DNA of 33,563 nucleotides from Faecalicoccus sp. Its GTDB lineage: Bacteria; Bacillota_I; Bacilli_A; Erysipelotrichales; Erysipelotrichaceae. Shown in pieces: positions 1 through 33,563 of this stretch. The stretch is from contig JAGAWH010000068.1 of NCBI GenBank assembly GCA_017941505.1, positions 1 through 33,563 of the forward strand, written 5' to 3'. The notes under the pieces were generated by a model that made no database searches, was not told the origin of the DNA, and was given only the letters and a program-made list of their open reading frames with translations. Positions within the stretch are counted from its first letter, which is position 1. Each line of letters starts with the position of its first letter. Made by a program: the position numbers and the translations under genes.

Positions 1-1104
1 GATGCTAAAAACGAACTGTTCGCTGTAGTTGAAAAGAAAATGGAACACGAAACCATCGCTTACATCAAAGATAAAGAAGATGAAGCGAAAGCAACAGCTG
101 AAAAGAAATCCCAGGAAATCATCGCACTTGCGATTGAAAGAATGGCACAGCAGGAAACCCAGGAACGCACCGTCAGCGTTGTCTCTTTACCGGGTGAAGA
201 GATGAAGGGAAGAATCATCGGACGTGAAGGACGTAACATCCGCAGCTTTGAACAAGCTACAGGTGTTGAACTGAATATCGATGATACACCGGACCTGATT
301 ACCATTACCTGCTTTAATCCGGTACGCCGTGAGGTGGCACGTCTTGCCTTAGAACATTTGATTCGAGACGGACGTATACAGCCGGGACGTATTGAAGAAG
401 TAGTAAAGAAATATCAGAACGAAATCGATCAGGAGATTCAGAAAGCCGGAGAAGATGCGGTATTTAAATTAGGAATCGGTCGTATTGACAGAGAAATCGT
501 TAAACAGATCGGTACATTAAAATATCGTTACTCCTATGGACAGAACGCATTACAGCACTCTATGGAAGTTGCGTATATTGCGGGAGCTATGGCAGCTGAA
601 CTGGGAATGAATCAGCAGTTAGCAAAGCGTGCCGGTTTACTTCATGATATCGGTAAAGCATTGAATATCGAGAATGACGGTTCTCATGTTGAACTCGGTT
701 ATAAGTTCTGTAAGAAACATGGTGAAAAGGAAATCGTATTAAACGCAATCCAATCCCACCATGGTGATGTGGAAGCACGATTCTTAACCAGTCATCTGGT
801 CATCGCAGCGGATACCATTTCCGCAGCTCGTCCGGGTGCCAGAAAGGAAAGTGCTCAGGCTTACATCGACCGTTTGGAAAATCTGGAAAAGATTGCCAAG
901 GGCTGTGAAGGTGTTGCTAACGCCTTTGCGATTCAGGCCGGTCGTGAGATTCGCATTCTTGTGAATCCGGAGCAGGTTGATGATTTGACTTGTGTGAAGA
1001 TTGCCCGTGACATTCGTGATACGATCGAGGATACATTAACATATCCTGGTCAGATCAAGGTCAATGTCATCCGTGAGATTCGCGCACAGGAAATCGCCAA
1101 ATAA
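1..1104 (+). CDS. rny: Ribonuclease Y, 3' part (5' end outside window)
   Basis: RNase Y is the membrane-anchored endoribonuclease that starts mRNA turnover in many Bacillota. The reading frame is open from base 1 (DAKNELFAVVEKK...), so the visible 367 codons are a 5'-truncated gene; the N-terminal transmembrane anchor and most of the coiled coil lie off the left edge. Visible parts, numbered from the window edge: the end of the charged coiled coil (about 1-55), a KH RNA-binding domain with its GREG loop (74-77), and an HD phosphohydrolase domain with H186 and the H215-D216 pair in LLHDIGKA. The C-terminus (YPGQIKVNVIREIRAQEIAK) is typical and complete. A strong terminator follows directly. 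Identification rests on the KH-HD order and motif sequences and is firm. Confidence 0.97.
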   Translation, partial: DAKNELFAVVEKKMEHETIAYIKDKEDEAKATAEKKSQEIIALAIERMAQQETQERTVSVVSLPGEEMKGRIIGREGRNIRSFEQATGVELNIDDTPDLITITCFNPVRREVARLALEHLIRDGRIQPGRIEEVVKKYQNEIDQEIQKAGEDAVFKLGIGRIDREIVKQIGTLKYRYSYGQNALQHSMEVAYIAGAMAAELGMNQQLAKRAGLLHDIGKALNIENDGSHVELGYKFCKKHGEKEIVLNAIQSHHGDVEARFLTSHLVIAADTISAARPGARKESAQAYIDRLENLEKIAKGCEGVANAFAIQAGREIRILVNPEQVDDLTCVKIARDIRDTIEDTLTYPGQIKVNVIREIRAQEIAK

Positions 1105-1113
1105 CAAAATTAT

Positions 1114-1147
1114 TGTCGGGAATTCAATTCCCGACATCATTTTTTAT
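1114..1147 (+). terminator. Rho-independent terminator of rny
   Basis: A perfect 11-bp inverted repeat, TGTCGGGAATT and AATTCCCGACA, separated by one base (in practice a 3-5 nt loop), is followed by TCAT and a run of six T. It begins 10 bp after the rny stop codon. Confidence 0.9.
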
Positions 1148-1166
1148 GGTAAGTCATGGCTTACCA
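1147..1166 (+). repeat. Small inverted repeat upstream of the ferredoxin promoter
   Basis: TGGTAAG, six bases, then CTTACCA forms a 7-bp hairpin between the rny terminator and the -35 box of the ferredoxin promoter. It has no T-run, so it is not a terminator. It could be a protein-binding site upstream of the promoter or chance; nothing else in the window repeats it obviously. Confidence 0.45.
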
Positions 1167-1173
1167 ATCTGGC

Positions 1174-1202
1174 TTGAAGTCCTTCTGTTTAGTGACTATA
1201 CT
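1174..1202 (+). promoter_or_regulatory. Sigma-A-type promoter for the ferredoxin gene
   Basis: TTGAAG (1174-1179), a 17-bp spacer, and TATACT (1197-1202). It lies after the rny terminator and about 38 bp before the ferredoxin start, implying a monocistronic start just inside the gap. Confidence 0.75.
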
Positions 1203-1239
1203 TTAGATAAGGTTAAGGATAAATAAGGAGGAAATTCTA

Positions 1240-1416
1240 ATGGCTGTTATTATCGATAAAGATTCTTGCATCGGATGTGGTGCATGTGTAGGAGGATGTC
1301 CTGTTGGAGCATTATCCATGGACGACGAAGGATTCTCTACATGTGATGCTGATGTATGTATCGACTGTGGTTCCTGCGTAGGAACTTGCCCTGTTGGTGC
1401 AATCACTCAAGAATAA
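1240..1416 (+). CDS. 2[4Fe-4S] ferredoxin (clostridial type), 58 aa
   Basis: A small soluble electron carrier with two [4Fe-4S] clusters. The 58-residue translation has two nearly symmetrical CxxCxxCxxxCP motifs: C10, C13, C16, C20-P21 and C40, C43, C46, C50-P51. This is the classic internally duplicated clostridial ferredoxin fold. The start is fixed by AAGGAGG at 1226-1232, 7 nt before ATG. The gene has its own promoter (TTGAAG-17-TATACT) and is followed by a terminator, so it appears monocistronic. The partner enzymes cannot be told from context; pyruvate:ferredoxin oxidoreductase and hydrogenase are usual partners in anaerobic Bacillota. The next gene, miaB, is a radical SAM enzyme that needs a low-potential electron donor, so a functional link is possible but unproven. 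Confidence 0.95.
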   Translation: MAVIIDKDSCIGCGACVGGCPVGALSMDDEGFSTCDADVCIDCGSCVGTCPVGAITQE

Positions 1417-1437
1417 TCATTGATATGAAAAGGCCGG

Positions 1438-1460
1438 GCCAAGAGCTTGGCTTTTTATTT
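1438..1460 (+). terminator. Terminator after the ferredoxin gene
   Basis: GCCAAG and CTTGGC flank two bases, followed by TTTTTATTT. The stem is short and the loop tight, so termination into miaB may be partial. The miaB start lies only 18 bp further on. Confidence 0.65.
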
Positions 1461-1477
1461 GGAAAGGACATCGATAT

Positions 1478-2914
1478 ATGAAAACAATTCCAGAATGGGT
1501 ATTACCCAATTTAAAAGAAGCACAGAAACGGACAAGACAGCCCGTACCACGCATTGACTCCTTTGTGATACCGGAAGAGGCAAAATGGATCGGCCGTGAT
1601 AAAACCTATTTCATTTCCACGTATGGCTGTCAGGCCAACGAAAGAGATTCAGAGACGCTCTCCGGAATTTTAGATGCGCTTGGATTTGAATATGTAGATT
1701 CTGCTGAAAAAGCAGATGTGATCATGATCAATACCTGTGCCATCCGCCAGAATGCGACCGAAAAAGTTTTAGGAGAAATCGGTAACTTTAAGCGCTTATA
1801 TAGAGAAAATGAAGATCTGGTGATTGCGGTGTGTGGCTGCATGGCCCAGGAAGAAGGCTTTGTCGAAAGATTATTAAGTAAATATCCTCAGGTTCGTTTA
1901 ATCTTTGGAACCCACAACATCCAGGATCTTCCGCAAATGCTTTATGAAGTCATCCATGAAAATAAGCGTGTCGTGCGCATTTACTCACGAGAAGGGGAAG
2001 TTTACGAAAACCTTCCGGTACATCGTTTCGGCAAACATAAGGCATGGGTCAACATTATGTATGGATGCGATAAATTCTGTACCTATTGCATCGTGCCTTA
2101 TACAAGAGGAAAACAGCGCTCCCGTACCAAAGAGCAGATCTTATCGGAAGTTCAAGAGTTAAAAGATCAAAACTATAAGGAGATCACTTTACTTGGACAG
2201 AACGTAAATGCCTATGGTAAAGATTTGGAGGAAGACTATAACTTTGCCGATCTGTTAGTGGATGTTGCCAAGATTGGTATTCCTCGGGTTCGCTTTACAA
2301 CCAGCCATCCATGGGATTTCAGCGACGATATGATAAAAGCTATTGCCGAGTATGACAATATCATGCCTTTTGTTCATCTTCCATTGCAGTCCGGTGATGA
2401 TGAGATTTTAAAGCGAATGGGAAGACGTTATACATCTGCATCTTATCTCGAATTATTCCATAAAATTAAGGATACCGTTCCGGGTGTTTCTATCAGTACC
2501 GATATCATTGTGGGATTCCCAAATGAATCGGATGAAGCATTCCAACATACACTGGATATTGTCAATGAATGTCGATTTGACAATGCGTTTACCTTTATTT
2601 TCTCGGCAAGACCGGGAACACCGGCTGCCCGTATGGAAGACCCAATTGATTTTGAAACCAAGTCCAATCGTTTACAGGAGCTAAACCGTCTATGGAATAA
2701 GTATGCTCTTGAAAATAATAAAAAATATGAAGGCAGAATTGTCGAAGTTTTAGTAGACGGAACCTCCAAGAAGAATAAAAATGTGTATTCCGGTTATACC
2801 GACACCAATAAACTTGTCAACTTTACCGGCGAAAACATCCAGCCGGGCGACTTTGTCAAGGTTGAAATTATTCGAGGCAAAACATTCTCCCTCGATGGAA
2901 AAGCAGTTGTATGA
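1478..2914 (+). CDS. miaB: tRNA-2-methylthio-N6-dimethylallyladenosine synthase MiaB
   Basis: MiaB is a radical SAM methylthiotransferase that adds a 2-methylthio group to i6A37 of tRNAs reading UNN codons. The 478-aa protein has the full family layout: an N-terminal UPF0004 domain with the three ligands of the auxiliary [4Fe-4S] cluster (C51 in STYGCQANERDS, C87 in NTCAIRQ, C121 in VCGCMAQEE), the radical SAM motif CxxxCxxC (C197, C201, C204 in YGCDKFCTYCIVPYTRG), and a C-terminal TRAM domain (about 414-478). GQNVNAYGKD and the GKQRSR segment after the SAM motif favour MiaB over the paralogues MtaB and RimO. A GAAAGG ribosome site precedes the ATG. It follows the ferredoxin gene by 61 bp. 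Confidence 0.95.
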   Translation: MKTIPEWVLPNLKEAQKRTRQPVPRIDSFVIPEEAKWIGRDKTYFISTYGCQANERDSETLSGILDALGFEYVDSAEKADVIMINTCAIRQNATEKVLGEIGNFKRLYRENEDLVIAVCGCMAQEEGFVERLLSKYPQVRLIFGTHNIQDLPQMLYEVIHENKRVVRIYSREGEVYENLPVHRFGKHKAWVNIMYGCDKFCTYCIVPYTRGKQRSRTKEQILSEVQELKDQNYKEITLLGQNVNAYGKDLEEDYNFADLLVDVAKIGIPRVRFTTSHPWDFSDDMIKAIAEYDNIMPFVHLPLQSGDDEILKRMGRRYTSASYLELFHKIKDTVPGVSISTDIIVGFPNESDEAFQHTLDIVNECRFDNAFTFIFSARPGTPAARMEDPIDFETKSNRLQELNRLWNKYALENNKKYEGRIVEVLVDGTSKKNKNVYSGYTDTNKLVNFTGENIQPGDFVKVEIIRGKTFSLDGKAVV

Positions 2915-2920
2915 TATAAT
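2912..2920 (+). promoter_or_regulatory. Possible extended -10 promoter for the RNase J-like gene
   Basis: TGATATAAT is an exact extended -10 element (TGN-TATAAT). Its TGA is also the miaB stop codon. No good -35 box is visible at 17 bp, as is usual for extended -10 promoters. It would give a leader of about 30 nt before the RNase J-like gene. Confidence 0.5.
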
Positions 2921-2957
2921 TTTATAAAATAAGACTAACTGTTAAGGAGGAATGAAT

Positions 2958-4649
2958 ATGCCTAAGAAAAAAGCAGAACCTCTAAATGAAACGATTCGCG
3001 TGTTTGCCCTTGGTGGATTAGACGAAGATGGTAAGAATTTAACCTGCATTGAAATTGATGGCGATATTTATATATTAGAATGCGGTATTAAATTTCCGGA
3101 TTCACGTGAATTATTAGGTATTGAATATATCGTACAGGATTTCACATATTTAGTTGAACATCAGGATTCAATAAAAGGTATTATCATTACGCATGGCCAT
3201 GATGATATCATGGGAGCTTTACCTTATCTGTTAAAACAGATTCATGCGGATATCTACACTTCACCGCTGGCCGCAAGAGTAATCCAGCGAAAATTAAAAC
3301 AGGAAAACATTACGGGTTCAAAGATTCACGTAGTGAAGCGCACTTATGTAAAGAAAATCGGTGGGCGCAAGGTACATTTTTTCCCGGTAACGCATGCGTA
3401 TCCGGGAGCCTTTGGTGTTTCAATCGCCTCTTCATACGGTCATATCGTTTATGCGGGTGAATTTATTGAAGACTACCGCAACTTAGATGATTCATACCGC
3501 GGTGATTTTTCCACCATTGCCCAGCTAGGCAGAGAAGGTGTCTTCATTTTGATGGCTGAAAGTAAAGGTTCCGACCGTCTCGGTCATACCTCTTCTCATC
3601 ATCTGTTGTCTCCGGCCTTCTCGGAACTTTTGGCCAATCATGAAAGGGAAAGAGTCTTTATCAGTGTTTATACGCAAAGTGTTTACCGTATACAGGAAAT
3701 CATTGCCACATGTATTGAATACGGACGTAAAATGGTTTTCTATACGGAAGAACTTCGTGAATTGATTTCTGATTTAGAAGCTGTGTATGGCTATTCCGTT
3801 CCAAAGGATATGGTGGTTGATATCAACGACTTTGACAATGAAATGCGAAATGTCGTAGTCATTATAAGCGGACAGGGACAGTCCTTGTTTAAGCTTATGA
3901 GCAATATTGCCAACAACGAAGCGGAAGATATCGATTTTGACCAGGATGATTTGATTGTGATCGCATCCCAGGTTGTACCGGGTGTGGAACGGGAATTCAA
4001 ATCGATGGAAAATGATATTTATAAAGAGGAAGGTCAAATTGTTGTATTAGATAAAGATGTGTGGTCCATGCATGCATCTAGAGAAGATCTAAAGATGATC
4101 TTATTTTTGGCAAAGCCGAAATACTATATTCCAATCAAAGGGGAATACCGCCGCTTATTTATGAATTGCGAAATTGCCCTTGATATGGGGATGAAGCCTT
4201 CCAATATCATTTTGTTGGATAACGGCCAGGTTGCCGGATTTAAAAACGGTGTTCTTTCATCCTGTGCCATGGAGTTAGAGCTTCATGATATACTCATCGA
4301 TGGTAAAGAAAACTGGGATATGGCCGGTGTCGTATTAAAAGATAGAGAAATCTTATCTACCGACGGTGTTATCATTCTTGCGATCGGCATTGATTCCAAA
4401 ACCAAGAAAATCATCAATGGTCCGGATATTCAGACACGAGGTCTTGTGTATCTAAAAGATGCGGAATATATCACATCTGATGTGGCAAAGATTCTTGAAA
4501 CTTCGATTGATGAGGCAGTTAAAAATCATACATACGATAATCTAGCTGTTCGAACAGAAGTTCGTGAAAAGGTTTCTAAATATCTACTTAGAACAACCGC
4601 AAAAAGACCGATGGTCTTACCGGTTATATTAGAAATAAATACAGATTAA
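2958..4649 (+). CDS. rnjB: RNase J2-like protein with degenerate active site
   Basis: This belongs to the RNase J family (metallo-beta-lactamase/beta-CASP fold), 563 aa. The start at 2958 puts AAGGAGG (2944-2950) 7 nt upstream; the ATG at 2952 would be only 1 nt from it. The metal-ligand pattern is incomplete. The HxHxDH motif reads H79-G-H81-D-D83-I84, so the last histidine is isoleucine. H146 (THAYPG) is kept. The bridging aspartate of the GDF motif is E168 (AGEFIED). The histidine of PVHGEYR is K394 (PIKGEYRR). H372 (MHASREDL) remains. The position directly before ftsK/spoIIIE matches Bacillus subtilis, where rnjB lies close upstream of spoIIIE. RNase J2 proteins are known to be weak nucleases that pair with J1, so a structural or regulatory role in an RNase J complex is likely. 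The protein may be catalytically inactive. Confidence 0.88.
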   Translation: MPKKKAEPLNETIRVFALGGLDEDGKNLTCIEIDGDIYILECGIKFPDSRELLGIEYIVQDFTYLVEHQDSIKGIIITHGHDDIMGALPYLLKQIHADIYTSPLAARVIQRKLKQENITGSKIHVVKRTYVKKIGGRKVHFFPVTHAYPGAFGVSIASSYGHIVYAGEFIEDYRNLDDSYRGDFSTIAQLGREGVFILMAESKGSDRLGHTSSHHLLSPAFSELLANHERERVFISVYTQSVYRIQEIIATCIEYGRKMVFYTEELRELISDLEAVYGYSVPKDMVVDINDFDNEMRNVVVIISGQGQSLFKLMSNIANNEAEDIDFDQDDLIVIASQVVPGVEREFKSMENDIYKEEGQIVVLDKDVWSMHASREDLKMILFLAKPKYYIPIKGEYRRLFMNCEIALDMGMKPSNIILLDNGQVAGFKNGVLSSCAMELELHDILIDGKENWDMAGVVLKDREILSTDGVIILAIGIDSKTKKIINGPDIQTRGLVYLKDAEYITSDVAKILETSIDEAVKNHTYDNLAVRTEVREKVSKYLLRTTAKRPMVLPVILEINTD

Positions 4650-4670
4650 TTAAGAAGGGGTGGTTAATAG

Positions 4671-6989
4671 ATGGCGGCAGCCAAAAAGAAAACCACCGGT
4701 AAATCACCTACCCGCAAGAAGACACAGACAAGCCAGAATAACGATCTGGTTCGTATGTGTCTTATGCTTTTCATTATATTGATGTCCATCATGGCCTTTA
4801 TGCGATATGGAGTCGTTGGTAATTTCCTATATCAACTCATCGCATTATTTTTCGGCAATATGACAATGCTTATCATTATTTTGATTATCGCGGGGTGTAT
4901 TTTACCGCTGGTTAAGTTTAATTTTGAATCCATACCGATGCGCATGTATATCGGTGCTGCAATGATTTTTGTCGGCTTGTTGATGTTTGCGACGATAAAA
5001 TCGACATCCGATCTGACACCATGGGCCGGATTTTCACAATTAATGGAACATTTTCTGGATATCTTAAACGGAAGATTTGAAGTCGACTACGGATTGATAG
5101 GGGCAGTTCTGGTTGGCTTGGTTGCTTCCTTGTTTGACTTTTCCGGTGCCTATATGATTGTCTTTCTGTTGTTTATCGGAGGCTTGGTACTCATCGGATA
5201 TGAGTGGATCGTCAGCTTCTTAAAGGAAAAGAAAGAAGATCATCTTCTGTATAAAGAACAGAAAAAGCTGGAACCTCCTAAAGAGAAGAAGGTTAAAAAA
5301 CAACGTTCGGTACCGATTATTGAAAGCACAGTGGAAGAGAAACCGAAAAAGGAGATGTTTATTGATCTAAACTCTTTACCGGAGCCTGAGATTCACGATT
5401 CGAATTCGGTATTTATCGATTTAGATGCCATTGATTCTCCAATGGATGAAAAACCGATAAATAAGGTTAAAAAGACAAAGCCGATTGAACCGATTGTAGA
5501 AGAAGAGGAACCGATCCATGTTCCTGCAGAATATATTGCCGATGAAGCTGCTGCTTATGCGGATTATAAGCTTCCTAAATTATCGGTATTGGATGATCTT
5601 TCACGGAAATCACGTTCCAATGCCAACAACAGTGCAGCCCGCACACAGGGACAGAATTTGATTGAAATCTTAAATGAATTTGGTATCAATGCCCAGCTTT
5701 TAGAGATTCATATAGGACCGTCTGTCACCAAATTTGAAATTAAACCGGAGATGGGTGTCCGCGTTAACCGTATCGCCAATCTTCAAAATGATATTAAAAT
5801 GGCACTGGCAGCGGAGGATATTCGTATCGAAGCTCCGATTCCGGGCAAAAACGCCGTGGGAATTGAAATACCGAATGTCGAGAAAACGACCGTACAGATG
5901 AAGGAATTGATGGCACAGATTCCTGCTTCGTTACGCAAGAAACCGTTACTGTTTGCGTTAGGTAAGGATTTATTAGGAAACTGTACCTATGGAGAAATGA
6001 ACCGTATGCCGCATTTATTAATTGCGGGTGCTACCGGTTCGGGTAAATCGGTCTGTGTGAATTCGATTATCTGCTCCTTCTTAATGCGTACACGACCGGA
6101 TGAATTGAAGCTTGTCTTAATTGATCCGAAAAAGGTGGAATTTACACCTTATAACGATATTCCGCATCTATTAGCTCCGGTTATTACCGATGGCGATATG
6201 GCCAATAAAGCTTTGAAAGTACTCGTTCAGATGATGGACCGCCGCTATGATATCTTTGGAGAGCTCGGTGTCCGCAATATTACTGCCTACAATGAATTTG
6301 TTCGCAGCAACCCGGATGAGCACTACAAAGTATTGCCGCGTATAGTAATCATCATCGATGAGTTAGCCGATTTGATGCTGGTGGCCGCCAAAGAAGTAGA
6401 AGCATCCATTCAGCGTATTACTCAGCTGGCCCGTGCTGCCGGAATTCATTTGATTGTGGCAACCCAGAGACCGTCTGTTGATGTCATTACCGGTGTTATT
6501 AAGGCAAATATTCCTTCTCGAATTGCCTTTGCGGTATCCCAGGCAGTCGATTCCAGAACAATTTTAGACCAGGCCGGGGCAGAACGCTTGCTAGGATACG
6601 GTGATATGTTGTATCTTCCTAATGGTGAAACATCCGCAAAACGTATTCAGGGTGTATTCATCAAAGACGACGAGGTCAACCGCATCTGTGAATATGTTAA
6701 ATCACAGGCCAAACCGCATTATGATGATGCCTTTATACAGTTAAAGACATTACAGATGCAGGGCGGTACGGTCGGAGGAGAGGTTGGCGATCCGCTTTAT
6801 GATGATGTGAAAAACTTTGTAATTCAGTCTCATAAGGCAAGTACATCGCTGATTCAAAGAAAGTTCTCTATCGGATATGCCAGAGCAGCCCGTCTGATTG
6901 ATGCCTTAGAGGATAACGGTATTATCGGACCGGCCAATGGATCAAAACCTCGTGAAGTTCTTGTATCAAACAATACAGAGGATTATTAG
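4671..6989 (+). CDS. ftsK: DNA translocase FtsK/SpoIIIE
   Basis: This is a septal, ATP-driven double-stranded DNA pump that clears chromosomes from the closing septum. The 772-aa protein has a basic N-terminus, about four transmembrane helices (roughly 28-45, 52-80, 92-110, 142-182), a charged linker rich in Lys, Glu and Pro (about 185-325), the alpha/beta motor with Walker A GATGSGKS (453-460) and Walker B IIIDELADLM (560-569), the QLARAAGIHLIVATQRPSVD segment, and a C-terminal gamma winged helix (about 708-772) that reads KOPS/SRS-type sequences. The length is normal for the SpoIIIE-size class. It lies 21 bp after the RNase J-like gene and its stop codon overlaps the next gene's ribosome site. 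Whether it serves division, sporulation or both cannot be judged here. Confidence 0.96.
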   Translation: MAAAKKKTTGKSPTRKKTQTSQNNDLVRMCLMLFIILMSIMAFMRYGVVGNFLYQLIALFFGNMTMLIIILIIAGCILPLVKFNFESIPMRMYIGAAMIFVGLLMFATIKSTSDLTPWAGFSQLMEHFLDILNGRFEVDYGLIGAVLVGLVASLFDFSGAYMIVFLLFIGGLVLIGYEWIVSFLKEKKEDHLLYKEQKKLEPPKEKKVKKQRSVPIIESTVEEKPKKEMFIDLNSLPEPEIHDSNSVFIDLDAIDSPMDEKPINKVKKTKPIEPIVEEEEPIHVPAEYIADEAAAYADYKLPKLSVLDDLSRKSRSNANNSAARTQGQNLIEILNEFGINAQLLEIHIGPSVTKFEIKPEMGVRVNRIANLQNDIKMALAAEDIRIEAPIPGKNAVGIEIPNVEKTTVQMKELMAQIPASLRKKPLLFALGKDLLGNCTYGEMNRMPHLLIAGATGSGKSVCVNSIICSFLMRTRPDELKLVLIDPKKVEFTPYNDIPHLLAPVITDGDMANKALKVLVQMMDRRYDIFGELGVRNITAYNEFVRSNPDEHYKVLPRIVIIIDELADLMLVAAKEVEASIQRITQLARAAGIHLIVATQRPSVDVITGVIKANIPSRIAFAVSQAVDSRTILDQAGAERLLGYGDMLYLPNGETSAKRIQGVFIKDDEVNRICEYVKSQAKPHYDDAFIQLKTLQMQGGTVGGEVGDPLYDDVKNFVIQSHKASTSLIQRKFSIGYARAARLIDALEDNGIIGPANGSKPREVLVSNNTEDY

Positions 6990-6998
6990 GAGGATAAT

Positions 6999-7427
6999 AT
7001 GAATATATTTTTACATTCAGGATCATTAACTGAATTCAGCGATTGTATATCACAAATTGTATCCCTTGGTGGATTTGTGTATATGAGTGCACAAACCGGA
7101 AAAGGTGACACTATTGAAAAACAGGCACAAAGCTGTATTGAAAAGGTAATTGATGCAGCCGATGAGTTTGGTCTTCAATTGTATCATTTTGTGAAATTCA
7201 CCATATATTTAACCGACATGGCTGATAAAGAAACGTTCATGAATGTATTTAGCACATATTTGGAGCCTCCTTATCCTGCTGCGACCTTCTTAGAGGTCAA
7301 AGGTCTTGAAAACGGGGCAATGGTTGCCATGGAAGCTTTTGGTCTTGATACGACACGTCATGAGAAAATGACAAAAGATAAGGCATGTAAAGAAGGATGC
7401 TGTTCGGATTCTTCATGCAGCTGTTAA
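6999..7427 (+). CDS. RidA-family (YjgF/UK114) protein with a cysteine-rich tail
   Basis: RidA enzymes hydrolyse reactive enamines and imines made by PLP enzymes. Residues about 5-122 of this 142-aa protein follow the Rid fold, including GGFVYMSAQTGKG, FVKFTIYLTDMAD and PPYPAATFLEVKGL. Two features are odd. In active RidA the catalytic arginine sits just after the conserved proline (P-x-R); here that stretch is PAATFLEV, without arginine. And the C-terminus carries a Lys-rich then Cys-rich tail, ACKEGCCSDSSCSC, with five cysteines in 11 residues, which looks metal- or cluster-binding. The AGGAGG ribosome site overlaps the ftsK stop, suggesting coupling. It is therefore probably a non-deaminase Rid subgroup of unknown role. 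Confidence 0.85.
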   Translation: MNIFLHSGSLTEFSDCISQIVSLGGFVYMSAQTGKGDTIEKQAQSCIEKVIDAADEFGLQLYHFVKFTIYLTDMADKETFMNVFSTYLEPPYPAATFLEVKGLENGAMVAMEAFGLDTTRHEKMTKDKACKEGCCSDSSCSC

Positions 7428-7820
7428 TAAGAACATCTGAATGATTCGCAGGATATTTTTGATTCGGTTTGGATGATTTGTCGTTAAACATGTACCATCA
7501 TGAAAATGAAGGGTACATGTTTTTTCGTTATATTGTACCTGCTTGATGGAAAAATAACTGATCCAGATATTGGATGATGAAGTGTTGGACTCAATAGGAA
7601 AGACAATGGTGATAGGATTCTCACTGATTAATATTGGTGTATATTTCTTGATCTTCATGCGTTTTCGAAAGAAGTCAATTCTTCCCTGCAGGGTGGAACC
7701 GTGTTTTAAGCATTCATGATTTAAAAACGAATTCATGGAGCGGGATGGAATATATTCTTTCTGGTCTTCCTTTACCTTGCATACGGTACTTTTGGAATAG
7801 TCATAATAACAGTAATTCAT
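7413..7820 (-). CDS. comK: ComK-like competence transcription factor
   Basis: ComK is the DNA-binding master activator of DNA-uptake genes in Bacillus. This 135-aa protein aligns by eye with the ComK core: the C-x3-GSxxxGR element (C37, GSTLQGR at 41-47), the PILI...ITIVFPIESNTSS segment (62-83) equivalent to PPI.....FLFPTLSS, the WIS motif (86-88), and a LHFHDG stretch equivalent to TFSNG. It is shorter than the 192-aa Bacillus protein, ending where the ComK C-terminal tail begins, so the region linked to MecA/ClpCP control may be absent. GGAGGTGATC stands 11 nt before ATG. It follows plsY by 48 bp, so co-transcription is possible. Its 3' end overlaps the RidA-like gene by 15 nt and contains that gene's terminator. 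Family membership is likely; function in competence is inferred. Confidence 0.8.
   Translation of the reverse strand: MNYCYYDYSKSTVCKVKEDQKEYIPSRSMNSFLNHECLKHGSTLQGRIDFFRKRMKIKKYTPILISENPITIVFPIESNTSSSNIWISYFSIKQVQYNEKTCTLHFHDGTCLTTNHPNRIKNILRIIQMFLLTAA
7486..7526 (+). terminator. Plus-strand terminator embedded in the comK-like coding sequence
   Basis: AAACATGTACC, a 15-nt loop, then GGTACATGTTT (11 bp, perfect) is followed by TTTTCG, giving a T-run on the plus strand. It terminates the ftsK-ridA transcript but lies wholly inside the convergent comK-like gene, where the arms encode the residues around TCT and GTCL. Confidence 0.8.
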
Positions 7821-7868
7821 AAAAAAAGATCACCTCCGTTATTATCATAACAGGGCAATCTTTCAAAC

Positions 7869-8489
7869 CTATTTCAACCAGGTAATTTTATTCTCTGTTC
7901 CGTTAGAAATTTTCTTAATATTGACCCTGTGACGGTAAATCACAAGAAGTGTTACCAGCCATGTGGCAATGGTAATCATCAAATCATCTGTCTGGAATGA
8001 AAACAAAGTCGCAGTAATATATAAACTGGAGCAGACAGAAGCACAGATGCTGGCAAGAGATACATATCTAAAGATATACAGAATGATTAAGAACATCACT
8101 GCCGGTACTAAAAAGTAGGAAGCGGAACCGAAGATGAATAACCAGCAGCCAAGTAAGAATCCAAACATGGTGCTGACAGCTTTACCGCCTCTGAATCTCG
8201 CAAATACCGGCCAGCAGTGTCCGATACAGCACGCTACACCACACCAGATTGCGCAGATATTTGAGAATCGGGATGCGATGCCTACAGCTAAGACAACTTT
8301 TAGAATATCGCAAACCATAACTGCGATTCCGGCTTTTTTACCTAATACTCGTCCGGCATTGGTTCCCCCAAGATTACCCGATCCGTATTGACGTATATCG
8401 GTCTTATAGAATACTTTTCCGATGATCAATGCGAAAGGGATGGATCCAATCAAATACCCCAGAATAATTGAAATAATGAAATCTAACAT
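7869..8489 (-). CDS. plsY: Acyl phosphate:glycerol-3-phosphate acyltransferase PlsY
   Basis: PlsY transfers the acyl group from acyl phosphate to glycerol-3-phosphate, the first committed step of phospholipid synthesis, in the cytoplasmic membrane. The 206-aa, very hydrophobic protein has the three family motifs: GSIPFALI (15-22), the glycine-rich YGSGNLGGTNAGRVLG (35-50), and GHCWPVFARFRGGKAVST (90-107). Around these lie about five to seven membrane segments. The position divergent from parE is the same as in Bacillus subtilis (yneS-parE). A GAGGGTGAT ribosome site precedes the ATG. Confidence 0.96.
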   Translation of the reverse strand: MLDFIISIILGYLIGSIPFALIIGKVFYKTDIRQYGSGNLGGTNAGRVLGKKAGIAVMVCDILKVVLAVGIASRFSNICAIWCGVACCIGHCWPVFARFRGGKAVSTMFGFLLGCWLFIFGSASYFLVPAVMFLIILYIFRYVSLASICASVCSSLYITATLFSFQTDDLMITIATWLVTLLVIYRHRVNIKKISNGTENKITWLK

Positions 8490-8579
8490 ACTATCACCCT
8501 CTTTGTGAATTTATTTTAACAGTTTTAATATTTTATTGAAAGAAAAACGTATATGAATACAGACAGAAGAAAATCTCTT

Positions 8580-8608
8580 TTGAGTTAAGCGTTGTTTTTA
8601 TGTATAAT
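8580..8608 (+). promoter_or_regulatory. Promoter for parE-parC
   Basis: TTGAGT (8580-8585), a 17-bp spacer, then a perfect TATAAT (8603-8608), 24 bp before the parE start codon. It lies in the 143-bp gap divergent from plsY. Confidence 0.8.
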
Positions 8609-8632
8609 TAATGGGCTGAAAGGAATGTTGAA

Positions 8633-10561
8633 ATGCCAAGTAACAATTATGATGCCTCCAGTATCGTAATCTTAGAAGGATTAGATGCTGTGAGAAAACG
8701 TCCCGGAATGTATATCGGTTCCACAGATACCAGAGGGCTTCACCATCTGGTATGGGAAATTGTGGATAATGCCATTGATGAGGCATTAAACGGATATGGG
8801 GATGAAATTCATATCACTTTAAATAAAGACGGAAGTATTACCGTAGAAGATCACGGCCGCGGTATGCCGGTAGGAAAACATGCCTCAGGGGTAAGTACTC
8901 TGCAGGTTATTTTTACTGTACTACATGCAGGCGGTAAGTTTTCCAGTGAAGGTGGGTATCGTTCTGCCGGCGGTCTTCATGGGGTAGGTGCCAGTGTTGT
9001 CAACGCCTTGTGTTCATGGTGCAAGGTCACCGTATATGACGGAAAAGACATCTGGTCGATGACCTTTGAAGATGGCGGCAAAAAAATCGGTAAGCTTGTC
9101 AAAGAGGGGAAGTGTCACCGCACAGGAAGTACGGTTACTTTCTTACCGGATCCAAAGATCTTTAAAACGACGAAATTCTCTTTTTCTAAGATTTGTGAAC
9201 GTGCCCAGGAAGATGCGTTCCTACTGCCAAATCTAAAAATGATCGTAACGGATAACCGCAAAGAAAAAAGGGAAAATGAATACCGCTATGAAAATGGATT
9301 ACATGCCTTTGTAGAGGAAATCAATAAAGAACATACCGGTATGCATGACCCGGTCAATATCGAAGGAACGTATAACGATATCGTGGTGAAAGGATGTTTC
9401 CAATATACCGATGATTATCAGGAAAATGTCTTCTCTTTTACCAATATGGTACGCACCAGAGATGGAGGAAGCCATGAAACCGGTGCGAAGCTTGCCTTTA
9501 CCAAGGTGTTCAATGAATATGCCCGCAAGTATGGTTTTCTAAAGGATAAAGATAAAAGCTTTGAAGGAAATGATGTCCGTGAAGGCTTAACGCTGGTACT
9601 TAATTTAACGGTTCCGGAAAGTCTGCTGCAATTTGAAGGACAGACTAAAGAAAAGTTAGGTACACCGGAAGCCAAGCAGGCCTGCGACAATATTATTTCC
9701 GAAAACCTGCGCTACTTTTTAGAGGAAAATAAAGAGATTGCCAATGCCTTAGTACGAAAGGTAGTAAAAGCTGCCAATGCCCGTAATGCAGCGCGCAAGG
9801 CCCGTGAAGAAGCACGTAGAGGTAAAGGCAAACAGAAAGCCGAGCATGCCTTATCGGGTAAGCTTGCCAGTGCCCAATCCAAAGACGCCAGACGTAAGGA
9901 GTTATATCTTGTCGAGGGTGATTCTGCCGGTGGTTCTGCCAAGCAGGGAAGAGATTCCAAATATCAGGCGATCTTACCTTTAAGAGGTAAGGTACTAAAT
10001 ACCGAAAAAGCCAGCATGGATGCGATTGAGAAAAATGAAGAGCTCAATACCATTATTCATGCCTTAGGTGCCGGTGTGGGTGCTGAATTTACACCGGAGG
10101 ATTCCAATTACTATAAAGTTATCATCATGACCGATGCCGATGATGATGGTGCTCATATTCAAAATTTACTGCTGACCTTCTTTTTCCGCCATATGCGTCC
10201 TTTAATTGAAAAGGAAATGTTGTATATCGCTTTACCGCCGTTATACCGCATTGCGAAAGGAAAAGAAGAATATTATCTTTACAGCGATGAAGAGCTGGAA
10301 ACCAAAAAAGCCGAATTGAAAAACGGATATACGATTACCCGCTACAAAGGTCTGGGTGAAATGAATGCCAATCAGTTATGGGAGACAACCATGAATCCGG
10401 AAACGCGTACTCTTTTATGTGTAACCTTAGAAAATGCCCTGGCAGCGGATAAGCGGGTTTCTACTTTAATGGGAGATAAGGCTGAACTTCGTCGTAACTG
10501 GATTGAAGATAATGTCGTATTTACTTTAGAAGATGATTACGCAAAGGAGGTTAGTCTGTGA
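8633..10561 (+). CDS. parE: DNA topoisomerase IV subunit B (ParE)
   Basis: ParE is the ATPase and TOPRIM subunit of topoisomerase IV, which unlinks daughter chromosomes. The 642-aa protein shows the GHKL ATPase signatures (EIVDNAIDEA, DHGRGMPVG, GGLHGVGASVVNAL), the TOPRIM EGDSAGGSAKQGRD and DADDDGAHI motifs, and the C-terminal RYKGLGEMN element. GyrB is the alternative, but the plsY/yneF flanks and the parC partner argue for ParE. A GAAAGGA ribosome site and a strong promoter lie upstream. The stop overlaps the parC start by 4 nt (GTGA), so the two subunits are translationally coupled. Confidence 0.95.
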   Translation: MPSNNYDASSIVILEGLDAVRKRPGMYIGSTDTRGLHHLVWEIVDNAIDEALNGYGDEIHITLNKDGSITVEDHGRGMPVGKHASGVSTLQVIFTVLHAGGKFSSEGGYRSAGGLHGVGASVVNALCSWCKVTVYDGKDIWSMTFEDGGKKIGKLVKEGKCHRTGSTVTFLPDPKIFKTTKFSFSKICERAQEDAFLLPNLKMIVTDNRKEKRENEYRYENGLHAFVEEINKEHTGMHDPVNIEGTYNDIVVKGCFQYTDDYQENVFSFTNMVRTRDGGSHETGAKLAFTKVFNEYARKYGFLKDKDKSFEGNDVREGLTLVLNLTVPESLLQFEGQTKEKLGTPEAKQACDNIISENLRYFLEENKEIANALVRKVVKAANARNAARKAREEARRGKGKQKAEHALSGKLASAQSKDARRKELYLVEGDSAGGSAKQGRDSKYQAILPLRGKVLNTEKASMDAIEKNEELNTIIHALGAGVGAEFTPEDSNYYKVIIMTDADDDGAHIQNLLLTFFFRHMRPLIEKEMLYIALPPLYRIAKGKEEYYLYSDEELETKKAELKNGYTITRYKGLGEMNANQLWETTMNPETRTLLCVTLENALAADKRVSTLMGDKAELRRNWIEDNVVFTLEDDYAKEVSL

Positions 10562-13047
10562 CCAAAAAGAAAGAAGAAGTCGTAGAACAGACAATCCTAA
10601 AAAACTCTTTAGAAGAGATTATGGCTGACCGCTTTGCCCGTTACTCCAAATATATTATTCAGGAAAGAGCTCTGCCGGATGCCAGAGATGGCTTAAAACC
10701 GGTCCAGAGACGTATTCTATGGGCGATGTATGAAGATGGCAATACCTACAACAAGCCATACCATAAATCCGCTAAAACCGTCGGAAATGTGATTGGTAAC
10801 TACCATCCTCATGGAGACAGCTCCGTGTATGATGCCATGGTGCGCCTGTCGCAGGATTGGAAGATATCAACACCGCTTGTCGATATGCAGGGAAACAACG
10901 GATCCATTGATGATGATCCGGCAGCTGCCATGCGTTATACCGAGGCAAGACTTTCCAAGGTTGCCAATTATTTATTACAGGATATCGATAAGGAAACAGT
11001 GGAGTGGGCTCCTAACTTTTCCGATGAGAAAATGGAGCCGACTGTCTTACCGGCACGTTTTCCGAACTTAATGACGATGGGAATCACCGGTATTGCCGCA
11101 GGTTATGCCACCAATATTCCTCCACATAACCTAAATGAAATCGTATCAGCTGCCATTCACCGTATTAAACACCCGGATTCGACGCTGGATGATTTGATGG
11201 AATATGTGAAGGGACCGGATTATCCAACCGGCGGTATTGTCATGGGATATGAAGGAATTCGTGAAGCACTTGAAACCGGACGCGGTAAGGTCATCATCCG
11301 CTCCAAGACAGAAATTCGTGAAACGAAAACCGTAAAGCAGATCATCGTCCGCGAGATTCCTTATGAAGTCATCAAATCACAGCTTGTTCGTAAGATTGAT
11401 GAGATCCGTTTAAATAAGAAGATCGATGGAATTTTGGATGTCCGTGATGAAAGTGACCGAAACGGTTTAAAAATCGTAATTGATGTAAAGCCGAACAGTC
11501 CGCATGAACAGATCTTAAATTATTTATATAAGAATACCGATCTGCAGATTTCATATAACTACAACATGATTGCGATCGTGAATAAAGCACCGGTATTGAT
11601 GTCTCTTATTACGGCACTCGATGCCTTTATTGAACATCGGGAAGATGTGGTTTTAAGACGATCGCAGCATGATCTTAGAATCAAAAAAGACAGAGCGCAT
11701 ATCTTAGAAGGTTTGATCAAGGCAGTATCTGTTATGGATGAGATCATTGCGATCATTCGTAAGTCTAAAGATAAAGCGCATGCCAAAAAGAATTTGATCG
11801 AGCGCTTTGCGTTTACGGAGCCTCAAGCCGAAGCAATCGTTATTATGCGGCTTTACCGCTTAACCAATACCGATGTCAAGGAACTCAAGGCTGAATTTAA
11901 GGAATTGAAAGTACAGATCAAGGAATTAGAGGCGATTGTTTCCAATAAATCCCGCTTACATGAAGTATTAGTTGCGGAGTTACAGGAAATTAATGAGTTA
12001 TTCCCGGTACCTAGACGTTCACAGATTGAACATAAGGTTGAAGATATCGTGATTGATCACAGAGCCATGATTGCCGATGAACAGGTGATTCTTCCTATCA
12101 CCAGAGATGGATATGTCAAAAAAGTATCCCTTCGCTCCTTTAATGCATCAAATGATACGATTACCGGACGCAAGGACAGCGATACTTTACTTGGATGGTC
12201 CCAGGTATCTACTTTAGATACATTGTTGTTCTTTACTTCTAAAGGAACGTATGGATATATTCCGGTATATTCGATTGAAGAGGGCAAATGGAAAGATCTG
12301 GGAGCTCATTTATCCAGCTATATCCGTATGGACGGTACCGAGAAAATTGTCTCTGCCTTTATCCTTCGAAATTTCGATGAGAAGGTTCAGGTGGTGATGG
12401 CAACCCGCTACGGTATGATCAAGCGTATGTCTTTAAAAGAACTCGAATCTTCACGTACATCGAGAACGATGATCGCCATGAAGATCGGTTCCATGGATGA
12501 AATGATTTCCGCTGATATCTCTGTCAGCGACGAGGATCTTGTATATCTTTTCAGTGAAAAGGGAAATGCCTTATGCTACAGCGTTACTTCCGTTCCTTCT
12601 TCAGGAGCTCGTTCTAAGGGTGTGAAATCGATGAACCTTGCGAATGGGGATACTGTGGCATGCATGTCTGTAGAACCGGAAGGAGCTTCACAGATTCTGG
12701 TAGTCACAAACCAGGCACAGATGAAACGCTTGCGTCATACCGATATCGCGCGTACTAAGCGTCCTGCCAAGGGCAACCGCATCTGCAAGATGGTTAAATC
12801 CAATCCGGCACTGATCCAATCGGTATATTTTGGCTTTGCGAACAGTGAAATTTCGATGTGGGATGAAAAGATCCACCGTCTGACATTTAAGGATGTTCCG
12901 ATGATGTCACCGGATTCCACTTTCTCCAGTCCTTTTGGAAAGCTGCAGACATTTGAAATCGTTCAAACCATTGAAACGATTCCGGAAGGGAATTGGACAG
13001 TAAGTGAGAGCGAGCCGGTACAGGAAACCTTGTTTGATGATGAATAA
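10558..13047 (+). CDS. parC: DNA topoisomerase IV subunit A (ParC)
   Basis: ParC is the DNA breakage-reunion subunit of topoisomerase IV. The 829-aa protein starts with GTG overlapping the parE stop, with AAGGAGG at 10545-10551. The catalytic tyrosine is Y127 in AAMRYTEARL. The quinolone-determining loop reads HPHGDSSVYDAM; S88 and D92 correspond to Escherichia coli S80 and E84, so no classic resistance substitution is seen. A long helical tower (about 360-500) contains QAEAIVIMRLYRLT, and a C-terminal beta-pinwheel repeat domain runs from about 510 to 800. Confidence 0.95.
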   Translation: MTKKKEEVVEQTILKNSLEEIMADRFARYSKYIIQERALPDARDGLKPVQRRILWAMYEDGNTYNKPYHKSAKTVGNVIGNYHPHGDSSVYDAMVRLSQDWKISTPLVDMQGNNGSIDDDPAAAMRYTEARLSKVANYLLQDIDKETVEWAPNFSDEKMEPTVLPARFPNLMTMGITGIAAGYATNIPPHNLNEIVSAAIHRIKHPDSTLDDLMEYVKGPDYPTGGIVMGYEGIREALETGRGKVIIRSKTEIRETKTVKQIIVREIPYEVIKSQLVRKIDEIRLNKKIDGILDVRDESDRNGLKIVIDVKPNSPHEQILNYLYKNTDLQISYNYNMIAIVNKAPVLMSLITALDAFIEHREDVVLRRSQHDLRIKKDRAHILEGLIKAVSVMDEIIAIIRKSKDKAHAKKNLIERFAFTEPQAEAIVIMRLYRLTNTDVKELKAEFKELKVQIKELEAIVSNKSRLHEVLVAELQEINELFPVPRRSQIEHKVEDIVIDHRAMIADEQVILPITRDGYVKKVSLRSFNASNDTITGRKDSDTLLGWSQVSTLDTLLFFTSKGTYGYIPVYSIEEGKWKDLGAHLSSYIRMDGTEKIVSAFILRNFDEKVQVVMATRYGMIKRMSLKELESSRTSRTMIAMKIGSMDEMISADISVSDEDLVYLFSEKGNALCYSVTSVPSSGARSKGVKSMNLANGDTVACMSVEPEGASQILVVTNQAQMKRLRHTDIARTKRPAKGNRICKMVKSNPALIQSVYFGFANSEISMWDEKIHRLTFKDVPMMSPDSTFSSPFGKLQTFEIVQTIETIPEGNWTVSESEPVQETLFDDE

Positions 13048-13063
13048 TCGATTGAGTTTTAAG

Positions 13064-13092
13064 TTGTCAAACCTTAAAAAAGATAGTATTAT
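13064..13092 (+). promoter_or_regulatory. Promoter for yneF
   Basis: TTGTCA (13064-13069), a 17-bp spacer, and TATTAT (13087-13092), located just after parC and 27 bp before the yneF ATG. Confidence 0.75.
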
Positions 13093-13119
13093 AGTCAAGT
13101 AGATAGCGAGGATGATATT

Positions 13120-13338
13120 ATGAATTTAGTCACATCGATCATGTATACATTAGTTGGTCTTATCATTGGAGGCGCATTGGGTTTCTATTTCACAAAGCGT
13201 AAGTTTGAAAAAGAATTAAAAGAAAATCCACCAATCAATGAAAAGATGATTCGCGCTATGTTCTTACAGATGGGACGCAAACCTAGTGAAGCACAGATTC
13301 GACAGATCATGAAATCGGTGAACCAAAATCGAAACTAA
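13120..13338 (+). CDS. yneF: UPF0154 family membrane protein YneF
   Basis: A 72-aa protein with one N-terminal transmembrane helix (about 5-24, TSIMYTLVGLIIGGALGFYF), a basic stop-transfer segment (TKRKFEKELKENPP) and the conserved C-terminal NEKMIRAMFLQMGRKPSEAQ signature of UPF0154. It is widespread in Bacillota, and its molecular role is not established. Its own promoter and a terminator bracket it, so it is a single-gene unit. Confidence 0.92.
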   Translation: MNLVTSIMYTLVGLIIGGALGFYFTKRKFEKELKENPPINEKMIRAMFLQMGRKPSEAQIRQIMKSVNQNRN

Positions 13339-13347
13339 ATAAAAACC

Positions 13348-13377
13348 AGGAGAAGATGTTAATCTTCTCCTTTTTTT
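13348..13377 (+). terminator. Terminator between yneF and the DUF2974 gene, probably bidirectional
   Basis: AGGAGAAGAT, GTTA loop, ATCTTCTCCT (10 bp, perfect), then seven T on the plus strand. On the minus strand the stem is followed by GGTTTTTA. The stop codon of the facing DUF2974 gene sits in the loop and the 3' arm encodes its last residues (KKGED). Confidence 0.9.
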
Positions 13378-14432
13378 GTCATATCGGTAAATGTTGATTT
13401 TGCGCTGTCGAACAGCTGGGCCAGGGAATCGAAAATTTGATCGCGGGCTTCCGGGTCCATCTGTCGATATTCATTGAATGTATTTTTTAATTTAGAGTAC
13501 CAGTTTGCCTTCCATTCCGGAATCGTGTCCGTTGGCTCTTCGGCAATCAAGTTATAAATGGTATCCACCACGTTGCGGCGCTCTTCCGGAGTCATTTCGT
13601 TACGCCATTTTTCCATCGTATTTGCGATGAATTTAGAATTCTCAAAATACTTATCGGCCTGTACTATCTTTGATCCCATGATTTCCCATGTATATATGTC
13701 ATGACTGTAAGGCGTTTTGGATGTGCTTTTGACAATATAACAGCTTTCCGGATGATGGAGTATTAAGCCAATCAAGGAGGATTGCGGTATATAGCTTCGT
13801 ATCAAGTGCATTCTCTTTTGAAAAGCTTTATTTTCGGTAATGGTTTTATCAAATCCCGGTCCGTCGAAGTTATAGATTTTCTTTATTTTGGCATCGGTAA
13901 AGATACCTGAATAGATGGCAAGGTTTCCGCCTTTTGAATGTCCTCCCAGAATCAGATTCTGTTTATACTGGCCAAGGGAATTGACATAATCAAGGGCATC
14001 TTTTTGGGAAGGAATCTCTGACATGAAAGATAGATTAAAATCTTCCTTCCAGCCGATAAATGAACCATCCGTTCCTCTAAATGAGACGTACGCAAAAGTC
14101 GGAGATTCAAATAACACGGCGCAAAACTGTTCTTCTTCCTTTGTATGAAATTTAGATTTTAATCCGCTGATACGAATATCTTTGAAGCGGATTGATTTGG
14201 CCAGCTTTTCAAAAAGCGGCTTATCATTTTCCATGATATATGTTTCTTTTTGATGGTCGAAGTAGGTATACAATTCTTCAATTGTGATAAAGGTACTGAT
14301 TGAATTTGGAATATAATTTTCTAAGGGAAGATATACCAGGCGTGCCAGAATCAGGGCATCTACTTCATTTAATCCAACCTGTTCAAATGAAATATCGGAT
14401 CTCCAGTCTAAGTAATCAAATATATTTGCCAT
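13359..14432 (-). CDS. DUF2974 (Mbeg1-like) alpha/beta hydrolase, lipase-like
   Basis: A 357-aa lipase-class alpha/beta-hydrolase. FAYVSFRGTDGSFIGWKEDF (about 113-132) is the oxyanion-side strand typical of class 3 lipases, and GGHSKGGNLA places the nucleophile at S166. YNFDGPGF further on may supply the acidic residue. No signal peptide is seen, so the protein is predicted cytoplasmic; the natural substrate of this family is unknown. AAGGAG precedes the ATG, and a TTGATT-17-TATCAT promoter lies upstream. It converges on yneF with a shared terminator. Confidence 0.85.
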   Translation of the reverse strand: MANIFDYLDWRSDISFEQVGLNEVDALILARLVYLPLENYIPNSISTFITIEELYTYFDHQKETYIMENDKPLFEKLAKSIRFKDIRISGLKSKFHTKEEEQFCAVLFESPTFAYVSFRGTDGSFIGWKEDFNLSFMSEIPSQKDALDYVNSLGQYKQNLILGGHSKGGNLAIYSGIFTDAKIKKIYNFDGPGFDKTITENKAFQKRMHLIRSYIPQSSLIGLILHHPESCYIVKSTSKTPYSHDIYTWEIMGSKIVQADKYFENSKFIANTMEKWRNEMTPEERRNVVDTIYNLIAEEPTDTIPEWKANWYSKLKNTFNEYRQMDPEARDQIFDSLAQLFDSAKSTFTDMTKKGED

Positions 14433-14471
14433 AAGGATACTCCTTTGTATTCGTGATTTTATTTCTATTGT

Positions 14472-14500
14472 ATGATATTCTTATTTTATTAAGGAATCAA
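14472..14500 (-). promoter_or_regulatory. Promoter for the DUF2974 gene
   Basis: On the minus strand TTGATT (14500-14495), 17 bp, TATCAT (14477-14472), 39 bp before the start codon. The plus strand holds an overlapping TATGAT that might serve the divergent glycosyltransferase gene, but no good -35 box goes with it. Confidence 0.6.
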
Positions 14501-14534
14501 CCTTAAGGAAAGGATAGTTATTAAATAAGATACC

Positions 14535-15239
14535 ATGAAAAAATGGATTGGAAGAATATTTATCACACTTGCCGTATTGATTGTATGCAGCGGCATATGG
14601 GTATTCTATACAGGAAAAAAGGAATATAACCGCATGACACAAAGCGTTACGCTGGTTGAACTGGTAGAAGAAGCACAGAACTCACCGGATTACGTACCGT
14701 ATGATGCGATATCTTCAGATCTTATTAATGCGACGGTATCGATTGAAGATAAGCGTTTCTATACCCATCACGGTGTGGACTATACCGGTCTGGTTCGCGG
14801 TTTGATGTCCCAGTTTTTCCCGTTTTTAAATCGCAGCGGGGGATCAACCATTACTCAGCAGATCGTTAAGAATCTATATGGTCAGTTTAATCCTACAATC
14901 GAATATAAATGTGCGGAATTGTTCTTTGCGACCGAACTTGAAAAATTGTACTCCAAAGATGAGATTCTGGCCTTATATGTCAATATCATCAATTATGGGG
15001 ATAACTGCATCGGTATTAAGGAAGCCTCTAATCACTACTTCGGTATGGAGCCTTCCGAACTGGACGCGGCAAGAAGCTCGCTTTTGGCAGGTATTCCGCA
15101 ATCTCCGGCAAACTTTCAGCTTTCTAACCATTATGAAGATGCCAAAACACGCCAGAGAGCCGTACTTGAAGCCATGGCTTCTTCCAAATATATAGAAAAA
15201 AGCCAGATTGAAGAAATCTGGCAGCAGGAAGTTTATTGA
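14535..15239 (+). CDS. mtgA: Monofunctional peptidoglycan glycosyltransferase (GT51)
   Basis: It polymerises lipid II into glycan strands on the outer face of the membrane. The 234-aa protein has one N-terminal transmembrane anchor (about 5-25) and a GT51 domain: motif 1 EDKRFYTHHGVD with catalytic E71, motif 2 GGSTITQQIVKNLYG (102-116), the ELEKLYSKDEILALYVNIINYG segment with the second glutamate, and IKEASNHYFG. No transpeptidase domain follows, so it is monofunctional rather than a class A PBP. The ribosome site is poor: AAGGAAAGG lies about 20 nt before the ATG. Its end overlaps convergent recD2 by 7 nt and contains that gene's terminator. Alternative symbol: sgtA/mgt. Confidence 0.9.
   Translation: MKKWIGRIFITLAVLIVCSGIWVFYTGKKEYNRMTQSVTLVELVEEAQNSPDYVPYDAISSDLINATVSIEDKRFYTHHGVDYTGLVRGLMSQFFPFLNRSGGSTITQQIVKNLYGQFNPTIEYKCAELFFATELEKLYSKDEILALYVNIINYGDNCIGIKEASNHYFGMEPSELDAARSSLLAGIPQSPANFQLSNHYEDAKTRQRAVLEAMASSKYIEKSQIEEIWQQEVY
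15196..15222 (-). terminator. Minus-strand terminator of recD2, embedded in the mtgA coding end
   Basis: Read on the minus strand: GCCAGATT, TCTTC loop, AATCTGGC (8 bp, perfect), then TTTTTT. It lies 11 bp past the recD2 stop and entirely within the last codons of mtgA. Confidence 0.85.
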
Positions 15240-17362
15240 TATTGATCAAGTTCCAGCAGTCTTTCTTTTAAAGAAGTCTGACGGATCCGTTTCTGTTTTA
15301 ATTTCACTGAGGTCTCAAAAAGTTTTTTCTGACCGATGATATACAATTCTTTTTTAGCTCGTGAGACTCCTGTATAAAGGAGTCTTTTTTCAAGCATAAA
15401 TGAACTGTTTTTATCTACAACACAGAAGACAGTATCGTATTCGCTGCCCTGGGATTTATGGACAGAGATACAGTAAGCGTGCTTGAGATAATAAAGAAGA
15501 TCGTTAGAGAAGTCCACGATACCCGAACCAAAATCAACACTGACTACATATTGGTTGCCTTTAAGAATTTCAATATCCAGTATTGTTCCGATATCCCCGT
15601 TATATACATCATCTTCCGGCATATTTTTTAACAGCATGACTTTATCATCTACCCTAAAAATCGTTGTACCTATTTTGATCTGTGCCTTGTGAGATGAATA
15701 TGGATTTCTTAATTCCTGCATCATGGTATTGATGGCATCAATCCCGGCACTCCGGTTATAAATAGGGGCCAGAATCTGGGATGTTTCCAAATCGATATCA
15801 AACGCTTTTTCTCTGAGTATATTTAAAACATCGGATGTATCGCATTCGATAAAGGTAACACCATCGTGATACTCACATTGCTGGTCTTTACGGATACTCT
15901 GGGCAAGCGATACAATGCCTGAACCTGCTTCCTGACGGAATATGTCATTTAGATGAACGACCGGAAAAAGCTCGGAGGCTAGAATATCTTCAAATACTTT
16001 GCCCGGACCGACGCTTTCCAATTGGTCTTCATCTCCGATCAAAAGAATTCTGGTATCGGGATATAACCCTTTTAATAGCGATGAAAACAGGTGGGTATCT
16101 ACCATGGAGAATTCATCAACAATCAAAAAATCTATCGGTAAAGGATCATTTTCATCTACGCCGAACACGTTGTCATCCATATTCCATTTTAATAAGGAAT
16201 GAATGGTTTTGGAGTCACATTCCGATAATTGGGCTAAACGTTTGGAAGCTCTGCCTGTTGGCGCACATAATTGAATCACGGCATCCGGAAAAAAATGGCG
16301 GCACATTTCCAAGATTGCCTTGACTGTTGTGGTTTTACCGGTACCCGGACCACCGTTGATAATGGAGATCGAATGGGTAAAGAACTGACGGATGGCTTCT
16401 ACCTGTTTCGGAGCATATGTGATTCCATAAGAGAATTCGATGGTTTTTAAACAGCTTTCAAATTCTTCTTCATCGGGTATTTCTACGTTAAATACATGTT
16501 CAAATAAACGATGAGCTATATCGATTTCTTCATCGTATAAAGAGAACGGATAAATGCGGTCTCCTGAAATAGTCAAAGATTCCTGTTTGGAAAGTCTTTT
16601 TAAGGATGCATCTAAAATATCCGGAGTTAATCGCGGAATGGAATCCATTAGTGATGTTTTATAGATATAGGTATCTCCATTTAACATGGATAATTTACGG
16701 CATTGTTCAAAGATAAAGGCATCCTGACGGCTGGAATCCTTTTTATCGATTCCTAAGGAATTTGCCAGTTTTACCGCTGTTTTATATCCAAATCCATAGA
16801 TTTCATAATACGGCTTGAAACAGTCAGCTTGAAGAACATCCATAACATCGTCATAATGATCTTCTAAAAGATGGATTATGTTGTCATCAAGACCTAATTC
16901 AACCAGCTTTAAATAGTTTTCATTAAAGCCGTTAAATTTCGCAATGCCATCAACGATGGTTTCAATTTTCTTTCGATTTAAGAAGGATAGATCATTAAGA
17001 ACTTCCGGATCATTTTTAATGATTTCTAAGCATTCTTCACCAAATTGGTCATAAATCTGTTCAGCGGTCTTTTTACCGATGGCAGGAAAGGCGTCGGATG
17101 AAAGAAAGCGGATAATGCCTTTTTTATGAGTCGGAAGAATGAGCGAAGCAGCCCGTATTTGAAATTGGTTTCCATATCGGGGATGGGTAACATAGTTTCC
17201 CGTTAACAGATAACTTTGATCTTCTTCCGGGTCTATCATTCTTCCGGCAGCTGTAAAGGTATGATAGGTATCGATTTCAGAAAAAGAGCCAACCATATAA
17301 TGGTTTTTGTCATTTTCAAATATGATGTATTCAAGTTTGGCTTTGATTTCAATTGATTCCAT
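15233..17362 (-). CDS. recD2: RecD2-type ATP-dependent DNA helicase
   Basis: RecD2 is a 5'-3' superfamily 1B helicase found in bacteria where it is not part of RecBCD; it is tied to DNA repair and replication-fork maintenance. The 709-aa protein has the long RecD2 N-terminal region (residues 1-300, with helix-hairpin-helix-like segments near 85-200, e.g. AFPAIGKKTAEQIYDQFG), Walker A GGPGTGKT (337-344), Walker B VDEFSM (415-420), motif III GDEDQLESVGPG, CISVHKSQGSEYD, and motif VI YTGVSRAKKELYIIG. GAGGAA precedes the ATG. The start overlaps the mnmA end by 14 nt, indicating one operon. Confidence 0.94.
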   Translation of the reverse strand: MESIEIKAKLEYIIFENDKNHYMVGSFSEIDTYHTFTAAGRMIDPEEDQSYLLTGNYVTHPRYGNQFQIRAASLILPTHKKGIIRFLSSDAFPAIGKKTAEQIYDQFGEECLEIIKNDPEVLNDLSFLNRKKIETIVDGIAKFNGFNENYLKLVELGLDDNIIHLLEDHYDDVMDVLQADCFKPYYEIYGFGYKTAVKLANSLGIDKKDSSRQDAFIFEQCRKLSMLNGDTYIYKTSLMDSIPRLTPDILDASLKRLSKQESLTISGDRIYPFSLYDEEIDIAHRLFEHVFNVEIPDEEEFESCLKTIEFSYGITYAPKQVEAIRQFFTHSISIINGGPGTGKTTTVKAILEMCRHFFPDAVIQLCAPTGRASKRLAQLSECDSKTIHSLLKWNMDDNVFGVDENDPLPIDFLIVDEFSMVDTHLFSSLLKGLYPDTRILLIGDEDQLESVGPGKVFEDILASELFPVVHLNDIFRQEAGSGIVSLAQSIRKDQQCEYHDGVTFIECDTSDVLNILREKAFDIDLETSQILAPIYNRSAGIDAINTMMQELRNPYSSHKAQIKIGTTIFRVDDKVMLLKNMPEDDVYNGDIGTILDIEILKGNQYVVSVDFGSGIVDFSNDLLYYLKHAYCISVHKSQGSEYDTVFCVVDKNSSFMLEKRLLYTGVSRAKKELYIIGQKKLFETSVKLKQKRIRQTSLKERLLELDQYQ

Positions 17363-18515
17363 TTCTTAATTCCTCATATTGTTTCATGATTTTTTCATTT
17401 AGATCTTCACCATGAATGAATACCTGTTCGATCACACCTCCGCCGATACATTTATCGTGATCGTAGAACACAGCTTCCTGACCGCAGGTAACTGAGGCAA
17501 TTTTCTGCGGATAAATCACATGTGCCTCTGTATCGTTGAAAGACGTAAATTCAATATCCTGGTCAGGCTGGCGGTATCTGAATTTGGCAGTCAGCTTTGT
17601 CGGAATTTCGGAAAGATCTTTTACCAGCCAGTTAATATCTTTTACGATACACCCGTCGGAATAGAGCAAGTCACGATGAGAAGTATGGCATACAAAAAGA
17701 ATATTTTTGTTAACATCTTTTCCGACTACAAACCATGGTCCTTTCACGGAATTGATATTTAAACCTTTGCGCTGTCCGATGGTATAGTAGAGTACACCCT
17801 GGTGTTGTCCAACGACATTTCCGGTATCGATATCCACGATATTACCGGATTTAGCCGGTAAATAATTATGTAAAAACTGACGGAAGTTTCTTTCTCCGAT
17901 AAAACAGATGCCGGTGCTGTCTTTTTTAGTGGCAACGGATTCCAAATTTAACTTGTCGGCTATTTGACGCACTTCCGGTTTGGTCAGATTTCCTAAAGGG
18001 AAGATGGTTTTTTCCAGAGCAGAGTGGGGGATTTGACAAAGAAAATACGTCTGGTCTTTGTTCTGGTCGGCAGCTCTTGTAAGATAGGTAAAACCGTTTT
18101 CTACTTTAGTAGAGGCATAGTGACCGGTTGCGACCATATCAAATCCATTATTCATCGCATACTCAAAGAACGCATCGAATTTAATATATTTGTTGCAGAG
18201 AATATCCGGATTCGGTGTTCTTCCACGCCCATATTCTTTTAAGAAGGTTTGGAAAACAGAATCCCAATACTCCTTGATAAAATCAACCCGCAAGAGCTTG
18301 AGTCCGAGTTTTTCAGCAACCTTTAAGGCATCCTGATAATCCTGTTCCTGAGGACAGGTATCATCAAAAATCGTTGGGTTTCCTTCGATATCGTTATTGG
18401 CAAAGCTGTCCCAGTTTCGCATAAAGCAGCAGGTGACATCTAAGCCCTGTTTTTGTAGTTCATAAGCAGCGATTGCGGAATCCACACCTCCGCTAAGTCC
18501 GACTAATACTTTCAT
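17349..18515 (-). CDS. mnmA: tRNA-specific 2-thiouridylase MnmA
   Basis: MnmA thiolates U34 of tRNA-Lys, -Glu and -Gln. The 388-aa protein has the PP-loop GLSGGVDS (6-13), the CCFMRNWDS segment, TPNPDILCNKYIKF with catalytic C107, and DSTGICFIGERNFRQFL with the second catalytic C204, followed by the beta-rich C-terminal domain. GGAGGGATTCT precedes the ATG. It leads a two-gene operon with recD2 and is divergent from tRNA-Leu. Confidence 0.96.
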   Translation of the reverse strand: MKVLVGLSGGVDSAIAAYELQKQGLDVTCCFMRNWDSFANNDIEGNPTIFDDTCPQEQDYQDALKVAEKLGLKLLRVDFIKEYWDSVFQTFLKEYGRGRTPNPDILCNKYIKFDAFFEYAMNNGFDMVATGHYASTKVENGFTYLTRAADQNKDQTYFLCQIPHSALEKTIFPLGNLTKPEVRQIADKLNLESVATKKDSTGICFIGERNFRQFLHNYLPAKSGNIVDIDTGNVVGQHQGVLYYTIGQRKGLNINSVKGPWFVVGKDVNKNILFVCHTSHRDLLYSDGCIVKDINWLVKDLSEIPTKLTAKFRYRQPDQDIEFTSFNDTEAHVIYPQKIASVTCGQEAVFYDHDKCIGGGVIEQVFIHGEDLNEKIMKQYEELRNGIN

Positions 18516-18535
18516 AGAATCCCTCCAGTCTTTTC

Positions 18536-18564
18536 ATTATACTCAAAAAAGAAAGAAATTAAAA
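18536..18564 (-). promoter_or_regulatory. Probable promoter for mnmA-recD2
   Basis: A perfect minus-strand TATAAT (18541-18536) lies 20 bp before the mnmA start; the -35 at 17 bp (TTTTAA) is weak. It lies back-to-back with the tRNA-Leu promoter. Confidence 0.5.
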
Positions 18565-18569
18565 TATGC

Positions 18570-18598
18570 TTGAAATGCAGTAACAGATTTGATAATAT
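18570..18598 (+). promoter_or_regulatory. Promoter for tRNA-Leu
   Basis: TTGAAA (18570-18575), 17 bp, TAATAT (18593-18598), ending 11 bp before the mature tRNA 5' end. A TATAAT at 18596-18601 overlaps but would need a 20-bp spacer. Confidence 0.6.
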
Positions 18599-18609
18599 AA
18601 TTGAGCAAT

Positions 18610-18696
18610 GCCCGGGTGGTGAAACTGGTAGACGCAGTGGACTCAAAATCCACCGGTAGCGATACCGTGCCGGTTCGAGTCCGGCCTCGGGCACCA
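18610..18696 (+). tRNA. tRNA-Leu (anticodon CAA)
   Basis: An 87-nt class II tRNA. The acceptor arms GCCCGGG and CTCGGGC pair with one G-U. The anticodon stem GTGGA/TCCAC encloses the loop CTCAAAA, with CAA at 18644-18646, reading UUG. A long variable arm (around CGGTAGCGATACCG) is typical of tRNA-Leu. The T arm is GCCGG-TTCGAGT-CCGGC. Discriminator A and CCA are encoded. Confidence 0.97.
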
Positions 18697-18711
18697 AGTT
18701 ACCCATACAAG

Positions 18712-18741
18712 GCAGGTTCCATAATCGGAGCCTGCTTTTTT
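18712..18741 (+). terminator. Terminator of tRNA-Leu
   Basis: GCAGGTTCC, ATAATC loop, GGAGCCTGC (9 bp with one G-U), then TTTTTT, 15 bp after the encoded CCA. Confidence 0.9.
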
Positions 18742-18976
18742 AAGCTTAAACACTTGGTCTGAGCGATCTCTCCATAACAGTCAAACGAACCGGTAAAAAC
18801 TAGTTCGTCTGGATGTTTTTGTAGAAAACGGAGGTAAAAATAAGCAGAAAGATAACCATGACATTTTTAGATCTGATTCCGTCAGGCATCAATTTTATAT
18901 TTAATACCTTTAGGGTGTTTTTTTTTATGCTCTTTGAGATAGAATAGAAGTAGAAATATACAACGAGGTTATAATT
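18742..18976 (+). other. Intergenic region with two hairpins and a tiny hydrophobic reading frame
   Basis: This 235-bp stretch has no clear gene. It holds a hairpin at 18785-18808 (ACGAAC...GTTCGT with a partly paired inner stem and AAAA loop), then CGGAGG, then a 29-codon frame at 18858-18947 (MTFLDLIPSGIN...), hydrophobic and without a well-spaced ribosome site. A terminator-like hairpin overlaps that frame at 18903-18919 (AATACC/GGTGTT) followed by eight T. It may be a small RNA or toxin-like peptide unit, or degraded sequence upstream of the TIR gene. No convincing promoter was found. Confidence 0.35.
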
Positions 18977-20068
18977 ATGAGAGCATATGAAGGAGACAAG
19001 CCCTATATCTTTGTGAGCTATGCGCATAAAGACAGTAAGAAAGTTTTTCAAATAATAGAACAGCTGCAGAAGCGGGGATACCGTATCTGGTATGATGAAG
19101 GAATTGAACCGGGAACGGAGTGGCCGGAAAACATTGCCCAGCACTTAATAAAGTCGGATACCTTTATTGCCTTTGTGACAGAGAATTCCATGAATTCTGC
19201 CAACTGCAGAAGAGAGATCAATTTTGCCCTGTCTAAAGAGAAACCGTTTTTAACGATCATATTAGAAAAAACAGAAATTCCTGCCGGCATGGAGTTACAA
19301 ATCTCTGCCCAACAGAGCATATTGAAATATAATTACAGCGATGAAAATCGCTTCTATGACAAAATTGAATCCTGCTCCTTTTTAGAAGACTGTAAAGGGG
19401 AAGTAGAGATTGATGTTGAAAACGCACCTTCTCAACAACCTCAAAAGAAGGCATTTCCGATATTACCGGTGATCTTAGGTGTCTGTCTTCTTGCAGGAAT
19501 TGCCATCTTTTTGCTCTTACCAAAAGGACAGAGTGAAAGCAAGCCCAACCAGCAGATTGTAGAGACCACAGTAGATAACCAGGACGCAGATAAAAAAGAA
19601 GAGACCACAGATGATACATCGGATAAGAAAGAAGATACTACCGATATCGCCTCGACATCGAATACTAGTGTATCCTGGGTTTATTCCATCAACCGTAATG
19701 ACTCCAGTCTTATCTATACCTTTGAAAGAGGTCCGGTTATCTCTATGCCTTTAGACTATGATGGACAGATTGATGTTGTGGAAGATACTGATAATGACCG
19801 GATTAATTTCTATCACAAAGCCAGCAAAGATGCCTGGGAGATGGATGGATATAAAGGCGGATTGTTGTTCTCTTTGAATTTCAGTGAAAAGAAGGATTAT
19901 TTATATCTTCCGGATTATCAGGATATAGGAAGCACTGCAGATGGCTTCTACTATTTAAGCTTTCCGACCGATCTGCAGGCTTATTTTGGAAATGAGAGAA
20001 TTGCGTCTCAATATTCGGAGTTATGGTCGCAAATTGATTATGTGAAACAGAATGTCCGTATGAACTAA
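18977..20068 (+). CDS. TIR-domain membrane protein with unknown ectodomain
   Basis: A 363-aa protein. Residues 9-130 form a TIR domain: YIFVSYAHKDS, GYRIWYDEGIEPGTEW and NSANCRREINFAL, where E80 occupies the position of the catalytic glutamate of NAD+-cleaving TIR domains. A single transmembrane helix follows (about 160-182), then an acidic, Thr-rich linker with two near-copies of KKEETTD/KKEDTTD (206-228), and a C-terminal domain (about 230-363) that I do not recognise, rich in aromatic residues. With the TIR part cytoplasmic, the C-terminal domain would be outside the cell. GAGG precedes the ATG. It converges on, and overlaps by 4 nt, the RyR-domain membrane gene. It may be a defence or signalling receptor; no substrate or trigger can be named from sequence. 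Confidence 0.85.
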   Translation: MRAYEGDKPYIFVSYAHKDSKKVFQIIEQLQKRGYRIWYDEGIEPGTEWPENIAQHLIKSDTFIAFVTENSMNSANCRREINFALSKEKPFLTIILEKTEIPAGMELQISAQQSILKYNYSDENRFYDKIESCSFLEDCKGEVEIDVENAPSQQPQKKAFPILPVILGVCLLAGIAIFLLLPKGQSESKPNQQIVETTVDNQDADKKEETTDDTSDKKEDTTDIASTSNTSVSWVYSINRNDSSLIYTFERGPVISMPLDYDGQIDVVEDTDNDRINFYHKASKDAWEMDGYKGGLLFSLNFSEKKDYLYLPDYQDIGSTADGFYYLSFPTDLQAYFGNERIASQYSELWSQIDYVKQNVRMN

Positions 20069-21849
20069 TTGATAAAATGTTCGATATTACGGACATTTTG
20101 TCTGTCTAATTCTTTGTAGTTTGTCTGGGTGCCGGTTAACTGATATACAAATTGATCGAGTTCATCCAGCTTGTCCCAGTCAATCAGACAGGCATGCAGC
20201 TTGTTGACACGGTCTACAGTAATCCGTATATCGGAATGTCCCTGTTTCTCAATCTGTTCATTTCTTTGCGCTGCTCTTTGAGAGATGACATTTTTATTCA
20301 TTGTTTGATAACCCTTCGTATAATGGAACGCACACCATCTTAGATGTTCGGTCCTGGAAAGATTTTCCAATACTTCATCATTGACTTCCGGTACCTTATC
20401 CATGATTTTTTTATACACATCGATAAAGTCGGCCATAGCTCTTGAACTCTGGCGGCTGAAGGCATCCGCCTTTTCCCATGCGGATTGTATATTTACATCA
20501 TTTGAATACAATTGGTTTACTTTCATAGCTCTGTCATCAATTGTCTTAGTGATTAGTACATCCGAGCCATATAAAGCCTGCGGTTCTGAAAGATCATTAA
20601 AGATCTTTACTTCATTTTCATAACATTGAATAATGGTACACCTTTGATTTGTCATACTTTCCCAGATGGAAGCTAAAGAGGCATTATCATGTTCATTACT
20701 CATACAGATCATGACTACATCAAATTGATCGAGGGCATCCTTTAATACGGAAACAGCTCCTAATGAACGGCAGTCTTTATTGATCATGGTGATATCATAG
20801 TTTTCAAACAAGCCCGGATTTTCGTGTTTATACGGTCCGGCTAAATTATCCAGATCCTTATCGATAATATAGTAATGCGTCTTACATCCTTCAAACTGGG
20901 TATTTCTTACAGTATCTGAAAATACTTCCTGTCCCAATATACTAAATCCTACAATGGCTATATAGAGATCATTTTGTGCCAGTGCTGCGTCATTGAAATG
21001 AATATGGTCTACAAAGGATGCTTTACGGGTAACCAGTCTTGCGGTCAGCTCTTTTTCCGTAAAGCAGAAGATATTGTTGTATTGTTTACTGTTTGTCTGC
21101 AGAATCTGGTCTAAAGTTTTTTCTGTGGCCCGTATGGTTAACGATGCCTTTGAATTGGCATCCTTTAAGATGTTGGCAAAGCGATACGCAAATTCCATAT
21201 TGTTCTGCTCATTGGGACTGATGCAGTAAAGTTGAATACCTTTTTTATGTTTGAGACCGAAATTGTCTTCAAAGCGCGGATTGGTACTGTCGACTACCAC
21301 AAAGCCTAACTGGTTGATAAAATTCGAATAATCAGAAGTAGAATGGTCATCGATAAAGACAATCAATGATTTTGGATTACTCTTTAACAGAGCCTTGGCA
21401 TGATTGAATGAATTTCCATCCGTACCATAGATAATATTGACTTCCTGACGGGATAGTTTTAATAAAATCCCTCTATTTTTAAGAATCAGCGTGGATCCGA
21501 TGGTGGATAAAACGGCACTGGCAGTCATGTAAAATGCCAGTAAATGAACGGACCAGAATATAAACTGGCCGGGAAGCGTGGCATACAGCGGTGTATTTTT
21601 AACGATATCATAATTGACATTTCCGACAAACATCGCAAGGACCTGGAGTGCCGTTCGTATCACTGCGGTAAATAATAATGTTTCATTTACTGTAAAGGCA
21701 TAACCATATATCAATAAGCCTGAGATGACCACGATTAAAAAAAGCGGAAAATAAATTTTATCAATGAGTTTTGTTCGTCTGGCGATAATAATAAACAAAA
21801 TAATAACGAGTACTGCGGATGCCGCAACAGTAATAAGGAAATTAGTCAT
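20065..21849 (-). CDS. Membrane protein with Rossmann (TrkA-N-like) domains and C-terminal RyR-like domain
   Basis: A 594-aa protein. The N-terminal 125 residues hold about four transmembrane helices (3-22, 33-51, 57-76, 98-122). Two nucleotide-binding-like Rossmann units follow: NIIYGTDGNSFNHAKAL (138-154), and IAIVGFSILGQEVF (297-310) with IIDKD at its next acidic strand. Residues 495-590 (LSRTEHLRWCAFHYTKGY, then KLHACLIDWDKLDELDQ) resemble the bacterial RyR domain. No potassium selectivity filter (TVGYG) is present, so it is probably not a K+ channel despite the TrkA-like fold. AAGAAGGA precedes the ATG. It lies 18 bp after a small unknown gene and faces the TIR gene. RyR domains have been proposed as nucleotide-ligand sensors; a link to TIR products is my inference. 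Confidence 0.72.
   Translation of the reverse strand: MTNFLITVAASAVLVIILFIIIARRTKLIDKIYFPLFLIVVISGLLIYGYAFTVNETLLFTAVIRTALQVLAMFVGNVNYDIVKNTPLYATLPGQFIFWSVHLLAFYMTASAVLSTIGSTLILKNRGILLKLSRQEVNIIYGTDGNSFNHAKALLKSNPKSLIVFIDDHSTSDYSNFINQLGFVVVDSTNPRFEDNFGLKHKKGIQLYCISPNEQNNMEFAYRFANILKDANSKASLTIRATEKTLDQILQTNSKQYNNIFCFTEKELTARLVTRKASFVDHIHFNDAALAQNDLYIAIVGFSILGQEVFSDTVRNTQFEGCKTHYYIIDKDLDNLAGPYKHENPGLFENYDITMINKDCRSLGAVSVLKDALDQFDVVMICMSNEHDNASLASIWESMTNQRCTIIQCYENEVKIFNDLSEPQALYGSDVLITKTIDDRAMKVNQLYSNDVNIQSAWEKADAFSRQSSRAMADFIDVYKKIMDKVPEVNDEVLENLSRTEHLRWCAFHYTKGYQTMNKNVISQRAAQRNEQIEKQGHSDIRITVDRVNKLHACLIDWDKLDELDQFVYQLTGTQTNYKELDRQNVRNIEHFIN
20074..20099. terminator. Hairpin between the convergent TIR and RyR genes
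   Basis: AAAATGTTCG, ATATTA loop, CGGACATTTT (10 bp with one G-U). The arms end in A4 and T4, so it could terminate transcription in both directions, though no longer T-run follows. It lies in the last codons of the minus-strand gene. Confidence 0.5.
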
Positions 21850-21867
21850 TATTAGAAATCCTTCTTT

Positions 21868-22266
21868 CTATAAAAAATACAATGTATGTTCACACATGCT
21901 GACATAATGAGCATTTAAAGTTTTGTTGTCCAGATCGACGCCGAATTGATTCATCGTATCATAAAGATTTGTTAATGCGTCTTTACGGGCAAAGGCGATT
22001 TCATCATCAGAAGACTCTTCTAAGTCAAAATAGATTTCTATTTCATTGATTAGTCTTGACCAATCCGGCCAATCCAGATTTTCCTTGCGGATTATTTCTT
22101 TCAATCGATATTTAATTCTTTCTTTTGGCTTCATGTGTTTATCCCTTCTAATATTATTCATGAAAAACTGTTTAAATTGTTGGATATTGTTGTTTTCTTC
22201 TATTATCGTATCAAATATTTTTACAAACCAAAATAACAACTCTGATTTTCTTTTTTCATCTTTCAT
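21868..22266 (-). CDS. Hypothetical protein, upstream of the RyR-domain gene
   Basis: Not recognised. The longest frame gives 132 aa: a charged, helix-rich protein with an acidic middle (EIYFDLEESSDDEIAFARKD) and C-terminal LNAHYVSMCEHTLYFL, without transmembrane segment or signal. The start is uncertain. The ATG at 22266 directly follows an in-frame stop and has no ribosome site. The ATG at 22134 (88 aa, MKPKERIKYRLK...) has AGAAGGG 8 nt upstream. The first 44 codons are AT-rich but free of stops, which weakly favours the longer form. It lies 18 bp before the RyR gene, so the two probably form an operon. Confidence 0.6.
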   Translation of the reverse strand: MKDEKRKSELLFWFVKIFDTIIEENNNIQQFKQFFMNNIRRDKHMKPKERIKYRLKEIIRKENLDWPDWSRLINEIEIYFDLEESSDDEIAFARKDALTNLYDTMNQFGVDLDNKTLNAHYVSMCEHTLYFL

Positions 22267-22319
22267 CTAAGCTAAAAATAAGGTACGATATAGGAAAGAA
22301 AATTACAGAGGTTATGGAA

Positions 22320-23825
22320 ATGGATAATAATAAATTTAGACCGACTTATCATGTTAGTGTACCGAAAGGATGGTGCAACGATCCTAACGGTATGATTTTT
22401 TATGATGGAAAAGCACATTTATTTTACCAGCATTACCCATATGATTATAAATGGGGACAGATGCACTGGGGACATGTCGCAACCAAAGATTTTGTGAAAT
22501 GGGAACAATATCCGGTTGCTCTTCGCCCGGATGAAGATTATGAAGTCATCTGTGGGTGCTGTTCAGGTAATGCGATTGAAAAGGATGGAAAGCTCTATTT
22601 GATGTATACCGCTGCCCAACCGGAAGTACAAAGACAATGTCTTGCCTGGTCAACGGATGGGGGAAGAACCTTCACAAAAGAGCCAAACAATCCAATTTTA
22701 AAGGCAGAAGATTTAGATCCGGAAGTATCACCGCGAGATTTCAGAGACCCGAAGATCTTTATTCGTGATGGCATATATTATTGTTTATGCGGTATTCGTT
22801 TGTTAGATGTAAATGATTCCTATCTTACAAGAGGCATGAGTGATACCACAGCGGTTCCAAAGGAAGAAAGAGGAATTCTTGGCTGGGGTAACTTGATCTT
22901 AATGAAATCAAAAGACCTTTACCATTGGGAGTATTGCGGTCATTTGATCGACCGTAAGGAAGGCTATGATGAAAGCTTCTATCATGTTGATGGGGCTTAT
23001 GAATGCCCGGATTTCATTGAATCCAACGGCAAGCAGATCATTCTAGCCAGTCCGCAGAATCATCCGCAGTTAGGTTATTTATATCAGAACGGACATTCAT
23101 CCTGCTTCTTACCGGGAACTTTGAATTTTGAAAACGGACATTTCGATTATGAAGGAATCTATGAAATTGACAGTGGTTTAGATTTCTATGCTCCGCAGAC
23201 CATGAAGCTGCCTGATGGCAGAATCATTATGATCGCATGGAAGGAAATGTGGGATCGCTCATTCCCAACTCAGGCTTTTGATTGGGCAGGAACATATACG
23301 CTTCCGCGTGAAGTGGAATGGAAAAACGGACGTCTTTATCAATATCCGGTTCGTGAGATCAAGAATTATGAATCCAATAAGGTCGAAAAGAAAGATATCA
23401 CGATTGAAAATGAAAGCATTTCGTTTGAAGGTATTGAGGGCAATACTATTGAATTAAAAGTTGTCTTAAGACCAAATGCCAAAAAAGTGGGCTTAAGAAT
23501 CTTCAAGGGTAAGATTCATCATACCGATTTATGGTATGAAATGGATAAAAACCTGATTACTTTCAGCAGAGCGGATTCCGGTATACCGGTTCGCGGCTTT
23601 GAAGATAATACCGATGTACGTGTATGCGAAATTGACGATGAAGAGAAGTTAACTCTGGATTTATTCTTAGATGTGAATTCGGTAGAAATCTTTATTAACG
23701 GCGGACGCTATACAATGTCTAACAACGTATATCCAAATCCGGATGATATCGGTATTGAAGTTTTCTGTGAAGATGGAAGCTGTTTGATTGAATCCATTGA
23801 AAAATATGACATTATCGTAAAATAG
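22320..23825 (+). CDS. GH32 beta-fructosidase (sucrose-6-phosphate hydrolase/fructanase type), copy 1
   Basis: GH32 enzymes cleave terminal beta-fructosyl bonds of sucrose, sucrose-6-phosphate, inulin or levan. The start at 22320 puts AGAGG 8 nt upstream; the ATG at 22314 would be only 2 nt from it. Catalytic residues in the 501-aa protein: nucleophile D21 (WCNDPNG), stabiliser D143 in FRDPK, acid/base E228 in YECPDF. The five-bladed propeller is followed by a C-terminal beta-sandwich (about 360-501). No signal peptide, so it is intracellular. Relative to the second copy it has an insertion of about 27 residues just after the RDP blade (RLLDVNDSYLTRGM...). It is followed 12 bp later by a HAD phosphatase. 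Exact substrate is uncertain. Confidence 0.9.
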   Translation: MDNNKFRPTYHVSVPKGWCNDPNGMIFYDGKAHLFYQHYPYDYKWGQMHWGHVATKDFVKWEQYPVALRPDEDYEVICGCCSGNAIEKDGKLYLMYTAAQPEVQRQCLAWSTDGGRTFTKEPNNPILKAEDLDPEVSPRDFRDPKIFIRDGIYYCLCGIRLLDVNDSYLTRGMSDTTAVPKEERGILGWGNLILMKSKDLYHWEYCGHLIDRKEGYDESFYHVDGAYECPDFIESNGKQIILASPQNHPQLGYLYQNGHSSCFLPGTLNFENGHFDYEGIYEIDSGLDFYAPQTMKLPDGRIIMIAWKEMWDRSFPTQAFDWAGTYTLPREVEWKNGRLYQYPVREIKNYESNKVEKKDITIENESISFEGIEGNTIELKVVLRPNAKKVGLRIFKGKIHHTDLWYEMDKNLITFSRADSGIPVRGFEDNTDVRVCEIDDEEKLTLDLFLDVNSVEIFINGGRYTMSNNVYPNPDDIGIEVFCEDGSCLIESIEKYDIIVK

Positions 23826-23837
23826 AAAGAGGACAGT

Positions 23838-24611
23838 ATGAAAAAGAAAGTATTTGCGAGTGATTTTGACGGAACTATTTATTTCTATAAAGCTGATGTA
23901 AAGCTTCCACCGGAAAATGTTGAAAAAGTAAAAGAATATCAGGAAGCAGGCAACCTGTTTGGCTTCTGCACCGGACGTCAGGTTGGCGGTCTTACACCGT
24001 TTATCGGCGGTCTTATCGATCCGGATTTCTATATTACCAGCACCGGTGCCAACATTGTCGGAGGTCATGGTGAAGATATTTACCGCAGAGGAATTGATCG
24101 TGATGTAGTCGATCAGATCTGCGATATGGTGGATAAGACAGAACATCGTATTTCCATTGATATCAACGGCGTAATCAATGTCTTTGAAGAAATGGATTAT
24201 CCGGGTGAGTATCATGTGATCACCGGTATGAAAGATGCGATGCCGGGCTTAGTACATCAATTGGGTATCCATAATGAGACCGAAGAAGAAGCAGCTGCGC
24301 TTGCTGAAAAGATCAATGAACAGTTCGGTGAATATGTTAATGCCTTTAGAAATGTTGTGGAAGTCGATGTAGCTCCTAAAGGATGCACCAAGGGTAGAGG
24401 TGTTGAACGTTTACGTGAGTTCTATAAAGATAAATACGGTGATATCAAATTATACGGAATCGGTGATTCCATCAACGATATTCCACTTCTGGAAGCATCG
24501 GATGTATCCTATACCTTCCCATATGCACCGAAGGAAGTACAGGCCATTGCCACAAAAGTTGTCGATACAATCGTTGATGCTCTTGAAGACAGCATGAAGG
24601 ATGAAATATAA
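23838..24611 (+). CDS. Cof-type HAD-IIB phosphatase
   Basis: HAD-superfamily hydrolases of this type dephosphorylate sugar phosphates and related metabolites. The 257-aa protein has motif I DFDGT (9-13), a Cof-type C2 cap (about 85-180), the lysine of motif III (K185 in APKGCTKGRG), and motif IV GDSINDIPLLE (210-220). A GAGGACA ribosome site precedes the ATG. Its place between two GH32 genes suggests action on a hexose phosphate or phosphorylated sugar from their pathway, but substrate preference cannot be read from sequence in this family. Confidence 0.9.
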   Translation: MKKKVFASDFDGTIYFYKADVKLPPENVEKVKEYQEAGNLFGFCTGRQVGGLTPFIGGLIDPDFYITSTGANIVGGHGEDIYRRGIDRDVVDQICDMVDKTEHRISIDINGVINVFEEMDYPGEYHVITGMKDAMPGLVHQLGIHNETEEEAAALAEKINEQFGEYVNAFRNVVEVDVAPKGCTKGRGVERLREFYKDKYGDIKLYGIGDSINDIPLLEASDVSYTFPYAPKEVQAIATKVVDTIVDALEDSMKDEI

Positions 24612-24616
24612 TGAGA

Positions 24617-24637
24617 AAACCTCCATCAAGGGGGTTT
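24617..24637 (+). terminator. Hairpin between the HAD and second GH32 genes
   Basis: AAACCTCC, ATCAA loop, GGGGGTTT (8 bp with one T-G) and a weak T-run (CTTT). It probably acts as a partial terminator or mRNA-stability element that lowers expression of the downstream gene. Confidence 0.5.
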
Positions 24638-24658
24638 CTTTATGGAAAGGAATATTGA

Positions 24659-26146
24659 ATGATTAGTTACAAATTGCGGGCTGCCCGTGAATATGAAATT
24701 GAAAATGAAAAACTGATTTCGGATGAACAAAGACCTTCTTTTCATCTATCTGCCAGAGTGGGATGGATGAATGATCCTAACGGCTTTTCCTACTATGGTG
24801 GAAAGTATCATATGTTTTATCAATATCATCCGTATGATTCCCATTGGGGACCGATGCACTGGGGACATGCCATCAGTGAAGATTTAATTCATTGGGAGTA
24901 TCTTCCGGTAGCTCTGGCACCGGATGAATGGTATGACAACGAAGGTATTTTCTCCGGCGGGGCGATTACTCTGGATGATGGAAGACACATGTTGATGTAT
25001 ACCGGTGTAACCAGAGAGTTACAGAAAAACGGGGAATATAAGGTATTTCAGCGTCAGTGTATTGCCGTAGGTGATGGTGTTGAATACCAGAAATATGAAG
25101 ATAATCCTGTGATCACAGAAGATATGTTACCGGAAGGAGCCGATATATCCGATTTTAGAGATCCGCATCTTTTTAAGGTCAAAGATGGATATCGAGTGAT
25201 GCTTGCAAGCAATAAGCCGGGACACGGGGGACAGATGTTAGTATATCGTTCTCAAGATGGTTTCCATTGGGAGTTTGATAAGGTATTCGCCGAAAATGAA
25301 TACCGGTTAGGCTTAATGTGGGAATGCCCGGATTTCTTTGAATCGAACGGGCAATACGTTCTTTTAGCTTCGGCACAGGATATGTTACCGGTGGGCATGG
25401 AGTATTCCAACGGTATGGGAACGTTCTATATGACAGGTACTTTCAATCCGGTTACCGAAGAGTTTAAGGAAACAGGAAATCATGCGGTGGATTACGGAAT
25501 GGATTTCTATGCTCCACAGACGATACTTACCAAAGACGGAAGACGTGTTATGATGGCCTGGATGCAGAACTGGGATACCTGCAATATGCGTACCAAATCA
25601 GTTCCATGGTTTGGCCAGATGACCTTCCCACGTGAAATTTGGATGGAAGAAGGCATCTTAATGCAGCGCCCGATTCGAGAAATCGAACAGTATCGCACCA
25701 ACAAGGTCCACTACGAGCATATCCGGATTAAAAATGATGAAATATCACTCGATGGTATTGAAGGCAGGGTAATCGATTTAGAGATTGAAATATCTGCGGT
25801 CTCCAAAGCGGATATCTTCCATAAATTTGAAATCCGCTTTGCCCAAAATGACCAGTTCTATACCAGTGTGAGCTTCAGACCGCATGAATCGACACTTAGA
25901 ATCAACCGTAAACACTCCGGTTCCCGAAGAGCCATCATTCACCAGAGACGTACCTATGTATCACATGATTACGGCAGGCTGAAATTAAGAATTCTCTTAG
26001 ATAAATTCAGTGCGGAGATCTTTATCAACGATGGAGAAAGAACGATGACAGCTACATTCTATACGGAAATGGATGCCAAAGGAATTTCCTTCTTTGCGCT
26101 TGGTGAAGCCATTTTCTCTGTTACCAAATATGACTTAAAGCCCTAA
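24659..26146 (+). CDS. GH32 beta-fructosidase, copy 2
   Basis: A 495-aa GH32 enzyme with nucleophile D39 (WMNDPNG), stabiliser D168 in FRDPH, and acid/base E222 in WECPDF; the C-terminal beta-sandwich spans about 350-495. It has a 30-residue N-terminal extension before the propeller and lacks the insertion found in copy 1. No signal peptide. AAAGGA lies 8 nt before the ATG. GVTRELQKNGEYKVFQRQCIA and DFYAPQT are standard for sucrose-6-phosphate hydrolases (scrB/sacA group), so sucrose-6-phosphate or sucrose is the likeliest substrate, but no PTS sucrose transporter is adjacent. Divergence from copy 1 suggests a different chain length or phosphorylation preference. Its stop codon lies in the terminator loop. 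Confidence 0.9.
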   Translation: MISYKLRAAREYEIENEKLISDEQRPSFHLSARVGWMNDPNGFSYYGGKYHMFYQYHPYDSHWGPMHWGHAISEDLIHWEYLPVALAPDEWYDNEGIFSGGAITLDDGRHMLMYTGVTRELQKNGEYKVFQRQCIAVGDGVEYQKYEDNPVITEDMLPEGADISDFRDPHLFKVKDGYRVMLASNKPGHGGQMLVYRSQDGFHWEFDKVFAENEYRLGLMWECPDFFESNGQYVLLASAQDMLPVGMEYSNGMGTFYMTGTFNPVTEEFKETGNHAVDYGMDFYAPQTILTKDGRRVMMAWMQNWDTCNMRTKSVPWFGQMTFPREIWMEEGILMQRPIREIEQYRTNKVHYEHIRIKNDEISLDGIEGRVIDLEIEISAVSKADIFHKFEIRFAQNDQFYTSVSFRPHESTLRINRKHSGSRRAIIHQRRTYVSHDYGRLKLRILLDKFSAEIFINDGERTMTATFYTEMDAKGISFFALGEAIFSVTKYDLKP

Positions 26147-26157
26147 GGGGCTTTTTT
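26137..26157 (+). terminator. Terminator of the GH32 operon
   Basis: AAAGCCC, TAAG loop, GGGCTTT (7 bp), then TTT. The TAA stop codon of the second GH32 gene is inside the loop. The surrounding ACTT/AAGT can extend the stem. Confidence 0.85.
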
Positions 26158-26206
26158 AAGTGGAAGTATTTTTTGATTTTCGTTACAATAAGATAGGTGA
26201 TTTATT

Positions 26207-26527
26207 GTGGAATTGTTTGAATTAGAAGAAAAATATATCGATAATCCGAATAAGGAAAATAGAAAACGGCTGCTAAAAAAGCTGAATCAATCGGATTTAT
26301 ATGTCCGCTATGATCAAAATGACAATCCTTTATTATTAACCGATGAACAAACCGGAGATATTCTGATCTGCATAGATCGAGAGCCGGTCGATGAATTCAG
26401 TAAGCTTACTTCCTTTAAAGACTGTCTCCAGCTGAAAAAGGTAGTCAAAGAGGTTTTGAAGAAAAAGGTTGTATTGGTTTTGGATATAGATGAATACGAA
26501 ATCGATATCCCGGAGGATGTATTATGA
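26207..26527 (+). CDS. Hypothetical protein, 106 aa
   Basis: Not recognised. GTG start with AGGTGA 6 nt upstream. The N-terminus is charged and helical (LEEKYIDNPNKENRKRLLKKL), followed by a likely beta-rich part (DNPLLLTDEQTGDILICIDR). The layout is loosely like small SseB-type domains but without a clear signature. No membrane segment. It overlaps the next gene by 4 nt (ATGA), so the two are translationally coupled and probably act together. A TACAAT at 26184-26189 could be a -10 box, with no good -35. Confidence 0.7.
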   Translation: MELFELEEKYIDNPNKENRKRLLKKLNQSDLYVRYDQNDNPLLLTDEQTGDILICIDREPVDEFSKLTSFKDCLQLKKVVKEVLKKKVVLVLDIDEYEIDIPEDVL

Positions 26528-27129
26528 TCACAAAAGAAGATTGGCATGTCGTAGAAAAGATGCCGGAAGAAAACATTCAATTTCATTTGGATTGGAAATT
26601 AAATGATGAACAGATTCAATTGTTGAAGACCGGTTTTAAACCTGAAAGTATGGAAGATGAATGGTTTATCTATTATGAAGATAATACTTTACATTTTCAT
26701 CGCAGCTGGACCGGGTACTGTATTTTTAAAGTGGAAATCAAGGAAGATGGTTTAGATGTTACGGTAAACCGTAATCCGGATCAATATAAGGAAACCGTAC
26801 AGGCCAATGATGAACTACGCATTGAAATGTTGATCAAAGATACGATGGGATGGATCACAAGAGATGTGGATGAAATGATTCCGCTTTTGATCAATCAGCT
26901 AGACCTGGTCGATCACGGACATATATTCTCTTTAGAAAATCTGGTAGGACGCGTATACGGACCGTTAAGACGAAGCGACGAAACATTTGATTACTTTGAT
27001 AGAAAACGCTTTGAGAAAAAGGATTATCCTTTACTTCAGCTCACATTAAAAGCTAAGCTGAATGAAAAGGGATGGGATATTTTAAAGGAGAAAGATGAAC
27101 TTATCTTAATCAAAGAGGGCTTATCATAG
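26524..27129 (+). CDS. Uncharacterised protein with a WFIYYED...RSWTG motif
   Basis: A 201-aa soluble protein. Residues 43-67 (MEDEWFIYYEDN, HRSWTGYCI) form a motif I have seen in scattered uncharacterised bacterial proteins; no enzyme function is known to me. A second half (about 100-201, SLENLVGRVYGPLRRSDETF) may be a separate helical domain. Start overlaps the previous gene (ATGA). The end is convergent with the YkgJ-like gene (6-nt overlap). Confidence 0.75.
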   Translation: MITKEDWHVVEKMPEENIQFHLDWKLNDEQIQLLKTGFKPESMEDEWFIYYEDNTLHFHRSWTGYCIFKVEIKEDGLDVTVNRNPDQYKETVQANDELRIEMLIKDTMGWITRDVDEMIPLLINQLDLVDHGHIFSLENLVGRVYGPLRRSDETFDYFDRKRFEKKDYPLLQLTLKAKLNEKGWDILKEKDELILIKEGLS

Positions 27130-27417
27130 ATTGCGGAACGTTTTTACATAACCGCATTCTGAATCCAGCTGTTCCGAGAACAGCGCATGATAAAGACGCA
27201 CCTTTTTACAATATTCACAAACGGTAAACCGGTTTTCATAAACCTTACAGCGCATGGTATCCATATCTAAATAGGGACATGGGTCATGCCAATCCGGGAC
27301 TAAATGGCCGGTTTCATCTTTGTAGTGAGAGAAGCAGCATTTGCCGCATCCATTACAGAGATTTTCCCAATTTTTTCTGTTATTGATGTACGCTTTAATT
27401 ACTTTATAAATATTCAT
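27124..27417 (-). CDS. YkgJ/UPF0153-type cysteine-cluster protein
   Basis: A 97-aa protein of the YkgJ-type zinc/iron-chelating family. Cysteines lie at C21, C24, C27, C28 (CNGCGKCC), C47 (CPYL), C57, C67 and C70, plus C88, matching the family pattern CxxCxxCC...CPxL...C...Y..R...C. Function is unknown; a metal or iron-sulfur cluster role is likely. No ribosome site is seen before the ATG. A strong promoter ends 6 nt upstream of the start, so the mRNA may be leaderless. Confidence 0.85.
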   Translation of the reverse strand: MNIYKVIKAYINNRKNWENLCNGCGKCCFSHYKDETGHLVPDWHDPCPYLDMDTMRCKVYENRFTVCEYCKKVRLYHALFSEQLDSECGYVKTFRNL

Positions 27418-27423
27418 ATATGT

Positions 27424-27452
27424 ATTGTAGGAATATTTTTTTGGAGAGTCAA
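27424..27452 (-). promoter_or_regulatory. Promoter for the YkgJ-like gene, predicted leaderless
   Basis: Minus strand: TTGACT (27452-27447), 17 bp, TACAAT (27429-27424). The ATG begins 7 bp downstream of the -10 box, so the expected start site is at or beside the first base of the start codon. Confidence 0.7.
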
Positions 27453-27467
27453 TGAGGGAGGGAAGTT

Positions 27468-28658
27468 ATGAATGAGAAAAAACTGAATCTGCAGTATGCC
27501 ATAATTAATGCTCTGTTCTATTCCATCCAATGTATGACCTATGGATATGCATCGGTATTTTTATTGGATAAAGGATTGAATAACTCCATTATCGGAATCA
27601 TGTTGGCATCTGCCAGCATCATATCGGTATTTGGGCAATCGATATTGGCATCTTACTTAGACCGTTCGAACAAAGTTAACGAAAAAGGTCTGCTGAAGAT
27701 CATTTCACTTGTCGTGATTGTGTTTGCGGTTATTGTGGCTGTTTTAGGTAATGTACCGTTTATTTTGATTATTTCGGTGGTATTACTTAACGCATCGTTG
27801 TTTATTATGCTGCCGTTTATCAATTCGCTGACATTTATTTTTGAAAAGCGGGGAATATTCTTAAATTACGGAATTGCCAGAGGAATCGGTTCTGCCGGCT
27901 ATGCACTAATGAGCTTGTTTCTTGGTTACTTTTTGAATCAGTATTCACCAAGTTTATTACCGTATTTCTATACGATCATGGCAGTTATCATGTTTGCGGT
28001 AATCAATATGTTCAAAGTTCCGAAGGAATCTTCGGATATGAATGCGATCATTACCGATGATGCAGCCAAAGAGCAGTTATCCATTGGTCAGTTTTTAAAG
28101 AAGTACAATACCTTGATCCCGATTTTCTTAGGAACAATATTGATGTTGATGGATCAGAGTATTATCACAAGCTTTATGATCCATATTATTGAAAGCGTGG
28201 GAGGAACGACTGCCAATCAGGGAACGACGATGTTTATTCAGGCGATGGCAGAACTTCCGACGATGTTTGCGTTTACCTGGTTAGTTAAAAAGCTGACCAA
28301 TCATCGCTTGATGAAAATATCCGCGATTGCCTTTAGTGTGAAACATGTTCTTACAGCGCTTGCCATCAATATCCCGATGTTGTATGGAATTGCATTGTTA
28401 CAGGCATTTGGAAATGCGTTATTTACACCGGCTTCGGTATATTTTATTGCCCATGCGATTGACGAGAAGGATTTAAACAAAGGACAGGCACTTATGACGG
28501 CATCGATGATGATGTCCGGTGTCTTTGCCACACTGGTGGGCGGTGTATTATTTGATTTATTCCCGGTACGTATCGTATTAGTTGTAGGAGCGATTTTATC
28601 CGTATTGGGTACTTTAATTATTTTGAACGGATTAAAAGCGTTTGATTCGAAAATGTAA
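27468..28658 (+). CDS. MFS transporter (12 transmembrane helices)
   Basis: A 396-aa integral membrane protein of the major facilitator superfamily. About 12 hydrophobic helices fall in two six-helix halves joined by a cytoplasmic loop near 190-215 (VPKESSDMNAIITDDAAKEQ). The helix 2-3 loop (ASYLDRSNKVNEKG) is a degenerate motif A. The general pattern is closest to the MFS_1-like/sugar-cation symporter branch, but the substrate cannot be assigned. A GGGAGGGAAG ribosome site precedes the ATG. Divergent from the YkgJ-like gene with only 50 bp between start codons. Confidence 0.85.
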   Translation: MNEKKLNLQYAIINALFYSIQCMTYGYASVFLLDKGLNNSIIGIMLASASIISVFGQSILASYLDRSNKVNEKGLLKIISLVVIVFAVIVAVLGNVPFILIISVVLLNASLFIMLPFINSLTFIFEKRGIFLNYGIARGIGSAGYALMSLFLGYFLNQYSPSLLPYFYTIMAVIMFAVINMFKVPKESSDMNAIITDDAAKEQLSIGQFLKKYNTLIPIFLGTILMLMDQSIITSFMIHIIESVGGTTANQGTTMFIQAMAELPTMFAFTWLVKKLTNHRLMKISAIAFSVKHVLTALAINIPMLYGIALLQAFGNALFTPASVYFIAHAIDEKDLNKGQALMTASMMMSGVFATLVGGVLFDLFPVRIVLVVGAILSVLGTLIILNGLKAFDSKM

Positions 28659-28662
28659 ATTA

Positions 28663-28691
28663 TTAACATTCATGTTTTTTTGGTGTACAAT
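28663..28691 (+). promoter_or_regulatory. Promoter for the cytidylate-kinase-like gene
   Basis: TTAACA (28663-28668; 5 of 6 consensus), 17-bp spacer, TACAAT (28686-28691), starting 5 bp after the MFS stop codon. Confidence 0.75.
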
Positions 28692-28714
28692 ATAAAAAGA
28701 ATTAGGAGGTTATT

Positions 28715-29311
28715 ATGCCGAAGGTTATTACAATTGCTCGTGAATATGGCTCAGGAGGCCGTTTAATTGCGAAGATGGTTTCTGAAAAACTAGGTATTAA
28801 ATTCTATGACAACCAGATTATCGATATGGTCGCTGAAGATTTAGGTTTTGATATTCGTGCTGTCCGTAAGGCAATGCAGGAAAGAAGTTCCGGCTTTATC
28901 TACAGCATGGTCGGCGGTACTATGGGTGGCTCTATGCAGATGCCTTTGACAGACCGCGTTTTCAATACTCAATCCCGCGTAATCCGCCATCTGGCTGCTC
29001 AGGAAGACTGCATTATCGTTAATGGATGTGCTGACTACATCTTAGAAGATTACGATAATGTATTAAAAGTATTTATCCACGCTCCGTTAGAATCACGTAT
29101 GCGTCGTGTTTCTGAAGATTATCATGAAGCGGAAGGCGAAGATCTGAAAAAAGCAGTTTTGCACAAGGATAAAGGACGTCAGAGCTACTACAACTACTAC
29201 ACTGCGAATAAATGGGGTAATTTGAAAAACTTTGATTTAACTATCAACAGCGATTACGGATTGGAAGAAGTTGCTGATATTCTTGTAGAATTCTATAATA
29301 AATTAAAATAG
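28715..29311 (+). CDS. Cytidylate kinase-like family protein
   Basis: A 198-aa P-loop protein of the cytidylate-kinase-like family. The N-terminal P-loop is the atypical ITIAREYGSGGRLIAK (5-20) of this family in place of GxxxxGKS/T. DNQIIDMVAED (32-42), VNGCADYIL (about 103-111) and a lid-like arginine-rich segment (ESRMRRVSEDYHE) are present. A glycine/methionine-rich insertion (SMVGGTMGGSMQMP) lies near 64-77. The true substrate is unproven; family members are common in anaerobic Bacillota beside a separate Cmk. TAGGAGG precedes the ATG. Monocistronic between its own promoter and terminator. Confidence 0.88.
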   Translation: MPKVITIAREYGSGGRLIAKMVSEKLGIKFYDNQIIDMVAEDLGFDIRAVRKAMQERSSGFIYSMVGGTMGGSMQMPLTDRVFNTQSRVIRHLAAQEDCIIVNGCADYILEDYDNVLKVFIHAPLESRMRRVSEDYHEAEGEDLKKAVLHKDKGRQSYYNYYTANKWGNLKNFDLTINSDYGLEEVADILVEFYNKLK

Positions 29312-29317
29312 GTAATT

Positions 29318-29344
29318 AAAAAGTCCGGAATCCCGGACTTTTTT
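29318..29344 (+). terminator. Terminator, partly shared with the ECF gene end
   Basis: AAAAAGTCCGG, AATC loop, CCGGACTTTTT (11 bp, perfect), then T. Its T-run overlaps the stop codon of the convergent ECF gene. The A-run on the other side makes it able to act on the minus strand too. Confidence 0.9.
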
Positions 29345-29852
29345 AGTGCATGGACACAAATCGATGTTTTATGGATCGTACTACGATGGGGTAGGCTGTA
29401 TATGCGATCATGATTCCCGATATCATCTGAATGATGTTACCCGGTATACCGGCTATGGCAATCAACACACTTCCTTTTAAATACCATTTAAATAAAAAGT
29501 ATCCAAACACCATCCACATACCGGCCACAATAGAGGATTGAAGCTGAATGGAAGGACCGTATTTTTGAACACATTTAGAAACAATTAAAGCTTCTAAGCC
29601 TTTAATGATAAAAGTTGCCATAAAATAGTAGGCATATCCTCCTGCAAGATCTGCCAGTGCAGATCCTAAAGCACCGGCTAAAAAGGCGGGAACCGGTGGT
29701 AGAATCATCGCAAATAAAAGAACAAATCCATCACCTAAATTAAAGTATCCATCGATGGCATTTGGTATTTTAATAAACATGGTAGATACAAAGATAATTG
29801 CGATCGCAAGGCTTGTTAATACAATAGTTTGAATTGAATTTTTTTGGCTCAT
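29343..29852 (-). CDS. ECF transporter S component, possibly for a vitamin B6 compound
   Basis: The S component is the substrate-binding membrane subunit of an energy-coupling-factor vitamin importer; it uses a shared EcfA/A'/T module encoded elsewhere. The start at 29852 (MSQKNSIQ) has AAGAAGGAA upstream; a longer frame to 29921 lacks one. The 169-aa protein has about six helices, with FNLGDGFVLLFAMILPP (38-54) and GALGSALADLAGGYAYY (60-76) as in the PF07155-type S family, whose members include pyridoxine and hydroxymethylpyrimidine carriers. The divergent neighbour is a MocR-type regulator, the class that controls PLP metabolism, which favours pyridoxine as substrate. This is inference from context. 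Confidence 0.85.
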   Translation of the reverse strand: MSQKNSIQTIVLTSLAIAIIFVSTMFIKIPNAIDGYFNLGDGFVLLFAMILPPVPAFLAGALGSALADLAGGYAYYFMATFIIKGLEALIVSKCVQKYGPSIQLQSSIVAGMWMVFGYFLFKWYLKGSVLIAIAGIPGNIIQMISGIMIAYTAYPIVVRSIKHRFVSMH

Positions 29853-29892
29853 AACAATTCCTTCTTTCTTTTGAAATGATAATACTTGTTTT

Positions 29893-29914
29893 TTGTATAC
29901 TAAAAAATATACAA
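29893..29914. promoter_or_regulatory. Candidate operator: inverted repeat between ECF and MocR genes
   Basis: TTGTATA, 8 bp, TATACAA is a perfect inverted repeat, arm centres 15 bp apart, in the 88-bp divergent gap. Likely -10 boxes of both genes fall in it: on the minus strand TTGTGA-18-TATACA, on the plus strand TTGTTT-18-TACAAT. A dimeric regulator binding here would control both promoters; the adjacent MocR-type protein is the obvious candidate. Confidence 0.55.
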
Positions 29915-29940
29915 TTATCACAAATAAATAGGGGACAGTT

Positions 29941-31242
29941 ATGAAGAAATATGAAATTCTGTATCAGAAATATAAGGATGATATTTTAAATGGATATTTA
30001 GTAAAAGGTGATCGCTTACCAAGTATCCGCCAGGCCTGTACCTTGTACAAGGTTTCCCAGACCACTGCAGAGCATGCCTATAATAAGCTGCAGGATGATG
30101 GTTTTATTGTATCGGTTCCTAAAGTTGGATATATCGTAGATTGCACACACCAGCAGATTCTTTTGCGAAAACAGATTGAAGAAGCAAAAGATATCAATGT
30201 ACCGACAAGTTATCAATACGATTTTCAAACGACAGCGGTATTCAACGATGAAAATGAAATGAATTTAATACGACGCTATTCCCGCTATGTCTTTGACAGG
30301 ATTGATGTATTATCGAGCTATGGAGATCCTCAAGGTGAAATAGAGCTAAGAGAAGCGCTATCCAAATATGCCTACCGAAACCGCGGGGTCTTATCGACAC
30401 CGGACCAAATCGTCATCGGGGCATCCTTTCAATCCCTGCTGTATTTACTTTGCGGTATGCTCGATAAAACACAGACAATAGCTGTACCAAACGATTGTTC
30501 CAAACATACTCTTCAGGTATTTAAGGCATATGGTTTTTTCATTGTTTATTTAGACCCAGATCATCTTTTGGAAGATTTAAAGAAAGCAGACTGTCAAATT
30601 CTTTATATCAACAGTGCATGTTTTGGAAGTTTGAAAAGACCGATATCGGCAAATGACAGGTATGCGCTTTTATCCTATACCGGCTCTAAAGATATTTTAT
30701 TAATTGAAGATGATTATAACGGTGAGCTGACCTATGCTTCTAAAAATCGTAATGCGATACAAGCATATGCACAAAAAGACCATGTCGTCTATTGCGGATC
30801 TTTTTCCAGACTTTTGGTTCCTTCCATGCGTTTGAGCTATATGGTTTTGCCAAAATCATTAAGCAATCGATTTCAAAAGGAGAAGGCCAATATCAGTCCT
30901 ACAGCTTCTAAGTTAGAACAATTGACTTTCTCTGCATATATTGTGGATGGATATCTGGATAAACATCTTCGCCGTCTTAAAAAAGAATATCGTATTCGTT
31001 ATAAAGAATTTGAAAAAATTCTTCAGAAATATTTTATCGATTACTATTTAAATGAAGCATATATGAGTTATGTGATTTTATTGCCCGGAGTCAATTTAGA
31101 TAAACTCCGGACACTTTGTGAAGCCCATTCAATCGGAATAACCCTGCGTAATGAGTCAATTGAGATTTCTTTTGCGGCCATTGATAAAGAGTTGATGTCC
31201 AAAGGTATAAGTCTTCTTGCGAAATTGATAAAAGAATGTTAA
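29941..31242 (+). CDS. MocR-type regulator (GntR wHTH plus aminotransferase-like domain), lysine-less
   Basis: MocR/PdxR regulators fuse a GntR winged helix to a fold-type-I aminotransferase domain that senses PLP. In this 433-aa protein the winged helix is at 1-70 (GDRLPSIRQACTLYKVSQTT) and the aminotransferase-like domain at about 95-433 (SSYGDPQGEIELREAL at 125-140, LLIEDDYNGEL at 253-263). Two key sites are changed. The motif that normally reads SFSK with the PLP lysine is CGSFSRLLVPSMRLSY, so the lysine is R290 (codon AGA). And the usual TPSHQ-PTG stretch is replaced by NSACFGSLKRPIS (224-236). Covalent PLP binding is therefore unlikely. It is divergent from the ECF gene, with a palindrome between. 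Confidence 0.88.
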   Translation: MKKYEILYQKYKDDILNGYLVKGDRLPSIRQACTLYKVSQTTAEHAYNKLQDDGFIVSVPKVGYIVDCTHQQILLRKQIEEAKDINVPTSYQYDFQTTAVFNDENEMNLIRRYSRYVFDRIDVLSSYGDPQGEIELREALSKYAYRNRGVLSTPDQIVIGASFQSLLYLLCGMLDKTQTIAVPNDCSKHTLQVFKAYGFFIVYLDPDHLLEDLKKADCQILYINSACFGSLKRPISANDRYALLSYTGSKDILLIEDDYNGELTYASKNRNAIQAYAQKDHVVYCGSFSRLLVPSMRLSYMVLPKSLSNRFQKEKANISPTASKLEQLTFSAYIVDGYLDKHLRRLKKEYRIRYKEFEKILQKYFIDYYLNEAYMSYVILLPGVNLDKLRTLCEAHSIGITLRNESIEISFAAIDKELMSKGISLLAKLIKEC

Positions 31243-31245
31243 TAT
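31217..31245 (+). promoter_or_regulatory. Possible promoter for the alaS T-box transcript
   Basis: TTGCGA (31217-31222), 17 bp, TAATAT (31240-31245), overlapping the end of the MocR-type gene. The expected start near 31252 lies just before the T-box leader. The -35 is modest. Confidence 0.4.
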
Positions 31246-31259
31246 ATTTTACAGTTTTA

Positions 31260-31470
31260 CAGTGAAGAAGATAAGTAGCCCGCAAATAGGGAATGTAGAG
31301 ATAAGGCGGTTGGTGCAAGCCTTACAAAATTTGTTGGTGAAGCTGCTTTGGAGTATAAACCGTATGTCGGCGATAACGATGAAATTAAGGGCATCTTAAC
31401 ATGTTAAGATGAACTAGGATGGTACCGCGTATTTATACGTTCCTAGATGGATAGGAACGTTTTTATTTTG
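31260..31470 (+). promoter_or_regulatory. T-box riboswitch, alanine specific
   Basis: A tRNA-sensing leader. Stem I features include AGGGAATGTAGAG and the distal loop GGTTGGTGCAAGCC. The specifier region reads GAAGCTGCTTTGGAGT, where both candidate triplets are GCT (Ala). A 9-bp stem III follows (CATCTTAAC/GTTAAGATG, 31392-31411). The conserved T-box AGGATGGTACCGCG is at 31416-31429. The competing terminator is ACGTTCCTA/TAGGAACGT with a GATGGA loop (31437-31460) and a T-run. Uncharged tRNA-Ala would stabilise the antiterminator and allow alaS expression. Boundaries of the 5' end are approximate. Confidence 0.95.
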
Positions 31471-31479
31471 GAGGGTAAA

Positions 31480-33563
31480 ATGAAACAATTAACAGGAAAC
31501 CAGATTCGACAGATGTTTTTGGATTATTTTGAAGGCAAAGGTCATATGATTGAACCGGGTGCTTCTTTAGTACCGAATAATGATCCAACTTTACTTTGGA
31601 TCAATGCCGGTGTAGCCGCATTGAAAAAGTATTTTGACGGCAGTGAAAAGCCAAGATGTAACCGTATTGCGAACGCGCAGAAAAGTATCCGTACCAACGA
31701 TATTGAAAATGTTGGTAAGACAGCCCGTCACCATACTTTCTTTGAAATGTTAGGAAACTTTTCCATCGGTGATTACTTTAAAGAAGAAGCCATTCAGTTT
31801 GCCTGGGAATTTTTAACCAGCGAAAAGTGGATCGGATTCCCGAAGGAAAAGTTATATATTTCCGTTTATACCGATGATGATGAAGCGTATCGTGTATGGA
31901 CAGAAATCTGTGGTGTAGATCCAAGCCATATCTTAAAGACCGATGATAACTTCTGGGAAATCGGAAAAGGCCCGGGTGGACCGGACTCTGAAATCTTCTA
32001 TGACCGCGGTGAAAAATATGATCCTCAAGGTTTAGGAGAACGTTTATTCTTTGAAGAAATGGAAAATGACCGTTATATCGAAGTATGGAACGTTGTGTTC
32101 TCACAATATAACTGTGATCCGGAAATCGACCGTAAGGACTACCAGGAATTACCTCAGAAAAACATTGATACCGGTATGGGATTAGAGCGTTTGGTTGCTC
32201 TGGTTCAGGATGGGGAAACAAACTTTGATACCGATTTATTCTTACCGATTATCCGCGCTACCGAAAAGATGGCAAAACATCCTTATGAGGGTGAATATAA
32301 AATGGCATACCGTGTAATTGCCGACCATATCCGTACGGTTACCTTTGCGCTAAGCGATGGGGCTAACTTCTCCAACAGCGGACGCGGTTATGTATTACGA
32401 AGAGTACTACGCCGTGCAGCCCGTTATGGTTTGAAATTAGGAATAGATGAAGCATTCTTATATAAACTTGTTCCGGTTGTAGCAGATAATATGGAAGATT
32501 TCTATCCATACTTACAGGAGCATGTTGCCTTCAACCAGCGCTTAATTAAGATTGAAGAAGAAACATTTAAAAAGACATTAAAGAACGGCCAGGCATTACT
32601 CGATGAAGAGATCGCCAAGGCAAAAGATGGCAAGCTTTCCGGTGAAGTTGTCTTTAAACTGTATGATACATATGGTTTCCCATTTGAATTAACACAGGAA
32701 ATTGCCGAAGAGAATCATTTGGAAGTTGATCGTGCTGAATTTGATGTACAGATGAAAGCACAGAAAGATCGTGCCCGTGCTGCCCGCAATGCGAAAGAAT
32801 CCTTTGCCACACAGAATGAAGAATTGATGAAATTCAATGTACCAAGTGCTTATATCGGCTATGATCACTTTGAATGTGACGGTAAGATCATTGCCCTGAT
32901 GAAAGATGGTCATATGGTCGATACACTCGAGGATGAAGGTCAGGTGATCTTAGATCAGACCTGCTTCTATGCCGAGAGCGGTGGACAGGTTGCCGATATC
33001 GGTGTTATGACATCCGATGGTGTAATGGTCAAAGTATTAGATGTTCAAAAGACACGTAACTCACAGAATTTACATTCTGTGGAAGTAGAATCCGGAATCT
33101 TGGAAATCGGTATGACATTACATTTAAGTGTGGATGTGGATAGAAGAAAGAAGATTACTTCCAACCACTCGGCTACTCACTTATTACAGAGTGCTTTGAA
33201 GGCTGTTGTAGGTGATCATATCCGTCAGGCAGGATCCTATGTATGTGAAGATTATCTGCGTTTTGACTTCAACCACTTTGAAAAGGTAACCAATGAACAA
33301 TTGGCTAAGATCGAAGATCTTGTCAACCAATATATCGCAGCCGGATATCCTGTTACCAAAGAAGTAATGGGTATTGAAGAGGCCCGTAAGACCGGTGCTA
33401 CCGCATTATTCAACGAAAAATACGGTGATAAGGTACGCGTAGTTACGATGGGCGATGTTTCTAAGGAATTCTGCGGTGGATGCCATGTAGAAAACACAAA
33501 GGAAATCGGTTTATGTAAGATCATTTCCGAAGAATCTACCGGATCCGATGTACGTCGTATCAC
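31480..33563 (+). CDS. alaS: Alanyl-tRNA synthetase, 5' part (3' end outside window)
   Basis: AlaRS charges tRNA-Ala and hydrolyses mischarged Ser and Gly. The frame opens at an ATG preceded by GGAGGG and runs without a stop to the window edge (694 codons). Visible parts: the class II catalytic core (MKQLTGNQIRQMFLDYF; RCNRIANAQKSIRTNDIENV; HHTFFEMLGNFSIGDYF), the tRNA-recognition domain, and the editing domain with the zinc site HSATHLL and EFCGGCHVE. The C-Ala domain is off the right edge. It is controlled by the alanine T-box immediately upstream. Confidence 0.97.
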   Translation, partial: MKQLTGNQIRQMFLDYFEGKGHMIEPGASLVPNNDPTLLWINAGVAALKKYFDGSEKPRCNRIANAQKSIRTNDIENVGKTARHHTFFEMLGNFSIGDYFKEEAIQFAWEFLTSEKWIGFPKEKLYISVYTDDDEAYRVWTEICGVDPSHILKTDDNFWEIGKGPGGPDSEIFYDRGEKYDPQGLGERLFFEEMENDRYIEVWNVVFSQYNCDPEIDRKDYQELPQKNIDTGMGLERLVALVQDGETNFDTDLFLPIIRATEKMAKHPYEGEYKMAYRVIADHIRTVTFALSDGANFSNSGRGYVLRRVLRRAARYGLKLGIDEAFLYKLVPVVADNMEDFYPYLQEHVAFNQRLIKIEEETFKKTLKNGQALLDEEIAKAKDGKLSGEVVFKLYDTYGFPFELTQEIAEENHLEVDRAEFDVQMKAQKDRARAARNAKESFATQNEELMKFNVPSAYIGYDHFECDGKIIALMKDGHMVDTLEDEGQVILDQTCFYAESGGQVADIGVMTSDGVMVKVLDVQKTRNSQNLHSVEVESGILEIGMTLHLSVDVDRRKKITSNHSATHLLQSALKAVVGDHIRQAGSYVCEDYLRFDFNHFEKVTNEQLAKIEDLVNQYIAAGYPVTKEVMGIEEARKTGATALFNEKYGDKVRVVTMGDVSKEFCGGCHVENTKEIGLCKIISEESTGSDVRRI

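Follow-up and report, generated by a model that had tools for sequence, protein, structure and literature searches.

Thoeris systems combine a TIR protein, ThsB, with an effector, ThsA, that has either a SIR2-SLOG or a macro-domain anatomy. A different layout is found in RCK-gated K+ channels and gating rings, such as GsuK, CASTOR/DMI1, Slo1, MthK and TrkA, where an S5-pore helix-S6 module is followed by two Rossmann/RCK units, the latter being known sensors of nucleotides and ions. In animals, cADPR-ryanodine receptor signalling involves a giant Ca2+ release channel, of which the Repeat12 module (PF02026) forms part. Phage RyR domains bind 2'/3'cADPR (PMC13232231); the same report describes RyDEP, by which a phage breaks down cADPR signals and in which H75 and D117 are named as the catalytic dyad, and homologues of RyDEP, some of which soak the signals up.

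The locus described here lies in a 33,563-nucleotide stretch of Faecalicoccus sp. DNA (contig JAGAWH010000068.1; hereafter the window), and is made up of two convergent genes. A TIR-transmembrane receptor gene encoding 363 aa (18977..20068, forward strand; ORF call) overlaps by 4 nt at its 3' end (20065-20068) with the 3' end of a gene for a 594-aa RyR/RCK channel-like membrane protein (20065..21849, reverse strand; ORF and structure model), 18 bp upstream of which is a small gene encoding 132 aa (21868..22266, reverse strand). The ORF list confirms these coordinates, strands, overlap and gap, all of which had been given in the initial annotation. The 132-aa gene, put forward there as a third co-occurring family, proved to be a lineage orphan with only two homologues, 98-99% identical, and is rejected as a component of the module. 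Just upstream of the TIR gene is a tRNA-Leu(caa) gene (18610..18696, forward strand; ARAGORN), noted as context only and rejected as an integration site, no second copy of its 3' end being present in the window. Nor is a defence-island setting supported by the ten other genes scanned in the window, most of which have housekeeping or metabolic functions.

The TIR domain, delimited by Pfam TIR_2 and a fold search, occupies approximately residues 8-139 (18998..19393, forward strand), and the protein matches TIR_2 at E 4.9e-22, above the model cut-off. As originally proposed, the catalytic position is filled: the putative catalytic glutamate, E80 (codon 19214-19216, forward strand), stands in the glutamate column of related TIRs, is invariant in a 46-row family alignment, and corresponds to Glu in 42 of 42 TIRs from related loci, a count that takes the longest TIR per locus and excludes twins of ~270-300 aa without the Glu motif. 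The single transmembrane helix and the ectodomain of the initial annotation are likewise borne out. One hydrophobic segment (residues 162-180; 19460..19516, forward strand) was found in the near-identical homologue L015 by a simple hydropathy scan, the method used for all TIR membrane segments, and residues 232-363 (19670..20065, forward strand) are modelled by AlphaFold as a folded alpha/beta extracytoplasmic domain (block pLDDT 64-93), in which W234, Y236, G252, P253 and W287 are conserved in the 46-row alignment. In each of the fold searches with the TIR protein model, the 50 matches listed are taken up by the TIR part and say nothing about the ectodomain fold. The protein has the fold and the catalytic Glu of a NADase, and these features of its sequence make it a putative NAD+-cleaving enzyme.

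The locus resembles Thoeris in having a TIR with a catalytic Glu next to another protein, a plausible reader of an NAD-derived nucleotide. However, no ThsA-type effector (SIR2/SLOG or macro-TM) is found beside the TIR gene in the window, where the partner is instead channel-like, with RCK units and an RyR-like domain, and the window TIR protein, unlike that of Thoeris, crosses the membrane once and belongs to a set whose ectodomains vary. The protein scores 31.7 bits against the NCBIfam Thoeris model ThcB4, whose cut-off is 220, and PADLOC matches to ThsB, shown with no cut-off, cover the TIR domain only. Assignment to a known defence system was rejected, as no NCBIfam defence model was matched at cut-off and the PADLOC matches are partial and confined to the TIR part.

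The second protein of the pair was modelled with a mean pLDDT of 91.2, and is described here by residue numbers with reverse-strand coordinates. Its membrane part, residues 2-132 (21454..21846), was identified in the model, and comprises an extra helix (2-23), an S5-like helix (27-55), a short pore helix (59-73) and a long S6-like helix (92-132). Thus, the membrane helices of the four-helix protein in the initial annotation are present, but they adopt a channel-pore layout rather than a plain four-helix bundle. The two Rossmann units also called there agree with RCK fold matches: together with the secondary structure of the model, these delimit a first Rossmann/RCK unit at residues 136-263 (21061..21444) and a second at residues 295-410 (20620..20967), both following the pore module as in RCK-gated K+ channels. 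The folds of TrkA, GsuK, CASTOR and Slo1 match in the fold search, and the model aligns to full-length GsuK from model residue 26 onwards. As modelled, the protein folds like a subunit of RCK-type K+ channels, but its pore loop is altered. This fold, and the usual presence of a GYGD-filter channel subunit alongside it, contradict the earlier statement that a recognised transport role is lacking for both proteins. PADLOC and NCBIfam gave no match to the protein and Pfam no meaningful one. Unlike the known RCK-gated K+ channels, it has an extra N-terminal helix, an altered filter, a C-terminal RyR-like domain and a TIR partner.

In the family alignment of 88 members, residues 59-80 (21610..21675), which cover the pore helix and the altered filter loop, carry the pattern F-x-G-x-N-[DE] in place of TVGYGD, with F74 conserved in 82/88, G76 in 86/88, N78 in 69/88, and D or E at position 79 in 78/88. 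The window protein itself reads GNVNY, with residue 78 being Val rather than Asn. Because a TVGYGD-type K+ selectivity filter is absent from the family, the protein is classed as a channel-like subunit and not as a K+ channel, and the altered pore loop of the window protein may be non-conducting.

Of 178 relatives found, 80 related loci were analysed, with partners and TIRs called by purpose-made ORF and profile rules. In 59 of the 80 loci the RyR family gene abuts a gene for a second channel subunit, with a median gap of -4 nt (exactly -4 in 25 of the 59). These partner subunits contain Pfam Ion_trans_2 and a C-terminal RyR domain, and the GYGD filter is present in 51/51 aligned; some of the 59 were truncated at a contig end or had a length unsuited to this alignment. 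Four of the five partner subunits scanned score 28.0-32.1 bits against PF02026 (cut-off 27.4 bits), and the fifth 25.6 bits. A profile of the partner subunit matches ryanodine receptors in the PDB, including RyR1, at E ~1e-21, and K+ channel pores, including KcsA, at E 6e-21 to 1e-18. Among the 21 genomes that lack an adjacent partner, 12 have a strong match at another position, next to a TIR_2 match in at least three of them, and three of these 12 distant matches contain an in-frame stop. Butyrivibrio hungatei DSM 14810 is a case in which neither a TIR nor a channel partner adjoins the RyR gene. Of the genomes in which no partner was detected, five of seven have an adjacent TIR. For the window pair, a channel partner was not detected in the nearest relative genome, which is 85% complete; in this lineage, the channel-like subunit apparently functions alone, with no GYGD partner.

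The partner subunit also provides the link between the window protein and RyR domains. The C-terminal domain of the window protein (residues 491-594; 20068..20379, reverse strand), delimited by family conservation and profile alignments, carries an insertion and lies below Pfam detection: the protein has no direct Pfam RyR match at E <= 5, and PF02026 matched none of 12 family members scanned at E <= 1. The profile of the window family, however, aligns with that of the partner subunit over 402 columns spanning the RyR region (prob 99.9, E 6.4e-33), and the latter profile in turn matches RyR1, as given above. Directly compared with RyR1, the profile of the 12-member window family gives a weak match (E 0.57). 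RyR1 is absent among the 50 matches listed in the fold search with the whole RyR protein model, a search in which large proteins hide single domains. Within the family, H502 (88/88), W505 (88/88), H552 (87/88) and D582 (87/88) are kept, and are read from the alignments as counterparts of RyDEP H75, W78, H100 and D117, four ligand-contact residues whose spacing in the partner subunit is exactly that of RyDEP. These profiles and residues identify the C-terminus as a diverged RyR-like domain with predicted ligand binding; in this way, the RyR-like fold first proposed is supported through a chain of profiles and conserved residues, without a direct Pfam match. Beyond the shared residues the two differ: RyDEP comes from phage and eliminates cADPR signals, whereas the window domain ends a bacterial channel subunit beside a TIR.

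Adjacency of the two families is not confined to this strain, and recurs in distant lineages (a quick tree has long branches, the window's included). A TIR lies within 500 bp of the RyR operon in 31 of the 80 loci, as compared to 0.09 expected if TIR genes are evenly spread at a TIR_2 density of 210 matches in 206.4 Mb. Widening the distance to 4 kb brings the count to 42 of the 80. When RyR proteins are clustered at 60% identity, 28 of 44 clusters show the association. Because it recurs, the pairing is not chance. The TIRs taken from these loci all match TIR_2 at E <= 0.001 (42/42), and 39 of 42 have a hydrophobic segment after the TIR domain, beyond which the ectodomains differ among loci and include LRR, beta-propeller, TPR, Sel1, DUF285 and MORN/RHS types. 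One gene beside a second RyR homologue, TIR-NACHT by eye (L003), was not confirmed by Pfam and is uncounted. The nearest TIR is co-directional with the RyR operon in 37 of 42 loci, while the window pair is convergent and not co-transcribed. Both window ORFs are intact, as are those of the nearest relative genome, which are 95% and 99% identical to them; more diverged TIR and RyR homologues are on longest contigs of equal size (13328 and 12822 bases), which suggests that the two genes are still linked at 51-62% identity.

The two families also occur together at the level of genomes. A TIR_2 match is present in 79 of 80 RyR genomes and, in a sample of 299 genomes of one family that includes five RyR genomes already among the related loci, in 9/9 RyR genomes versus 131/290 others. 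Even so, each family also occurs apart from the other. A TIR is missing from 38 loci, of which 23 have less than 4 kb of contig on one side, and 15 have at least 4 kb on both sides. In the 299-genome sample, a TIR is within ~2.2 kb of the RyR gene in only three of nine cases, and only one of 16 window-like TIR genes adjoins an RyR gene, so that this class of TIR also works elsewhere. The RyR family itself is sporadic (2/60 relatives; 9/299 genomes). The core of the functional pair proposed in the initial annotation is thus supported by recurrent adjacency, co-occurrence and the RyR-like C-terminus, although its denial of a transport role is not. Together, the TIR protein and the RyR channel make up a single module that recurs in Bacillota, including many gut members; the window pair is a convergent, minimal variant of it without a detected K+ partner.

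Varied ectodomains on the TIRs, opposite a constant channel whose ligand pocket is conserved, are the arrangement expected when many sensors serve a single effector. Here, a single-pass membrane receptor would sense an extracellular cue through its variable ectodomain, and the triggered TIR would convert NAD+ to an ADP-ribose-type nucleotide, for instance a cADPR isomer. The nucleotide would bind the RyR-like domain at the C-terminus of the RCK-type channel subunit, whose gating ring, as modelled, may then open or shut an ion pathway, in most relatives presumably the GYGD-type K+ pore of the second RyR-bearing subunit. The likely output would be an ion flux or a depolarisation, with arrest or death of the cell as the result, and the purpose, the weakest step, would probably be defence against phage or envelope attack. 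A probability of roughly 0.6 is given to the reading in which an ADPR-type nucleotide, produced by a membrane TIR receptor, gates the RyR channel; its chemistry, ion flow and defence role are inferred. More tentative, and somewhat short of even odds, is the wider proposal of a bacterial axis in which diverse Bacillota membrane TIR receptors produce an NAD-derived messenger, cyclic-ADPR, and RyR domains directly gate RCK-type channels.

The direction of signalling could be the reverse, with the RyR/RCK channel sensing a nucleotide or an ionic change, as during phage attack, and the TIR acting as an NAD+-depleting effector. Such an arrangement would draw on the sensing role of RCK units and on the similarity of the RyR protein fold to TrkA, GsuK and CASTOR, and there is precedent in Cat1, a bacterial TIR reported to deplete NAD+, and SpbK, reported to be a bacterial TIR NADase; it is nevertheless unlikely, since the diverse, receptor-like ectodomains sit on the TIRs and the channel is the constant piece with the conserved ligand pocket. 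Rather improbable is a role for the RyR domain in ending the signal, whereby the channel protein would hydrolyse TIR-made cyclic ADPR as RyDEP does, and so reset or guard the pathway. The RyDEP dyad of H75 and D117 does have conserved counterparts in H502 and D582, but six of eight RyDEP homologues tested bound the signals and none other than RyDEP cleaved them (PMC13232231). As homologues bind without cleaving, conservation of the dyad does not imply hydrolysis, and a domain fused to a gated channel is more readily explained as a sensor.

It is quite improbable that the locus serves K+ or osmotic homeostasis without NAD chemistry, the TIR being a protein-protein docking domain through which envelope sensing is coupled to a K+ channel. 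RCK K+ channels are as a rule homeostatic, and the mostly housekeeping or metabolic window genes, with no defence island, would suit this role; a docking domain, however, need not keep the catalytic Glu found in 42/42 TIRs, and the sporadic spread of the RyR family is unlike that of housekeeping genes. Very improbable, finally, is an incidental or degenerate pair, the remnant of a fuller module after loss of its K+ channel subunit. The convergent orientation, the divergent pore loop and the lack of a channel partner in the nearest, 85% complete genome are consistent with decay, whereas the intact ORFs in both genomes, the linkage suggested by the contigs of equal size, and the adjacent TIR in five of the seven genomes where no partner was detected argue against it.

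A 2015 survey of nucleotide-centric conflict systems reportedly may already discuss bacterial RyR domains, and part of the TIR-RyR system was possibly predicted there. Among the listed titles and abstract openings of literature on TIR, RyR, RCK and Thoeris effectors, no description of a TIR paired with an RyR channel was found. The module may represent a signalling or defence system, as yet undescribed, that works through the action of an NAD-derived molecule on an ion channel. If this mechanism holds, the likeness to animal cADPR-ryanodine receptor signalling would extend to a TIR-type NAD enzyme, an ADPR-type messenger and an ion channel with an RyR domain, although the bacterial channel is built on an RCK scaffold, only the Repeat12 module is common to both, and Ca2+ conduction is unsupported here. 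Prokaryotes would then share the messenger-and-sensor pair of the animal pathway, and simple bacterial proteins would be available for testing the long-debated link between cADPR and the RyR module. An ion channel would join the effectors of TIR nucleotide signalling, and bacterial RyR domains would gain a cellular role soon after the report of phage RyR proteins that destroy cADPR signals. Many membrane TIR proteins with swappable ectodomains would be explained as receptors of one pathway, and the TIR systems concerned, whether they serve immunity or sense the envelope, would form a class with an ion channel as effector.

In the window, the TIR gene (18977-20068, + strand, 363 aa) and the gene for the RyR membrane protein (20065-21849, - strand, 594 aa) overlap by 4 nt at their 3' ends, and a 132-aa gene (21868-22266, - strand) lies 18 bp upstream of the latter, in agreement with the layout described in the initial annotation. 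The TIR domain is a clear match to Pfam TIR_2 (E 4.9e-22), with E80 at the predicted catalytic position, and a near-identical TIR homologue has a single hydrophobic segment by hydropathy (residues 162-180). The neighbouring genes scanned are mostly of housekeeping type, and no NCBIfam defence model reached its cut-off. A tRNA-Leu(caa) gene (18610-18696, + strand) is found immediately upstream of the TIR gene. Transfer RNA genes are common landing sites for islands; no second copy of the end of this tRNA gene was found within the window. The 132-aa gene is an orphan known so far from the window lineage alone, and G+C drops to 0.354 in the 1500-base block surrounding it.

In the nearest genome examined, a metagenome assembly that is 85% complete (locus L015), the TIR and RyR proteins are 95% and 99% identical to those of the window. 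In protein searches, more distant TIR (92%) and RyR (85%) homologues both list a longest contig of 13328 bases, and those at 62% (TIR) and 51% (RyR) both list one of 12822 bases. Because the homologues are listed with longest contigs of identical size, the pair probably stays together down to 51% RyR and 62% TIR identity.

One scan of genome contigs found 178 relatives, and the counts that follow cover 80 loci of these. The lineage labels of 76 locus rows in the tree are Bacillota throughout, the lone exception being L018, which bears no lineage, and samples from the guts of ruminants appear in many of the relatives' record titles. In 31 of the 80 loci, a TIR ORF is found no more than 500 bp from the operon encoding the RyR protein and its K+ channel partner, and in 42 the distance is at most 4 kb; farther out, to the locus ends (up to 10 kb), no additional TIR ORF was found in the 80 loci. 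The density of TIR_2 matches (210 per 206.4 Mb across the 80 genomes, 79 of which have at least one) predicts such a neighbour in only 0.09 loci for a distance of 500 bp and in 0.52 for 3 kb; with 31 observed against 0.09 expected, TIR genes flank the operon far beyond chance. Nearby TIR genes are present in 28 of 44 RyR clusters (60% identity) and in 41 of 56 scorable tree rows, window included (22 rows were left out, nearly all for contig ends), where they are scattered across the tree with 8 changes. The adjacency that the initial annotation had proposed to look for in related genomes is thus recurrent, and the nearest TIR gene is co-directional in 37 of 42 loci.

When the longest TIR of each of these 42 loci is considered, all match TIR_2 at E <= 0.001 and keep the putative catalytic Glu, and in 39 the TIR domain is followed by a hydrophobic segment (one of the three exceptions is truncated by a contig end). 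On the far side of the membrane the proteins vary, with beta-propeller/PQQ, TPR, LRR, DUF285, Sel1 and MORN/RHS repeats, or nothing recognised. The TIRs of L041 and L049 resemble that of the window (phmmer E 3e-57 and 6e-58) and are encoded 69 and 61 bp upstream of the respective RyR genes, with the L049 protein fused to LRRs. Ten loci (L016, L017, L021, L023, L025, L040, L055, L057, L090 and L092) carry a larger version, in which a TIR-like protein of ~270-300 aa lacking the Glu motif sits beside a ~670-690-aa TIR, an arrangement that looks like a pseudo-TIR/TIR pair; RyR genes, and mostly also K+ genes, are nearby, and nine of the ten encode a clustered, exported-looking protein of 840-920 aa. 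A gene at L003:1-1113, divergent from a diverged RyR homologue, has by eye the look of a TIR plus NTPase, the TIR being unconfirmed by Pfam, and was set aside.

The partner is a gene of ~515 aa that abuts the RyR gene in 59 of the 80 loci (48 downstream, 11 upstream), with a median gap of -4 nt and a gap of exactly -4 in 25. All five partners scanned match Ion_trans_2 and RyR (PF02026), four passing the RyR cut-off, and the GYGD filter is invariant among 51 aligned subunits. Searched against the PDB, the partner profile finds both the Repeat12 domain of ryanodine receptors (E about 1e-21) and the pores of K+ channels (E 6e-21 to 1e-18). The window RyR family aligns with this profile over 402 columns, RyR region included (prob 99.9, E 6.4e-33), and the two subunits therefore look like paralogues. 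Where no partner is adjacent (21 loci), a strong match lies elsewhere in 12 genomes (E 1.7e-68 or better; three of the 12 with an in-frame stop) and a diverged one in two (E 2.9e-40 and 2.2e-24); the remaining seven, including the window lineage, gave nothing beyond self-like or generic pore matches. At least three of these distant partners (in G079, G080 and G082) have a TIR_2 match as their immediate neighbour. At L087:9887-16737, three consecutive RyR-type channel subunits (605, 506 and 589 aa) precede a TIR gene whose product has no predicted membrane segment. At L126:8710-10731, the place of the partner, with the RyR gene on one side and two TIR genes on the other, is taken by several short ORFs, of which one matches a channel weakly, and the partner gene looks broken.

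The partner also bears on the RyR-like C-terminus claimed in the initial annotation. A direct Pfam RyR match was found neither for the window domain alone nor for any of the 12 members of alignment A1 of its relatives, and the A1 profile matches RyR1 weakly (E 0.57); the assignment rests on the partner subunit as a bridge, and stands by way of the partner profile and of conserved residues. RyDEP, a phage RyR protein, is reported to cleave 2'/3'cADPR through H75, W78, H100 and D117 (PMC13232231). The partner has the same spacing, with H459, W462 and H484 each in 51/51 and D501 in 50/51, and the window-family counterparts are H502 (88/88), W505 (88/88), H552 (87/88) and D582 (87/88); in this family an insertion separates W505 from H552. 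This equation is a reading of alignments and spacing, with the RyDEP sequence outside the alignment and D582 = D117 least sure, and suggests that the RyR domain keeps a putative ligand pocket like that of RyDEP.

A set of 299 genomes from the family to which Butyrivibrio hungatei DSM 14810 belongs, chosen regardless of RyR, has the RyR protein in nine members and TIR_2 in 140. The co-occurrence anticipated for the two families is borne out, as TIR_2 is present in 9/9 RyR genomes versus 131/290 others (Fisher p 9e-4), with a TIR within ~2.2 kb of the RyR gene in three of the nine (G123, G168 and G329). Window-like TIRs (E <= 1e-30) number 16 genes in 14 genomes, and the RyR protein is found in four of these 14 versus 5/285 others (p 3e-4). 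Only one of the 16, in G329, adjoins a RyR gene; the association is thus real but not exclusive, and the window-like TIR class also exists apart from RyR channels. In three Butyrivibrio loci (L047, L058 and L065), lipoprotein-like genes of a similar kind surround the RyR gene, adjacent TIR and K+ subunit being absent.

Together, these loci show that membrane TIRs with an intact Glu and exchangeable ectodomains recur beside RCK channel-like proteins whose RyR ligand pockets are conserved, in a module that usually includes a GYGD pore. The window pair is convergent and, going by the nearest genome, apparently has no K+ subunit, and so is a variant of the module rather than its typical form. In such a module, the TIR would make an ADPR-type nucleotide that the RyR domain reads, and the gating ring would relay the signal to the pore, where ion flow may arrest or kill the cell, or adjust membrane potential; candidate triggers are phage, envelope attack or a gut cue. 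An older survey may already have put forward a nucleotide-sensing role for RyR domains of bacteria. Because no description of TIR receptors coupled to RyR channels was found in the titles or abstract starts among the matches listed, we regard the TIR-RyR module as a new form of TIR nucleotide signalling whose effector is likewise of a new type.
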